A DNA stretch of 64,000 bases from Bacteroidota bacterium (GTDB lineage Bacteria; Bacteroidota; Bacteroidia; Sphingobacteriales; Sphingobacteriaceae): positions 1-64,000 of the forward strand of contig JABDFZ010000004.1 of NCBI GenBank assembly GCA_013286325.1. Reading direction: 5' to 3'. The notes beneath the pieces are model-generated. The model was not told the origin of the DNA, ran no database searches, and saw only the letters and a list, made by a program, of their open reading frames with translations. Position numbers and translations under genes: made by a program. Below are positions 1 to 64,000 of the stretch, piece after piece. Position 1 is the first letter of the stretch. Each line of letters opens with the position of its first letter.

Positions 1-759
1 AACGGGCAGTTTCCAAAAAGCTATGATCAACTTATAAAACTGACCGGCATAGGCGAATATACAGCCTCCGCTATCTCTTCATTTTCATCGAACGAAGCCA
101 AAGCCGTTGTTGATGGAAATGTTTACAGGGTAATAGCCCGTTACTTTGGCATTACCGAGCCTATTAACAGCACCACAGGAAAAAAGATATTCCAGGAAAC
201 AGCAAACAATTTACTTAATAAGAAAAACCCCGGGTTACATAACCAGGCAATGATGGAATTTGGAGCGATGCTTTGCAAACCCAAAAATCCGTTATGTAAT
301 ATTTGTCCTGTACAATCTGGTTGTTATGCATTTGCACATAATGCTATAAACAGCTTGCCTGTTAAGTTAAATAAATTAAAAGTGCGTGAACGCTACTTTA
401 ATTATTTTTTAGTGACAGATGATCACAAAGTATTGGTAAATAAAAGAGGACAGGCCGATATATGGGCAAACATGTATGATCTGCCTTTAATTGAAACTGA
501 TACATTACTGCCTCCTGGCGAATTACTCTCTCAAACGAGCGTAACTGAATTTTTCGGTCCGGATATTATAATATCTGATATTTCAACTATTAAAAAACAT
601 ATCCTTACCCATCAGCGCTTATATGTGCGCTTAATAAAAGTGCAAAGCCAACCTCTTAAGTTACAAGAAAAATGGTTTTATACCCCGGTTGAAAATTTGG
701 AGAGTTTAGCTATCCCTAAAATCATTTTTATATTTTTAAAAAATATTTTTAATTTGTAA
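1..759 (+). CDS. mutY: A/G-specific adenine glycosylase MutY, 5' truncated by window edge
   Basis: Frame 1 is open from base 1 (NGQFPKSYDQLIKLTGIGEYTASAI..., helix-hairpin-helix; VVDGNVYRV) and continues into the listed ORF with the 4Fe-4S Cys cluster CKPKNPLCNICPVQSGC and a NUDIX-like C-terminal domain. Confidence 0.93.
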   Translation, partial: NGQFPKSYDQLIKLTGIGEYTASAISSFSSNEAKAVVDGNVYRVIARYFGITEPINSTTGKKIFQETANNLLNKKNPGLHNQAMMEFGAMLCKPKNPLCNICPVQSGCYAFAHNAINSLPVKLNKLKVRERYFNYFLVTDDHKVLVNKRGQADIWANMYDLPLIETDTLLPPGELLSQTSVTEFFGPDIIISDISTIKKHILTHQRLYVRLIKVQSQPLKLQEKWFYTPVENLESLAIPKIIFIFLKNIFNL

Positions 760-786
760 TATATTTTTTGTTGCTTTACAATATAT

Positions 787-1200
787 ATGTCTGGCGTAAA
801 TAAAGTTATTTTAGTTGGCCATCTGGGTAAAGACCCTGAGGCCCGTAGTTTAGAAGGTGGTGTTTCAGTTGTAAGTTTTCCCTTAGCAACTTCCGAATCG
901 TTTAATAAAGATGGCCGCAAGATTGAGCAAACCGAGTGGCATAATATTGTTATGTGGCGTGGCCTTGCCGATGTGGCCGCTAAATTTTTAAAGAAAGGAA
1001 AGCTTGTTTATATTGAAGGCAAGTTGCGTACCCGCTCTTTCGAAGATAAAGAAGGAATAAAAAAATATACCACAGAGGTAGTTGCCGAGAACTTTACCCT
1101 GCTTGGCCGCAAGACCGATTTTGAAAACGATGGGGTACAAGACAAGCAAAACATAAAGACCGAAGAGAATACTGATATTGTTGGCGAACAGCCTTTTTAA
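787..1200 (+). CDS. ssb: Single-stranded DNA-binding protein
   Basis: MSGVNKVILVGHLGKDPEARSLEGG OB-fold start, acidic tail ending EQPF. Confidence 0.95.
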   Translation: MSGVNKVILVGHLGKDPEARSLEGGVSVVSFPLATSESFNKDGRKIEQTEWHNIVMWRGLADVAAKFLKKGKLVYIEGKLRTRSFEDKEGIKKYTTEVVAENFTLLGRKTDFENDGVQDKQNIKTEENTDIVGEQPF

Positions 1201-1220
1201 ACCAATTATAAATCAAAAAT

Positions 1221-1255
1221 AAGCCTTCCTCCAAAAACAGGAAGGCTTATTTTTT
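1221..1255 (+). terminator. Rho-independent terminator after ssb
   Basis: Perfect 10-bp stem AAGCCTTCCT / AGGAAGGCTT, 8-nt loop, followed by a T-rich tract. Confidence 0.85.
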
Positions 1256-1284
1256 GATAAACTATTTAAGCATATCGTACACGA

Positions 1285-1896
1285 TTAATGGTCATAACTA
1301 ACTATCCTGGTTATTTTCCATACCCCATCCTTCTTTTGCCAAACATGTACAAACTTAAATGTGCCGCATACCTGCTGGCCATTTTCAGTATGGCAAAAAG
1401 TATGTATACCTATTTCAACAGCGCCGTAATCCTTAATTGGGTAAACTTCAAGGCTGCCGGGTACAAGATCGCGCCGTATGTCTTTATTGTTTTCCATACT
1501 GCCCTTTAAACCATTTATTGATGCATCATAACCGGATAAACCGCCTTTATCGTGATAAAACTCAAGGCCTTTGTCAAATATTGCTTTTACGGGTTCAATA
1601 TTGTGTGCATTGTAGGCATTGAATAAAATGCTGTCCATATGCGCAATCTCTTTATAAAGCGGGCTTGTGCTTGCAGCGTCATTCTCAAATTTGGTATTTA
1701 CCATATAATCAAGCTCGCGTTCCAGTTTCCAGTCGCCATTTTGCTTGCGCCACTCGCGTGTAAATTTCGATTGTTCTACCAGCTGGTCTTTTTTACCTGC
1801 TACTATTACATAAAAACGCTGTATACCCAATTGCATCGCTTCATTATCATTTACAGCAAAAACTTGCAGGCTGCCTTTTTCAATATCTCTTCGCAT
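1285..1896 (-). CDS. SnoaL/DUF4440-like (NTF2 fold) protein, apparently lacking the N-terminus of a first repeat
   Basis: C-terminal part (MDSILFNAYNAHNIEPVKAIFDKGLEFYHDKGG...GTFKFVHVWQKKDGVWKITRIVSYDH) is a complete DUF4440-like unit. The upstream part matches only the second half of such a unit. The frame is open to a stop at about 2008-2010 with no ATG upstream of 1896. Confidence 0.6.
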   Translation of the reverse strand: MRRDIEKGSLQVFAVNDNEAMQLGIQRFYVIVAGKKDQLVEQSKFTREWRKQNGDWKLERELDYMVNTKFENDAASTSPLYKEIAHMDSILFNAYNAHNIEPVKAIFDKGLEFYHDKGGLSGYDASINGLKGSMENNKDIRRDLVPGSLEVYPIKDYGAVEIGIHTFCHTENGQQVCGTFKFVHVWQKKDGVWKITRIVSYDH

Positions 1897-2055
1897 TACA
1901 GGTACCAGTTTGTCAGTTCGTCGGTAAAATTCATTGGCAGCAAAAGTAGTGATGAAAAGATGCTGTTTTATGTAAAATTTTGTTGGCTTTGAACTGAAAT
2001 ACAGGCATTAAGAAAAAAAATATGCTATTTATTTCAATTTTTAGTAATAAAGAGA

Positions 2056-2063
2056 TACTTTTG
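2056..2063 (+). promoter_or_regulatory. Bacteroidota -7 promoter element (TAnnTTTG) for the HU gene
   Basis: TACTTTTG about 50 nt upstream of the HU start; no clear -33 element. Confidence 0.5.
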
Positions 2064-2112
2064 CAACCCCAAATCAGTTAAGTAATTATATAAATTAAAA
2101 AGAAAAGCAGAT

Positions 2113-2406
2113 ATGACTAAGGCAGAAATAATAACTGAAATCTCGTCCAAGACAGGTATTGAGAAAGTTGACGTTCAGGAAACTGTTGAGGCGTTTTTTA
2201 AAGTAGTTAAATCCTCAATGATGGGTGGCGAAAACGTTTATGTGAGAGGTTTCGGAAGTTTTGTTGTGAAGAAAAGAGCTAAAAAAACAGCGCGTAATAT
2301 TTCAAAAAATACTGCCATAATCATCCCGGAACATTTCGTACCGAGCTTTAAACCAGCCAAAACTTTTGTTGACAAAGTTAGGACTGGTAACAAAATTACC
2401 AAATAA
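2113..2406 (+). CDS. HU/IHF family DNA-binding protein
   Basis: MTKAEIITEISSKTGIEKVDVQETVEAFFKVVKSSMMGGENVYVRGFGSFVVKKRAKKTARN...IPEHFVPSFKPAK. Confidence 0.95.
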   Translation: MTKAEIITEISSKTGIEKVDVQETVEAFFKVVKSSMMGGENVYVRGFGSFVVKKRAKKTARNISKNTAIIIPEHFVPSFKPAKTFVDKVRTGNKITK

Positions 2407-2417
2407 TTTACGGTAGC

Positions 2418-3293
2418 ATGCGTACAAAACAAATAGCTGTAGTTGTAATAGTTGTTGCTATTATGGGCTATTTGTATTCATTACCGGTAAAAGGGCTTAT
2501 AAAGCCAAAGGATGCTGATGGGCATGCAAATGCACCTGCTGCCCAACAAAAGCCCGTTGCTAATGTGAACGTAGCAATGGTATCAATAGCTGCTAAAAGT
2601 TCTATTGGCCCGGCGTTATCGGCACAGATCAGTGACCTTGAAGAGCAATTGAAAAAGGCTGCTAATGATGCCGATAAGCTTGTTTTGCAAAAGAAACTGG
2701 CAAAAGCGTGGGACGATGTAAATCAGCCTGCTCCGGCAGCATTTTACTACCGGGATATTGCCCTTAAGGAGAACAAGTTCGACAGTTGGTTAAATGCAGG
2801 CAGCCGTTTTAACGATGCCTTTAAATTAACACAAGACACACTTGTACAGCCATCGTTTGTGGTGAATGCAATTGAGTGTTATAAAAATGCTGTTAAACTG
2901 AACCAGGCCGATCTAAGCGCCAAAACCGGGTTAGGTGTTGCTTATGTAAACCAAACCAGCTTGGGTATGGCCGATCCGGATGGAGGTTCACCTATGCAGG
3001 GGATCATGTTACTGCTTGATGTAGTAAAGCAAGACCCTAATAACCGGAATGCAAATTTAAGCCTCGGCTTGTTTGCTATGAAAAGCGGCCAGTATGCAAA
3101 AGCTGTGCTAAGGTTTAAAACGGTGATAGCCCAGAAAGCTGAGGCTGAGCCGTATTTCTATCTTGCCGAAAGCTATAAACAACTTGGCCAGAAGAAAGAA
3201 GCTATTGAAGCTTACCAGAAATGTAAAGACATGATGGCTGACCAGGCTTTTGGACAGCGCATAGACGAATACATAAAGGAATTAAAGAATTAA
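2418..3293 (+). CDS. Membrane-anchored tetratricopeptide repeat protein
   Basis: N-terminal hydrophobic segment and TPR-like repeats (AKAVLRFKTVIAQKAEAEPYFYLAESYKQLGQKKEAIEAYQKC). Confidence 0.8.
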   Translation: MRTKQIAVVVIVVAIMGYLYSLPVKGLIKPKDADGHANAPAAQQKPVANVNVAMVSIAAKSSIGPALSAQISDLEEQLKKAANDADKLVLQKKLAKAWDDVNQPAPAAFYYRDIALKENKFDSWLNAGSRFNDAFKLTQDTLVQPSFVVNAIECYKNAVKLNQADLSAKTGLGVAYVNQTSLGMADPDGGSPMQGIMLLLDVVKQDPNNRNANLSLGLFAMKSGQYAKAVLRFKTVIAQKAEAEPYFYLAESYKQLGQKKEAIEAYQKCKDMMADQAFGQRIDEYIKELKN

Positions 3294-3314
3294 TCACTAT
3301 TTAAAATTATTATT

Positions 3315-3404
3315 ATGCCCAGCGGTAAAAAACGTAAAAGACACAAAATGGCTACTCATAAACGTAAAAAACGTTTAAGAAAGAACAGACATAAGAAAAA
3401 ATAA
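3315..3404 (+). CDS. 29-aa highly basic protein, AURKAIP1/COX24 (mS38/bS22-like) family
   Basis: Manual translation ATG..TAA: MPSGKKRKRHKMATHKRKKRLRKNRHKKK. Not in the supplied ORF track. Matches the KRKKRLRKNRHK-type motif of COX24/mS38-like proteins. Confidence 0.8.
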   Translation: MPSGKKRKRHKMATHKRKKRLRKNRHKKK

Positions 3405-3413
3405 GCTAATGTA

Positions 3414-3487
3414 AAGTCTTGAGTCTATAGCCTTAAGTCATAAGTCAAAAAGACTAAATCAGACTTAGGATTATATACTCAAGACTT
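3414..3487. repeat. Imperfect palindromic iterated-word repeat
   Basis: Outer arms AAGTCTTGAGT / ACTCAAGACTT (perfect 11 bp) enclosing repeated AAGTC / GACTT words. Confidence 0.7.
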
Positions 3488-3597
3488 CGCATTAATACCC
3501 CAACTTATTTTCACTTGTTCAAATAACAGGCAAATTTGTTTTTTACCCACTTATTAACGTGCGGTTGTTTAAACCGCTTTAAGAAATGGAGTAGCAG

Positions 3598-5148
3598 TTG
3601 ATAAAAGAATTAATTATCGATTCATCCCCGAGCGGGACTACTATTGCATTATTACAGGACAAACAGCTTGTAGAGCTTCATAAAGAGCAAATCAGCAACA
3701 ATTATACTGTTGGTGATATTTACCTTGGTCGTATCAAAAAGATAATGCCCGGGTTAAATGCTGCTTTTGTTGATGTAGGCTACGAGAAAGATGCCTTTTT
3801 GCATTATCTTGATCTTGGCCCGCAGGTGCAAAGCCTGCTTAAGCTAACCAAGCAAGTACGTAGCGGGGGATATCAGTCAAAGCTTTTAGATAACTTTAAG
3901 CTGGAAGGCGATATTAATAAAGGGGGTAAGATCTCGGAATTATTATCAAAAAATCAGCTTATACCCGTACAGATAGCTAAGGAGCCAATTTCAACAAAAG
4001 GCCCCCGCTTAAGTTCAGATATATCTATAGCAGGACGATACGTAGTATTAGTGCCGTTTTCGGAGGTTATCTCTATCTCGAAAAAGATAAAGAGCAACAC
4101 CGAACGCAACCGCTTACGCAAAATTGTTGAGAGTATTAAACCAAAGCATTTTGGGGTGATCATCCGTACAGTTTCTGAAGGTAAGGGCGTTACTGAAATG
4201 CAAAAGGACCTGCTTGATTTAATATCAAAGTGGGAATCGTTTATTACGCGTTTACCCGCAATTGAGCCGGCGAAAAAAGCGCTTGGCGAAATTGACCGTA
4301 CATCAACTTTATTGCGCGATATATTAAACCCCGATTTTCAGCATATTTATGTGAATGATAACAGCATGCACGAAGAAGTACGCTCCTATGTTCATGAAAT
4401 ATCACCAGAGTTGGAAAGCATCGTAAAGTTTCATAAGAACAGCGTACCAATATTTGAGCACTATGGCGTTGATAAGCAGATAAAATCAGCTTTCGGCAAA
4501 ACCGTGAATCTCGCAGGCGGCGCCTACCTGGTTATTGAACATACCGAAGCGCTGCATGTTATTGATGTAAACAGCGGAAACCGTACGGCAAATAAGGAGA
4601 ACCAGGAAGAGAACGCCTTCCAGGTAAATAAAGAAGCAGCTAAAGAGATTGCCCGCCAATTACGTTTGCGTGATATGGGAGGGATTGTGGTTATCGACTT
4701 TATCGATATGCACAAACCTAATAACCGCAAAGACCTTTTTGATTATTTAAGGGCCGAAATGGCGCACGACAGGGCTAAGCATACTATTTTACCGCCAAGT
4801 AAATTCGGGCTGGTACAAATAACCCGTCAGCGTGTAAGGCCTGAGATGAACATTGTTACCAACGAAGTTTGCCCAACCTGTAATGGTACTGGTACAATAA
4901 GACCGACAATTTTATTGCTCGATGATATTGAAACCAACTTCAATTATATTTTGGTTGAGCAGAACGAGAAAAGTATTACACTCATTGTTCACCCTTATAT
5001 TGAAGCATACATTAAAAAAGGCTTTATAAACCGCCAGGTAAAATGGTTTTTAAAATACAACCAGTGGATAAAGGTTAAAAGCAACCCGGCTTACCAGATC
5101 ACTGAATTCCATTTTTTCTCAAGCAAAGACGAAGAGATTAAACTGTAG
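3598..5148 (+). CDS. rng: Ribonuclease E/G family (RNase G); TTG start
   Basis: VGDIYLGRIKKIMPGLNAAFVDVGYEKDAFLHY (S1 domain), HVIDVNSGNRTAN, GGIVVIDFIDM, CPTCNGTG (Zn-link). Confidence 0.95.
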   Translation: MIKELIIDSSPSGTTIALLQDKQLVELHKEQISNNYTVGDIYLGRIKKIMPGLNAAFVDVGYEKDAFLHYLDLGPQVQSLLKLTKQVRSGGYQSKLLDNFKLEGDINKGGKISELLSKNQLIPVQIAKEPISTKGPRLSSDISIAGRYVVLVPFSEVISISKKIKSNTERNRLRKIVESIKPKHFGVIIRTVSEGKGVTEMQKDLLDLISKWESFITRLPAIEPAKKALGEIDRTSTLLRDILNPDFQHIYVNDNSMHEEVRSYVHEISPELESIVKFHKNSVPIFEHYGVDKQIKSAFGKTVNLAGGAYLVIEHTEALHVIDVNSGNRTANKENQEENAFQVNKEAAKEIARQLRLRDMGGIVVIDFIDMHKPNNRKDLFDYLRAEMAHDRAKHTILPPSKFGLVQITRQRVRPEMNIVTNEVCPTCNGTGTIRPTILLLDDIETNFNYILVEQNEKSITLIVHPYIEAYIKKGFINRQVKWFLKYNQWIKVKSNPAYQITEFHFFSSKDEEIKL

Positions 5149-5166
5149 ATGTGTTAGTTTACAGAT

Positions 5167-5217
5167 AAAAACAAAAAGAGCAGAAGTTTTATGTAGCATC
5201 TGCTCTTTTTGTTTTTT
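5167..5217 (+). terminator. Rho-independent terminator of rng
   Basis: Long complementary arms AAAAACAAAAAGAGCAGA / TCTGCTCTTTTTGTTTTT. Confidence 0.85.
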
Positions 5218-5335
5218 AAGATAAGCAGTGAATACATACAAAGTAACAGACAGTATATAATTACTAATTTTTTTAGTAAATTATTGGTAATAGTGCAACT
5301 AAATCCGCACATTTGCATATTAGCATATTTAAAAA

Positions 5336-6775
5336 TTGGCAAAAACAAAGATCGCATACTTCTGTCAGAGCTGTGGGTACGAGTCGGCAAAATGGCTGGG
5401 TAAATGTCCATCATGCTCACAATGGAATACTTTTGTTGAAGAAATTCTGGAAAAGCCGAATACTTCCATACCTAACTGGAAAACAGCCTCCACCACCCAG
5501 CAGCGGGCCAATAAACCTGTACAGGTTGCCGATATTACTTTTACTGATGAAGACAGGCTGCTTACCCCCGATGCAGAATTTAACAGGGTTCTGGGCGGAG
5601 GCATAGTTGCCGGATCATTAGTGTTGATAGGAGGTGAGCCAGGGATTGGGAAATCAACCCTGATGCTGCAACTGGCCTTGAACATGCCAAATTTAAAGGT
5701 GCTTTATGTATCGGGAGAGGAAAGCGAACGGCAGATAAAGATGCGGGCGGAGCGCTTGGTAGAAGTTGGCAGTAAACAGTTGGCAGTTGGCAGTCCGAAA
5801 ATGGATATTGGGAAAGGCTGTTTTATATTAACCGAGACATCAACCCAAAATATATTTAAACAAATAGAGCAACTGGAGCCTGATTTGGTAGTGATCGACT
5901 CTATCCAGACTTTGCATTCTGCACATATTGAATCAACACCGGGGAGCGTTTCGCAGGTTAGGGAGTGCACTGCAGAGATGCTGCGCTTTGCAAAGGAAAG
6001 CTCGACCCCTGTATTTTTGATCGGGCATATTACTAAGGACGGTATGATTGCCGGCCCTAAAATACTGGAACATATGGTGGATACCGTGCTGCAGTTTGAG
6101 GGCGACAGGCACCATGTTTACCGCATATTGCGTACTGTTAAAAACCGTTTCGGATCGTCATCAGAACTCGGTATTTATGAAATGCTTGGCGAGGGACTGC
6201 GGGAAGTATCAAACCCATCCGAAATATTGCTTTCTCAGCGGGATGAACCCTTAAGCGGCATTACCATCTCGGCCACTTTAGAGGGCATGAGGCCTATGTT
6301 GATTGAAACACAGGCGTTGGTGAGTATTTCGGCTTACGGTACACCACAACGCACCGCTACCGGCTTTGATACCCGGCGCATGAGCATGCTGCTGGCTGTA
6401 CTGGAAAAACGCTGTGGGTTTAAGTTAGGGGCTAAAGACGTATTTTTAAATATAACAGGCGGTATAAGGGTGGAAGACCCTGCTATTGACCTGGGTCTTG
6501 CCGCTGCTATTATTTCATCGCATGAGGACATTCCTATATCGTCCAAAACCTGCTTTGCAGGGGAGATTGGTTTATCAGGAGAGATCAGGGCTGTGAACAG
6601 GGTAGAACAGCGTATTGCAGAAGCACAAAAACTGGGCTTTGAACAAATCTTTATCTCTAAATACAACCTTCCATCAGCAGGGCAGGATAAAAAGAAGATG
6701 GACCTGTCGCGTTATAAGATTGATGTAAAACTTGTAAGCAATATCGACGAGGTATTTGGGTTGTTGTTTGGCTAA
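5336..6775 (+). CDS. radA: DNA repair protein RadA; TTG start
   Basis: FCQSCGYESAKWLGKCPSC zinc motif, GGEPGIGKSTL Walker A, KNRFGSSSELG RadA motif, Lon-like C-terminus. Confidence 0.96.
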   Translation: MAKTKIAYFCQSCGYESAKWLGKCPSCSQWNTFVEEILEKPNTSIPNWKTASTTQQRANKPVQVADITFTDEDRLLTPDAEFNRVLGGGIVAGSLVLIGGEPGIGKSTLMLQLALNMPNLKVLYVSGEESERQIKMRAERLVEVGSKQLAVGSPKMDIGKGCFILTETSTQNIFKQIEQLEPDLVVIDSIQTLHSAHIESTPGSVSQVRECTAEMLRFAKESSTPVFLIGHITKDGMIAGPKILEHMVDTVLQFEGDRHHVYRILRTVKNRFGSSSELGIYEMLGEGLREVSNPSEILLSQRDEPLSGITISATLEGMRPMLIETQALVSISAYGTPQRTATGFDTRRMSMLLAVLEKRCGFKLGAKDVFLNITGGIRVEDPAIDLGLAAAIISSHEDIPISSKTCFAGEIGLSGEIRAVNRVEQRIAEAQKLGFEQIFISKYNLPSAGQDKKKMDLSRYKIDVKLVSNIDEVFGLLFG

Positions 6776-6812
6776 TTATCGCTAAAGAAAAATAACTCAA
6801 CTTTATTTTCAA

Positions 6813-6942
6813 TAATTACTGAAAGTTTAAAAATATAACTATATTTGTATCGTAAATACAGAAACGCAAATTTGGCGTGTTCTGCACATCAGCCGTAAAA
6901 CGCTGATTATTTTTTAAACATATATTTCATTAATTACTGAAA
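6813..6942 (+). repeat. Pair of exact 12-bp direct repeats TAATTACTGAAA (6813-6824 and 6931-6942)
   Basis: Seen directly; both lie in the 5' region of the DUF393 gene. Confidence 0.6.
6840..6847 (+). promoter_or_regulatory. -7 promoter element TATATTTG for the DUF393 gene
   Basis: Matches TAnnTTTG; no convincing -33. Confidence 0.4.
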
Positions 6943-6944
6943 AT

Positions 6945-7769
6945 ATGAAAACATTAGAAAATCACATGATATTGTTTGATGGTGAATGCCCTATGTGCAA
7001 AGCGTACACCCAGACATTTGTAAAAACCGGGATGCTGGAAAAGGACGGTAGGGCAGCTTACCAAAACGGTATGGATGCCGCTTGTCCGCTTATTGATAAG
7101 CAAAGAGCCGTTAATGAAATTGCTTTGGTGAACTTAAAAAATGGCGAAGTAACTTATGGCGTAAAAAGCATTTTTAAAATCATTGGCAATGCCTGCCCGG
7201 TATTTGCGCCATTGTTTGGTTTTAAGCCATTTATCTTGCTGATGAGCAAGCTTTATGCATTTATATCATACAACCGCAGGGTAATTATCCCCGCTGGGCA
7301 ACAAGGCGATGGTTTCACCTATCAACCCGAATTTAAAAAACATTATCGCATCGCTTACCTGTTATTCACTTGGTTCTTTACTGGTTATATACTAACTGCA
7401 TACGCGCATTTGTTAAGCCCTGTTGTACCCGCAGGTAATGCTTACCGCGAGTATATGATTTGTGGCGGCCAGATCATTTTTCAAGGCGCTATTATCAGCC
7501 TGTTTGCTAAAGGGAAACTATGGAACTATCTCGGTAATATGATGACCATTTCTTTCGGTGGCAGTCTATTACTTTTATTGCCTCTGGCGTTTAATCACTG
7601 GTTTTACCTGCAGCCTTTATTTTTCATTCTGTATTTTATAGCTGTTGCCGGGCTGATGTTTTTAGAGCATATCCGCAGAACAAAATTATTGCAACTGGGC
7701 TGGACGATGACCATAACCTGGGCATTATACAGAGTAATATTGCTGGTGTTGATATTGAAGTTTAGTTAA
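6945..7769 (+). CDS. DCC-family (DUF393) thiol-disulfide oxidoreductase-like membrane protein
   Basis: MILFDGECPMCKAYT CxxC start followed by several TM segments. Confidence 0.75.
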   Translation: MKTLENHMILFDGECPMCKAYTQTFVKTGMLEKDGRAAYQNGMDAACPLIDKQRAVNEIALVNLKNGEVTYGVKSIFKIIGNACPVFAPLFGFKPFILLMSKLYAFISYNRRVIIPAGQQGDGFTYQPEFKKHYRIAYLLFTWFFTGYILTAYAHLLSPVVPAGNAYREYMICGGQIIFQGAIISLFAKGKLWNYLGNMMTISFGGSLLLLLPLAFNHWFYLQPLFFILYFIAVAGLMFLEHIRRTKLLQLGWTMTITWALYRVILLVLILKFS

Positions 7770-7789
7770 TTACAGGATCCCAAAAACTA

Positions 7790-8722
7790 ATGAACCAAGA
7801 CATGAAATATAAAAAAATAGTTCTTGCTGGTGGTAATGGTTACCTCGGCAACGTGCTGGCTAACTATTATAAAGATAAGACCGAAGAGATTGTGATATTA
7901 AGCAGGCGTGAAAAACAGACTGAACATAATATTAGGACGGTGACCTGGGATGGCAAAACCCGCGGCAAATGGACTGCGGAACTGGTGAATGCCGATATGC
8001 TGATAAACCTTTCCGGTAAAAATGTAAACTGCCGCTATACTGATAAAAACAAAGCGGAGATCATTGTATCAAGGGTATTGCCAACAGAATTATTAGGCAT
8101 AGTGATACAGGATCTGTATGAGCCGCCAAAGCTTTGGATCAACATAACATCAGCAACCATATACAGGCATGCAGAAGACCGTCCGCAGGATGAAGAAACG
8201 GGTGAAATTGGAAGCGGATTTTCTATAGATGTTTGCAATGCCTGGGAAACTGCTTTTAATAAATACGAAACTCCCAAAACTCGGAAAGTTACTTTACGAA
8301 TGGGCATTGTGCTTGGCAGGGAGGGTAGCGTTTTTCCGCGGTTACTTAACCTGGTAAAAATGGGAATAGGCGGAATGCAAGGCAATGGAGAACAATATGT
8401 ATCATGGGTGCATGAGCACGATGCAGCCCGCAGCACCGAGTGGTTTGCAGATAACCCGGAACTACAGGGTATATTTAATTGTACTGCTCCTATCCCCATA
8501 AAAAATGCGGAATTGATGCACATTATCCGCAAAGCTTATGGCACACCTATTGGCTTACCTGCACCTGAATGGCTACTGGAAATGGGTGCCATAATGATAG
8601 GTACCGAAACAGAATTGATATTAAAAAGCCGCTGGGTACTGCCAAAACGTTTGCTGGATAGTGGGTTTGAGTTCCGTTACAGGAATGCTGAAGATGCGGT
8701 GAAGGAAATACTTAAAAGATAA
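7790..8722 (+). CDS. TIGR01777/YfcH-like NAD(P)-dependent epimerase family protein
   Basis: Rossmann GGNGYLGNVLA; LINLSGKNVNCRYTDKNKAEIIVSRV; C-terminal ELILKSRWVLPKRLLDSGFEFRY (DUF1731-like). Confidence 0.88.
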   Translation: MNQDMKYKKIVLAGGNGYLGNVLANYYKDKTEEIVILSRREKQTEHNIRTVTWDGKTRGKWTAELVNADMLINLSGKNVNCRYTDKNKAEIIVSRVLPTELLGIVIQDLYEPPKLWINITSATIYRHAEDRPQDEETGEIGSGFSIDVCNAWETAFNKYETPKTRKVTLRMGIVLGREGSVFPRLLNLVKMGIGGMQGNGEQYVSWVHEHDAARSTEWFADNPELQGIFNCTAPIPIKNAELMHIIRKAYGTPIGLPAPEWLLEMGAIMIGTETELILKSRWVLPKRLLDSGFEFRYRNAEDAVKEILKR

Positions 8723-8856
8723 CTTCATTTGCATAAGAAAGCGGAAACAATCCTTAAGTGTCAGGAATATATTAAGTATCGTTAGCTGTAAATTTTTATT
8801 GTTTGTGTAAATTATATACTTTTATGCAGACTTTATCTATTTAAACAAAGGCAGCG

Positions 8857-10245
8857 GTGATGGGTGATAAATTGAAGGAGATAGCTGATCTTAAGGAGAA
8901 ACTTGCTCAAGCAAAAAACCGGTATGATGCATTGGTTGAGCATGCTGCAGATGGTATATACATACTGGATCCTGATTACCGTTTCACCGAAGTAAATACT
9001 GGTATGTGCCTGATGCTGGGCTACACCCGCGAACAACTGCTAGGCAGGAAAATTAATGAGTTTCTTGATCCCGAACAGCTAAAGACCAACCCCATTGAAA
9101 CTGCTGCAACAGCTATGCATCAGGCAGTAGTAAAAGAGAGAAGATATATCAAAAAAGACGGATCGGTGCTTGATGTTGAAATAAATATCAGGATGTATGC
9201 CGATGAACGGTCGCTGGTTATTGCACGGGATATAAGCGCCCGGAAAAAGATGGAGGCCGAGCTACGGTTAGCGGAATTAAAATTCAGGACTATTGCCGAG
9301 CGCTCTATGGTGGGCATCTATATTGTACAGGATAGTCAATTGGTATATGTTAATCCCAGGTTTGCCGCGATTTTTGGATATCAACCCAAAGAAATGATCG
9401 ATACCCTTATAGCTATTGACTTGTTTCATGATGATTATAAGGAAATGGTTAAGGAGTGGGTACGATCCCGGCTGGAGGGAGAAATAGAAAGCGTACAATA
9501 TGAGGCTATGTGCCTGCGTAAAGATGGCAGCCTTATATGGGCCGAGTTTTATGGAAACAGGACGCTCATAGGGAATGTGCCGAGCATAATCGGCTCGATG
9601 ATTGACATTACCGACCGTAAAAAAGGAGAAGAGATATTACGGATGGCGGAAGCTAACTGGCAAACTATTTTAAATACAACTGATACTGCCTATGTTCTAT
9701 TTGATATCGACTTTAGAGCACTGGCCTTTAACCAAACAGCAGCTGCATTTATAAACACCTATCATCACCATGACCCGAAAGTGGGAGATGAGTTAATGAA
9801 TTATTTACCAAAGGAAAGGTATGCCCGTTTTAAAGAAATAGCTAAAAAAGCATTAGCAGGCGAGAGTACAAGCTATGAAACAAATTATCTCCATGTTAAT
9901 GGGAATGTTTTTTACTTTATCGTACGGTTGTTTCCGCTAACGGATACCCATGGAAAAATATTGGGCATGGTACTCGCTTTGGACGATATAACTGAGAGAA
10001 AAAATGATGAATACCGGCTTAGAGATGCTTACGACCGCATACAAACCCAACTTAGCCTGATAAAAGACGTAGCCTGGAAGCAATCGCACCTGATACGCAG
10101 TCCCCTGGCCAATTTAATAGGATTAGTGAGCCTATTGCAGGATGATCCCAATGAAGCCGGTGTTTTGGAACATATAAAAACAGAACTGGGCAGACTTGAC
10201 CGTATTATTATTGATATGGCTGGAGATGCAGCCATATCTACATAA
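8857..10245 (+). CDS. Multi-PAS signalling protein with histidine-kinase-like dimerisation segment but no HATPase domain
   Basis: Three PAS units (YDALVEHAADGIYILDPDYRFTEVN..., FRTIAERSMVGIYIVQDSQLVYVNPRF..., WQTILNTTDTAYVLFD...) ending KQSHLIRSPLANLIGLVSLLQDD...; stops about 50 aa later. Confidence 0.82.
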   Translation: MMGDKLKEIADLKEKLAQAKNRYDALVEHAADGIYILDPDYRFTEVNTGMCLMLGYTREQLLGRKINEFLDPEQLKTNPIETAATAMHQAVVKERRYIKKDGSVLDVEINIRMYADERSLVIARDISARKKMEAELRLAELKFRTIAERSMVGIYIVQDSQLVYVNPRFAAIFGYQPKEMIDTLIAIDLFHDDYKEMVKEWVRSRLEGEIESVQYEAMCLRKDGSLIWAEFYGNRTLIGNVPSIIGSMIDITDRKKGEEILRMAEANWQTILNTTDTAYVLFDIDFRALAFNQTAAAFINTYHHHDPKVGDELMNYLPKERYARFKEIAKKALAGESTSYETNYLHVNGNVFYFIVRLFPLTDTHGKILGMVLALDDITERKNDEYRLRDAYDRIQTQLSLIKDVAWKQSHLIRSPLANLIGLVSLLQDDPNEAGVLEHIKTELGRLDRIIIDMAGDAAIST

Positions 10246-10312
10246 TTTCATCATGCTAAATTAGGGTAAACACAGTACGCCAGCTAACAGCACAGAATGG
10301 TTTTAGAGCTTA

Positions 10313-11533
10313 TTAAAGTGTGACATTATCACAAGCTATTATCTGTACTGGTTCTGATTCTTTTGCCTCCGAGATATTTTTTTCTATCGATTCTTGTCTC
10401 CTGGTTAGTGTAATAAAGCTCATTCCAAGCGCGAGTAAGAGCAGTGGTACAGTCATCCATATCACCTCGTGGATGCCGTAATGGGCAATAACGAAACCTC
10501 CTAACAAGGTGCCAAGGGTAATCCCTGCATTAAAAAATGATGGCAGCAGGCTATTCACAAAGTCGAGAGCTGTATCGTGTATGCCGTTAATAATATGAAG
10601 GTTGGCTACCAAAAAACCGCCGGTATGTATAAAACCCCATACCGAAAGAATGGCCACCATTGGGTAAAACACGCCTCCGAATTTATAAGCCAGCAAATGC
10701 ATAATAACCAGTGCCAGCAAAAACACCCGGCTGGTTATCGGTATATTCTTGCTGAGCGCAATACCAGTGACCCAATTGCCTAATATGCCTGTGCCGCCAA
10801 AAACCAGCAGCATTACGCTTATTTGCGCACCGCTCATATGCGAAACTTTATTCATGTATTCGGCCAGGTAGCCATAGGTGGCAAACATGCCGGCCAGTAT
10901 TATGGTGGATGTTAATAGTTTGATCCATAACTGCAAGCTGCCCAATATTTTTACCTCGCTTTTAGGACTTGCCTGTTTTTCGTCGACCGGCATTGAGGGT
11001 ACAAAAAGTGCCAGCGCGCCAAAGGCTAGCAGGTTTATTAAGGCCGAGAGTATGAAAGATGCCCTCCAGTTAAACAGATCCGCCATATAGGTAATCAACG
11101 GTACGCCCAATACAGTGGCTATACTGAGACCTGCCATTACAATAGCAATGGCTTTTGGCGCATCTTTTGGGCCTGCCTGTTTTGAGGCAGTTGTCATGGA
11201 TACGGCCCAAAATACCGGGTGTAAAAACGCCGGTAAAATGCGGGCTATCATAAGCATAGTAAAGCTGGTAGCTGCTGCCGAAAGCAGGTTGGATATAACA
11301 AATATAGCCAGCACCATACACATAATGGTTTTGCGGTTCACCCTTGCGGTAAGCATATTGGTAAAGGGGCCTGCCACTGCTACGGTTAAGGCAAAGCCAC
11401 TTAACAGCCAGCCGGCAATATCAACTGAGACATGAAATTCCTTCACCAATGCCGGCAGGATCCCGATAACTCCAAACTCGGTTGTTATGATGCCAAATGC
11501 TCCGAGAGCCATAATATAGATAGACTTTTTCAT
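10313..11533 (-). CDS. MFS transporter (DHA1/arabinose-efflux-like)
   Basis: 12-TM-like hydrophobic protein MKKSIYIMALGAFGIITTEFGVIGILPALVKEFHVSVDIAGWLLSGFAL. Confidence 0.88.
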   Translation of the reverse strand: MKKSIYIMALGAFGIITTEFGVIGILPALVKEFHVSVDIAGWLLSGFALTVAVAGPFTNMLTARVNRKTIMCMVLAIFVISNLLSAAATSFTMLMIARILPAFLHPVFWAVSMTTASKQAGPKDAPKAIAIVMAGLSIATVLGVPLITYMADLFNWRASFILSALINLLAFGALALFVPSMPVDEKQASPKSEVKILGSLQLWIKLLTSTIILAGMFATYGYLAEYMNKVSHMSGAQISVMLLVFGGTGILGNWVTGIALSKNIPITSRVFLLALVIMHLLAYKFGGVFYPMVAILSVWGFIHTGGFLVANLHIINGIHDTALDFVNSLLPSFFNAGITLGTLLGGFVIAHYGIHEVIWMTVPLLLLALGMSFITLTRRQESIEKNISEAKESEPVQIIACDNVTL

Positions 11534-11556
11534 AGGTATTTAATATTCAAATATTT

Positions 11557-11974
11557 AAATGTTTCAATATATACAAGCAAAACAATGCTTCTCTTTTCTA
11601 AAAAGGAACTAATCTTTTAATGTGTTCAAACTGGAAATATACTCGTCAAGTACTTGGTGGTTGAGTACATATTTAAGGTTGCGGCCTTCTTTTTGTGGCA
11701 ACAGCAATTCTGCATCAACCAATTGTTTCAGGTGATGCGAAATAGAAGGCTGTGTTAAATCGAGCAGGTCATTTACCTCTGCGCAATAGAGGCAGTCTTT
11801 CTTTTTTTTAAACTGTTGTAAAATAGCTATCCGGCTGGCATCGCTCAGCGCGCGGGATATTTTTTCTATTTTTTTGTTGTCCATCATTCCAAAATCATCA
11901 CAATACTCAGGTCATGAGTTTTTTGTCAGGACAAATATATGCACTAAAATATTAATACATCGAAATGTTTCTAT
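11557..11974. promoter_or_regulatory. Shared candidate operator word AAATGTTTC[A/T]AT upstream of the MFS gene (11557-11568) and the arsR-like gene (11963-11974)
   Basis: 11/12 identity in the same orientation, each in the 5' region of a gene of the pair. Confidence 0.4.
11609..11887 (-). CDS. ArsR/SmtB family transcriptional regulator
   Basis: ALSDASRIAILQQFKKKKDCLYCAEVNDLLDLTQPSISHHLKQLVDAELL winged HTH. Confidence 0.92.
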   Translation of the reverse strand: MMDNKKIEKISRALSDASRIAILQQFKKKKDCLYCAEVNDLLDLTQPSISHHLKQLVDAELLLPQKEGRNLKYVLNHQVLDEYISSLNTLKD

Positions 11975-12078
11975 TTGTTATGTAAAATAATAGAAATACA
12001 CCGCCAAAGCTTTAAAAAATGTTCGAATATTAACCGCTCAATTTCACACTTAAATGATATTTTTCGGGTTAAATTCCC

Positions 12079-12086
12079 TATTTTTG
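12079..12086 (+). promoter_or_regulatory. -7 promoter element TATTTTTG of ileS
   Basis: TAnnTTTG match 32 nt upstream of the ATG at 12118. Confidence 0.45.
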
Positions 12087-12117
12087 CAGCCTCTAAAATT
12101 TGAGGTGTAATTTACTG

Positions 12118-15100
12118 ATGTACAAAGAATATAAGCAATTAAACTTATCGCAGACAGGCAAGGATGTACTTGATTTCTGGAAGCAGAACAACATCTTTGA
12201 AAAAAGCATCAGCAGTCGCCCGGCCACAAACCCATATACGTTTTATGAGGGGCCGCCGTCTGCCAATGGTATGCCCGGCATTCACCATGTGATGGCGCGT
12301 GCCATAAAAGATATTTTTTGCCGTTACAAAACTTTAAAAGGTTACCAGGTAAAACGCAAAGGCGGCTGGGATACTCACGGCTTGCCTATTGAGCTGGCTG
12401 TTGAAAAAGCTTTAGGCATAACCAAAGACGATATTGGCAAAAAGATTTCGGTTAAGGATTATAACGATGCCTGCCGCAAAGAGGTAATGCGCTATACTGA
12501 TATCTGGAACGACCTTACCGAAAAAATGGGTTATTGGGTCGATCTGGAAAATCCGTATATCACCTACAAAAACGAATATATTGAGTCGCTTTGGTGGATA
12601 CTGAAGCAACTTTACGATAAGGACCTTTTATATAAAGGTTATACCGTACAACCTTATTCGCCAAAATCAGGTACGGGTTTGAGCTCGCATGAGCTTAATC
12701 AGCCGGGCACCTATAAAATGGTGAAGGATACGAGTATTACTGCCCAGTTTAAAGTTAAAAGAGATCAGGATTCGGAATTTTTATTTGAAAATATCAATAC
12801 CAGCCTTTACATATTAGCATGGACAACTACTCCATGGACGCTTCCTGCAAACTGTGCCCTGGCAGTTGGCGAGAAGATTGACTATGTAAAGATCAGCACT
12901 TTTAACCCTTATACTTATGAGCCGGTTACAGTAATACTGGCAAAAGACCTGGTGGGCAAGCATTTTAAAGCCGAAGGTGAGAATGCTTCGTTTGCTGACT
13001 ATAAGGGTGGAGACAAAATTATCCCCTGGCAATTAAAAGGTACTTATAAAGGCGTTGAGTTAGTAGGCTTGCATTATGAGCAATTAATGCCTTATGTAAC
13101 CAATGCCGACCTTGAAAAGAATGCATTCCGTGTTATACCTGCCGATTTTGTTACTACTGATGACGGTACCGGTATAGTACACACCGCTTCTGTTTTTGGC
13201 GCGGATGACTTCAGGGCCTGTAAAGAACAGGGCGTGCCATCGGTAATGGTGAAGGATGAATTTGGTAAGGATGTGCCTTTGGTAAATAAGCAGGGCCGTT
13301 TTGTTGATGAGGTAACCGATTTTGCAGGCCGTTACGTTAAGGAAGAATATTACAGCAAAGAAGAACGCGAAGTAGCTGATTTTAAGCCGACCGATGTATT
13401 GATATCGATAAAGCTTAAAACGGAGAACAAAGCCTTCGACGTAAAAAAATACGAACATAGCTACCCGCACTCGTGGCGGAGCGATGAGCCCATTTTATAT
13501 TACCCGCTCGATAGCTGGTTTATCCGTACCACCGCAGTAAAAGATAAACTGGTTGAGTTGAATAAAACGATCAACTGGAAACCGGAATCGACCGGGACAG
13601 GCCGTTTTGGCAACTGGCTGGAAAATTTGGTTGACTGGAACCTTTCGCGCTCGCGCTACTGGGGAACTCCGCTGCCAATATGGAGAGCGAATTGGGCTGA
13701 AGTCGGAAAAGATAAAATCGATTTATGTATCGGCAGTACTGAAGAATTGTTAAATGTTGGAGATGGATTTGAATCCCGTTATTTTCATTTAGAAAAAATC
13801 AGCGAAGATATTAAAAATCACACCGAAGATTTCTTTAATAAATACAATTCTTTTTTCGGTAACAATGACACATGGTCTTTTGGCGGTGATGCTGATAAGG
13901 CAGAGATTCCAGAGCAGATTTCGATTGAAGATTCTTTTAGACAGCAAATTATAACTGCTGCTGTAGCGAATAGATTTACGTTATTCGAGTTGCAAATGGT
14001 GCTCGGAAATATGTATCATTCGCAGACATTTGAAAAATTCGTTGATAAGTACTCTGATAAACTTGAAGAGTATTATTCAAACAATGAAGTTGACCTTCAT
14101 CGACCGTACGTTGATAATATCGTCATAATTAAACGTAAAGACGCTGATAGTCGGATTTTTTATTTCCGAGAGCCCGACCTGATTGACGTTTGGTTTGATA
14201 GCGGCGCCATGCCTTATGCACAGTGGCATTTTCCGTTCGAAAATAAGGAAGAATTTGAAAATGCGTATCCTGCCGATTTCATAGCCGAAGGCGTTGACCA
14301 AACCCGTGGCTGGTTCTTTACCCTGCATGCCATAGCAGTAATGCTTAGTGAAGTAAGCGATGAGGTAAAGGAGATAAATACTAAAGTTGGTAATAAAGGT
14401 GTAGCGTTTAAAAACGTAATATCGAATGGTTTGGTGCTGGATAAAAACGGCAACAAAATGTCGAAACGGCTCGGTAACGGGGTTGACCCTTTTGCTACCA
14501 TTGAGCAGTTTGGCGCTGATGCCGCCCGCTGGTATATGATAAGCAATGCCGCGCCATGGGATAATCTTAAATTTAATGTTGAGGGGATTGATGAGGTAAG
14601 GCGTAAATTCTTTGGTACGCTGTATAATACCTATACCTTTTTTGTGATGTATGCCAACATTGATAAGTTTACTTACAGTGAGGCAGAGATAGCTTTAAAG
14701 GACAGGCCGGAAATTGATCAGTGGATTATATCGTTACTAAATACTTTGAGTAAAGAGGTTGACGGTTTTTATGCCGACTTTGAACCTACCAAAGCTGCCC
14801 GCGCCATACAGGATTTTGTGGATGCGCATTTAAGCAACTGGTATGTAAGGTTAAGCCGCCGCCGTTTCTGGAAATCTGATAATTCGGATGATAAGCTGTC
14901 AGCTTATCAAACTTTATACACCTGTTTGATAAGTATTGCCAAGCTAATGTCGCCAATTGCGCCATTCTTTGCAGAACGTTTATATACCGATTTAAACAGT
15001 ATCACTAAAAAAGAACCATTTGAATCTGTCCACCTGGCCTATTTCCCGGAATATCATAACGAACTGGTAAACGCCAAACTGGAAGAACGGATGCAAATGG

Positions 15101-15807
15101 CACAGGATATATCATCATTGGTATTATCGCTGCGTAAAAAGGTAGGGATTAACGTAAGACAGCCTTTGAGCAAGATCTTATTGCCTATACTGGATAAAAG
15201 CTTTAAGCACCAGGTAGAGCAGATAAAAGACCTGGTCTTGTCTGAAACGAACATTAAGGGAATTGAATATATTACCGATACCGCAGGTTTTATTAAAAAG
15301 AAGATAAAACCAAATTTTAAAGCACTTGGCGCTAAGGTTGGTAAGGATATGAAAATAGTTGCCGAAGCTATTGGTAACCTAACGCAAGATGATATCGCTA
15401 AACTGGAAAATGATGGCGACTTATTGCTTCCAACACAACATTTAATAAATATTACCGATGTTGAAATTATAGCGGAAGACGTTCCCGGATGGCAGGTTGC
15501 AAATTTAGGAAAACTAACGGTGGCTTTAGATGTTACCATTACCAACGAACTGAAACAGGAAGGCATTTCACGCGAGCTTATCAATCGGATCCAGAACCTG
15601 CGTAAAGGGAAAGAATTTGAAGTAACCGATAAGATAAATGTAAGGATAGCTAATCATCAGTTTATTAGGGAAGCGGTAAATAATAATTTATCCTATATTT
15701 GCGCCGAAATTTTGGCCGTGAGTGTAGTGCTTGATAATGAGCTTAATGAAGGCGAATTAGTCGAGATTGACGGAAATGAAATTTTGATTTTTATTAGTAA
15801 AATTTAA
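12118..15807 (+). CDS. ileS: Isoleucine--tRNA ligase (start placed at MYKEYKQLNL rather than the track start 12100)
   Basis: FYEGPPSANGMPGIHHVMAR (HIGH-like), LSRSRYWGTPLPIW, DLIDVWFDSGAMPYAQ, NKMSKRLGN (KMSKS), C-terminal anticodon region. Confidence 0.96.
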   Translation: MYKEYKQLNLSQTGKDVLDFWKQNNIFEKSISSRPATNPYTFYEGPPSANGMPGIHHVMARAIKDIFCRYKTLKGYQVKRKGGWDTHGLPIELAVEKALGITKDDIGKKISVKDYNDACRKEVMRYTDIWNDLTEKMGYWVDLENPYITYKNEYIESLWWILKQLYDKDLLYKGYTVQPYSPKSGTGLSSHELNQPGTYKMVKDTSITAQFKVKRDQDSEFLFENINTSLYILAWTTTPWTLPANCALAVGEKIDYVKISTFNPYTYEPVTVILAKDLVGKHFKAEGENASFADYKGGDKIIPWQLKGTYKGVELVGLHYEQLMPYVTNADLEKNAFRVIPADFVTTDDGTGIVHTASVFGADDFRACKEQGVPSVMVKDEFGKDVPLVNKQGRFVDEVTDFAGRYVKEEYYSKEEREVADFKPTDVLISIKLKTENKAFDVKKYEHSYPHSWRSDEPILYYPLDSWFIRTTAVKDKLVELNKTINWKPESTGTGRFGNWLENLVDWNLSRSRYWGTPLPIWRANWAEVGKDKIDLCIGSTEELLNVGDGFESRYFHLEKISEDIKNHTEDFFNKYNSFFGNNDTWSFGGDADKAEIPEQISIEDSFRQQIITAAVANRFTLFELQMVLGNMYHSQTFEKFVDKYSDKLEEYYSNNEVDLHRPYVDNIVIIKRKDADSRIFYFREPDLIDVWFDSGAMPYAQWHFPFENKEEFENAYPADFIAEGVDQTRGWFFTLHAIAVMLSEVSDEVKEINTKVGNKGVAFKNVISNGLVLDKNGNKMSKRLGNGVDPFATIEQFGADAARWYMISNAAPWDNLKFNVEGIDEVRRKFFGTLYNTYTFFVMYANIDKFTYSEAEIALKDRPEIDQWIISLLNTLSKEVDGFYADFEPTKAARAIQDFVDAHLSNWYVRLSRRRFWKSDNSDDKLSAYQTLYTCLISIAKLMSPIAPFFAERLYTDLNSITKKEPFESVHLAYFPEYHNELVNAKLEERMQMAQDISSLVLSLRKKVGINVRQPLSKILLPILDKSFKHQVEQIKDLVLSETNIKGIEYITDTAGFIKKKIKPNFKALGAKVGKDMKIVAEAIGNLTQDDIAKLENDGDLLLPTQHLINITDVEIIAEDVPGWQVANLGKLTVALDVTITNELKQEGISRELINRIQNLRKGKEFEVTDKINVRIANHQFIREAVNNNLSYICAEILAVSVVLDNELNEGELVEIDGNEILIFISKI

Positions 15808-16191
15808 ATGAAACAAGAAACTGAAAAAACAAGGTACTCCGAAACAGACCTTCAGGAGTTTAAAACCCTTTTATTGGATAAACTGCGTAGTGCAAAAGAA
15901 GAACTTAGCGCACTTGCTACATCATTAAGTTCGCCAAATGCTAACGGTACTGATGATACCGCAGGTACTTATAAAACGCTGGAAGACGGATCGGCAACAC
16001 TGGAAAAAGAACAAATAAACCAGTTAGCTGCCCGTCAGAAAAAGTTTATTGAGCAGCTTGAGGCTGCATTGGTACGTATTGAAAATAAAACTTATGGCAT
16101 TTGCCGCGAAACAGGCAAACTGATACCTAAGGAGCGCCTGCGTGCAGTGCCGCATACTACCTTAAGCATGGAAGCAAAACTTAAGCAGTAA
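15808..16191 (+). CDS. TraR/DksA family regulator, zinc-finger cysteines mostly lost
   Basis: Coiled-coil N-terminus, ALVRIENKTYGICRETGKLIPKERLRAVPHTTLSMEAK. Confidence 0.88.
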   Translation: MKQETEKTRYSETDLQEFKTLLLDKLRSAKEELSALATSLSSPNANGTDDTAGTYKTLEDGSATLEKEQINQLAARQKKFIEQLEAALVRIENKTYGICRETGKLIPKERLRAVPHTTLSMEAKLKQ

Positions 16192-16797
16192 ATGAAGGCA
16201 GCTTATTTAAAACCTTTTCTTGTAGCTGCATTTATTATCCTTATCGACCAGATAATAAAGACCTGGGTAAGGACACACATGGATTTTAACTCAGAAATTC
16301 ACTTCCTGGGCGAGCATGGAATGTTGCGTTACACAGAAAATAACGGCATGGCTTTTGGCTGGGAACTGGGCGGTAAAGTAGGGAAGCTGGTGTTAACGCT
16401 GTTTCGTATTCTTGCTGTTTGCGCCATTGGTTATGGCCTTGTTTACCTTATTAAACATAAATATCATCGCGGCCTTATTATGTGCGTAGCCTTGATATTT
16501 GCCGGTGCGCTGGGTAATATCATCGATTCAACTTTTTATGGGTTATTATACCAAAACGGACATCTATTTGAAGGTCGTGTGGTTGATATGTTTTACTTCC
16601 CTTTATTTAAAGGAACTTACCCATCGTGGGTGCCTGTTTGGCATGGGCAGCGGTTTGAATTTTTCGAACCTATATTTAACCTTGCCGATGCCTCTATATC
16701 CGTTGGCGTAATTGCTATACTGCTTTTCCAGAAACGTTACTTCAAGCATGAAGTACCCGAAGCAAGCAGCCCCAATAGCGAAATGGTGGAGGAGTAA
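16192..16797 (+). CDS. lspA: Lipoprotein signal peptidase (signal peptidase II)
   Basis: IIDSTFYGLLYQ..., GRVVDMFYF, FNLADASISVG catalytic motifs. Confidence 0.95.
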   Translation: MKAAYLKPFLVAAFIILIDQIIKTWVRTHMDFNSEIHFLGEHGMLRYTENNGMAFGWELGGKVGKLVLTLFRILAVCAIGYGLVYLIKHKYHRGLIMCVALIFAGALGNIIDSTFYGLLYQNGHLFEGRVVDMFYFPLFKGTYPSWVPVWHGQRFEFFEPIFNLADASISVGVIAILLFQKRYFKHEVPEASSPNSEMVEE

Positions 16798-16827
16798 AAT
16801 CCGGCATTTAAGAAATTAAGATACAAG

Positions 16828-16880
16828 AGCCGGGAACCAGGAAAATAAGAGTTACATCTTATCCCTGATTCCCGGCTTTT
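16828..16880. terminator. Bidirectional hairpin between lspA and the convergent 1383-aa gene
   Basis: AGCCGGGAACCAGG ... CCTGATTCCCGGCT followed by TTTT on +, A-rich on the other side. Confidence 0.75.
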
Positions 16881-16900
16881 AATTTTGCTTCGTTTATAAC

Positions 16901-19900
16901 TTACTGCGCTTTCGGGCTACTACCCTGGAAAAGGGAGACGACCTTTAAAATAGCCGGAACTCCCGCACCAATTGCTGTTACATAAGTAATTATCTTGGTA
17001 TAGGCTTCCTGTTGCGATGCTATCAGGAAAACAAGGATAGCCAATACAGCTATAATCAGCGGTATCTTTAGGCTGCCCCAATTACCATTATCCTTAACCT
17101 GGTCTTTTATTCGGTTTGCCTCAGCGTTGCCTATAGCGGTAAGTATAAAATTACGGAAACCTTTGTTAAATAACATCAGCGTCCCTTTTGGTTTTATGAT
17201 GAGGCCCTTGCACATTAGCATGCTCAGGTTATAATCATCATACGGGTTTACCAACCCATCTTCAGCTAAATCATATAACAAAAACTTTTCTTCCTTGGTA
17301 AGCGATTGCCATATATAAGTATAAAAATAGTGCGAGGTTATTTGGAGCTTAAAAATCAGCGAATCGCTTATTTCCCCCAATTCTTTGTCTTCCGGATGCA
17401 GGTTTTCCAATGTCATTTTCTGCATATTGTTTAGATAATGCGAGTACTGGGTTTCTTCCATAACAGTGCGGCGCAATTCATTATCATCATTGGCGTTTTT
17501 AAATTGCAGTGGTTCAACCACAATGCGGAAGTGCCCCAAAAGTACGTGCCAGCGTTCCAGCTCGCTTTCTTGTGTCTCTTTGCCCTGTTGATCATTATAC
17601 GAATCGAGGAAAGTAATAGGGTGAACGGTTGATACAATGATCACCTTGCTTCTCCCTTTCTGCATCAGTGACTCAAGCAGATCGAGTTTTATACTGTTGG
17701 TTTTGTCGTCTTTAATATTGTATTCAAAATGATTAATAATGATAAGGGAATAGCAGTCTCTAAGTGCCTCTTCCTTGCAGGCTTTCCAGTCTGGGTCATT
17801 TGCACCTGCCTCGGGCGATATCAGGATCATATCGGCAATAAAAACATTATTATCCGATGGCTCTTTTTCATTATAGATCAGCAGCTCCCTGTTATTTCCC
17901 AGTAGCCTTTTTGATTTAAACGCATCGAACTTTTTCTCCCATAATTCGGGCTGGTTTTTTTTCTGTAAAAGAAGCAGCTCTTTTTCTTCCCGGTCGGTCA
18001 GTTTGTTCCGCTTTAGTACCTTTTTTAATTTGTTCAACTTGCCTGAGCCGGGAGAGCCCAGGATAAAAAGCAGCGAATTCAGCTTGTTATCATGCAAAAG
18101 CTTTTCATCCATGTTTTCCCATCCGTGTTTCGATGGCAGGTTAAGTGCAAACAGTTTCCTGATAATATTATGGATAACATAATAAAACCCGATAATGGGT
18201 ATGCTAAGCACCAGCCAGAAAATTATAGCAGGATAATCACTAATAATGAGCGATATCAGACTAAAATTATATCCTGCCTTTTTATAATTACAGATGGTAT
18301 AAAAGCTGCGGTTTTGTGCATGGGTAAGGCTGCTGAAAACAACCTCATTATTCACCGACCGCGAATTTAAATTGCCATTCTTTAACGATATACTGTTTTT
18401 ATAAAATTTAACAGCGCTTAATACTTTTATGGTAAAGTAATCCTCCTTTGTGTATTTACATGTATCGTTCAGTTGTGTTCCAATCCCGCTCTTGCCGTTA
18501 ATTACAGGAAGTATTTTATTTACATATATGCCATCGTAATAAACACCGCTTGTGTACAATTGTCCTTTTTGAATGCTATCAAGCCGCGGTTTTGTGATGC
18601 TTCCTGGAGGCATCTTTTGTGTTAGCGAACTTGCAAAAGTTAGTTGGCTATCTCGGGTAATTAAATTTTGCTCGTAGTTAAAAGAATAAATAAAAAAGAA
18701 AACCACAGGGATCCCGCTGGTAACAATTAACCGGGTTGTTGCCATTAGCGCGAAACTATTGGTGTAGCTCCAGTTAAGTGCATGCCTGCTTTTGTAGTCT
18801 ATTAATTTATCAAGCAGATAAGTGCCTGCCTTACAGGATAAAAAACCTGCTGCTGCTGCCAGGAACTCGAATGACAGCAGGAGCCAGAAGTTTTCATGAT
18901 CGAGCGTTTTCCATGCGAAGTAATCAATAAGGTTTACAAATATGCATAGCCACTTTACAGCAATCATCTTATACCTGTAATTATTAGGCGCTCTTTCCTT
19001 GTACTTAGCGGCAAAAATACTGTTTAAAAATATGGAGATAAACGTGACAGAAAAAAGCAGGATATAAATATAACAGAGAAAAGAGCTAAACTGGAAAAAA
19101 ATAATAAGCAGTATAATGAGCGTTCCATTCGAAATTATGGCCAGGTTATATTCCCTGTGAGATGTTGTTTTAGGGCCGATCCAGGAGGTATCAAAAAACT
19201 GTTTCTTGAAAAAAGAACGTTTGGACGAGGCAAGAAAAACCACCAGAAACTGGATTAACTGGAAAGTAAGCAGATAAATAAGCATGGATACGGTAAAGGA
19301 ATAATCCTCAATATCGCGGGTATCGTTATAGTTGGTATCCTCAAATATTACCAAAAAATAAGGTAATCCCGACAGCGGTTTTATCTTTATTTTATATTGT
19401 TTGCCAAAATAGTCGGCAGTAAAATTTGTGTCCGATTTTGCTTCAAGGCAGCTTACCAGCATGCTGCTGTCGGCAAACTCTTTCTTGAGGTTTTCATTCA
19501 AATTACGATCAGGGTGATAGTGATACAGTACATCTCCATCTTCATTAATAACAGCAAATTGGTAACCATCTGGCATTATTACACTATCCAGGCTTTTGGC
19601 AGTAAATGTCATCGCTGCTATGGTAAAATTGCCTTTTAAAGCCTTTTTAGCAATTACAGATGTAAAGGCACCCGTGGTTCTGGATACCACCTGATCGAGA
19701 TAAAATTCAAACTTGCCTTTGCTATTGGGCCTATTGGTAACAATATTCTTAAAATAATCCCTTTCGCTAAAGTTGGCATGCAAGGCGTTAACACTATCGG
19801 TAGTCCAGTTATTTCTTTCCATCCCGGTTGAATCGAGCCAATAAACCTGTTTTACACTCATGTTCGGAGCCTCTTTTCTAAGTAGTGCGTCGCACGATAC

Positions 19901-21052
19901 ATCTTTTATACCCTGCGCATATTTTATATGGTTACTTCCCAGGTTGATTATATCAGTTTTTTCTGTTTTATAAACTAGGTCGTATTGTGAAAGCTGCCGG
20001 TACGCATTATCAATCTCAAGTGCAAATGCAGCATCTATTCTATTGGCCAGTTTATTTACCGATTTTGAAAGCTGCCCATACTCGGTCCTGAAAGCATATA
20101 TAATAAACACGAAAAATAACAGCGACATAAGTAACATGGATACCAGGATGCTTGAAACACCATCAACTACCGTTAGCTTATCCTTGCTACCCATCTGGTA
20201 TAACTTTAACCAGGGAAGTGAAACTATAGTAATAACTGTTGCTGTTAAAAGTACGACCATTGTCCATAAAGGCAATTGGCTTTTCTCTTTCTGATAGTTT
20301 TTAGCCGAAACCAACCCAACTATCAGCCATTCATTATTAACATCAACCCTTACAGGCTGCGAAAACGCCTTGTAATCCCTGCCGCCAATAGTAAGCGACC
20401 GTACGCCAGGGCTTGTTACCTTGTTTTTAACTTCCAGCAGCGAGTCTCTTATTTTATAGTTTAAACCGGAAGGAAATGTTTCATAAACCTCTCTTTGGCT
20501 GTTATTAAAAACCACATAATTATCAAAAGTATCGCCTGCCAGCAGGGGCTTAATAAACTGATCGAAACGATAACGGATGCCAATAGATATTGAATCTGTT
20601 TCTTTTACCCCTTTTATTAAGTTACTTACTGTTAAGGTAAATTGTTGCGAATTGGAATCCGCATTAATGATAGTAGTAACAGGGCTATCGCCCCTGACAA
20701 TAGCATTTTTTTGCTTTGCAGGCACAATTTGGATACGTAGTAGTGTAAAATCCTTTTGCGAATATTGAGTGATATAATCGTTTAGCCGTTTTAAACTATC
20801 GCTATAAATTTTTAAGTTATCTTGATTTTTAGGGTAGGCTAATAAAAGGTTTTTAATAAGAGAAATACTGTTATCAATTTTAAAATGGATGTTATTGTCA
20901 ATAATCTGAAGGCACCTGAACCTGCGTTCCTGAACAGTTTTTTCATTATTAGGCACATAGATAAAAAAGTAGGAAGCACCTAAAAAGATCAGGATAAGTA
21001 ATGTGCCAAAAACTGCCATCTGGTTTTTTATTGCTGAGAAAAGTTTTGACAT
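16901..21052 (-). CDS. 1383-aa polytopic membrane sensor: Cache-like extracytoplasmic regions, multi-TM core, cytoplasmic P-loop/AAA-like module with winged-helix-like tail and C-terminal TM
   Basis: Two or more extracytoplasmic regions, one Cache-like (KQVYWLDSTGMERNN...FSERDYFKNIVTNRPNSKGKFEFYLDQVVSRTTGAFTSVIAKKALKGNFTIAAMTFTAKSLDSVI...GDVLYHYHPD). P-loop-like LLFILGSPGSGKLNKLK, Walker-B-like SLIIINHFEY, sensor-like KVIIVSTVHP. Confidence 0.7.
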   Translation of the reverse strand: MSKLFSAIKNQMAVFGTLLILIFLGASYFFIYVPNNEKTVQERRFRCLQIIDNNIHFKIDNSISLIKNLLLAYPKNQDNLKIYSDSLKRLNDYITQYSQKDFTLLRIQIVPAKQKNAIVRGDSPVTTIINADSNSQQFTLTVSNLIKGVKETDSISIGIRYRFDQFIKPLLAGDTFDNYVVFNNSQREVYETFPSGLNYKIRDSLLEVKNKVTSPGVRSLTIGGRDYKAFSQPVRVDVNNEWLIVGLVSAKNYQKEKSQLPLWTMVVLLTATVITIVSLPWLKLYQMGSKDKLTVVDGVSSILVSMLLMSLLFFVFIIYAFRTEYGQLSKSVNKLANRIDAAFALEIDNAYRQLSQYDLVYKTEKTDIINLGSNHIKYAQGIKDVSCDALLRKEAPNMSVKQVYWLDSTGMERNNWTTDSVNALHANFSERDYFKNIVTNRPNSKGKFEFYLDQVVSRTTGAFTSVIAKKALKGNFTIAAMTFTAKSLDSVIMPDGYQFAVINEDGDVLYHYHPDRNLNENLKKEFADSSMLVSCLEAKSDTNFTADYFGKQYKIKIKPLSGLPYFLVIFEDTNYNDTRDIEDYSFTVSMLIYLLTFQLIQFLVVFLASSKRSFFKKQFFDTSWIGPKTTSHREYNLAIISNGTLIILLIIFFQFSSFLCYIYILLFSVTFISIFLNSIFAAKYKERAPNNYRYKMIAVKWLCIFVNLIDYFAWKTLDHENFWLLLSFEFLAAAAGFLSCKAGTYLLDKLIDYKSRHALNWSYTNSFALMATTRLIVTSGIPVVFFFIYSFNYEQNLITRDSQLTFASSLTQKMPPGSITKPRLDSIQKGQLYTSGVYYDGIYVNKILPVINGKSGIGTQLNDTCKYTKEDYFTIKVLSAVKFYKNSISLKNGNLNSRSVNNEVVFSSLTHAQNRSFYTICNYKKAGYNFSLISLIISDYPAIIFWLVLSIPIIGFYYVIHNIIRKLFALNLPSKHGWENMDEKLLHDNKLNSLLFILGSPGSGKLNKLKKVLKRNKLTDREEKELLLLQKKNQPELWEKKFDAFKSKRLLGNNRELLIYNEKEPSDNNVFIADMILISPEAGANDPDWKACKEEALRDCYSLIIINHFEYNIKDDKTNSIKLDLLESLMQKGRSKVIIVSTVHPITFLDSYNDQQGKETQESELERWHVLLGHFRIVVEPLQFKNANDDNELRRTVMEETQYSHYLNNMQKMTLENLHPEDKELGEISDSLIFKLQITSHYFYTYIWQSLTKEEKFLLYDLAEDGLVNPYDDYNLSMLMCKGLIIKPKGTLMLFNKGFRNFILTAIGNAEANRIKDQVKDNGNWGSLKIPLIIAVLAILVFLIASQQEAYTKIITYVTAIGAGVPAILKVVSLFQGSSPKAQ

Positions 21053-21100
21053 GTTTTTGGCTTTTAAGATGTGTATTGGGTTTAGTTAGCTACGGCCTTT

Positions 21101-21133
21101 CGGTATTTAAGGCAGTTACTGGCTTAAATACCG
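21101..21133. repeat. 33-bp near-perfect palindrome upstream of the 1383-aa gene
   Basis: CGGTATTTAAGGCAGTTACTGGCTTAAATACCG; single mismatched pair (G-G) around a central T. Confidence 0.85.
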
Positions 21134-21158
21134 ATATAAAATCACAATTGATAAAAAC

Positions 21159-21229
21159 CGGTTGACTAAATGGTGCTGGTTTTCAATAATTTAAATAAAA
21201 TTAATTTATTGCGATGATATAGTCAACCG
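21159..21229. repeat. Inverted repeat CGGTTGACTA (21159-21168) / TAGTCAACCG (21220-21229)
   Basis: Perfect 10-bp arms, 51 nt apart. Confidence 0.75.
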
Positions 21230-21233
21230 TAGT

Positions 21234-21266
21234 TTTACGCAATTTTAGCAGTTGAAATTGCGTAAA
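21234..21266. repeat. Inverted repeat TTTACGCAATTT / AAATTGCGTAAA
   Basis: Perfect 12-bp arms (21234-21245 and 21255-21266) with 9-nt spacer. Confidence 0.85.
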
Positions 21267-21343
21267 TAATGAATAAGTTTAATTATTTGCCGGTGTAACA
21301 AAAGATCATTCCGATAGTCAAAACTTTCATCAAAACCTGCGTT

Positions 21344-22453
21344 ATGAAATGGAAACTTCCTTTTAGAAAGAAAACCGACAGTAATAAGCCCAAAAAATCA
21401 AAGACCCGCGAGTGGGTGGATGCCATACTATTTGCTGTAATTGCATCAACTATCATCAGGGGTTTACTATTTTCTGCCTATGCCATCCCTTCCGGCTCGA
21501 TGGAAGGTACGCTGCTTACAGGCGATTATTTGTTTGTTAGCAAGATCAGCTATGGGCCGAGGATGCCTTTCACACCGGTTTCGGTTCCTTTTTTGGAATC
21601 CACCGTTACTAAATATAATATTAAAACCTATTGGGATGGCATTAAGCTGCCCTACTTTCGTTTACCCGGCCTGGCCGAAATAAAGAAAGGCGATATTGTT
21701 GTTTTTAATAAACCGGATGAAGCCGACCCATCGTACAATAAACCTGTAGATGTAAGGACAAACTTAATTAAACGCTGCCAGGCAACCCCCGGCGACCTAC
21801 TCACCATAGTAAATGCGCAGGTATATATTAACGGCAAAGCGATGCCTAATGCTGAGAAATCGCAAACATCATATACCGTAGTTACGGATGGCACCAGTAT
21901 TAATCCGCAGGTATTTCAGGACATGAACATTGAAATGCTTTCGCAAAGTGATGCCAATACCTACGAAATGATCATTCCCAAAGCTTACCTGGCTACATTT
22001 AAAAGCTTCTCTAACATAAAAAGTGTGACACCTTTTATAGCTCCCGCAGGGAAATATGACCCCTCGGTATTTCCACATAACGAAAAATTTAAATGGAACC
22101 AGGACAACTTTGGTCCGCTTGTTATGCCAAAAAGAGGGATGACTATCCCACTTAATGATTCTACAATGGCTCTATACCGCCGGGCAATTGAACTTTACGA
22201 GAACAACAAAGTAGAAATAAACGGAAAAGATGTATTGATTAACGGTAAAAAGGCCGACAATTATACCTTTAAAATGAATTACTACTGGATGATGGGCGAC
22301 AACAGGCATAACTCGCTCGACTCCCGTTTCTGGGGATATGTTCCGGAAGACCATGTGGTTGGTAAAGCCATGATAACCTGGATGAGCATTGATTCGACAG
22401 GCACCTTTTTCGATAAGATCAGGTGGAGCCGGATCTTTAAACCAATCAATTAA
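21344..22453 (+). CDS. lepB: Signal peptidase I
   Basis: IPSGSMEGTLLTGDYLFVSKISYGPR, IKRCQATPGD, MGDNRHNSLDSRFWGYVP. Confidence 0.96.
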   Translation: MKWKLPFRKKTDSNKPKKSKTREWVDAILFAVIASTIIRGLLFSAYAIPSGSMEGTLLTGDYLFVSKISYGPRMPFTPVSVPFLESTVTKYNIKTYWDGIKLPYFRLPGLAEIKKGDIVVFNKPDEADPSYNKPVDVRTNLIKRCQATPGDLLTIVNAQVYINGKAMPNAEKSQTSYTVVTDGTSINPQVFQDMNIEMLSQSDANTYEMIIPKAYLATFKSFSNIKSVTPFIAPAGKYDPSVFPHNEKFKWNQDNFGPLVMPKRGMTIPLNDSTMALYRRAIELYENNKVEINGKDVLINGKKADNYTFKMNYYWMMGDNRHNSLDSRFWGYVPEDHVVGKAMITWMSIDSTGTFFDKIRWSRIFKPIN

Positions 22454-22458
22454 TTTAA

Positions 22459-22499
22459 AAGTGCGAAAGAAAAAATTGATTGATTTTTCTTTCGCACTT
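22459..22499. terminator. Bidirectional terminator between lepB and the DUF4142 gene
   Basis: Perfect 16-bp arms AAGTGCGAAAGAAAAA / TTTTTCTTTCGCACTT. Confidence 0.88.
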
Positions 22500-22504
22500 C
22501 TCCG

Positions 22505-23083
22505 CTATTTCAAACTCTCTTTTATTGCATTAATAGCATCCAGATGCTCCTGCAATATGGGTAGTGTTTTCTTTGCAAAGCTTTTTACATCAGGATCAAG
22601 GCATTTCTTCGAGGCGGTTTCAAAAACTTTGATATCGTTTTTATGGTCTTCTATCATATTGTTGATATAGGCTTTATCAAAGTCTTTTCCTGACTTTTTG
22701 GATAACTTACCAATTGTTTTCTGCTCATCTGCACCGGGGATTGCCGGAATTGAAATATTTTTGGTTACCGCCAGGGCCTTAATCTCATCGTTTATTATGG
22801 AATGATCTTTTATCATCATTGTCCCAAAATTCTTAACCTGTTTGCTGATGCCCTTTTTTTGTGCAAGCTTACCCAGTTCAACTTCGGCCATACTGCCGCT
22901 GGCGGCTTCAACTGTAAATTGAGCATCAACCTTCTCAACCCCAATACTTAGTTTTGTGGTTGTGTCTTTTATGGCATTTATACTGTCGGCCCGGGCAGTA
23001 CTATCGTTCTTTGTATTGCTTTGGCATGCATTAAATATTAATACACCCAGTATAGCCACTACCAATACACTTAGTCTCTTCAT
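22505..23083 (-). CDS. DUF4142 family lipoprotein (start revised to MKRLSVLVV)
   Basis: Lipobox LIFNAC; AEVELGKLAQKKGISKQVKNFGTMMIKDHSIINDEIKALA... DUF4142 pattern. Confidence 0.85.
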   Translation of the reverse strand: MKRLSVLVVAILGVLIFNACQSNTKNDSTARADSINAIKDTTTKLSIGVEKVDAQFTVEAASGSMAEVELGKLAQKKGISKQVKNFGTMMIKDHSIINDEIKALAVTKNISIPAIPGADEQKTIGKLSKKSGKDFDKAYINNMIEDHKNDIKVFETASKKCLDPDVKSFAKKTLPILQEHLDAINAIKESLK

Positions 23084-23175
23084 TTTATCAGAGCTTGATT
23101 TTGTTAAGTAACAACGTATTTTCGGTTTAGTTTCTGTAAGGGTGATAGTTATATGCCGCAAAATAATTTTAATAA

Positions 23176-23206
23176 ATTGCGTTAGCTTAAAGTTTTATTA
23201 TTTTTG
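23176..23206 (+). promoter_or_regulatory. gcvH promoter: ATTG (23176-23179), 19 nt, TATTTTTG (23199-23206)
   Basis: Matches the Bacteroidota TTTG / TAnnTTTG spacing. Confidence 0.6.
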
Positions 23207-23226
23207 ACGCTATAAATCAAAATAAT

Positions 23227-23607
23227 ATGGAGTTTCCGGCAGGATTAAAGTATACTAAAGACCACGAGTGGATCAGAGTTGAAGGTAATAACGCCTTTAT
23301 AGGTATTACCGAGTTTGCACAGCGCGAATTAGGCGATATTGTTTATATTGATATTACCGAATTGGGAAAAGAAGTTTCCAAAGACGAAGTTTTTGGTACT
23401 GTTGAGGCGGTTAAAACCGTATCAGACCTTTTTATGCCGGTTACCGGAACAGTTACTGAGGTTAATAAGGCACTGGATAAACAGCCTGAGCTGGTAAATT
23501 CTGACCCTTATGGCGAAGGCTGGATGGTTAAAGTTACTTTAACTGATGCTTCAGCTGTTGAAGATCTATTGTCGGCGGATAGTTATAAATCGCTGATTGG
23601 CGTTTAA
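23227..23607 (+). CDS. gcvH: Glycine cleavage system H protein
   Basis: [35 protein letters not shown]..., lipoyl-lysine [13 protein letters not shown]. Confidence 0.97.
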
Positions 23608-24005
23608 TGAAAGCAATTTTTAAATATTACGGGCCCGCTATATTGTGGGCCTTATTTATTTTTATAATGTGCAGTATTAAGATAAGCAATAACTTATCCG
23701 ACTCGCCATTATTCTTTCCGGGCTTTGATAAGATAGTACATAGTGGATTTTTTCTGGTAATGACAGCTTTTATTTCATATGGCGTTATCAGGCAACAATC
23801 ACCGCGCACTTTATCGTATAAAGCATTGTTACTGATCACTATTATTGTTATTGCATACGGCGGACTTATCGAGCTGTTGCAATACTATATCTTCACCTGG
23901 CGAAGTGGCGACTGGAATGATCTTTTTGCTGATATTACAGGTGCATTAATGGGAGCTTTTAGTATTATGTTAACAGTTAAAGCAACGGGTTATGCTAAAA
24001 AATAA
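23607..24005 (+). CDS. VanZ-like family protein
   Basis: Four-TM protein, DKIVHSGFFLVMTAF, LIELLQYYIFTWRSGDWNDLFADITGALMG. Confidence 0.88.
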   Translation: MKAIFKYYGPAILWALFIFIMCSIKISNNLSDSPLFFPGFDKIVHSGFFLVMTAFISYGVIRQQSPRTLSYKALLLITIIVIAYGGLIELLQYYIFTWRSGDWNDLFADITGALMGAFSIMLTVKATGYAKK

Positions 24006-24138
24006 ATTTATACTCTTAGGATTAGCAGCAATGCTTGCCCTGTCATCCTGCGGAATTTTCCATAAAGATTGCGGCTGCCCCAAATTTGGGATGATAAAAC
24101 AGAGCACAGCAGCAAATAAAACTCATTTAATATGCTGA
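23992..24138 (+). CDS. 48-aa small lipoprotein overlapping the vanZ-like 3' end
   Basis: Manual translation: MLKNKFILLGLAAMLALSSCGIFHKDCGCPKFGMIKQSTAANKTHLIC; lipobox LSSC. Absent from the track. Confidence 0.7.
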   Translation: MLKNKFILLGLAAMLALSSCGIFHKDCGCPKFGMIKQSTAANKTHLIC

Positions 24139-24160
24139 TTGTAAAATTCATCTCTTCTTA

Positions 24161-24192
24161 TTTGGATTTAATTTAAATAAGCAATACATTTG
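24161..24192 (+). promoter_or_regulatory. feoAB promoter: TTTG (24161-24164), 20 nt, TACATTTG (24185-24192)
   Basis: Near-ideal Bacteroidota -33/-7 architecture 22 nt upstream of the feoA start. Confidence 0.75.
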
Positions 24193-24213
24193 ACCTAAGT
24201 TTTAAATAAGGAT

Positions 24214-24429
24214 ATGACGCTTTCAGAACTTGAACCAGGTGAATTTGGTATTGTAAAGGAGTTTACTGACCTTGAAATGTCGGTAAAATTGATGGAAATG
24301 GGATGTTTACCCGGTGAACCGGTTACCGTTTCGCGCCGGGCGCCGCTTGGTGATCCAATTGCTATTCAAGTATCTGGTTACCAGTTAAGCCTGCGAAAAT
24401 TTGAAGCTTCTACTATTATTCTGCAGTAA
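24214..24429 (+). CDS. feoA: FeoA family protein
   Basis: LSELEPGEFGIVKEFTDLEMSVKLMEMGCLPGEPVTVSRRAPLGDPIAIQVSGYQLSLRKFEA. Confidence 0.92.
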   Translation: MTLSELEPGEFGIVKEFTDLEMSVKLMEMGCLPGEPVTVSRRAPLGDPIAIQVSGYQLSLRKFEASTIILQ

Positions 24430-24440
24430 CACCGTTACAA

Positions 24441-26555
24441 TTGAAAGCCGATATAAGAGTTGCACTTGTAGGAAACCCCAACACCGGTAAATCAACTCTT
24501 TTTAATACATTAACCGGTTTAAATCAAAAAATAGGAAACTTTCCGGGGGTTACGGTTGATAAAAAAACCGGATACAGCCAACTGCCCGATGGGCGTACTG
24601 CCGAGATCATCGACCTTCCTGGTACTTATAGCCTTTATCCCAAAAGTAAAGATGAGTCCATTGTATTCTCTGTACTGGCGGATAAATCAAATCCGCATCG
24701 CCCCGATCTGGTTGTTGTAATAATTGATGCAACTAATCTTAAAAGGAATTTGCTGCTTTATACCCAGGTTGCCGACCTGAAGATCCCTGTTATTGTTGCC
24801 CTCAACATGATGGACATGTCGAAAAAGGCAGGGATAACAATTGATATCGATCTGTTTGCAAAAAAACTGGGCGTGCCTGTAGTTCCTATTTCTGCAAGGA
24901 AGGTTGAAGGGATTGATAAATTAAAGTCGGTAATAAGCTTTGCCAATAAAATTGCCCTGCAGGAACCATCTATTGACGTAAATGCAATAGCCCCGCAGCT
25001 GATAAACCAGATAAGCGAAGAATTAAAGCTTGATAATCCGTATTATGCCCTGCAGCTTGCCCATCAGCATGAGACTATAAAGTTTATTTCGCCTGCTGAA
25101 AGTGACCGTATTGAAGAGCTTGAAAAGGAGTTTTCTTTTCATTCGCAAAAGGCACAGGCTACGGAAACTATTGCCCGGTATAATTTTATAAACGACCTGC
25201 TATATGATACTGTAAAGGTACCCGAAACAGCAAAGGACGAAACACTAAGCAATAAAATTGATAAGGTACTTACCCACAAGGTGTTTGGCTTTATTATTTT
25301 TTTAGCCGTGTTGCTGTTTATGTTCCAGTCTATCTTCTCATGGTCGGCTTACCCAATGGAACTGATTGCCGATTTGTTTGTATGGGTACAAAACTCCCTT
25401 CATCATATTTTACCGGCCGGCCCATTAACCGGATTGCTTGTTGATGGCGTTATAGGCGGTTTAAGCGGCGTGATGGTATTTATCCCGCAGATAGCTATAC
25501 TTTTTGCCTTTATCTCTATATTGGAAGATACAGGCTATATGTCGCGGGTTACGTTTATGATGGATAAGCTGATGCGTAAGGTTGGCCTTAACGGTAAATC
25601 GGTAGTTCCCCTTATTGGTGGTTTTGCCTGTGCAGTACCTTCAATTATGAGTACGCGCACCATTGAAAACTGGAAAAGCCGCATGATCACCATTATGGTT
25701 ACGCCATTGGTTACCTGTTCGGCCCGCTTGCCAATTTATGTGCTGCTGATAGGCTTGGTTGTACCTAACCGAAATGTATGGTGGCTGTTTAATTTACAGG
25801 GACTTGCCCTTACGGGGATGTATATATTCAGCTTGATATCGGCAATAATCGTTGCTTTTGTATTTAAGCTGATATTGAAAAGCCGCGAACGCGGTTATTT
25901 TATTATGGAATTGCCCGTTTACCGTATGCCAAGATGGAACAATGTGGCTTATAGCATGTATGACCGTGCAAAAACGTTTGTTTTCCAGGCAGGAAAGGTC
26001 ATTATTGCCGTATCAGTAATATTATGGGTGCTGGCGTCATACGGCCCGGGTGACCGTTTTGCTAAGATCGAGCAAAAATATAAACAACCTCAATATTCAA
26101 AACAGCTTAGTCCTGATGAATTAAGCAAAGCAATAGGTTCGGAAAAACTTGAAAATTCGTATGCCGGTGTATTGGGGCATGTAATAGAGCCTGTAATAAA
26201 ACCTTTGGGGTTCGACTGGAAAATAGGCATCGCCCTGATCACTTCCTTTGCTGCCCGCGAAGTTTTTGTGGGTACAATGGCAACCATTTACAGTGTTGAT
26301 GGTAATGCCGAAAAAATAGAATCGGTACAGAAAAAAATGGGCTCGGCTAAGAACCCTGAAACAGGGCAGCCCGTATTTTCATTGGCGGTTGCCTTCTCGC
26401 TCATGATTTTTTATGCATTTGCTATGCAATGTGCCAGCACCGTTGCCGTAGTTTACCGCGAAACCAAAAACTGGCGCTGGCCAGCCGTGCAATTTGCTTA
26501 TATGACCGTACTGGCCTATGCTGCAAGTTTTGTAGCATATCATTTGTTAAAGTAG
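24441..26555 (+). CDS. feoB: Ferrous iron transport protein B; TTG start
   Basis: GNPNTGKSTLFNTLTG, NFPGVTVDKKTG, DLPGTYSL, polytopic gate domain. Confidence 0.96.
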   Translation: MKADIRVALVGNPNTGKSTLFNTLTGLNQKIGNFPGVTVDKKTGYSQLPDGRTAEIIDLPGTYSLYPKSKDESIVFSVLADKSNPHRPDLVVVIIDATNLKRNLLLYTQVADLKIPVIVALNMMDMSKKAGITIDIDLFAKKLGVPVVPISARKVEGIDKLKSVISFANKIALQEPSIDVNAIAPQLINQISEELKLDNPYYALQLAHQHETIKFISPAESDRIEELEKEFSFHSQKAQATETIARYNFINDLLYDTVKVPETAKDETLSNKIDKVLTHKVFGFIIFLAVLLFMFQSIFSWSAYPMELIADLFVWVQNSLHHILPAGPLTGLLVDGVIGGLSGVMVFIPQIAILFAFISILEDTGYMSRVTFMMDKLMRKVGLNGKSVVPLIGGFACAVPSIMSTRTIENWKSRMITIMVTPLVTCSARLPIYVLLIGLVVPNRNVWWLFNLQGLALTGMYIFSLISAIIVAFVFKLILKSRERGYFIMELPVYRMPRWNNVAYSMYDRAKTFVFQAGKVIIAVSVILWVLASYGPGDRFAKIEQKYKQPQYSKQLSPDELSKAIGSEKLENSYAGVLGHVIEPVIKPLGFDWKIGIALITSFAAREVFVGTMATIYSVDGNAEKIESVQKKMGSAKNPETGQPVFSLAVAFSLMIFYAFAMQCASTVAVVYRETKNWRWPAVQFAYMTVLAYAASFVAYHLLK

Positions 26556-26556
26556 C

Positions 26557-26589
26557 TGAAAGCTAAAAGTCGAAAGCTTTCATTTTTTT
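26557..26589 (+). terminator. feoB terminator
   Basis: TGAAAGC / GCTTTCA stem followed by TTTTTTT. Confidence 0.75.
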
Positions 26590-26772
26590 GAGTTCTAAAA
26601 TAAAACCATCCAATATTTTTCTTAGAAGTTAAACGCGTTAAAAAAAGTGCTTTTTTTGAGTGGTTTACGCATAAAAAGTAAATAAACACGTTGTTTTATT
26701 CACAAATTATTCTGTAGATTTAAAAGCGGTTAATCTGCGATTAATATAAAACCTTAAAACAATACCTATTCT

Positions 26773-27045
26773 ATGTTTCTTTTTCTCCGGACTCACAACT
26801 TAAAAACAGTAAATAGATCAATAAAAATTTTCCCTGTAATTATTAACGCTAAAACTATTTGCACCCCGGCTAAGGTTTATTCAATGCTATTAAACGAAGA
26901 AGATTTTATTAAACAGGACAATCAAAGAGATGGATATAAAATAACAGGGGTAACCGCTATACCAGCTATGCCGCCAAACGGCTACCACCTGTCTGACTTA
27001 TACCAGCAACCCGGTTTTAAATACATGCTTGCCTTAAGCGTATAA
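26773..27045 (+). CDS. Hypothetical protein
   Basis: Isolated 90-aa ORF in an otherwise empty intergenic interval; no recognisable domain. Confidence 0.3.
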   Translation: MFLFLRTHNLKTVNRSIKIFPVIINAKTICTPAKVYSMLLNEEDFIKQDNQRDGYKITGVTAIPAMPPNGYHLSDLYQQPGFKYMLALSV

Positions 27046-27146
27046 AGATACTTTGCAAAGTAAAGGAGCATACACTTTAACAATATATGCCGTTTTGAAG
27101 CCGGGGCGTGTCTGGCAAAGTTACTTAATAAATAAAACTAATTGTT

Positions 27147-27374
27147 ATGAAAAAGTTTAACCAGCTTAGCAGAGCTGAAATGAAAAATGTTTCGGGTGGT
27201 AATTTAAAAGCTTGTACGCTTACGTGTCACGTAATGAGGTCTCCGCCGACCCCTGAATTTCCAGATGGAACATATACTAATGTTACTACTGTTGTACCAG
27301 ATTGTACCGATGCGACAGAATCAATGTACTGTTTACGTGATCAAGTTCTATCATGTAGTTGCTCTACTATGTAA
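27147..27374 (+). CDS. Bacteriocin-like / natural-product precursor peptide with GG leader
   Basis: MKKFNQLSRAEMKNVSGG leader (double Gly), then a core with six Cys: NLKACTLTCHVM...PDCTDATESMYCLRDQVLSCSCSTM. Confidence 0.8.
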   Translation: MKKFNQLSRAEMKNVSGGNLKACTLTCHVMRSPPTPEFPDGTYTNVTTVVPDCTDATESMYCLRDQVLSCSCSTM

Positions 27375-27465
27375 ATATATTAGAGTGCATTACTTAAGTT
27401 GGGCAACAGTCTAACTTAAGTAATTACTCCGATCAATATTATCTCAATTACTATATTTTTTTTGA

Positions 27466-29898
27466 ATGAAGAGGACAATTTTAGGGCTAATGATGGTTGT
27501 ATTGTTAACGGGTTTGGCCGAACCATCGGCTTATGCACAAACCATTAACGAGAGTGTGAAAAATATTACCACTAAGTTAAACAGTTATACTGCCGCCTAC
27601 TCTACCGAAAAAGTTTACCTTCAATTCGATAAACCCTATTATGCAGCAGGCGATACCATTTATTTTAAGGCGTATGTTACACTTAGCACACAGCACAAAC
27701 TCTCAGCCTTAAGCGGGGTAGTAAACATTGATTTAATAAACCCGGCAAACAAGATCAGCCGGTCCATAAAATTGCCGGTTATAGCGGGTGTAGCCTGGGG
27801 CGACTTTGCATTGGCAGATACGCTAAAAGGCGGCAGCTACAGGATAAGGGCCTATACTAACTGGATGCGCAATGAAGGCGAAAACTCATTTTTTGAACAT
27901 ATTATACCTGTAGGGACTACAACGACTCAAAGTATCCCCGAAAACGGGGAACGCAGTAATAAAACAATAGTAAAAACCACCTCAAAAAAGCCGGATGTGC
28001 AGTTTTTGCCGGAAGGCGGAAGTTTAGTAATTGGCAACTATTCAAAAATTGCCTTTAAAGCAGTAAATCCCGATGGCCAGGGAACAGATATAAAAGGTAC
28101 AGTTACCGATGATATCGGAACAGAAGTCTGCACATTTGCTTCAACCCACCTGGGCATGGGGGCATTTAACCTGGTACCGCAGGCAGGTAAAATCTATAAA
28201 GCCAATATTACTTATGCAGACGGAACGACTAATACAACAGAACTGCCAAAGGCTGCTAATACAGGCTATACCATCAATTTAAATAATACCAATCCAGATA
28301 CCATCAGGTTACGGATCTCGGCAGGAAGCGAAAGTACTCTTGATAAATTAACCCTTGTTGCCCAATCAGGCGGGATCATTTACTATGCAGCAGAAAGCAC
28401 ATCAGGGAATAAATTCTTTACGGCAGTAATACCAAAAAACAAATTCCCAACGGGAATAGCCCAGTTCACGCTGTTTAATGAAAAAGGCGAGCCGCTAAAC
28501 GAACGCCTGGTGTTTATTAATAATAACGATGAGCTAAAGCTAACCGTTCAGTCAAGGGGCAGCTATGCAACAAGACAAAAGGTAAAGTTAGAACTTTATG
28601 CAAAAGATAAAAATGCTAAACCGGTAACTGGGAGCTTTTCGATAGCGGTAGTTGACGAAACAAAAGTGCCGATAGATGAACAAAACGAAAATACCATACT
28701 TTCAGACCTGTTGCTAACCTCAGACCTAAGAGGGAATATAGAAAGCCCCAATTATTATTTTACCAATATCACTGATAAAACCAATGCTGACCTTGACCTG
28801 CTGATGCTTACACAGGGTTACCGCAGGTTTGAATGGAAACAAATACTGAATAACACTGACCAGGCAATGCTATATCAGCCTGAAAAGTCATTGACCATAT
28901 CTGGTAAAATAACAAAAAACGGTAAGCCGGTGCCTAACGGGAAGATAACACTGTTTACCACCTCCGGTGGAGCTTTTTTGTTAGATACATTATCAGATGC
29001 AAACGGCAGGTTCGTTTTCCGGGACTTGCAGTTTGGTGACAGTACAAAGTTTGTAGTACAATCGAAGGTAACAAAAGGCCAGGATAATATAGTGCTTGAG
29101 CTTGACACAATAATGCCGCCTACAGTGACCGCCGGAAACTTGGGTATAGGCAAGACAGCAGTCAGCTCAACGGATATGGCTACTTATTTGCAAAACCAGG
29201 AACAACTCTTCAGAGAACAACTTAAATACGGCATTAATAAGAATTCATTAGTATTAAAGGAAGTAATAATAAAAGGGCAAAAGGAGAAAATTATACCACA
29301 TTCACAAAACCTGAACGGAGCAGGGAATGCAGATATAGTTTTTACAGAAAAAGATATAGATAAAATGATCGGCGGCAATCTGGAAGCCGCTTTGCGTGGT
29401 GCAACACACCTGCGGTTTAGAAATGGAGCTCCAGAAGGTATGGCAATAGTGGTAGATGGCACCTTTGTCGACGCTGACGTCTTTGATACTTTACATCCGG
29501 ATGATATCGAGGGTATAGAAATAATAACTGGTCCGCACTACGGCGCCATATATGGTTCGAGGATGGCGGGTGGTGGTATAATTATAACAACCAGAAAAGC
29601 CCGCAAAGCAAATAATTACTACCGCTATGCACCCGGTGTTGTAACCTATATGCCAAAAGGCTATTACAAAGCGCGTGAGTTTTACTCACCACAATACGAT
29701 AATCCAAAAACCAATCAGAAAATGGCCGACCTGCGCAGTACCATTTACTGGCAACCTAATATAATAACAGATAAAGACGGCAAAGCATCCATTGAATATT
29801 TTAATGCTGATGGCAAAGGGACATACCGCGTAGTAATAGAAGGCATTGATACCGATGGTAATTTAGGCAGACAGGTGTACAGGTATAAGGTGGAATAA
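27466..29898 (+). CDS. Secreted MG2-like protein with carboxypeptidase-regulatory-like and TonB-receptor-plug domains, no beta-barrel
   Basis: Signal peptide; EKVYLQFDKPYYAAGDTIYFKAYV (MG2-like); LTISGKITKNGKPVPNGKITLFTT; plug-like IDKMIGGNLEAALRGATHLRF...IEGIEIITGPHYGAIYGSRMAGGGIIITTRK; ends about 95 aa later. Confidence 0.85.
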   Translation: MKRTILGLMMVVLLTGLAEPSAYAQTINESVKNITTKLNSYTAAYSTEKVYLQFDKPYYAAGDTIYFKAYVTLSTQHKLSALSGVVNIDLINPANKISRSIKLPVIAGVAWGDFALADTLKGGSYRIRAYTNWMRNEGENSFFEHIIPVGTTTTQSIPENGERSNKTIVKTTSKKPDVQFLPEGGSLVIGNYSKIAFKAVNPDGQGTDIKGTVTDDIGTEVCTFASTHLGMGAFNLVPQAGKIYKANITYADGTTNTTELPKAANTGYTINLNNTNPDTIRLRISAGSESTLDKLTLVAQSGGIIYYAAESTSGNKFFTAVIPKNKFPTGIAQFTLFNEKGEPLNERLVFINNNDELKLTVQSRGSYATRQKVKLELYAKDKNAKPVTGSFSIAVVDETKVPIDEQNENTILSDLLLTSDLRGNIESPNYYFTNITDKTNADLDLLMLTQGYRRFEWKQILNNTDQAMLYQPEKSLTISGKITKNGKPVPNGKITLFTTSGGAFLLDTLSDANGRFVFRDLQFGDSTKFVVQSKVTKGQDNIVLELDTIMPPTVTAGNLGIGKTAVSSTDMATYLQNQEQLFREQLKYGINKNSLVLKEVIIKGQKEKIIPHSQNLNGAGNADIVFTEKDIDKMIGGNLEAALRGATHLRFRNGAPEGMAIVVDGTFVDADVFDTLHPDDIEGIEIITGPHYGAIYGSRMAGGGIIITTRKARKANNYYRYAPGVVTYMPKGYYKAREFYSPQYDNPKTNQKMADLRSTIYWQPNIITDKDGKASIEYFNADGKGTYRVVIEGIDTDGNLGRQVYRYKVE

Positions 29899-29959
29899 AA
29901 CCTTTCGCCTTTTGCCTTTCAGCTTTTACCTTTTTACTATCTTTGCGACGAGGTAAAAA

Positions 29960-30571
29960 TTGGATAAAGTTAAAATTCTTGAAACGTATCTTCCGCCTGA
30001 TGCTGCCCCGCTGATCGGCAGGTGGATTGACTACTTTAAATGCGAATTTAAAATTTCGCGAAACCGCAACACTAAATTTGGCGATTACCGGCCTCCGCAT
30101 TTGGGCAAAGGACACCGGATTTCTGTTAATTTTGATTTAAATCCTTATGCATTCCTGGTAACCACCGTGCATGAGTTTGCACACCTGCATACCTGGAACG
30201 AGCATAAGCATAAAGCTAAACCGCATGGTACTGAATGGAAGCTGAACTTTAAAAAAATGATGCAGCCTTTTTTCGAAAAGGATATTTTCCCTGCCGATGT
30301 TAAGCATGCCATTATTGGGTATTTAAATAATCCGGCGGCCTCCAGCTGTTCTGATCTAACCTTGTACCGGTCGCTGAGGAAATACGACACCCCGAAAGAA
30401 TCGATATTAACAGTTGAAAAGCTGCCGGTAAAAGCGTTATTTAAATTAAAGGATGGCCGTATTTTCCGTAAAGAAGAAAAATTGCGTAAGCGATATAAAT
30501 GTATTGAGGTTAGCTCCCGCCGTACTTACCTTTTTAGTCCGGTAGCTGAAGTGGAGCTTATTGAAAATTAG
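29960..30571 (+). CDS. SprT-like zinc metalloprotease-family protein; TTG start
   Basis: TTVHEFAHLHTWNEHKHKAKPHGTEWKLNFKKMM (HExxH). Confidence 0.88.
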   Translation: MDKVKILETYLPPDAAPLIGRWIDYFKCEFKISRNRNTKFGDYRPPHLGKGHRISVNFDLNPYAFLVTTVHEFAHLHTWNEHKHKAKPHGTEWKLNFKKMMQPFFEKDIFPADVKHAIIGYLNNPAASSCSDLTLYRSLRKYDTPKESILTVEKLPVKALFKLKDGRIFRKEEKLRKRYKCIEVSSRRTYLFSPVAEVELIEN

Positions 30572-30579
30572 GAGATATT

Positions 30580-31233
30580 ATGGATCATTCAGTACTAATA
30601 GATAAGACGGTAACTTTTGTAAGTGACACGCTAAAAAATGCCGAAGGCGGGCACGACTGGTGGCATATCCATCGCGTTTGGAACAACGCAAAACTTATTG
30701 CAAAAACTGAACAGGCCAACTTACTGGTTGTTGAACTTGGTGCCCTTTTGCATGATATAGCCGACAGTAAATTTCATAATGGTGATGAAGAAATAGGGCC
30801 TAAAGTGGCGGGAGAATTTCTGCAAAGTATGAATGTTGATGAAGAAACCGTTCATCATGTACAGCAGATTATAAGGTATATTTCATTTAAGTCCGGCTTT
30901 GATAAATCAGCCTTTAACTCTATCGAACTTGATATTGTACAGGATGCTGATCGGCTGGATGCAATTGGGGCTATAGGTGTGGCCCGGGCATTCAACTATG
31001 GAGGTTTTAAGGGACGGGAAATTTATAACCCGGAGATTAAACCCAACCTGAACATGACCAAGGCTGAATACAAAAATTCAACTGCGCCTACCATTAATCA
31101 CTTTTACGAAAAGCTTTTGCTGCTTAAAAATAAAATGAATACTGCAACAGGAAAGAAATTGGCGGAAGAGCGGCACCTATTTATGGAGGCGTACCTGGAA
31201 CAGTTTTATAAGGAATGTGGCATATACAGTTAA
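30580..31233 (+). CDS. HD-domain phosphohydrolase
   Basis: GGHDWWHIHRVWNNAKLIAKTE...ALLHDIADSKFHNGDEEIG...VQDADRLDAIGAIGVAR. Confidence 0.92.
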   Translation: MDHSVLIDKTVTFVSDTLKNAEGGHDWWHIHRVWNNAKLIAKTEQANLLVVELGALLHDIADSKFHNGDEEIGPKVAGEFLQSMNVDEETVHHVQQIIRYISFKSGFDKSAFNSIELDIVQDADRLDAIGAIGVARAFNYGGFKGREIYNPEIKPNLNMTKAEYKNSTAPTINHFYEKLLLLKNKMNTATGKKLAEERHLFMEAYLEQFYKECGIYS

Positions 31234-31261
31234 AGCAAAAGCCTAAATTTGTCGCAGTTTA

Positions 31262-31690
31262 ATGAGAACAGGTATGAATCGACAGATAGAAAAAAGGCTG
31301 GCAGATAAAAAGATCAATCCAACAGCTATGCGTATGCTGGTTCTCGACCTGCTTTTAAAGCAAAATTCTGCTATCAGCTTAAGTGATATTGAAAAAGGCT
31401 TATTACCAGCCGACCGGATTACCATATACCGTACACTAAAGACATTTGAAGTAAAAGGCCTGATCCACATAATTGATGATGGGACAGGATCACCAAAATA
31501 TGCCCTATGCCTGGAAGAATGTGATGTAAATGAGCATCATGATATGCATGTTCATTTTAATTGCATTTTATGTAAGGAAACATTTTGCCTTCCTGATTCT
31601 AAAATTCCTGAAATTTTTCTCCCCTCCAATTTTTCTTCAATAGAAATGAACCTTGTTGTTAAGGGCATTTGTGATAAATGCGCTGACTAA
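31262..31690 (+). CDS. Fur family metalloregulator
   Basis: NPTAMRMLVLDLLLKQNSAISLSDIEKGL...DRITIYRTLKTFEVKGLIH..., HDMHVHFNCILCKETFCLPD, C-terminal CDKC. Confidence 0.92.
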   Translation: MRTGMNRQIEKRLADKKINPTAMRMLVLDLLLKQNSAISLSDIEKGLLPADRITIYRTLKTFEVKGLIHIIDDGTGSPKYALCLEECDVNEHHDMHVHFNCILCKETFCLPDSKIPEIFLPSNFSSIEMNLVVKGICDKCAD

Positions 31691-31705
31691 TGCAATTCCA
31701 TTGCA
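31691..31705. promoter_or_regulatory. Palindrome TGCAATTCCATTGCA immediately after the fur-like stop codon
   Basis: Perfect 6-3-6 inverted repeat. Confidence 0.5.
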
Positions 31706-31778
31706 CTGGTTTAATCCTTTATTTTGTGCCACAGTAAAAAAAATGAGCATCAGTAATTTAAATAGGATTTTATTTTTC

Positions 31779-31822
31779 AATAAATTTAGACTTGTCTAAA
31801 TTTATTATTAGATTTGCTTAAA
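31779..31822. promoter_or_regulatory. Candidate tandem metal-regulator operator upstream of the porin
   Basis: Perfect palindrome AATAAATTTAGAC-TT-GTCTAAATTTATT (31779-31806) plus degenerate copy ATTAGATTTGCTTAAA (31807-31822), 12/16 match to TTTAGACTTGTCTAAA with 22-bp offset. Confidence 0.7.
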
Positions 31823-31892
31823 TTCCAATGAATGATTTAATAAGGTGTTAATACCGGCTTTAAACTAAAAATATAACTTCGCATTTTTTAAT

Positions 31893-33203
31893 ATGAAAAA
31901 ACACATACCACTACTTATACCACTGCTTTCGGTTATAAAAATAGCCTGCGCCCAGGATACTTTGAAACAGGAGCGTTTTAGCTTTCACTTTCAGCAAACT
32001 ATTATAACACAATTTAAACCTGCTTTTAGTGCAGATTATAGCGGACTTAACAGCTTGTCGACCCAAAAAGAAACACAAAGTTCTATTACTTCTACATTTT
32101 TTGGTGCAGCCCGGTTATGGAAAGGCGCTGAGGCCTATTTTAATCCCGAGATCTCAGGTGGTTCGGGCTTGAGTAAGACTTTAGGGGTCGCAGGCTTCCC
32201 GAATGGTGAAACATTCAGGGTAGGGGCTGCTGAACCTAAGATTTATATTGCCAGGTTATATTTTAAACAAAACTTTGAATGGGGTGCGGAGAAAGATACC
32301 ATCGAAGGAGATGCTAACCAATTAGCCGGGTTAAAAAGTAAACGGTATTTCTCCATAGCGGTAGGAAAGTTTGGCATGGCAGATTTTTTTGATAACAATG
32401 CCTTCAGCCACGACCCTCGTTCGCAATTCATGAACTGGGCTTTAATGGATAATGCCGCCTGGGATTACCCGGCAAACACCCGCGGTTACGTGATAGGCAG
32501 CACTATCGAATTAGGACAGCCAACCTGGGCACTTCGTTTCGCTTTTACCATGGTTACCACCCAGGCTAATGAATCGGTATGGGACGCAAAAATTGGTAAA
32601 GCCAACACACAAACTCTCGAATTTGAAAAACGATATATGATAAAGGGTAATAAGGGTACACTCCGTTTGCTTGCATTCCGCAACAATGGCAAATTTGGTG
32701 ATTATAACCTCGCCGTAGCACAAAACCCGACAGCGCCTAATGTAGATACTACTCACGCTTACGGTCGCCACAAATATGGTTTTGGCATTAATGCTGAACA
32801 GTATCTAACCAAAGATTTTGGTGTATTTGCCAAAGCCAGCTACAACGATGGGCATACGGAAACCTGGTTCTTTACAGAAATTGACCGCTCAGTAACTTTT
32901 GGCGGAGTATTAAAAGGTAATTCGTGGAAACGTAATGACGATGAAGCCGGATTAGCATTTATTGGCAATGGATTATCAGCGCCTCATCGTAATTACCTTG
33001 CGGCTGGTGGTTATGGCTTTTTAATAGGCGATGGCAAGTTAAATTATGCACCCGAAATGATTGCCGAGCTGTACTATAAGATTAATGCTTATCAAAAGAA
33101 GTTTTTTATCACGCCCGATTACCAGTTTATCCTGAACCCGGCATATAATAAAGACCGTGGGCCGGTTAACGTGTTTTCGGTAAGGGCACATGTGGAGTTT
33201 TGA
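31893..33203 (+). CDS. OprB-like carbohydrate-selective porin family protein
   Basis: Signal peptide, FSFHFQQTIITQFKPAFSADYSGLNSL...GAARLWKGAEAYFNPEISGGSGLS...YKINAYQKKFFITPDYQFILNPAYNKDRGPVNVFSVRAHVEF. Confidence 0.85.
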   Translation: MKKHIPLLIPLLSVIKIACAQDTLKQERFSFHFQQTIITQFKPAFSADYSGLNSLSTQKETQSSITSTFFGAARLWKGAEAYFNPEISGGSGLSKTLGVAGFPNGETFRVGAAEPKIYIARLYFKQNFEWGAEKDTIEGDANQLAGLKSKRYFSIAVGKFGMADFFDNNAFSHDPRSQFMNWALMDNAAWDYPANTRGYVIGSTIELGQPTWALRFAFTMVTTQANESVWDAKIGKANTQTLEFEKRYMIKGNKGTLRLLAFRNNGKFGDYNLAVAQNPTAPNVDTTHAYGRHKYGFGINAEQYLTKDFGVFAKASYNDGHTETWFFTEIDRSVTFGGVLKGNSWKRNDDEAGLAFIGNGLSAPHRNYLAAGGYGFLIGDGKLNYAPEMIAELYYKINAYQKKFFITPDYQFILNPAYNKDRGPVNVFSVRAHVEF

Positions 33204-33382
33204 ACACACTTTGCATGATAGAAGGATGCTCATGATACAAGCGGAATCAATCTACTTCGTTGCTTATTAGGACAAAAACCGGAGAGAAAGAGTTTTAAAT
33301 TAATCCTTTCTCTCTTTCTTCAATCCAATATAAAAATTAATTTCGCTCGTAAGCATTCTAAATAAACTACGTTAGTTATCCG

Positions 33383-33913
33383 ATGAAGAAATTTTTGCTC
33401 CCCATAATATTAATTATATTAACAACCACTGCTTTTACTTATATAAATAGCACTGTTACCCGCTCTGCAATTACCTTTAAAACCAGGAACATGGGCATTG
33501 GTGTTGATGGCACCATTGGTGGCTTGCAGGCTGATGTTCATTTTAACCCTGCTGATGTAACCAATAGTACCATTGAGGCTTCGGTTGATGCCAATACCAT
33601 TAACACAGATAACTCAAGCCGGGACGAACATTTAAGAAGTGAGGATTTTTTTGATGTGGCACATTATCCTAAGCTCATCTTAAAGTCAGTTTCTTTTAAA
33701 CATGGCAACGGCAATAATTATACAGGCAGGTTTAACCTCACCATAAAAGGTAAAACCAAACTGGTTGAAATTCCATTTACTTATACACAATCAAATAATA
33801 CAGGTGCATTTAAAGGCAGCTTTAAACTAAACCGCAGAGACTACGGAGTTGGCAGCAGCAGTTTGGTCCTCGCTGATGAGGTTACCGTTAATATTGATGC
33901 GGCTGTAAATTAA
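33383..33913 (+). CDS. YceI family protein
   Basis: ITFKTRNMGIGVDGTIGGLQADVHFNPADVTNSTIEASVDANTINTDNSSRDEHLRSEDFFDVAHYPKLILKS. Confidence 0.92.
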   Translation: MKKFLLPIILIILTTTAFTYINSTVTRSAITFKTRNMGIGVDGTIGGLQADVHFNPADVTNSTIEASVDANTINTDNSSRDEHLRSEDFFDVAHYPKLILKSVSFKHGNGNNYTGRFNLTIKGKTKLVEIPFTYTQSNNTGAFKGSFKLNRRDYGVGSSSLVLADEVTVNIDAAVN

Positions 33914-35430
33914 GCCTTCCTGGGGCTAAAAATTATAAAGCTAATTATAGCCAGCACCCAAACACCCATACCACCATACAGCATCACCCAGCCAAAACCA
34001 TGTATAAGGGCGGCATGAACAGTAGCTCCCGAAGGATCAAGAGCAGAAAGTTCAGGCAGAACTTGTTTTAAGGACGCAAAGTTCCCGGTGGCTATTTTTT
34101 CTCCTAAAGAATGGAGCTTGGCTGTATCTACAGATTTTGGCAAAGCTTTCTTTAAGTAGAACAGAATCCCCTGCAGCAAAATAAACCCCATCAATGCAAT
34201 ATTAATGGCCAGGGTAATTAAGCGGGCACTAATGTCAATGCCGGAAGCCATGCCTGCACGGGAACTCTGTACCGAGCCGGTAGCTGTATTAGTTACCGGC
34301 GTATTGGTCAGCCCCAGCCCAATACCTGCCAATAGGGAGCCGGGTAGCATTGTAAGCCAACTGGCATCATCAGCATTGCTTCCTAATTTCATCAGGAAGA
34401 ACCCCAGGCCAATTGTGAACAAGCCCAAAGGGATAACGAAACGTGGCTGATACCGTAACGAAAGACGCTCTGCCAAAGGTGGAACCACCAGGGTGGGAAG
34501 TGTATAGGCCAAAAGAGATAATCCGGCAACCACTACACCATAACCAAGGCCGTTTTGAAAATAAATCGGTAAATAAATAATGAACGGCCAAAAACTAAAA
34601 TTCATGCCAATGGAACCCATTATAGCCCCTGAAAGATTGCGCACCCTGAAGACAGAAAAGTCGAACATAGGATGGGCATGAGTCTTTTCCACAAATAGAA
34701 AAATAATGAAGCTTATTGCTGCTGCAACAATTATGCTGATGGCGGTGATACTTGTAAAGCCAAGTTCTGGCCCTTGCGTAATAAAATACGTTAACCCAAA
34801 AACAGATAGAGAAAGCGTAATTATGCCCACAATATCCAACTTTTTGGCCTGTGGGTCGCTTGACTCTTCCACGCCTCTAAATGCAAGGATTAATGTAATG
34901 AGTGTTAACGGAACAAAGGCCAGGAAAACCCATTGCCAGTTTAATACTGCTACAATAAGGCCGGCAATAATTGGGCCAAAGCCCAGACCGATACCAACCA
35001 CCACCCCCCACATAGCAAATGCTTTGCTACGCTCCCGTCCTTCCTGAAACTGATGCGAAAGAATAGCTATGGCGCAAGTCAGCATTGCGCCTCCAGCCAT
35101 ACCTTGCAGAAACCGGCCTATGATGAGTACGGACGTACTTTGTGCCAGCCCGCAAAGTAAGGATGTGATCCCAAACAAGGCCAGATTGATGATAAAAATG
35201 CGCTTGCGGCCATACCGGTCAGCCAATGTACCGGTAGCCATCAAAACGGTAGTGCAAGCTATGGTATAAGCGTTCATGATCCATTGCATGCTCTTGAAAT
35301 CATCGTGCAATACCTTTTCAAGAGTGGACAGGATTACCGGAACACTTGAAATTTCGAGGCCGAACATTAGCGAAGCCAGGCATACAGCAGCTAATGCTGC
35401 TTTGTTTTTTTTAACTGGAGAAATTGTCAT
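33910..35430 (-). CDS. MFS transporter, DHA2/EmrB-QacA-like
   Basis: MNAYTIACTTVLMATGTLADRYGRKRIFIINLALFG; 14-TM-like pattern. Confidence 0.9.
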   Translation of the reverse strand: MTISPVKKNKAALAAVCLASLMFGLEISSVPVILSTLEKVLHDDFKSMQWIMNAYTIACTTVLMATGTLADRYGRKRIFIINLALFGITSLLCGLAQSTSVLIIGRFLQGMAGGAMLTCAIAILSHQFQEGRERSKAFAMWGVVVGIGLGFGPIIAGLIVAVLNWQWVFLAFVPLTLITLILAFRGVEESSDPQAKKLDIVGIITLSLSVFGLTYFITQGPELGFTSITAISIIVAAAISFIIFLFVEKTHAHPMFDFSVFRVRNLSGAIMGSIGMNFSFWPFIIYLPIYFQNGLGYGVVVAGLSLLAYTLPTLVVPPLAERLSLRYQPRFVIPLGLFTIGLGFFLMKLGSNADDASWLTMLPGSLLAGIGLGLTNTPVTNTATGSVQSSRAGMASGIDISARLITLAINIALMGFILLQGILFYLKKALPKSVDTAKLHSLGEKIATGNFASLKQVLPELSALDPSGATVHAALIHGFGWVMLYGGMGVWVLAIISFIIFSPRKA

Positions 35431-35498
35431 TGGTAATTATAATTTAAAATGATTCTGAACTGACTTAAGTCGATTTTATTAATTTTAATTTACCAAAT
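35429..35498. promoter_or_regulatory. Nested dyad in the divergent MFS/hxlR intergenic region
   Basis: Imperfect arms ATTGGTAATTATAATTTAAAAT / TTAATTTTAATTTACCAAAT flank a perfect GACTTAAGTC (35462-35471). Confidence 0.55.
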
Positions 35499-35548
35499 AT
35501 GTAGACCTTAAAAGGTGCTTACAAGTAGTTTAAAGGAGGATACTAAGT

Positions 35549-35923
35549 ATGGAAAATAATACTAACGATGATCATCAACTGGTTATAAAACCGGAAAATG
35601 ATTTTTTTTTAGAAGATAACTGTCCCATGACAAATGCATTAAACATTATGGGTGGAAAATGGAAACTTCTGCTTTTAACCAAGATAAGGGAAGAGTGCCC
35701 TGCAAGGTTTGGTGAATTGAGGAGAAGGATGCGGTTTATTACCCAGGCTACGTTAACTACACAGCTACGGGAACTTGAACGCGACGGAATTATCTCGAGA
35801 AAAGTTTATGCAGAAGCGCCGCCAAAAGTGGAATACAAGCTTACGGAACTGGGCAAAACACTTATCCCCCTTATGGATGCCTTGTCTGAATGGAGCAATA
35901 CTTATTGTAAAATGAAAAATTAA
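35549..35923 (+). CDS. HxlR family transcriptional regulator
   Basis: CPMTNALNIMGGKWKLLLLTKI...RFGELRRRMRFITQATLTTQLRELERDGIISRKVYAEAPPKVEYKLTELG. Confidence 0.94.
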   Translation: MENNTNDDHQLVIKPENDFFLEDNCPMTNALNIMGGKWKLLLLTKIREECPARFGELRRRMRFITQATLTTQLRELERDGIISRKVYAEAPPKVEYKLTELGKTLIPLMDALSEWSNTYCKMKN

Positions 35924-36025
35924 TTTTTGCACAGGAGCATGGCAAGTTCCTGACGACTATTTTTAACAATTTAATAACTAACCTCTAATCTTCAGTCTCT
36001 GATCACTAATCGTATATTTACGATT

Positions 36026-37090
36026 ATGAAACTCCGGATACTTGTATTAATTAACGCTGCGGCTGTAGCTATAACCCTTGCCGCAGTAAACTATTATTTT
36101 CAGCATAGCTGGTATTATGTGGCCTTAACCTTTTTTGTTACCATTATTACCAGTTTTTTTGTTTTCTATTACCTGATAGAAAAATATGTTTATTCCAAGA
36201 TAAAGCTTATCTATAAGCTCATTCACAACCTGAAACTGGGCCGTGATCTGCGCGATGCGCTGGGGGAGCATGTTAGCGCCGATCCTATTAATGATGTGGA
36301 AACTGAGGTGAAGGAATGGGCAAAGGAAAAGAAAAGCGAAATTGACGAGCTGCGCAAACAGGAAAAATTTCGGCGCGACTTTTTGTCGAACATTTCACAC
36401 GAATTTAAAACCCCGCTTTTTGCCATCCAGGGATATATTGAAGCCTTGCTTGATGATGATTTTGATGATAAAGAAATGGCACGGCAGTTTTTGGAAAAAG
36501 CATCGAAGAATGTGGACAGGCTGAGTTACCTGATAACAGACCTGGATGAGATATCAAAGCTGGAATCGGGTGAAATTCCAATTAATCTTACCCGTTTTAA
36601 GATAAATGACCTGATAAAAGAGGTTTTTGAATCGCTGGAGCTTAAAGCCCGACAGCATAACATTAAATTAATATTCAAACAAAAATACGATGAACCGATA
36701 CTGGTAAATGCCGACCGCGAAAAAATAAGACAGGTGCTGGTAAACCTAATTGATAACTCGTTTAAATATGGAAATGAGGAGGGAAATACCTCTGTAAGTT
36801 TGTTCGAATTGCACGATCAGGTGCTGGTTGAGGTTACTGATGACGGCATTGGAATTGAAGAAAAATACCTGCCGCGCTTGTTTGAGCGCTTTTTTAGGAC
36901 TGATTCCAGCCGTTCGCGCCAAATAGGTGGATCGGGCCTTGGGCTTGCTATTGTAAAGCATATAATTGAGGCCCATGAACAAACTATTAATGTGCGTAGT
37001 ACCGAAGGTTTAGGGTCCACTTTTGGCTTCACGCTTCAAAAATCCAAGCAGACTTTACATTTGCCTAACATACCTGTTCTGAAAAATTAA
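36026..37090 (+). CDS. Sensor histidine kinase (PhoR-like)
   Basis: Two TM, FLSNISHEFKTPLFAIQGYIEAL, VLVNLIDNSFKYG, DDGIGIEEKYLPRLFERFFRTD, GGSGLGLAIVKHI. Confidence 0.93.
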   Translation: MKLRILVLINAAAVAITLAAVNYYFQHSWYYVALTFFVTIITSFFVFYYLIEKYVYSKIKLIYKLIHNLKLGRDLRDALGEHVSADPINDVETEVKEWAKEKKSEIDELRKQEKFRRDFLSNISHEFKTPLFAIQGYIEALLDDDFDDKEMARQFLEKASKNVDRLSYLITDLDEISKLESGEIPINLTRFKINDLIKEVFESLELKARQHNIKLIFKQKYDEPILVNADREKIRQVLVNLIDNSFKYGNEEGNTSVSLFELHDQVLVEVTDDGIGIEEKYLPRLFERFFRTDSSRSRQIGGSGLGLAIVKHIIEAHEQTINVRSTEGLGSTFGFTLQKSKQTLHLPNIPVLKN

Positions 37091-37112
37091 CATTAACTTA
37101 ACATTGCAAAGT

Positions 37113-37120
37113 TACCTTTG
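37113..37120 (+). promoter_or_regulatory. -7 promoter element TACCTTTG of the DUF47-pit unit
   Basis: TAnnTTTG match about 20 nt upstream of the DUF47 ATG. Confidence 0.5.
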
Positions 37121-37138
37121 CGCAAATCCCCATAAAAA

Positions 37139-37789
37139 ATGTCATTAAACAGCATCTTTCAATATTTCGTACCAAAAGATAAAAAGATATTTTTTCCGCT
37201 ATTTGAGCAGGCAGCAAGCAATGTTGTAGCAATGGCCACAATTTTGGTTGAAACGGTAAATTCAAATAATCCGACTACCCGCGATGAGCTTTTTAAACAG
37301 ATTGATAAGTTAGAAAATAAAGGCGATGAAATAACCCACCAGGTATACCTGGAGTTGGGCAAAAACTTTATAACACCATTCGACCGAGAGGATATCCATG
37401 CACTTGCATCGGCAATTGACGATGTTGCCGATTATATACAAGGGGCGGCAAACCGCATGAACCTGTATCGTATTGATGATTATAACGAGCATATTCGCAA
37501 GCTATCAGAACTTACTTTGCAGGCAAGCATAGATTTGGAGAAAGCGGTAAGAGAATTAAAGGATCTTAAAAACGTACGTAACATAGCCGACTCGTGCATC
37601 AGGATAAACAGTGTGGAGAATCAGGCCGATTATGTTTTTGACCGTGCCGTTGCCGATCTTTTCCTGTATGAGAAGGATGCTATCCGTCTTATTAAATATA
37701 AAGAGATATTATCAGCGCTCGAAACAGCTACTGATATGTGCGAAGACGCAGCCGATGTTATGGAATCAATTTTAGTTAAAAACGCTTAA
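37139..37789 (+). CDS. DUF47 (PhoU-like) phosphate transport accessory protein
   Basis: FFPLFEQAASNVVAMATILVETV...KLENKGDEITHQVYLELGKNFITPFDREDIHALASAIDDVADYIQG. Confidence 0.93.
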   Translation: MSLNSIFQYFVPKDKKIFFPLFEQAASNVVAMATILVETVNSNNPTTRDELFKQIDKLENKGDEITHQVYLELGKNFITPFDREDIHALASAIDDVADYIQGAANRMNLYRIDDYNEHIRKLSELTLQASIDLEKAVRELKDLKNVRNIADSCIRINSVENQADYVFDRAVADLFLYEKDAIRLIKYKEILSALETATDMCEDAADVMESILVKNA

Positions 37790-37795
37790 GCCCTG

Positions 37796-38809
37796 ATGGT
37801 TACACCTGTACTTATTATTGTTGTTTGCCTTGCGCTGATCTTCGACTATACCAATGGTTTTCACGATGCTGCAAACTCCATAGCTACCATTGTATCAACT
37901 AAGGTATTAACGCCATTTCAGGCAGTTATGTGGGCCGCTTTTTTTAATTTCCTGGTTTACTTTTTTGTAAAAGAACATAAAGTTGCCAACACGGTAGCAA
38001 AAATTGTGCAGGAGCACTTTATTACCATGAATGTAATACTGGCAGGCTTAATTGCAGCCATCACCTGGAATTTAATTACTTGGTGGTTTGGTATACCCTC
38101 AAGCTCATCACATACACTTATTGGTGGTTTCGCGGGTGCAGGTATTACTAACGCCTTGTATATGGGCGTTAACGGACTAAGTGCGGTAAACATGCACTAT
38201 ATACTTACCATTTTAGCATATATTGTTTTGGCCCCGGTAATTGGCCTGGTAGTGGCCTATATAGTCACGGTTATTATATTACACATCTGTAAAAATGCAC
38301 GACCGGCAGTAGCAGAGCGATGGTTTAAACGGCTGCAGTTAGTTTCATCGGCTGCCTTAAGCTTTGCACATGGGGGTAACGATGCTCAAAAAGTAATGGG
38401 TATTTTGTATGTAGCCGTATTTACATCCCACATTATAAAATCGGGCGACCCTATACCACATTGGATTCCCCTGGCATGTTATTCAGCCATTGCCCTTGGT
38501 ACAATGTCGGGCGGATGGAGAATAGTAAAAACTATGGGTTCAAAAATCACCAAGATAACTCCCCTTGAAGGTGTAAGCGCTGAAACCGCAGGTGCTTTAA
38601 CATTATTTTTCACACAGCAATTCGGTATCCCGGTTTCAACTACACATACCATTACAGGCTCAATTATAGGCGTTGGCTTAACCAAACGTTTATCAGCAGT
38701 GCGTTGGGGCCTAACTATTAATATTATTTGGGCATGGGTAATAACCATCCCGATATCAGCACTTATTGCAGCCGGAGTGTTTGCTATATTAAGAGTTTTT
38801 GTTAAATAA
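37796..38809 (+). CDS. Inorganic phosphate transporter, PiT family
   Basis: FDYTNGFHDAANSIATIVSTKVLTPFQAV, GGNDAQKVMGI, GIPVSTTHTITGSIIGVG. Confidence 0.95.
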   Translation: MVTPVLIIVVCLALIFDYTNGFHDAANSIATIVSTKVLTPFQAVMWAAFFNFLVYFFVKEHKVANTVAKIVQEHFITMNVILAGLIAAITWNLITWWFGIPSSSSHTLIGGFAGAGITNALYMGVNGLSAVNMHYILTILAYIVLAPVIGLVVAYIVTVIILHICKNARPAVAERWFKRLQLVSSAALSFAHGGNDAQKVMGILYVAVFTSHIIKSGDPIPHWIPLACYSAIALGTMSGGWRIVKTMGSKITKITPLEGVSAETAGALTLFFTQQFGIPVSTTHTITGSIIGVGLTKRLSAVRWGLTINIIWAWVITIPISALIAAGVFAILRVFVK

Positions 38810-38862
38810 TTTATTTACTTTGGCATCGATAAATTAATCGTTTAACTACCTTAAAACTACTT

Positions 38863-39591
38863 GTGATGAAAAAAGCATTATTACTGATCCCCGCCTTAAT
38901 CTTAACTTTTACATTATCCAGTTACGATACCCCAAGCCATACAGCTAAAGCCGGCCCCATTCAACTTATACCATCATCGTTAGATATGGGCAATGCTTTG
39001 AAACAGGCTTTACAGATAGGTACTGCTAAAAGTTCCGACCAGCTTTCAGCTGTCAACGGCTATTTTGGCAATGCCGCCGTAAAAATACTTTTCCCACCCC
39101 AGGCCCAAAAAGCCGAAAAAACATTACGTAGCATTGGTTTAGGTAAGTTGTGCGATAAGGTTATCCTTTCGCTAAACCGCGCTGCAGAAGATGCTGCTAA
39201 ACAGGCAAAACCAATATTCATCAGCGCTATTAAACACATGACATTGCAGGATGTAACCAACATTTTGCTAGGCAGTCAGGATGCTGCTACACAATATTTT
39301 AAAAGGACAACTACAGATCAGTTAACCGTTACCTTTAAACCAATTGTAAAAGGTAGTTTAGATAAGGTTAACGCGACAAAATATTATGGGCAGGCTGCCG
39401 ATGAGTATAACAAAATTCCGTTTGTAAGTAAAATGAATCCGGATATAGATGCTTACGTAACCCAAAAAGCAATTGACGGTTTATTCTACGAAATAGCTTT
39501 GGAAGAGCTCAATATCCGAAAAAACATTGGCGCACGCAGCACACCATTGCTGCAAAAAGTATTCGCTTTCGCCGATAAGAATAAGAAATAA
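38863..39591 (+). CDS. DUF4197 family protein
   Basis: ALKQALQIGTAKSSDQLSAVNGYFGNAAVKILFPPQAQKAEKTLRSIGLGKLCDKVILSLNRAAEDAAKQAKPIF. Confidence 0.88.
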   Translation: MMKKALLLIPALILTFTLSSYDTPSHTAKAGPIQLIPSSLDMGNALKQALQIGTAKSSDQLSAVNGYFGNAAVKILFPPQAQKAEKTLRSIGLGKLCDKVILSLNRAAEDAAKQAKPIFISAIKHMTLQDVTNILLGSQDAATQYFKRTTTDQLTVTFKPIVKGSLDKVNATKYYGQAADEYNKIPFVSKMNPDIDAYVTQKAIDGLFYEIALEELNIRKNIGARSTPLLQKVFAFADKNKK

Positions 39592-39700
39592 TTCGCATCA
39601 TGTTATTGCGGGTACAGTACAGCTGTTGCGAACCTGTATTTCTACATTGTAAGCATGTTCCAAATGTTTCAGGAGTATTTAAGCAATAAAAACCATCCTG

Positions 39701-39800
39701 TCATTCTGAACGAAGTGAAGAATCTTCTACACTTGATAGGCGACCATGTTTATCAGCGTTTCTTTCGCATTTAGAAGATCCTTCACTTCGTTCAGGATGA
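39701..39800. repeat. REP/MITE-like dyad element A
   Basis: 29-bp arms TCATTCTGAACGAAGTGAAGAATCTTCTA / TAGAAGATCCTTCACTTCGTTCAGGATGA (27/29 complementary), 42-nt centre. Confidence 0.85.
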
Positions 39801-39826
39801 TAAAGAGTAAAGGTTGAAGGAAATTT

Positions 39827-41146
39827 TTATTGAAATTTAATGCGGATAGTAATCTTTTCAGGTTGTCCGGTAGAGTTGCCCGTCCAATCAGGGCCATTGT
39901 CAATAAGGTCAATAGCTTTTTGATCAGTTAAGGCGCTTAAGCCTTTGGTAACTTTAATTTCATCGATATTGCCATTGTGGTCGACCATAAAGGATAACTT
40001 TACAACCCCTTTTTTACCATCAGGCGATTTTGCATTTTCCTTTAAATATTTTCTAAAGCTGCTCCATCCATCTCTTGGCCTTGCATTTATAACATCGGCT
40101 TCATCTTTTTTGGAACCATATCCTACAACCACAACCTCACTAAGCGAGCTACTATTAGGCTCAAGTGCTATTGTTTTTAACGAATCGTGGCTGTTTGCAG
40201 TTACCTCTCGTGTTTTATAGCCTATATATGCAATCACCAGTTTGTTTTGCTTGCCACTATCGGCATTCAATTTAAACTTTCCATCAGCATCAGTAACCGC
40301 TCCTTTAGTTGTACCAGCTATTTTAATCATTACGCCAGGCAGAGGTAATCCATCGTTCCTGGCAATAACCCTGCCTATTATTAAATTTCTTAATGCAGGA
40401 TTAGTTATATTATTTAGATTAGTAATCCCCCGCGCTTCATTAACCATTACACCGGATACTTTGGCAGTTAGCAACCTGTTAATGCTTGTGTCCTTTTTTA
40501 TCGGTGTGCTTTTTAGTATATCAATTTTTGGTGCAGCTTTTTTTTCTGCCGATGTCATTCCCATTACTACCATTTCATTCAATGGGGTAGTATCCTTTTC
40601 TTTGATGTGTACCTCTTTTAATTTAACATCTGCGCTGGCTAATTCATTGGTAACAGCCTTATCCGGAACAACAATAAGTGCAACATCAGCCTGCCTTAAA
40701 ACGGCCCTTTTAGGTGGATGTTTTGGAAGTGGTGTTGCTGCAATAGCTTCTTTCTTAGCCTTCTGCAGGGTATCGGCAGGTGCAGCCGGGGCTGTTTTTG
40801 CTTCGGGTTTAACTACTGCTGCTACAATTTTATCATGTTCGGGCTTGTGCTGCATATTTAGCCACAAGCCACCCGCAATAAATAAAACCAGAATAGATGC
40901 CGCAATAGATAATGTTTTCCAGGGGATTATGCGTCTTTCCTTTTTAGTTACCCTTTGCTGCAGGCGACTACCAAGCTCATCTAATGGCGTTTGCTGGTCA
41001 TTTTTGACTTGCTGATATCCTTCCAATGCATCCATCAAGAAGGGATCATCCTGCGCACGCCTTTCCAACTGGTGCATAGCCCGGGTATCAAGTTCCCCAT
41101 TCAGGTACTTCCTTATTAATACTATGTCAGTCTCCCTTTTACTCAC
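39827..41146 (-). CDS. Anti-sigma-like membrane protein fused to carboxypeptidase-regulatory-like domain and TonB C-terminal domain
   Basis: Cytoplasmic N-terminus TDIVLIRKYLNGELDTRAMHQLERRAQDDPFLMDALEGYQ, one TM, IGRVIARNDGLPLPGVMIKIAGTTKGAVTDADGKF...SEVVVVGYG, then GVVKLSFMVDHNGNIDEIKVTKGLSALTDQKAIDLI. Confidence 0.85.
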   Translation of the reverse strand: MSKRETDIVLIRKYLNGELDTRAMHQLERRAQDDPFLMDALEGYQQVKNDQQTPLDELGSRLQQRVTKKERRIIPWKTLSIAASILVLFIAGGLWLNMQHKPEHDKIVAAVVKPEAKTAPAAPADTLQKAKKEAIAATPLPKHPPKRAVLRQADVALIVVPDKAVTNELASADVKLKEVHIKEKDTTPLNEMVVMGMTSAEKKAAPKIDILKSTPIKKDTSINRLLTAKVSGVMVNEARGITNLNNITNPALRNLIIGRVIARNDGLPLPGVMIKIAGTTKGAVTDADGKFKLNADSGKQNKLVIAYIGYKTREVTANSHDSLKTIALEPNSSSLSEVVVVGYGSKKDEADVINARPRDGWSSFRKYLKENAKSPDGKKGVVKLSFMVDHNGNIDEIKVTKGLSALTDQKAIDLIDNGPDWTGNSTGQPEKITIRIKFQ

Positions 41147-41708
41147 TACCTTTCTCCAGGCAAATTTTTAGTTTCCTTTTGCCATTTTGTATATAACTTT
41201 TAACCTCGTTCAGTGTAAAGCCTGTAAGCTCTGTTATTTCTTTATAGCACTTTTCATTTAAATAAAACAGGCTGATACTTTGTTTTTGTGTATCAGGTAA
41301 TTTATCTATACACTTTTCCAATGCCTGCATTGCAGCTTCACGGTTATTATCATCAGGATGCAAAATGGGGGTAAATTCCATAAAATCATCCAAACTAACT
41401 GTCTCCATTTTTTTACCTGAACGCAATTGCATTAAGCAATAATTACGGCTAAGTACATATAACCAGGCACGGAACTGTTTGATCTCGTGCTGCTTAACTT
41501 TTGTTATGAGCTCTTCGAATATTCCCATAACGGCATCCTTCGCTTGCTCTTCATCTTTGAGATATTTTAAACAAACGCCATAAACCAAAGGCATTTGTTT
41601 TTCATACAATTTGCCCAAAACCACCAGGTCGCCATTTTGGCGATAGCTGGTTAGCAGTTTATCATCGTCTGCATCAGTTGGTTTAATTGGTTTATAAAAA
41701 AAGCTCAT
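41139..41708 (-). CDS. ECF-type RNA polymerase sigma factor
   Basis: YLKDEEQAKDAVMGIFEEL, FRAWLYVLSRNYCLMQLR, LPDTQKQSISLFYLNEKCYKEITELTGFTLNEVKSYIQNGKRKLKICLE. Confidence 0.92.
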   Translation of the reverse strand: MSFFYKPIKPTDADDDKLLTSYRQNGDLVVLGKLYEKQMPLVYGVCLKYLKDEEQAKDAVMGIFEELITKVKQHEIKQFRAWLYVLSRNYCLMQLRSGKKMETVSLDDFMEFTPILHPDDNNREAAMQALEKCIDKLPDTQKQSISLFYLNEKCYKEITELTGFTLNEVKSYIQNGKRKLKICLEKGSE

Positions 41709-42133
41709 TACGGGATGGCTAAAATAATTTTTTTAAATGGCTTATGGAAATGTGCCTATTACCGGCCTTTCTACCCTTACCCTTTTGCTTTAAATAAAAT
41801 TGAAAACTGTAACCTGAGCAGATACCTGTAAAATCTTTTTGAACCCAAATTGAGGAATTGCGCATAGTCGCCACACCCTGCGCCAAATTTTCCCCATTGT
41901 CATTTTTTCACTTATCGCTATCCTTGGGGTTTATTAACCATCACCAAAATTATTTTTCTGAAACAAGAAAATAGCTGTAAGTTAACCCTGATAACAACGT
42001 GGCATAACTATTGCCTTATTCCTGGTAGTTGTGTTTTTTATTATTACGGTAACGCCATTATTACAAACAAATAATAGGCAAAACGTTAATAGTTTAAAAC
42101 ACTATATTAGCAATTGAATTTAAACTTTTGGTT

Positions 42134-42541
42134 ATGTGCAAACTTGTAGTAATTGATGACAATCCTACGGATCACTATATTATGCAAAGGTTACTGCATA
42201 ATAATTACAACTGCCAACAAGCTACCTACACCTTTGATGGCAGATTAGTTTTAGATTACCTGGAAGAAAACAAAGACAACGGCACCATGCCTGATGTTAT
42301 ATTTTTAGACCTTGACATGCCACAGTTAACCGGCTGGGAATTTTTAGATAAGCTGGAAACTTTTAACGCTGATGCTAAAAAGAATGTAAGGGTCCATATC
42401 ATGAGCTCATCCATACGTACCGCTGACGTTTTTCAATCGAAGAAATATGCCTGCGTTAACTCATTCATGACAAAGCCACTATCGCGCGACCTTGTTAACC
42501 AGGTGTGCGAACAGGCAAACCCAATGAAAAATACAGCCTGA
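42134..42541 (+). CDS. Single-domain response regulator
   Basis: MCKLVVIDDNPTDHYIMQRLL...PDVIFLDLDMPQLTGWEFLDKL...FMTKPLSRDLV; ATG start preferred to the TTG at 42128. Confidence 0.92.
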   Translation: MCKLVVIDDNPTDHYIMQRLLHNNYNCQQATYTFDGRLVLDYLEENKDNGTMPDVIFLDLDMPQLTGWEFLDKLETFNADAKKNVRVHIMSSSIRTADVFQSKKYACVNSFMTKPLSRDLVNQVCEQANPMKNTA

Positions 42542-42693
42542 AGATGTAGAGATATAAGAATGTGCAACCGGGCAAATGAATGATTGTATTCTCAATACAT
42601 TATATCCATTCCTTGCCTCTGTATATCCACGCTGCAGCACATTTCAATACCTCTGCACATTTATAACATTATTAGCTTATTTTTACCGCTATA

Positions 42694-43467
42694 ATGTCAG
42701 TCCGTAATAAACTATACTTTGCTTCTGATTTTCACCTGGGTACAGGTACTTATGCAGCCTGCCGTGAACGCGAAGCCCGCCTGGTACGCTGGCTCGAAAT
42801 GATAAAAGCAGATGCCGCCGAAGTTTTTTTAATGGGCGATGTTTTCGATTTTTGGTTTGAGTATAAAACTGTTGTGCCCAAAGGCTATCTCCGCTTTTTA
42901 GGAAAACTTACAGAATTGGCTGACGCAGGTGTAAAGCTCTGGCTTTTTAAAGGCAACCATGATATGTGGATGTTCAGTTATTTTGAGCAGGAGCTTGGTG
43001 CAACTATCATAAGCGATGAACTGGAGATTGAACGTAACGGAAAAAAATTCTACCTTCATCACGGAGATGGGCTTGGTCCTGGCGATACATTTTATAAAAT
43101 TTTAAAGCGAATATTCAGAAGTAGTCTGTGCCAATGGCTATTTGCGCGCATTCATCCAAATCTGGGTGTGGGGATAGCCAATTACTGGTCGAAAAATAGC
43201 AGGATTTCCAACGAGAAAAAAGAAAACCACAAGCCTGGTGAACAGGAATGGCTGGTTATTTTTTGCAATGAACTATTGAAAACACATTTTTATGATTATC
43301 TGATCTTTGGTCACCGCCATTTGCCGCTGGATATTCAGTTGAATGATAAAAGCCGTTATATCAACCTCGGCGAATGGGTAAACTATAATACCTATGCCGT
43401 TTTCGACGGTGAAAAGCTGGAACTGAAATATTTTGAGAAAGAGGAAGACCAGACCGGAGAAAAATAA
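42694..43467 (+). CDS. UDP-2,3-diacylglucosamine diphosphatase-like metallophosphoesterase
   Basis: YFASDFHLGTGT, MGDVFDFWFEY, LFKGNHDMWMF, YLHHGDGL, FGHRHLP. Confidence 0.88.
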   Translation: MSVRNKLYFASDFHLGTGTYAACREREARLVRWLEMIKADAAEVFLMGDVFDFWFEYKTVVPKGYLRFLGKLTELADAGVKLWLFKGNHDMWMFSYFEQELGATIISDELEIERNGKKFYLHHGDGLGPGDTFYKILKRIFRSSLCQWLFARIHPNLGVGIANYWSKNSRISNEKKENHKPGEQEWLVIFCNELLKTHFYDYLIFGHRHLPLDIQLNDKSRYINLGEWVNYNTYAVFDGEKLELKYFEKEEDQTGEK

Positions 43468-43539
43468 AGAATATGATTATACATCTCTTTACCCCTCAAT
43501 AAAATTCTATAAATTACGCTGTGAATAAACTTTGTCAAC

Positions 43540-45078
43540 GTGTTAGTTAAAACTTTTGGGAGTGCAGTTTATGGGATTGAAGCTATCACCATAACAGTTG
43601 AGGTAAACATATTAGCTGGTACCAAATATTTTGTTGTCGGTTTGGCTGATACCGCTATTAAGGAAAGCTATTTTCGTATCGAATCGGCATTGAAAAGCTG
43701 CAATTTCCGCATGCCTCGCCAACAAGTTGTGGTTAATATGGCACCTGCGGATATCCGGAAAGAAGGATCTGCGTATGATCTAACCATTGCTATGGGCGTA
43801 TTGGCAGCTTCCGGGCAGGTTGAAAATGAAAATCTCGAAAAATACCTGATAATGGGTGAGCTTTCGCTTGATGGAAGTCTGCAGCCCATAAAAGGCGCTT
43901 TGCCAATTGCCATACAGGCACGTAAAGAAGGTTATAAAGGCTTTATCCTGCCAAAACAAAATGCCCGTGAGGCAGCCATTGTAAATGACCTTGCGGTATA
44001 TGGAGTTGAAAACATAAAGGAGGTAGTTGCCTTTTTTAACGGTGAAACCCAGCTAACGGCGGAAGTAGTAAATACCCGCGACGAATTTTTTAAAAGTCTT
44101 ACCAGTTATGATAGTGATTTTAGCGAAGTCCGGGGACAGGAAAACATTAAGCGCGCATTGGAAATTGCAGCTGCTGGCGGGCATAATGTGATATTGATAG
44201 GTCCGCCAGGTGCTGGCAAAACCATGCTGGCCCGCAGGCTGCCATCTATTTTGCCACCGTTAAGCTTATACGAATCATTAGAAACCACAAAGATTCACTC
44301 GGTTGCAGGTAAGCTGTCAGCAGCCGATGCCTTAGTAACAACACGCCCGTTCCGTTCCCCGCATCATACCATTAGCGATGTTGCCCTTGTGGGCGGTGGT
44401 AGTAACCCACAGCCCGGTGAAATATCATTGGCCCATAATGGTGTTTTATTTTTAGATGAATTACCCGAATTTAAACGTAGTGCCCTTGAAGTAATGCGTC
44501 AACCCCTTGAAGAACGCAGGGTAACAATTTCAAGAGCCAAATTCACCGTTGATTATCCGAGTTCATTTATGTTGGTGGCCAGTATGAACCCTTGCCCCTG
44601 CGGATATTTTAATCATCCTGAGAAGGAATGCATCTGTCCACCTGGAACTGTACAAAAATATTTAAGTAAAATTTCTGGTCCGTTGCTTGACAGGATTGAC
44701 CTCCATGTGGAAGTAACCCCGGTTAATTTTAATGAATTAGCATCAGACCGCCTTGCTGAAAAAAGCGAATTTATCCGCGAACGGGTTATTAAAGCCCGCG
44801 ATATACAGGCCCATCGCTTTGGTAACAAACCCGACCTGCATGCTAATGCGCAAATGAGCCCCCAGATGGTACGCGACATCTGCAAAATAAACACGGCAGG
44901 CCAAACCTTGCTTAAAAAAGCAATGGAAAAACTTGGCCTTTCGGCAAGGGCCTACGACAGGATACTAAAAGTATCCCGCACTATTGCCGACCTAGCCGGA
45001 GCGGAAGAAATACAGCTTGAGCATTTGGCAGAAGCTATACATTTCAGAAGCCTTGATAGAGAAGGGTGGGCAAGATAA
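43540..45078 (+). CDS. YifB/ComM family Mg-chelatase-like AAA ATPase; GTG start
   Basis: [77 protein letters not shown]. Confidence 0.95.
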
Positions 45079-45267
45079 TAAAAAGTTTACTACGGGAATA
45101 TCTTTTTACAGGTGTAATATTAGCGGCTTTATTTTGTCATAGTAATATGCCTGGTTGTTCTTAAAGCTAAGCTCTATCAGGTGGGATACATCTCTTTTTA
45201 AAAGAGGAGGGAAGGATTATGGCATAAGGCCATATTGGACTTTTGAAGTTATATCTAATTTATTGAC

Positions 45268-46782
45268 ATGAAAAAAACCTTTATTCTATTTTCAGTCGCA
45301 TTTTTTATCGCATATCATATTTTTGCCCAAACAGCAGTCTCATCGAACAATAACCCTGTAACAAAGAGCCGGATACTTCACGCTGATTCTTCGGTTGTTA
45401 CCAAACACCAGGTTACTATAAAAGGCAAATCCATCCCGTATACGGCCACAGCGGGCAGCATCCCCGTATGGGATGAAGATGGACGCCCTATAGCAGGCAT
45501 TTTTTATACCTATTTTGAACGCAATGATATAACCGACAGATCAACCCGTCCGTTAGTGATTTCCTTTAATGGAGGCCCTGGTTCGCCTTCTGCGTGGATG
45601 GAGATCGGTTATACCGGCCCAAGTGTGGTTAATGTTGATAATGAAGGATATCCAATTCAACCTTATGGGGTGAGCGAAAATAAAAACTCTATCCTTGATG
45701 TTGCTGATATCGTATACGTCGATCCAGTAAATACAGGTTATTCCAGAATTGTGGATAAGGGTACATCAGGGTCAAAATTCTTTGGTGTAAATGAGGATAT
45801 AAAATACCTGGCTGCATGGATAAATACTTTTGTAACCTGCAAAAACAGGTGGGCTTCGCCTAAGTTTTTGATTGGTGAAAGTTATGGTACCAACCGGGTA
45901 TCGGGACTGGCCCTGGAGCTTCAGAATGCGCAGGGGATGTTTTTAAACGGTGTAGTGCTGGTATCAACAACCGATCTCGGAATTGAACGCGATGGCCCTG
46001 TACTGGCAGCTTTAAAACTTCCTTATTTCGCCGCTACGGCCTGGTATCATGGTATGCTTGCACCAGATCTTCAAAAAAAGGATCTGTTAACATTGTTACC
46101 TGAGGTGGAAGATTTTACGCTAAACCATTTAATACCGGCGTTTTGCAGGGGAGGTTTTATTGATGATGCCGAAAAGAATGAGTTAGCGGCGAAAATTGCA
46201 CGTTACAGCGGACTTCCGGAGAAGCTTGTATTACAAAACAACCTGGATGTTCCGCGAGACCTGTTTCGGAAGGCTCTATTGCGCGATAAAGGCTATACTA
46301 TTGGCAGGCTCGATTCCCGTTATAAAGGAATTGACCGGCAGGTGGGTGGTGATAGCCCGGAGTACCCGGCTGAGGCAATGGCTTGGGTGCATGCTTTTAC
46401 ACCGGCAATTAATATTTACCTAAGGGATGAGCTAAACTATAAAACCGATCTTAGATATAATATGTTTGGTGATGTATCGCCCTGGAATGATAACAATGAC
46501 CATACAGGCGAAAATCTGCGTCAAGCCATTGCACAAAATCCATATCTTCACTTGTTTATACAATCAGGGTATTTTGATGGCTCCTGCGATTATTTTGATG
46601 CCAAATACACCCTATGGCAGCTTGACCCCAGCGGCAGGCTAAAGGACCGGCTAAAATGGAAAGGTTACAAAAGCGGGCATATGATGTATATGCGAAAAAA
46701 TGACCTTGTTCTCGCTACAGACGACCTGAGGAAGTTTATACAGGAATCAGTGCCCAGGCCAGGTGAGCCTGCTAAATATTAA
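45268..46782 (+). CDS. S10 family serine carboxypeptidase-like protein
   Basis: Signal peptide; VISFNGGPGSPSAWMEIGYTGP; FLIGESYGTNRVSGLA; GYFDGSCDYFDAKYTLWQLD. Confidence 0.92.
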   Translation: MKKTFILFSVAFFIAYHIFAQTAVSSNNNPVTKSRILHADSSVVTKHQVTIKGKSIPYTATAGSIPVWDEDGRPIAGIFYTYFERNDITDRSTRPLVISFNGGPGSPSAWMEIGYTGPSVVNVDNEGYPIQPYGVSENKNSILDVADIVYVDPVNTGYSRIVDKGTSGSKFFGVNEDIKYLAAWINTFVTCKNRWASPKFLIGESYGTNRVSGLALELQNAQGMFLNGVVLVSTTDLGIERDGPVLAALKLPYFAATAWYHGMLAPDLQKKDLLTLLPEVEDFTLNHLIPAFCRGGFIDDAEKNELAAKIARYSGLPEKLVLQNNLDVPRDLFRKALLRDKGYTIGRLDSRYKGIDRQVGGDSPEYPAEAMAWVHAFTPAINIYLRDELNYKTDLRYNMFGDVSPWNDNNDHTGENLRQAIAQNPYLHLFIQSGYFDGSCDYFDAKYTLWQLDPSGRLKDRLKWKGYKSGHMMYMRKNDLVLATDDLRKFIQESVPRPGEPAKY

Positions 46783-46838
46783 CGCGGTTAGTAACAACCA
46801 GAGATTAATAATCCAGGTTGATACCAAAAAACAATTTT

Positions 46839-47237
46839 ATGACCATCATCGATAAGCTTGCCTGGATTGAAATAAAGGACTATGCTATTCTATCCACAAA
46901 ATCTTTTGGAAAGGATACCTTTTATATTCCGGGAGGAAAACGGGAAGCGGGCGAAACAGATATGGAAGCGCTCTGCCGGGAAATTAAAGAAGAACTCACG
47001 GTTGATCTCGATAAATCCAGTGTTAAATACTTCGGCACGTTTCAAGCACCTGCGCACGGACAACCGGAAGGTGTTGAAGTACGGATGACCTGCTATACCG
47101 CAACCTACCAAGGGCAAATCAGCGCCAGCGCAGAAATAGCGGAGGTTAGCTGGCTCAATTACTCGGCCATTGAAACAGTGTCGGCAGTTGACAAAATTAT
47201 TTTTAATCATTTAAAGGAAATTGGCTGGCTAAAATAA
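46839..47237 (+). CDS. NUDIX hydrolase
   Basis: Nudix box GGKREAGETDMEALCREIKEELTVD. Confidence 0.93.
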   Translation: MTIIDKLAWIEIKDYAILSTKSFGKDTFYIPGGKREAGETDMEALCREIKEELTVDLDKSSVKYFGTFQAPAHGQPEGVEVRMTCYTATYQGQISASAEIAEVSWLNYSAIETVSAVDKIIFNHLKEIGWLK

Positions 47238-47324
47238 ACCTGAACACTACTCAATCCCCTATAAAATTATTTGATTATCTGGAGGTGAATACTTATTTTA
47301 GATTTCCTTAAACCTTATTATCAC

Positions 47325-47510
47325 ATGGAAAAATTCACACAAGTCCAAAAGCTGATCGCTTCAATGGAGACAGACATCGACAAATTTTATAATAAAAGTA
47401 ACTCAGCAGCCGGAACACGGGTTCGCAAAGGTATGCAGGACCTGAAAAATCTTGCGCAGTCCGTTCGATCAGAAATTCTTGAAATAAAAACTGCATCGGG
47501 CAAGGGGTAA
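47325..47510 (+). CDS. Histone H1-like small protein of Bacteroidota
   Basis: MEKFTQVQKLIASMETDIDKFYNKSNSAAGTRVRKGMQDLKNLAQSVRSEILEIKTASGKG. Confidence 0.82.
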   Translation: MEKFTQVQKLIASMETDIDKFYNKSNSAAGTRVRKGMQDLKNLAQSVRSEILEIKTASGKG

Positions 47511-47773
47511 AAATAATAAAGCCTTGATACATAATTCTTTTGCATAAGGGCGGTCCTGGATCTCCAATCCAACCGTTCTGACCGACTATTCCTAAAAGTT
47601 GTATAGTTTTGTAATCAGTTTACGGCTATTAATGATGCAAGTAAACTGTATTGCAGTTATTAATATTCTCTTTTTATAGATTAGATGTAATTAATTGACG
47701 ATCAGTTAATTATTGGAATGCGTTTTGTGCATTATATACTCCCCTCCCTAATTCCACACCTAACTATAAAGAG

Positions 47774-48187
47774 ATGACAAATTTTTTGATGATAGACGAC
47801 AACCCGGTTGAACATCTTATTATGCAAAAGATGTTTGATAAGTTCCATTTATTTCCCGGTGCTTCACATAGCTTGAATGCCAAAGCGAGTATGAATTTTT
47901 TTGAACAATATTGTACATCGGTAAAAATACTGCCTGATGTTATCTTCCTCGACCTCAATATGCCGGGCTTTAATGGCTGGGATTTTTTGGATGGATTCCA
48001 AAGGATTTATAAACAAATAAAAAAGCAGATAGACATATATATTATTTCTTCCTCAATAGATCCAAAAGACAAGATACTTACCGATAAATATGATTTTGTG
48101 AAAGCATTTATTTGTAAACCTGTAAAATTGGAAACTTTACTTAATTTGTATTCTTTATACCAGTTCAACAGGAGGGCTGCCGGTTAA
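47774..48187 (+). CDS. Single-domain response regulator (paralogue of 42134-42541)
   Basis: FLMIDDNPVEHLIMQKMF...PDVIFLDLNMPGFNGWDFLDGF...AFICKPVKLETL. Confidence 0.9.
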   Translation: MTNFLMIDDNPVEHLIMQKMFDKFHLFPGASHSLNAKASMNFFEQYCTSVKILPDVIFLDLNMPGFNGWDFLDGFQRIYKQIKKQIDIYIISSSIDPKDKILTDKYDFVKAFICKPVKLETLLNLYSLYQFNRRAAG

Positions 48188-48281
48188 CCTTTAGGTTATC
48201 TAAATTAATGTAACGTATCCGGCTTGCATTGTGTATTAAATTTTAAGGCGGCTTTATAAATAAACAACTCTTATCTAAAAT

Positions 48282-48692
48282 ATGAAAACTAAGTTATCGG
48301 TTTTTTTAATAACTATCATAGGTCTCAGTATGCTTATCTCATCATGCAAAAAGGGGGGCGGTAATTCAAATATGCAATTGTTACAGATTAACTCACAGAA
48401 CAACGGTAAGACCATTGCTGTTTCAAAAGGTCAGTCATTAAGATTAACCCTGAAGAACCCAGGCGATGGTGGTTACAGTTTTGATACACCGCAGTATAAT
48501 TCATCGGTATTAAGCCTTACCGGACATACACATAGTTCAGGGGCATCAAGTGCGGTTGGTGGTTTTGGAGATGATGCCTGGGAGTTTAAAGCCTTAAAAA
48601 CCGGCGAATCCACATTGGTTATAACCGCTACCCGGCCATTCGATAAAAATAACCCCGTTGTTATGTTTTCTGGTAAGGTTACCGCTAACTAA
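48282..48692 (+). CDS. Chagasin-like (inhibitor I42) family lipoprotein
   Basis: Lipobox LISSC; motifs LKNPGDGGYSF, SAVGGFGDDAWEFKAL, TATRPF match the three inhibitor loops (NPxTGx, GxxG, RPW-like). Confidence 0.72.
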   Translation: MKTKLSVFLITIIGLSMLISSCKKGGGNSNMQLLQINSQNNGKTIAVSKGQSLRLTLKNPGDGGYSFDTPQYNSSVLSLTGHTHSSGASSAVGGFGDDAWEFKALKTGESTLVITATRPFDKNNPVVMFSGKVTAN

Positions 48693-48845
48693 TTGTGTCT
48701 TAATTTTTCCTTTCCACTGATTGTAAGGATAAATGGTTCAATGTCATCAATGCTAAATTTTAGCACCCAGGTGTGTTTTGAAACTAATAGGTAAATTATT
48801 TGTTTTTGTTAAACAGAATACATAGTTTCACACAGCACTTGCCCT

Positions 48846-49223
48846 ATGACTGACCAGAACAAGAAGATTATTATTTTCGATGATGATGAGGACATCCTTT
48901 CTATCTGTAGTTTTATTCTGGAGGAGCAGGGATGGCAAGTAAATGCATACACTGATTGCAATAATATAATTGAAAAGGTCTCGGGTATTTTACCCGATGT
49001 AATATTGATGGATAACTGGATACCTGATGACGGAGGTATAATTGCGACACAAAAACTCAAAAACAACGAAGCTCTGAAAAATATTCCGGTCATTTACTTT
49101 TCAGCTAATAGCGATATTGAGCTGCTTGCTACCCATGCAGGGGCAGAATCATACCTTGCTAAACCATTTGATCTGGAAGAGTTGGAGCGTGTTATAAATA
49201 AGGTGTTGCTATCAGGTAATTAA
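48846..49223 (+). CDS. Single-domain response regulator (CheY-like)
   Basis: KIIIFDDDEDILSICSFILEEQGW...PDVILMDNWIPDDGGIIATQKLK...SYLAKPFDLEEL. Confidence 0.93.
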   Translation: MTDQNKKIIIFDDDEDILSICSFILEEQGWQVNAYTDCNNIIEKVSGILPDVILMDNWIPDDGGIIATQKLKNNEALKNIPVIYFSANSDIELLATHAGAESYLAKPFDLEELERVINKVLLSGN

Positions 49224-49243
49224 TAAAAACAACCTCAATAAAT

Positions 49244-49281
49244 AAAAAAAGCTCTCCGCATATAAACGGAGAGCTTTTTTT
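49244..49281. terminator. Bidirectional terminator
   Basis: AAAAAAAGCTCTCCG / CGGAGAGCTTTTTTT stem-loop between convergent genes. Confidence 0.88.
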
Positions 49282-49298
49282 ATTAGGATCAGTATGGA

Positions 49299-52229
49299 TT
49301 AATCGCCGCCTGGAAAACCACCACCCCTGTTGCCTCCGCCATCACCACCTCTTCTAAATCCGCGGGAAGGGTCGCCATTTTGCGTTGGGGCCTTTCCGGC
49401 AAATTTTTGCAAACGAAGGGTAAATGTTAGCAAGTAATAACGTGCCAGCCTGTTAACCTGGGTTTGTGTAACTGCGCTTGCCGATGTTGTTGACGAGAAG
49501 CCTGTATTTTCGTTAAACAAATCGAATGCCGATAAACGTATGGTACCTCTGTGGTCTTTCATAAACCTGCGTTCAACATAAAGATTCAACAGGTTAGGAT
49601 TTGTTACTTTTATAGTAGGGGCATATCCATAATTAATAGCCTTGGTGAAATCATAACTAAATGTCCAGTCGCCAAAATAATTCTTTCCTGTTAAGCCCGA
49701 ATTCCAGGTCCTCACATTTGCGCTGGCATTGGTAATGTCATTTTGGATGGAATTGCTAGTATGATTTATAGCATAATTCGTTAATATTTGCGCATCAATA
49801 TGATCGGTAATATCAACCCGGAAAGCTACCTGAGGGGTAAACTGCAAGTTTTTAGCAATGTTTTTCTCTGTGGTTTCTTCAAAAGTATTGGCATCTATAT
49901 TACTTAAAAAACCAACGTTGTTGTTAAAGGTGGCAGTACCGCTAAAGCTTAAGGTATACTTACGGTTTTGCCATGGTTTTGAATAAGTAAAACGGCCCTG
50001 CATACTATAAAACCCATCTGCATTGGCATATCTTGTTAAAATAGTGTTATCAAACCTCCTATTGGGTGTATAAATTGCTGGATAAGTTATAGTATTGGTA
50101 ACCACCTCGTTTTGTATTGACTGGTAGGTTAAACCTATAAAAAACACATCGCCGCTAGCTATATTAAAGTTATTATACCTTACACTGAAATTATTAGTAA
50201 ATTGTGGTTTCAGATCAGGATTTCCTTCAACCGGGTATAACGCGTTTGAGAAATCGGTAACGGGCTGCAGTTGCGTAAAACTTGGCTGACTGCTAGACCC
50301 ATTGTAGTTGATGCTAAGCCCTTTGGTTCGTGAAAAGTTGTAGACAAACCTTGCAGCAGGAATAACATTGAATGTTGAAACGTGGGTGGTAAGCCCGGTA
50401 ACCGGCGAATAACCATCCAATACCGCAGGCTGTACACCAACACCTACAGTGTAGTTATATTTTTTTTCAATGAAGCGGTAGTTTAACCCAACCTTGTTGG
50501 TTGTAAAATTGTAATTGTAACGGGTGCTTAATGCACTATCATTTCTGAAAGACAAACTTTGCGGATCAAACAGGGTATCCGTTACCTTATCATTATTGGT
50601 ATTCGAACGGTTAAAGGCATAGTTTAACTCCAGGTAGGAGAGTTTACCCAACGGCTCCATGTATGAAAAATTTATCCCGTAGCTTGTTGTGCGGCTATCG
50701 GTTGTAATAATCTGGTTAGTCGGAGCTGTTGGCGCACCAGCTGTGTAAACATATATCGGGTTTTGGTAAGAATTGCTTTTGCCTGAACTGAACGTAGCGT
50801 TGATGCTCAGGTTACGGCGATGACCAAGCCTGCGGTTATACAAAGCAGTAAACCCGTAATTCGGTGCCTGAGAATCGCCAATTGTGGTTGATGTATAAGC
50901 CGAGTTTTGAGCGGCATTTTTCCTGGTTATGGTGTTGGTTTCGAACTCATTGGTATTTACACCAGCATACGAAAAAGTGGGGGTGACTTTTAAATAATTA
51001 ACTGTATCAGGCTTATACTCCATATTCCAGGTAAAGCGGTGATTTATGTTCTGATCGGTTTCGTTGGTATTTTGATTCTGATTTGATGGATTATTTGATG
51101 ATGTGTTTTGCTGCAGGATCTTGCTAATAGTATTTGTAGTGTTATCAGCAAAGCTATAACTACCATAAACCGAAAGGCTTTTGCCCCATTGGTCGCGGAA
51201 GTTTGCACCAATTGAATGTGCATCGGTGATCCCGTTAGCAGTAGTAGTAAGGCTACCAGTATTGCCACCGCCGCCTCTGCCTGCGTTACCCCGGCCGCCC
51301 CCGCCCCCAAAGCCGCCGCCACCTCCACCACCACCGCCGCCTCCGGCGCTGTTAAAAGAGAAAGTATTTACATTGGTGTTATTTATGCTACCCAAAACCG
51401 CAATTTGCTGATTGCCATTAAAGTTAAAAGCGTTTAACGAGGCTATATACCGGTTTTTATCGGGGATGCCCTGGCTTTTCGGAAGTGCATCTTCGCCATC
51501 TCCTACTGTGCCCTGACCAAAATAACCGTAGTTTTTATCTTTCCTGATGGTAATGTTCATTATTTTATCAGGCTCTCCGGTTTTAACTCCGGTGAGGTTG
51601 GCCTGATCGCCATAATCATCAATCATCTGGATATTTTCAACCACATCAGCCGGGAGGTTTTTAGTAGCGCTTTGTACATCGCCACCCATAAAGTCTTTAC
51701 CGTTTATACGTACTTTGGTAACTTGTTTGCCCTGAGTAGTAATATTTCCGTTTATATCAACATCCACACCAGGAAGCTTTTTTATCAGGTCTTCTACCGG
51801 TGCATTTTCGCGTACTTTATAGGCACTGGCCTGATATTGAACAGTATCTTCTTTTATAGTTACCGGTACAACGCCCACAATGGTAACCTCGTTAAGCATT
51901 TTCGACTCTGTTTTTAAAATGATGGTACCCAGGTCAGCAGCTGTATTGGTATTATCTAAAGTATAATGTTTCCTGAGCGCCTGATAGCCAATAGAAGTTA
52001 CAGTGATTGTTAATTTGGTACCCTTAATGCCCTGGAAAACAAATTTCCCATTAATATCAGCTACAGATATGGTGCTGTCGCCTTTATCTGATATTAATTT
52101 AATGTTAGCTGATGGAACGGATAGTTTGGTTGAATCTATAACAGTTCCGTGTACTTCCCTTCCGCTTTGAGCGTATGAATAAGTAATTGTTAAAAAGGTA
52201 ATGGTTAGTGCAAATAATAAAGATTTCAT
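49299..52229 (-). CDS. TonB-dependent-receptor-like outer-membrane beta-barrel protein with poly-Gly loop
   Basis: MKSLLFALTITFLTITYSYAQ signal; REVHGTVIDSTKLSVPSANIKLISDKGDS; plug LIKKLPGVDVDINGNITTQGKQVTKVRINGKDF; GGGGGGGGGGFGGGGGRGNAGRGGGG insert; barrel. Confidence 0.9.
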   Translation of the reverse strand: MKSLLFALTITFLTITYSYAQSGREVHGTVIDSTKLSVPSANIKLISDKGDSTISVADINGKFVFQGIKGTKLTITVTSIGYQALRKHYTLDNTNTAADLGTIILKTESKMLNEVTIVGVVPVTIKEDTVQYQASAYKVRENAPVEDLIKKLPGVDVDINGNITTQGKQVTKVRINGKDFMGGDVQSATKNLPADVVENIQMIDDYGDQANLTGVKTGEPDKIMNITIRKDKNYGYFGQGTVGDGEDALPKSQGIPDKNRYIASLNAFNFNGNQQIAVLGSINNTNVNTFSFNSAGGGGGGGGGGGFGGGGGRGNAGRGGGGNTGSLTTTANGITDAHSIGANFRDQWGKSLSVYGSYSFADNTTNTISKILQQNTSSNNPSNQNQNTNETDQNINHRFTWNMEYKPDTVNYLKVTPTFSYAGVNTNEFETNTITRKNAAQNSAYTSTTIGDSQAPNYGFTALYNRRLGHRRNLSINATFSSGKSNSYQNPIYVYTAGAPTAPTNQIITTDSRTTSYGINFSYMEPLGKLSYLELNYAFNRSNTNNDKVTDTLFDPQSLSFRNDSALSTRYNYNFTTNKVGLNYRFIEKKYNYTVGVGVQPAVLDGYSPVTGLTTHVSTFNVIPAARFVYNFSRTKGLSINYNGSSSQPSFTQLQPVTDFSNALYPVEGNPDLKPQFTNNFSVRYNNFNIASGDVFFIGLTYQSIQNEVVTNTITYPAIYTPNRRFDNTILTRYANADGFYSMQGRFTYSKPWQNRKYTLSFSGTATFNNNVGFLSNIDANTFEETTEKNIAKNLQFTPQVAFRVDITDHIDAQILTNYAINHTSNSIQNDITNASANVRTWNSGLTGKNYFGDWTFSYDFTKAINYGYAPTIKVTNPNLLNLYVERRFMKDHRGTIRLSAFDLFNENTGFSSTTSASAVTQTQVNRLARYYLLTFTLRLQKFAGKAPTQNGDPSRGFRRGGDGGGNRGGGFPGGD

Positions 52230-52410
52230 TTTGTTTTTAATGTACATCTGGGGCCACATAATATCATAAGACATTATTCGGGTGCAAATGTTCAATTAAA
52301 ATCGCTAATTAACTAAAAATCATAGTATTGTTACATATGAAATGTAAAAAGCCCCCTGATTTACAGGGAGCTTTTATTATTTGGTGAATATGAACTATTT
52401 AAATATTCGC

Positions 52411-53346
52411 TTAGTTAACCGGTAAATGCAATGCTGCTGCTACTTCGTTATAATTTTTAACGTTAAGATGCGGGTTAGCTGCATTTATGGTAGTAATTGC
52501 AGTTCCAGGAATTACAACAACCCTGAAATCTATTCCGCTTGTTTGCGTAAAGTTAGCTTTAAGGTCAATATATCCTACTCCGTAATCAGAGAAATCTATT
52601 GTGTTACCGCCTTCTGAGTATGGTAAAGCAAACCATCCGGATGTTGAACCTGTGTTTCTTAAATAAACTAAAACAGTTCCCGAATCAACTATATTCTGTG
52701 TAATTGCAGGTACAGCAAATTTGGTTAAGCCTGCTACAACAACGCCTTTATTTACTAATAAATAATTTTGAACGTTAGCATTTCCCGGATCGCCCTTATC
52801 GCCTTTTGGTCCTTGTGCACCTGTAGCACCTGTTGCGCCAGTAGCTCCTGCCGGCCCTTGTGCACCAGTAGCACCTGTCGCTCCGGCAGCGCCTGTTGCA
52901 CCCGTAGCACCTGTTGCGCCAGCTGCACCTGTATCACCCTTTGGTCCTTGTGCACCAGTAGCGCCTGTAGCACCAGTAGCTCCTATCGGCCCTTGCGGTC
53001 CGGTTGGTCCCTGTGCACCAGTTGCTCCTGTAGCGCCGGTGGCACCTGTTGCCCCAGCTGCTCCGGTTGCGCCCGTAGCACCGGCTGGACCTTGTGCACC
53101 CGTTGCGCCCTGTGCGCCAGCTGCTCCCGTATCACCTTTTGGTCCCTGAGGTCCTACTGGCCCTCCGGCTGGTCCTGCCGGCCCTTGTGGTCCTGCTGCA
53201 CCGGTTGCACCTGTAGCACCCTGAGCGCCTGTGGCACCTTGAGCGCCCGTGGCACCTGCTGGTCCTGCTGTTTTATCTTTCTTACACGCTGTTATGCTAA
53301 AAAGGCATATAAATAAAATTGGTAATAAAAGTCTAAGTGGTTTCAT
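52411..53346 (-). CDS. Collagen-like (Gly-X-Y repeat) lipoprotein
   Basis: Lipobox [10 protein letters not shown] followed by more than 45 G-X-Y triplets ([13 protein letters not shown]...[10 protein letters not shown]...[10 protein letters not shown]) and a globular C-terminus. Confidence 0.92.
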
Positions 53347-53559
53347 ATTCAAGTATGATTTTTGTTTGTTAAGACCTCTTTCTACGTAATTATTTTAATT
53401 AGGTTACAATTGTTGTTAGAAGAACAAAAATTTCCTGACATGTTATTAAATTAAGTATGAGGGATTTGCACAGTAGAGGCCAACAATTGTTTAAAAATTA
53501 TCTTATAATGGGGTAACAAAGTGGCATGGTTTTCGTTAAAAATAAAAAAACATTAACCT

Positions 53560-53829
53560 ATGGCTAATATTAATATTTCACTGCACTCAAAAGTGCACAA
53601 ATGGATCGATGCGATCGGTTTCCGGCTTAATGGGTCACAAACCAACCATAAAGATAACGTAACTACCAATCATTACTTTTTTGAAACCTTCAACTTTTTT
53701 GAAAAAGCAAAAAATAATGATCTTAAAAATTCGAAATTTTTATGCTTTGATGCTTATGGAGAGAAGATAAATGTAAGGTCGCTCCTTGATTTGCAGACTG
53801 CTTTTTTCGAAAATATCAGTCAGTTGTAG
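53560..53829 (+). CDS. Hypothetical protein
   Basis: 89-aa ORF with plausible composition, no recognised domain. Confidence 0.5.
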   Translation: MANINISLHSKVHKWIDAIGFRLNGSQTNHKDNVTTNHYFFETFNFFEKAKNNDLKNSKFLCFDAYGEKINVRSLLDLQTAFFENISQL

Positions 53830-53904
53830 TTTTTTGTGGTCAAAGGTTAATGATAAATAGTCAGTTCATGCCACTTTATAAGTGGTAGCCAATCATATAT
53901 AAAT

Positions 53905-53940
53905 AAAAAGTCCCGCTTTGTTTTACAGGCGGGACTTTTT
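53905..53940. terminator. Bidirectional terminator
   Basis: AAAAAGTCCCGC / GCGGGACTTTTT stem. Confidence 0.85.
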
Positions 53941-53957
53941 TTATGATTCAAGTTTTT

Positions 53958-56603
53958 TTATTCGGACAGGTCGACTTTTGGCCAGCAATTTAAATACTGA
54001 TCCATATCGCCTTTTGCAGGGGTATCATTAGTTAATCCGCGACCGCCTGCAGCACCGGGTACATTTACTATTGGCCTTGTTGGATTCAAGGCTTCTTTTA
54101 TGCGTAAATGCAGATCGACATAATGAGCTGTTGTAATAGCATCGCCACCTTTTGGCAATTTTGCATCAATAGCTTTTAATTCGGCACGTACCATTGGCCT
54201 GATATCAGACAGGGCTATATTGATCGGCGTTAAACCAAAATTAGCCATAGCCGCGGCCGATACGCCGGGTATACCTCTGAAGTCGTCGTTTAAAAGGTTC
54301 TTTAAATCTTCAATATAACCGCGTTGCAGGTTACGCTTAAATGCATCAGGTCTTCCTGCGGTAAATATGCCTCCACGCAAGTCTGTAAATAAATCAGCTA
54401 CTGTGTAAGCATTACCGCCGTTACGGGTTTCATTATCATACATCCTTGACAGGCGCGACGGCGAAAGCACATTGCCTAAAGTGTTAACCTGTACATTTTT
54501 TATACGGTTTATCATTACACCATTATCAAACTTGCTCAGCTCTTCGCTATTTATCAACCATAAAGGTGTGGTAAATAACTCTTTGTTGAAGAATGACACC
54601 GCATCGCGCTGTAAACCCTTCGCAACAAAATCATAAACCGGACCTTTTTGATCATAAGTTTTGAAATTTTCGTTCATGCCGCCAATGTTAGTTGCAACAT
54701 GGCCCATGTAACGGCTAAACTGTGTTAAAACCTCGCCGTAAATATCCTGTAAGTCGCTGTAATCCTCACCTTTTTGATAGGTCCATTTTTCAACGTTTGG
54801 TAAAATGCGTTTCAGGTTTGCAATGCCATAAGTACTTGCCTTCATGGCGTTATCGCCCAAATCTTCGTTCTGTAAGCGTGGATCGATGCTTGTACCCTGG
54901 CGGCCATAATAATAAAGCGGATTACCGGCTCTTTCTTTTGTCCATTCGTCTAATATTTCTTTCTCCTGATGAGCAGTTTTGTTACCCGGAAACCAGGTAT
55001 AACCCCATTTTATTGCCCATAAATCATACTCGCCAATTTGCGGATACAGATGGGTAACACCATCGCCTGGCTGTGCTATATAATTAAATCGGGCATAATC
55101 CATAATTGATGGAGCAGTACCATGTTTATCAGTAAACGATTTCGAGCGTAATGAGTCAACGGGGTAAGCATAGCTCGAACCAAAGTTATGCGGCAAGCCA
55201 AGGGTATGGCCAATTTCGTGTGATGAAACAAAGCGGATCAATTCGCCCATTTGTTCGTCAGTAAATTTAGCACTACGTGCAGCTGGGTTTACTGCGGCCG
55301 TTTGAACGAAATACCAATCGCGCAGTAGCTGCATAACGTTATGATACCAGCCTACATGGCTTTCCAGTATTTCACCCGTGCGGGGGTCTGATACATGCGG
55401 CCCGTAAGCATTTTCAACATCTGATGCAAAATACCTTACTACCGTATAACGGGCATCCTCTGTGCTAAAATCAGGATCTTCCTTTGGTGTTGGGGCTGCT
55501 TTGCCCACAATGGCATTTTTAAAACCGGCTGCCTCAAAAGCCTTTTGCCAGTCATTTATACCTGCAATTAAATAAGGCACCCATTTTTTGGGTGTTGCCG
55601 GGTCGATATAAAAAACTATCTGTTTTTTGGGTTCAACCAGTTCGCCTCTTGCATAGGCAGCTTCATCTTTTGGTTCAAGTTTCCACCTGTGGATATATGC
55701 AGTTACTTCCGCCTTTTGAGCATCGGTTCCATAATCAGTTTGCCTTTGGCCGAAAAAACCAACTCTATCGTCGCTTAAACGCGCCTTCATAGGTGTTTTC
55801 GGCAATAATAGCATGGAAGTATGTAATTCGAACGTTACGGCTGCATTGGTATTATCAGTTGGAGATTCAGTCGAACGGTAAGTTTTTAACACATGGGTTT
55901 CAGTATTGATAGGGAAGCTTTTTATGGTATCGATATACGACCTGGAGTTATCTACCCCCGAAACTTTATATGCTTTCTTTAATTGATCGGATATACCTAT
56001 TGCAGCAATATCGCCATTGTAAAAGTCAGTTACATCAATTACTACACCTGTAGTGTCTTTATTATATGCCTTTATGTCGAACGAGGCCAGCACAACATCC
56101 AAATTGGAGTTTTTTACAGACTTGTACATATCACTGGTGCTATCCGCCCTTAACGAATAACTTGGCACCCGGATAAACACTTGTTTATCATGACGCTGCC
56201 ATTTCCAAACCTGATCGTTTTGCGATTCGCCGCCGTATTGCTGAAAAGGGACCTTTATATCGGCAGGTGTTTTGGCTAAACGTGTAACTACAAGCATTTC
56301 ACGGTTCAATAACGAATCCGGAATCTCGTAATAATATTTGCCATCAACTTTATAAGTATTAAAAAGCCCTTTATCAACCTTTGTTTTTGACGGGATAAGA
56401 TCGCTGAATTTTTTAATTCCTTCTTTTTTGGAGGGGCTGATAGTTGCTGAAGCAGTTGAGGTACCGCCTGGAGCAGTAGTTGTCTTAAGGGTTACCGTTT
56501 GTGCAGAAGTTACCTCTTTTTTGGTTTTGCACGAACCTGCAATAACAGCGATAGCAATAGCTGTTGTGCATAAGTAAGAATTTACTTTTAATGGTTTAGT
56601 CAT
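53958..56603 (-). CDS. Zinc-dependent metalloprotease (DUF5117/DUF5118-type)
   Basis: Lipobox IAGSCKTKKE; FVSSHEIGHTLGLPHNFGSSYAYPVDSLRSK (HExxHxxGxxH); PSIMDYARFNY Met-turn. Confidence 0.92.
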   Translation of the reverse strand: MTKPLKVNSYLCTTAIAIAVIAGSCKTKKEVTSAQTVTLKTTTAPGGTSTASATISPSKKEGIKKFSDLIPSKTKVDKGLFNTYKVDGKYYYEIPDSLLNREMLVVTRLAKTPADIKVPFQQYGGESQNDQVWKWQRHDKQVFIRVPSYSLRADSTSDMYKSVKNSNLDVVLASFDIKAYNKDTTGVVIDVTDFYNGDIAAIGISDQLKKAYKVSGVDNSRSYIDTIKSFPINTETHVLKTYRSTESPTDNTNAAVTFELHTSMLLLPKTPMKARLSDDRVGFFGQRQTDYGTDAQKAEVTAYIHRWKLEPKDEAAYARGELVEPKKQIVFYIDPATPKKWVPYLIAGINDWQKAFEAAGFKNAIVGKAAPTPKEDPDFSTEDARYTVVRYFASDVENAYGPHVSDPRTGEILESHVGWYHNVMQLLRDWYFVQTAAVNPAARSAKFTDEQMGELIRFVSSHEIGHTLGLPHNFGSSYAYPVDSLRSKSFTDKHGTAPSIMDYARFNYIAQPGDGVTHLYPQIGEYDLWAIKWGYTWFPGNKTAHQEKEILDEWTKERAGNPLYYYGRQGTSIDPRLQNEDLGDNAMKASTYGIANLKRILPNVEKWTYQKGEDYSDLQDIYGEVLTQFSRYMGHVATNIGGMNENFKTYDQKGPVYDFVAKGLQRDAVSFFNKELFTTPLWLINSEELSKFDNGVMINRIKNVQVNTLGNVLSPSRLSRMYDNETRNGGNAYTVADLFTDLRGGIFTAGRPDAFKRNLQRGYIEDLKNLLNDDFRGIPGVSAAAMANFGLTPINIALSDIRPMVRAELKAIDAKLPKGGDAITTAHYVDLHLRIKEALNPTRPIVNVPGAAGGRGLTNDTPAKGDMDQYLNCWPKVDLSE

Positions 56604-56755
56604 ATATCTATAGCAATAATTAATGATCAAGGTTAAACTGTAAACTTATGTAAAATACAACCTATTTAATAATAGCAACATTTTTGTTACAATTATTAAT
56701 GCAAAATCACCCTTTTAGGGGGATAGTGAAGATTTTATAGGATAGGATATCCGGG

Positions 56756-57994
56756 TTAAATACGCCGTTTTAAGGTAAGGATCACATTGTCCTTTTTGTT
56801 GTCGTGATACACTTCGAGCAACAGGCTACGATCGTTTTGCGATTTAAAAATGGTATCTATCTGCTCAAGCGACATTTTTGCAACTGGTTTTAAATTAATA
56901 GCCAGTATCTCATCATCCTTTTCCAGTCCAATTTCATCAGCAGGCGATCCGGGCTCAACCCGACTTACTATTATACGGTCGAGATTTTCCCCGGCACCGT
57001 AATATTCCAAACCGCTCATATCATGCTCAAAAGGCATTTTAAAATTTATGGCAGGTTTTAAATACATGGCGCTGTCAGGATAATCAATTATAACATCAAA
57101 ACGCTTCAATATGCCGATACCCATGTTGCCGTCGCGCTTTACCATTAATGTTGTAAACTGGTCGCCTTCCGGAAATGAGGTGATCACATTTTTTATTTTA
57201 AACCGCCCAATCTCAAATTCCTTTACCCTGCTTAAAAAACCACTCACAGGGCCCGTTAGCCCTACGCCAAGATTAGCAGCAATAAATTTCTCAGGGAGGC
57301 CATGGCTTTTTATTATGTTTTCGAGCGATAGTGAGTGCCCTGCGCCAAGATCAACCACCAGCTTATCATTTGTTTTAGAGCCGTCGGGAAAAGTTACTTT
57401 GGTTTCAATGTAAGGTTTCCTGTCTTCAATACTCATGGGGATCCGGTTCCCCTTTCTGAAAAGCTTGATATCACGGGGCCTTGAAACGGATAAGGTACTG
57501 TCGGAAAAATCAATTTTAACTGCCAGGTTATTAAAAAATTCATACCCAAGCAAGCCATGGATGGGAATGCCCGCATAGTTGGAAAGGCCAAAATGATCTG
57601 TTTTTAATATTGCCGCAGCAACATCATAACTCATCAGGCCCGGGATATCGATATTTAAAGCCGAAGTAGCATAGGCCTCATAGGCGTCACCTTCGCCAAT
57701 GCCGTTTATTTTTAAAGTACGTTTGTTAACAATATTAATGGAGTCGACCAGTTTAGGATCGGTTATCAGCATCAGGCCTACGCCGGTATCTAAAATAAAA
57801 TTAAAGGGGCCTTTATTATTTATCTTTAGCTCAATAATCATCATATCCCTTATCATGCGAAAAGGAATAGTTACACGTTTCTTATTATTTTTCAGATCAA
57901 AATATTGTGCATTTGCAGCCAAATTGCAGCAGCACAATAATGTTAAAAGCACAATAACACGAAGGTGTTTAGTGGTATGGAATAGCCTAATCAA
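56756..57994 (-). CDS. Retropepsin-like aspartyl protease with C-terminal PDZ domain (probable TTG start at 57994; ATG at 58045 also in frame)
   Basis: FNFILDTGVGLMLITDPKLV, KLVVDLGAGHSLSLEN, PDZ VSRVEPGSPADEIGLEKDDEILAINL; hydrophobic signal HLRVIVLLTLLCCCNLAANAQ. Confidence 0.85.
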   Translation of the reverse strand: MIRLFHTTKHLRVIVLLTLLCCCNLAANAQYFDLKNNKKRVTIPFRMIRDMMIIELKINNKGPFNFILDTGVGLMLITDPKLVDSINIVNKRTLKINGIGEGDAYEAYATSALNIDIPGLMSYDVAAAILKTDHFGLSNYAGIPIHGLLGYEFFNNLAVKIDFSDSTLSVSRPRDIKLFRKGNRIPMSIEDRKPYIETKVTFPDGSKTNDKLVVDLGAGHSLSLENIIKSHGLPEKFIAANLGVGLTGPVSGFLSRVKEFEIGRFKIKNVITSFPEGDQFTTLMVKRDGNMGIGILKRFDVIIDYPDSAMYLKPAINFKMPFEHDMSGLEYYGAGENLDRIIVSRVEPGSPADEIGLEKDDEILAINLKPVAKMSLEQIDTIFKSQNDRSLLLEVYHDNKKDNVILTLKRRI

Positions 57995-58047
57995 ACGTTT
58001 ATATTTGGTTAATAAATATACATAATAATCACATAAAATAAACATTA

Positions 58048-59373
58048 ATGCAACAAAAAGTCTATGCAGTAATAACGGTCATTTTTGTTCTTTTTTTATC
58101 TTTTGATGGGGCCACCGCCGGAAAGATACGGAAAAGGAAGATAAAAAAACTATTTAAACATTCGCAAATAATGAATGACCACTTTACCGGCTTTGCGTTG
58201 TATGACCTGGATAATAAAAAAATGGTTTATGAACTAAACAGCGATAAATATTTCACCCCTGCTTCAAACACAAAGCTGTTTACTTTTTATACCTGCCTTA
58301 GAATGCTGGGCGATTCGGTGCCTGCACTTAGATATGTAACCCGTAACGATTCTCTGATCTTTTGGGGCACAGGCGACCCATCATTTCTGCATAGCGATTT
58401 GAAAGGGATCAACGGATTAAACTTTCTGAAAAACAGCGGCAAGAAATTATTTTTCTCGCCTGAAAATTATAACAGTACTTTTTTTGGTGCAGGTTGGGCC
58501 TGGGACGATTATAACGATTACTACCAGGCCGAAATAACGGCGTTACCTATTGAAGATAATGTAGCCGTTTTGTATGCTGATAAAAACGACTCCTTACAGA
58601 TAAAACCGTCGCTTTTAAAAATGTATTTGAAATGCGATACGGGTTACAAACCCGACGGATACAAAGTAAAGCGCGATTTTGCGAGCAATACCTTTGTTTA
58701 TCCGTTTATGGCGCTGCCAAAAAACTTCAGACAGGAAATTCCATGGAAAACAAGCACTGTATTAACCGCAGCATTGTTGCAGGACACATTAAAAGCACCG
58801 TTATTCATAATAAATTTACCTATGCCTACTGATGCCCGGACTGTATATAATACCAATGCCGACTCGGTTTACAAACGCATGTTACTGCCAAGCGACAACT
58901 TTATTGCCGAACAACTTTTACTGGTTTGCTCATCAACAAAATTTAAGACGCTTAACGCCGATTCGGTGATCAATTATTCAAAAGCACATTTTTTAAATGA
59001 TCTGCCGGATACCGCGCGATGGGTTGATGGCTCGGGGCTGTCCCGTTACAATCTGTTTACTCCACGAAGCATTGTGACACTTCTGTGCAAAATTTTAGAT
59101 GAGGTAAAGAATGAAGAATTAGTTCACAACCTGATGCCGGCAGGAGGCATGACAGGAAGCATTAGAAGAATTTATAAAACCGATAACGGGAAGCCGTTTG
59201 TCTGGGCAAAAACCGGGTCGATGTCAAATGTCTATAATCAAAGCGGTTATATTATAACCAAAAAAGGAAAACGCCTGGCCTTTTCGTTTATGAACAATAA
59301 CTTCACAAGGCCGGTTACCGAGGTAAGGGATGAAATGGTAAGGATAGTTACCTTTATACACGATAATTATTAG
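58048..59373 (+). CDS. D-alanyl-D-alanine carboxypeptidase, PBP4/DacB (S13) family
   Basis: TPASNTKLFTFYTCLRMLGD (SxxK), PSDNFIAEQLLLVCSS (SxN), WAKTGSMSN (KTG). Confidence 0.9.
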   Translation: MQQKVYAVITVIFVLFLSFDGATAGKIRKRKIKKLFKHSQIMNDHFTGFALYDLDNKKMVYELNSDKYFTPASNTKLFTFYTCLRMLGDSVPALRYVTRNDSLIFWGTGDPSFLHSDLKGINGLNFLKNSGKKLFFSPENYNSTFFGAGWAWDDYNDYYQAEITALPIEDNVAVLYADKNDSLQIKPSLLKMYLKCDTGYKPDGYKVKRDFASNTFVYPFMALPKNFRQEIPWKTSTVLTAALLQDTLKAPLFIINLPMPTDARTVYNTNADSVYKRMLLPSDNFIAEQLLLVCSSTKFKTLNADSVINYSKAHFLNDLPDTARWVDGSGLSRYNLFTPRSIVTLLCKILDEVKNEELVHNLMPAGGMTGSIRRIYKTDNGKPFVWAKTGSMSNVYNQSGYIITKKGKRLAFSFMNNNFTRPVTEVRDEMVRIVTFIHDNY

Positions 59374-59445
59374 TGCGGATTAAGAATCAAGAGCCGAGAA
59401 CCAGGATTCAAGAAAGAAAGTGAAACCCTTATTAAAGTAAATAAC

Positions 59446-60459
59446 TTAATCAAATTTCTTTAAATTTCCCTTGAGCTGCGGGTTTTGTGCAGGTAGTGTG
59501 GTTACTTCCTTCAACACCTCGGTTTGCTGAACATGCACGGCATAATCTGCGGGTTCAATATGGCTACCAATAGCTTCGGCATAAACCTGTGTAAATTCCG
59601 CACCTATATAAAGTATGGCCGACGTGTAATAGATCCAAACCAAAATAACAATAATAGATCCCGCTGCCCCGTAAGCAGAACCCTGCGCGGTGTACTGGAT
59701 GTATAAACTAATGAGGTATTGGCCGAGCATAAAAAGCAACGCGGTAAAAAACGCACCTGTACGCACATCTTTCCACCTAATTTTTACATCGGGCAAAAAC
59801 TTAAATATTATCCCGAACAAAACGGTAATAACAATAAGTGTAATGCCCATATTCACCCCTTTTAACAGCAAGCCGGTTATGGCCGGCCAAAAATGCTCAA
59901 TCCTTTTGCCAAGGGCATCAATAATAAAGTTTACCAATAGCGATGCCAATAGCAAAAATCCGAGGCTTATGATCAGCGAAAATGAAAGGAACCTGTTCTG
60001 GATCAGCTTAAGCCATCCTTTTTTGGGTTTGGCCTTCACCCGCCAGATCATGTTTAGCGAATCCTGTATTTCAACGAATATACTGCTGGCGCCAATAAGT
60101 AATATGGCTATGCCTGTAACGGCGGCTGCACCTGATTTGCCGGAAAGCTGGAGCTTTTTTAAAGCATCCTGAATCTGTATAGCTGCCTGCGGGCCAACAT
60201 AATGTGCAATTTGCGGGTATAATGTATTTGCAGCAACATCATTCCTTAAAAATATGTCTGCAAGAGAAATGACTATTATAAGTAAGGGCGCTATTGAAAA
60301 TACTGTATAATAAGCTAATGAAGCGCTTAATTTCAGGCCGTTATCATTAATAAAGCCCATAAAGGTAGCCACCATTATCTTCCAGATTTGCTTAAGGTAG
60401 TTTAAGCTAAAAACTTTCATGCTATTTTTAAATATCGCCTCTTTAAAATGGATCTTCAC
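59446..60459 (-). CDS. YihY/BrkB family membrane protein
   Basis: LKLSASLAYYTVFSIAPLLIIVISLADIFL...AAVTGIAILLIGASSIFVEIQDSLNMIWRVK...GAAGSIIVILVWIYYTSAILYIGAEFTQVYAE. Confidence 0.94.
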   Translation of the reverse strand: MKIHFKEAIFKNSMKVFSLNYLKQIWKIMVATFMGFINDNGLKLSASLAYYTVFSIAPLLIIVISLADIFLRNDVAANTLYPQIAHYVGPQAAIQIQDALKKLQLSGKSGAAAVTGIAILLIGASSIFVEIQDSLNMIWRVKAKPKKGWLKLIQNRFLSFSLIISLGFLLLASLLVNFIIDALGKRIEHFWPAITGLLLKGVNMGITLIVITVLFGIIFKFLPDVKIRWKDVRTGAFFTALLFMLGQYLISLYIQYTAQGSAYGAAGSIIVILVWIYYTSAILYIGAEFTQVYAEAIGSHIEPADYAVHVQQTEVLKEVTTLPAQNPQLKGNLKKFD

Positions 60460-60491
60460 AAAATGATATTAATGTTTATATAAATCGAACC

Positions 60492-60693
60492 TGTTTAGCG
60501 ATTAAAATTCCCGAAGAACTAAAAAAATACTGTCATTTCGAACGAGGAACGAGGAGAAATCTTCTGCAATATAAAGGTCCGCTACTTGCATGGCGTCAAT
60601 ATTAGTTGTAGAAGATTTCTCTCTGTCGTTCGAAATGACATTCGCGTTGTTTTTTGGTTAAAGTTTATCTTTTAATAGTTCAATCGCTAAACA
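60492..60693. mobile_element. MITE/REP-like dyad element B
   Basis: Outer perfect 12-bp inverted repeat TGTTTAGCGATT (60492-60503) / AATCGCTAAACA (60682-60693) encloses an imperfect palindrome TGTCATTTCGAACGA...AGAAATCTTCT / AGAAGATTTCT...TCGTTCGAAATGACA (60531-60640). Confidence 0.6.
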
Positions 60694-60753
60694 CATTAAA
60701 TCAATAATAATCAATCAGCTAAAATGTTTGGATTCATTTTTATAAATAGCTTA

Positions 60754-61440
60754 TTAAATAGCATTGAACGGAATATCAAGCAGGGGGTAATTTGACCATC
60801 CGTTAAAATCATAATGCCACCATTCGCTCGATATTACTTTAAAACCATGTGCCTGCATTACGCTTTTTAGTAATTCGCGGTTGGTGATTTTCTGCTGAGG
60901 CAAATCGGGATAATTGGCGCCAGCTTTCCTGCTGAAGCTATCAAAACCTGTAGGCATATCAAGTTCTTTGCCTGTTTTAAGGTCTATCAGGCTCAGGTCA
61001 ATGGCGCAACCCCTGTTATGTTTGGAGCCTTTCTTCGGATCGGCAACAAAATTGGTATCAGGGGTTTCTTTATAAAACTTTACTGTAACTGAATAGGGGC
61101 GATAGGCATCGTATATTTTTAAGCCAAGTCCGCGTGTTTTCAAATCAGCTTCTACATCTTTTAAGGCAAGCACAACCGGCAGCCTTGCAAACGCACGGGC
61201 CTGCTGATACATTTTACGATGCATAAAATTATTGGCCGTTGCATATCTTATATCTAAAGCAATCCCGGGGATAAGCTTATTGATCTCCACCAGTTTTTTA
61301 TTTGGATCAGTTTTTGCCTGTTGCAAGTATTGCTGATAGTCTTCAACATGTAAAGCAGCGCTGTAATCCTGCGCATGTATAATAGCTGTACAAAACAGCA
61401 TTACAGCAACGAAGCCTGATTTAATGAACCGGTTACTCAT
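60754..61440 (-). CDS. D-Ala-D-Ala dipeptidase, VanX/DdpX (M15D) family
   Basis: LDIRYATANNFMHRKMY, SKHNRGCAIDLSLID (SxHxxGxAxD), EWWHYDF. Confidence 0.93.
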   Translation of the reverse strand: MSNRFIKSGFVAVMLFCTAIIHAQDYSAALHVEDYQQYLQQAKTDPNKKLVEINKLIPGIALDIRYATANNFMHRKMYQQARAFARLPVVLALKDVEADLKTRGLGLKIYDAYRPYSVTVKFYKETPDTNFVADPKKGSKHNRGCAIDLSLIDLKTGKELDMPTGFDSFSRKAGANYPDLPQQKITNRELLKSVMQAHGFKVISSEWWHYDFNGWSNYPLLDIPFNAI

Positions 61441-63998
61441 TTCATTGCAAATTCTTTATTATCGGCATCTACCATTTTTTTGAAGAAGGTATTGAATTCA
61501 GCAGCCCTGCTTGCAGGGACAACCTCTTTTTTTAATTTAAAAGTCCGCGTTACCGATAACTTATTACCTATTTGTTTTGGAATAATACTGTATTCAATTA
61601 TATCGTTCTTAAGTATTACAGGAACAACTGCTTCAACCATTTTTTTGCCAGGTCCCAGATTTATATTAATAGTCTCTGTTTCATTATCAAGATAAAACAT
61701 CTGGCTTAAATCAATATTTGAGTACCTGGGAAGCGTGATCTGCAGATCTCCTGCTGATATTTTGCTCGACCATGGAAGCGTAAAAATGGATATACCCCCA
61801 ATGGTTTTTAAATAGTTCTTTAATTCATAACCCAGATCCATGTAAACGGTGTCGGTTGAATTTTTAGGTTCAATGTTCCTGTATTTTAATTTTGAGATCT
61901 CATTATCAGCATCAATGCTTGATATGGCTTCCTTCATACCCTTCAGTTGATCTTTAGTTGAAAGGCTACCTAACGATTCGCGCATTGACCCTGCAAGGGC
62001 TGCAGTTTTATAGCTTTTTTCGTCGATAACCATATCCTTTTCCTTAAAGCCTACGGTTGTGTTTCTTTTAATGTTATTTGCTTTGCGGGTAGCTGGATCG
62101 AGGTATTTAATACCGCTTATGTTTTCATCGCCGATGTCGAGCAGTGTTGAATTTAACGCGCTGTTATACAAGCTGCCAAAAGGCAGATATTGAGAGGTAA
62201 GCTCAATATAATAGTCGCGGTTATTTAATGAAACTTTTGCCATGCAGTGGTTAAAATCGATGCTTGGCAGCGGCATAGTGAGCACACCATTATCATGCGT
62301 TTTTACCAATACCAGCTGAGCCGGGATACCTGCCTCTTTACACATGGTAACAAACAAGGTAGAAACATCCTTACAATCGCCAATACGGGTATTAATAACA
62401 TCGGCAGGGTTTTGCGGTATTAACCCGCTCTGCCTGAATGAAACTTCGCTGTATGATATGTTTTTGGTAATGTAATTATAGATCTTTTCAACCTTTTGGA
62501 TAGGTGTAAGTGTAGGCTGCCCGTTAAACAGATCGTGCACAACCTCTTTAACCTCGTAATTGGTTCTTGCCTTTGCCGATGCAAGGTCATTATACCAATC
62601 GGAAATAAATTTCCAGTCCGGTATAGATGTCAGGTACAATATATTGGCAATATCGTCGAGCGGCGGCATTTTATCTTCATATTGCAGGCTCTCTTGTTTA
62701 TCTTTCTCCCATACATACAGGTCAAATTCGTCAGCTGTGGTTTTTACCGGTTGGATGGGGGTTTGAGAAAATTTATAATTGAATTTTTGATTTTTGCTGA
62801 TAAGCAGCGAATACTTAGTCTTTACAAAAGGCCGTCCGCTTGAAAAATAGTAAGAATCCCAGAAATACCCGGACAGCTTACCCTGCGAATAACTTTTTGT
62901 TTTATACTTTATGTTTATTACATCCCCAACCTCAAGATTGGTGAACACCAAATTATTGTCGTTGGTTTCGGCAGGGACTTTACTGCCATTCGCTTTAATA
63001 ACCTCGGCTGTTTCAATTAACAGGTCTTCCCATTTATCATAATCAATAGCATACTCTTTCCAGCCCTCAATCCCTTTTTGATTAAGAATTTTTACGGTTA
63101 TGAATGTTTTCTGTTCCGATCCTCCCTGGGCATAAACAACTTTTTGCACCTCCTCATTTAGTGTTACTGCATTATCATCCGGATAGTCAGCAGCCTTTGG
63201 CGCATTTTTAATTATAGCATCAACATCAGGGTCTTTAAAGTATGAAAAAACATCTTTTTTATCCTGCAGTTTGCGTAACGCTTTTATCGATTCATAATCA
63301 TTTTGGTATAGGTTGAGGCTTTGCTGGTAATATTGAATGGCTTTGTCCTTATGGTTGCTCATCTCATTTATTTTCCCGAGCGAAGCAAAATAAGTGCTTA
63401 TGGTGGGAGCAATTTTTATACAATTTAAATAGCATTCAGCGCTTTTATCATATTGCTGCAAATTATAATATTGCAAACCCAAATTTGAATAAATACCTGA
63501 TGCATAAGGTTTATTCTTAATCTCGTCCTTTAAAATATTTATGCCCGACTCTGCATCCCCGGCAGCCAGGTAAGCATCAGAAAGTTCTTTTGATACACTG
63601 TAATTATCATTACTGTCTACATACTTTTTCAGTACATCAAGCGCCTTTGGATTTTTTCTTATTTGTTTTTCAATGGCGTATTTCAACCCACAGAAATCCT
63701 TGTTGTCAGGATATTTCAGATAGGCTTCTTCGCCCAGCTTTATAACCTCATCCTGGTTTTTATTTTTTCCGGCTATATTTATTTTACTTGCGTAAATAAA
63801 TTCACCAAGCCCAGCAGGCATTTGTTTCTCTATCTGTTTTATTACATCTGCTGCTTTATCATATTCTTTTTGCGAGTCATATTCCTGATATTTCCATATC
63901 AGTGCATCTGTAAGTGTAGGGTCGATATTTTTAATGGTTTCCTTTATGGTTTCAGAGCCTGTACGGTTATTCTCACTGTTAAATACATTGTATAACAA
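61437..63998 (-). CDS. TPR + DUF3857 + transglutaminase-like protein, probably truncated by window end
   Basis: TPR repeats, DUF3857-like KTFITVKILNQKGIEGWKEYAIDYD, transglutaminase TRIGDCKDVSTLFVTMCKEAGIPAQLV; 4-nt overlap with the VanX-like gene. Confidence 0.88.
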   Translation of the reverse strand: MLYNVFNSENNRTGSETIKETIKNIDPTLTDALIWKYQEYDSQKEYDKAADVIKQIEKQMPAGLGEFIYASKINIAGKNKNQDEVIKLGEEAYLKYPDNKDFCGLKYAIEKQIRKNPKALDVLKKYVDSNDNYSVSKELSDAYLAAGDAESGINILKDEIKNKPYASGIYSNLGLQYYNLQQYDKSAECYLNCIKIAPTISTYFASLGKINEMSNHKDKAIQYYQQSLNLYQNDYESIKALRKLQDKKDVFSYFKDPDVDAIIKNAPKAADYPDDNAVTLNEEVQKVVYAQGGSEQKTFITVKILNQKGIEGWKEYAIDYDKWEDLLIETAEVIKANGSKVPAETNDNNLVFTNLEVGDVINIKYKTKSYSQGKLSGYFWDSYYFSSGRPFVKTKYSLLISKNQKFNYKFSQTPIQPVKTTADEFDLYVWEKDKQESLQYEDKMPPLDDIANILYLTSIPDWKFISDWYNDLASAKARTNYEVKEVVHDLFNGQPTLTPIQKVEKIYNYITKNISYSEVSFRQSGLIPQNPADVINTRIGDCKDVSTLFVTMCKEAGIPAQLVLVKTHDNGVLTMPLPSIDFNHCMAKVSLNNRDYYIELTSQYLPFGSLYNSALNSTLLDIGDENISGIKYLDPATRKANNIKRNTTVGFKEKDMVIDEKSYKTAALAGSMRESLGSLSTKDQLKGMKEAISSIDADNEISKLKYRNIEPKNSTDTVYMDLGYELKNYLKTIGGISIFTLPWSSKISAGDLQITLPRYSNIDLSQMFYLDNETETININLGPGKKMVEAVVPVILKNDIIEYSIIPKQIGNKLSVTRTFKLKKEVVPASRAAEFNTFFKKMVDADNKEFAMK

Positions 63999-64000
63999 TA

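Follow-up and report, generated by a model that had tools for sequence, protein, structure and literature searches.

Receptors of the double Cache (dCache) type, among them histidine kinases, chemoreceptors and diguanylate cyclases, carry a double Cache domain between transmembrane (TM) helices together with long signalling helices, and the outputs tabulated in the dCache survey comprise the HK, MCP, GGDEF/EAL/HD, phosphatase and cyclase classes (PMC4822843). STAND NTPases, such as Avs4, the NLRs and the archaeal protein 2qen, combine a P-loop block with a winged helix and a C-terminal repeat sensor. Inactive STAND modules, iSTAND and iSTAND2, are found in the MoxR-vWA ternary conflict systems; they keep the STAND fold with eroded NTP-binding motifs, retained as a sensor or scaffold, a subset of them is membrane-proximal, and they are present in Bacteroidetes (PMC7159879, PMC8195603). 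CisA, the membrane adaptor of Streptomyces contractile injection systems (CIS), is bitopic, encoded in CIS clusters and tied to cell death (PMC12237407).

Here, we describe gene X, located in a 64-kb stretch of Bacteroidota DNA (the window), whose product is predicted to be a Cache-type receptor with a pseudo-STAND module. The open reading frame (positions 16901-21052, 1383 residues) agrees with the initial annotation and is uninterrupted on the minus strand. As in the dCache receptors, a double Cache domain is predicted between TM helices with long signalling helices; the output, however, lies outside the tabulated classes and consists instead of a P-loop/winged-helix module. The best Foldseek matches of this module are STAND NTPases, from which X differs in its degenerate Walker A and B motifs, in a TM hairpin that replaces the C-terminal repeat sensor, and in a sensing part predicted to be N-terminal and periplasmic. 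Eroded NTP-binding motifs on a STAND fold are shared with iSTAND, as is the occurrence in Bacteroidetes, but X lacks a fused EAD or effector and possesses Cache ectodomains and ~12 TM helices, and a reading of the gene lists of ~36 loci showed no recognisable MoxR or vWA gene next to it. Like CisA, X resides in the membrane and occurs in genomes that encode contractile injection systems; with ~12 TM helices, and with eCIS_core genes nearby in only two closely related genomes, it does not conform to the CisA type of adaptor, bitopic and within a CIS cluster. With regard to anti-phage defence, X matches no PADLOC model.

Full-length homologues of about 1107-1579 residues are distributed across Bacteroidota in a minority of genomes. 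Profile searches recovered relatives in 25 of 401 genomes of the order and 15 of 395 of the class, and the C-terminal domain alone, used as a profile, in 10 of 396 genomes of the phylum, counts that include a few marginal fragment matches. A single-protein scan of contigs gave only the relative in Taibaiella soli (Bacteroidota; 41% identity in the best segment), and the profile searches performed far better. The alignment contains 31 members and the tree 37, with long deep branches whose order is unsure. Genome G408 (L071) holds a broken copy adjoining a sister gene that is intact; L104 is interrupted by an in-frame stop at mid-gene. Because full-length homologues occur across Bacteroidota and dN/dS is low, X is more than a chance open reading frame.

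Pfam, NCBIfam and PADLOC searches of the window copy returned no match, NCBIfam across the 31 members yielded no family and one marginal match, a sequence search against solved structures gave nothing significant, and no plasmid-borne copy was found in PLSDB. A Cache receptor with a STAND-like pseudo-NTPase is likewise absent from the family libraries and literature searched, while the combination of Cache and P-loop recurs in the order, class and phylum searches. The initial annotation, which had proposed Cache ectodomains with a degenerate P-loop in an unrecognised receptor class and had named recurrence in Bacteroidota as the supporting result, is thus supported, whereas its hint at the neighbouring genes lspA and lepB is not. 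X represents an undescribed Bacteroidota family that combines known parts in a new way; its putative function is plausible, and it may form an undescribed signalling system.

Membrane topology and ectodomains

Hydropathy and two AlphaFold2 models, one of residues 1-975 (pLDDT 78.6, pTM 0.76) and one of the C-terminal part described below, predict an inner-membrane protein with ~12 TM helices. From the N-terminal, TM1 (residues 10-36, positions 20945-21025) and a stalk lead into ectodomain 1, which is Cache-like in the AlphaFold2 model (residues 80-257, 20282-20815). TM2-TM3 (residues 258-325, 20078-20281) and another stalk connect it to ectodomain 2, a dCache domain supported by the dCache_1 matches of relatives, Foldseek and the alignment (residues 385-573, 19334-19900). 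This is followed by TM4 and a five-helix TM bundle (residues 574-813, 18614-19333), a small ectodomain 3 placed by AlphaFold2 and the alignment (residues 814-935, 18248-18613), TM10 (residues 936-970, 18143-18247), the cytoplasmic P-loop block, the winged helix and a C-terminal TM hairpin (residues 1321-1376, 16925-17092), all on the minus strand and with the TM segments assigned from hydropathy and AlphaFold2. Ectodomain 3 is the least conserved region among the aligned members. By the predicted parity, each of the three ectodomains faces outward and the P-loop block is cytoplasmic, and the K/R density of the short loops agrees (0.19 inside versus 0.09 outside). The annotated alternation of TM segments and ectodomains is confirmed by hydropathy, AlphaFold2 and this parity, but the ectodomains number three and not two.

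The Cache assignment is carried by two lines of evidence. The Pfam family dCache_1 is matched in 9 of 22 relatives, at E 7.6e-12 for the best, and the match falls on their ectodomain 2 (E ~1e-11), with scores of 43.2 and 43.0 seen slightly under the Pfam cut-off of 45 bits; the window copy itself has no Pfam match, dCache_1 included. Foldseek of the N-terminal model, taken as a whole, is led by dCache ligand-binding domains. Together these support the annotated Cache ectodomain and, with the parity and the loop charges, point to an outward-facing dCache fold between TM helices. The motifs quoted for it, SERDYFKNI and FAVINEDGD, are located at residues 429 and 499; across the 31 aligned members R431 of ectodomain 2 is invariant, and Y433 shows little or no variation. 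Among 22-31 members, neither Pfam nor NCBIfam matched a known dCache output (HK, MCP, GGDEF, cyclase or phosphatase).

The five-helix bundle exists in addition to the anchoring helices, and one member weakly matches CitMHS (E 0.0025), as might be expected of a transporter-like protein in which the bundle moves a solute under the regulation of the Cache and pseudo-ATPase domains. This role is very unlikely, given that no transporter family is reproducible across members and that few residues in the bundle are invariant (1.7% at 90% conservation).

P-loop block and winged helix

The AlphaFold2 model of residues 958-1383 (pLDDT 84.8, pTM 0.77) contains a degenerate STAND/AAA+-like P-loop block, supported also by Foldseek (residues 971-1190, 17483-18142), and a winged-helix domain, seen in the alignment as well (residues 1191-1320, 17093-17482). 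The top Foldseek matches are Avs4 and 2qen, an archaeal ATPase (both E 9.8e-4), with DnaA next and the plant NLRs RPP1 and Roq1 and Avs5 lower; STAND proteins are matched at low TM-scores (by target, 0.11-0.35 for the two leading matches). The module is therefore best described, at the level of the fold and at these low TM-scores, as a predicted ASCE P-loop domain followed by a winged helix. Superstructure-forming C-terminal repeats are absent from X, and the TM hairpin directly follows the winged helix. The annotated statement that X is not a STAND-TPR holds strictly, since repeats are lacking and the motifs are eroded, yet the cytoplasmic fold is STAND/AAA+-like.

Within the block, translation and alignment place a degenerate Walker A, GSPGSGK-L, at residues 999-1006 (18035-18058), departing from GxxxxGK[ST] in X and most of its clade. 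The Walker-B position (residues 1103-1111, 17720-17746; translation and alignment) reads LIIINHFEY, in which N replaces the first D of hhhhD[DE] in the window clade, and a Sensor-1-like strand, KVIIVSTVHP, occupies residues 1136-1145 (17618-17647; translation and AlphaFold2). The annotated P-loop fold with degenerate Walker A and winged helix is borne out by AlphaFold2, Foldseek and the alignment, and the motif strings stand as quoted, except for the Walker B, which had been given as IIIINHFEY.

A canonical Walker A is found only in two distant relatives, L101 (GPPGSGKT) and L103 (GLPGSGKS), which suggests that the block was eroded from a working NTPase. L101 also matches the NB-ARC, ATPase_2 and AAA families weakly, and L066 weakly matches nSTAND1. 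Elsewhere the motif is wholly lost (L030, L102 and L106) or reads PPRAMGSK (two members), and four members (L107, L108, L109 and L074) lack the entire block but keep the winged helix and TM hairpin. The winged helix is present in all members, even where the block is deleted, and is the most conserved soluble part of X, with the largest share of near-invariant columns (13.8%). Close pairs are under strong purifying selection, with dN/dS of 0.035 and 0.096 for the complete sequence and of 0 and 0.095 within the P-loop block, which argues for a maintained pseudo-NTPase, probably non-hydrolysing, and not for decay. The block may bind nucleotide without hydrolysis.

The two canonical loops, the fold matches to Avs4 and NLRs and the GK lysine retained in the window clade could alternatively indicate an active STAND-type switch that, despite its atypical motifs, binds and hydrolyses ATP and, upon engagement of the ectodomains, oligomerises in the manner of NLRs and Avs proteins and activates an effector. 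The exchange of S/T for L in Walker A and of D for N in Walker B in the window clade, and the further erosion or deletion of the block in other members with the rest of X intact, make such a switch unlikely.

Genomic neighbourhood

X lies between lspA (16192-16797) and lepB (21344-22453), as annotated, but both are on the plus strand. lspA and X are convergent and 104 bp apart, and lepB and X are divergent; X, being on the opposite strand, is not in an operon with either gene and constitutes its own transcription unit. A terminator-like inverted repeat, AGCCGGGAA...TTCCCGGCTTTT (16828-16880), is situated between lspA and X; its loop exceeds the length handled by the repeat scan, and it was found by eye. 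No clear match to a Bacteroidota-type -7/-33 promoter was seen upstream of X, and an Rfam search around the gene gave no match. The GC3 of X is 0.41, as in its neighbours, so the gene bears no compositional sign of recent foreign origin.

A role of X in protein maturation alongside the signal peptidases LspA and LepB could be read from this position in the window. X follows lspA in only one other genome (G022), where lepB is absent, and relatives without X carry other genes after lspA; the lspA-X-lepB order is thus specific to this stretch, and a conserved association is refuted. With the opposite strand, the terminator-like repeat and the non-conserved synteny, a functional link to either gene is rejected and the maturation role is exceedingly improbable; of the annotated setting, only the location stands.

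Gene order around X is not conserved beyond close relatives, so that its partner may differ between lineages. Directly beside X and on the same strand, 9 of ~36 relatives carry a lipase gene: a patatin in six, a Tle1-like enzyme in two and an alpha/beta hydrolase in one. The patatins of the six loci belong to two different types and lie 10-19 bp upstream of X in five loci; in L066 the choice of start codon decides whether the patatin overlaps X or lies 11 bp from it. The Tle1-like lipase of L069 (PF09994, E 1.6e-91) overlaps X downstream, that of L124, in a distant group, is 54 bp upstream, and the alpha/beta hydrolase of L108 is ~30 bp upstream. This adjacency is far above expectation, with eight patatin or Tle1 neighbours observed against ~0.05 (0.045) expected in a rough Poisson estimate from ~2.5 patatins and 0.3 Tle1 per genome and an assumed ~4,500 genes. 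The type of lipase, its side and the tree indicate four or more separate associations, a number likewise far above that expectation. About three quarters of X genes have no lipase neighbour, and no lipase adjoins X in the window or in any other member of its clade; the source genome, which is incomplete, encodes a single patatin at another location and no Tle1.

Tle1-like enzymes are known as effectors of the T6SS and have cognate immunity proteins. This precedent, and the swapping of lipases of unrelated fold (patatin and Tle1-like) next to the same protein, would fit a membrane-resident negative regulator or immunity partner of the adjacent lipase, with the ectodomains as scaffolding. We consider this improbable, as most X genes are solitary, the invariant residues show a receptor-like clustering in the winged helix and ectodomain 2, and known Tle immunity proteins are small, unlike a 1300-residue Cache receptor.

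Some X islands additionally contain LuxR-type regulators, peptidoglycan amidases and a membrane protein, 'c4'. The latter was rejected as an obligate partner, being near X in seven loci, located elsewhere in other genomes and found also without X; it is at most a shared accessory.

The X-patatin pair of two closely related genomes (G006 and G384) is ~6-10 kb from several eCIS_core genes; the source genome of the window carries two eCIS_core genes on contig C10, with X on contig C4. Strong eCIS_core matches (E below 1e-20) occur within the genus in 17 of 18 genomes with X versus 6 of 41 without (Fisher p 6e-9; 0.007 for genomes of at least 5.2 Mb), and outside the genus in 8 of 21 versus 5 of 80 (p 7e-4). 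Both the threshold and the decision to merge near-identical genomes were post hoc choices, and the control for shared ancestry is only partial, so the link is a correlation only. A LuxR/GerE regulator has been published as a feature next to eCIS loci (PMC8213781), and some X genes, too, adjoin LuxR-type regulators.

Proposed relay and its significance

In conclusion, X may be a membrane receptor whose pseudo-STAND module relays the state of a periplasmic ligand to a cytoplasmic partner, a model to which we give an even chance. A small ligand in the periplasm would bind the dCache domain, and the helix stalks and TM bundle would carry the change to the cytoplasmic module. The latter, acting without ATP cycling as a conformational scaffold centred on the winged helix, would switch the partner on or off. 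The likeliest partner in several relatives would be the co-encoded phospholipase, patatin or Tle1-like, so that the receptor would govern an attack on the cell's own membrane or the remodelling of that membrane; the partner of the solitary window copy would be encoded elsewhere or be different. A more extended version is doubtful: X would be the receptor of a modular, hitherto undescribed self-lysis or membrane-remodelling system in eCIS-bearing cells of Bacteroidota, in which binding of a periplasmic ligand unleashes, through the pseudo-STAND relay, interchangeable phospholipases (patatin or Tle1-like), joined by amidases in some islands, and perhaps serves particle release or the killing of the producer.

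The conserved architecture of X joins Cache, the commonest extracellular sensor fold of bacteria, to a STAND-like pseudo-NTPase, and would link sensing of the outside to the realm of NLR/STAND proteins, whose usual inputs come from within the cell. In several relatives the adjoining membrane-lipid-cutting enzyme may be under the control of X, and the exchange of unrelated phospholipases beside one receptor points to a testable effector-control system. That X co-occurs with contractile injection systems provides a concrete lead to the possible timing of lysis or firing in such cells.

Interrupted copies of the putative receptor

At locus L104 (7425-11762), the gene for X, the putative Cache-ectodomain receptor with a pseudo-STAND module, is divided by one in-frame TAA into ORFs of 729 and 714 aa; this copy is either pseudogenised or naturally made as two chains. 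The copy at L071 (6909-10940, genome G408) is broken into several ORFs, and a near-identical copy in G299 is intact.

Enzymes and the c4 membrane protein in loci with X

In L101, a caspase-domain peptidase (17002-17838; PF00656, E 1.6e-24) shares a cluster with X, together with M19 dipeptidases and an amidohydrolase. In L108 (11180-17146), a single gene run comprises an alpha/beta hydrolase, a subtilase, a papain-like protease, a small membrane protein and then X. The c4 family consists of unannotated membrane proteins of ~340-680 aa, without a convincing match in Pfam, often adjoining peptidoglycan amidase or SH3-type genes; its members include L066:3328-4569, L101:3691-4704 and L107:15581-16753.

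Genes of the eCIS_core family

On contig C10 (12000-31900) of the genome from which the window comes, two genes of the eCIS_core family (PF13699) are adjoined by large genes taken for baseplate-type injection-system genes. In G155 (contig C11; locus L162, 5518-8429), two eCIS_core-like genes are adjoined by genes for a c4-like membrane protein, a small 109-aa protein, a 144-aa probable lipoprotein and a c13-like (PAS/LuxR-type) regulator, a gene set resembling the islands around X.
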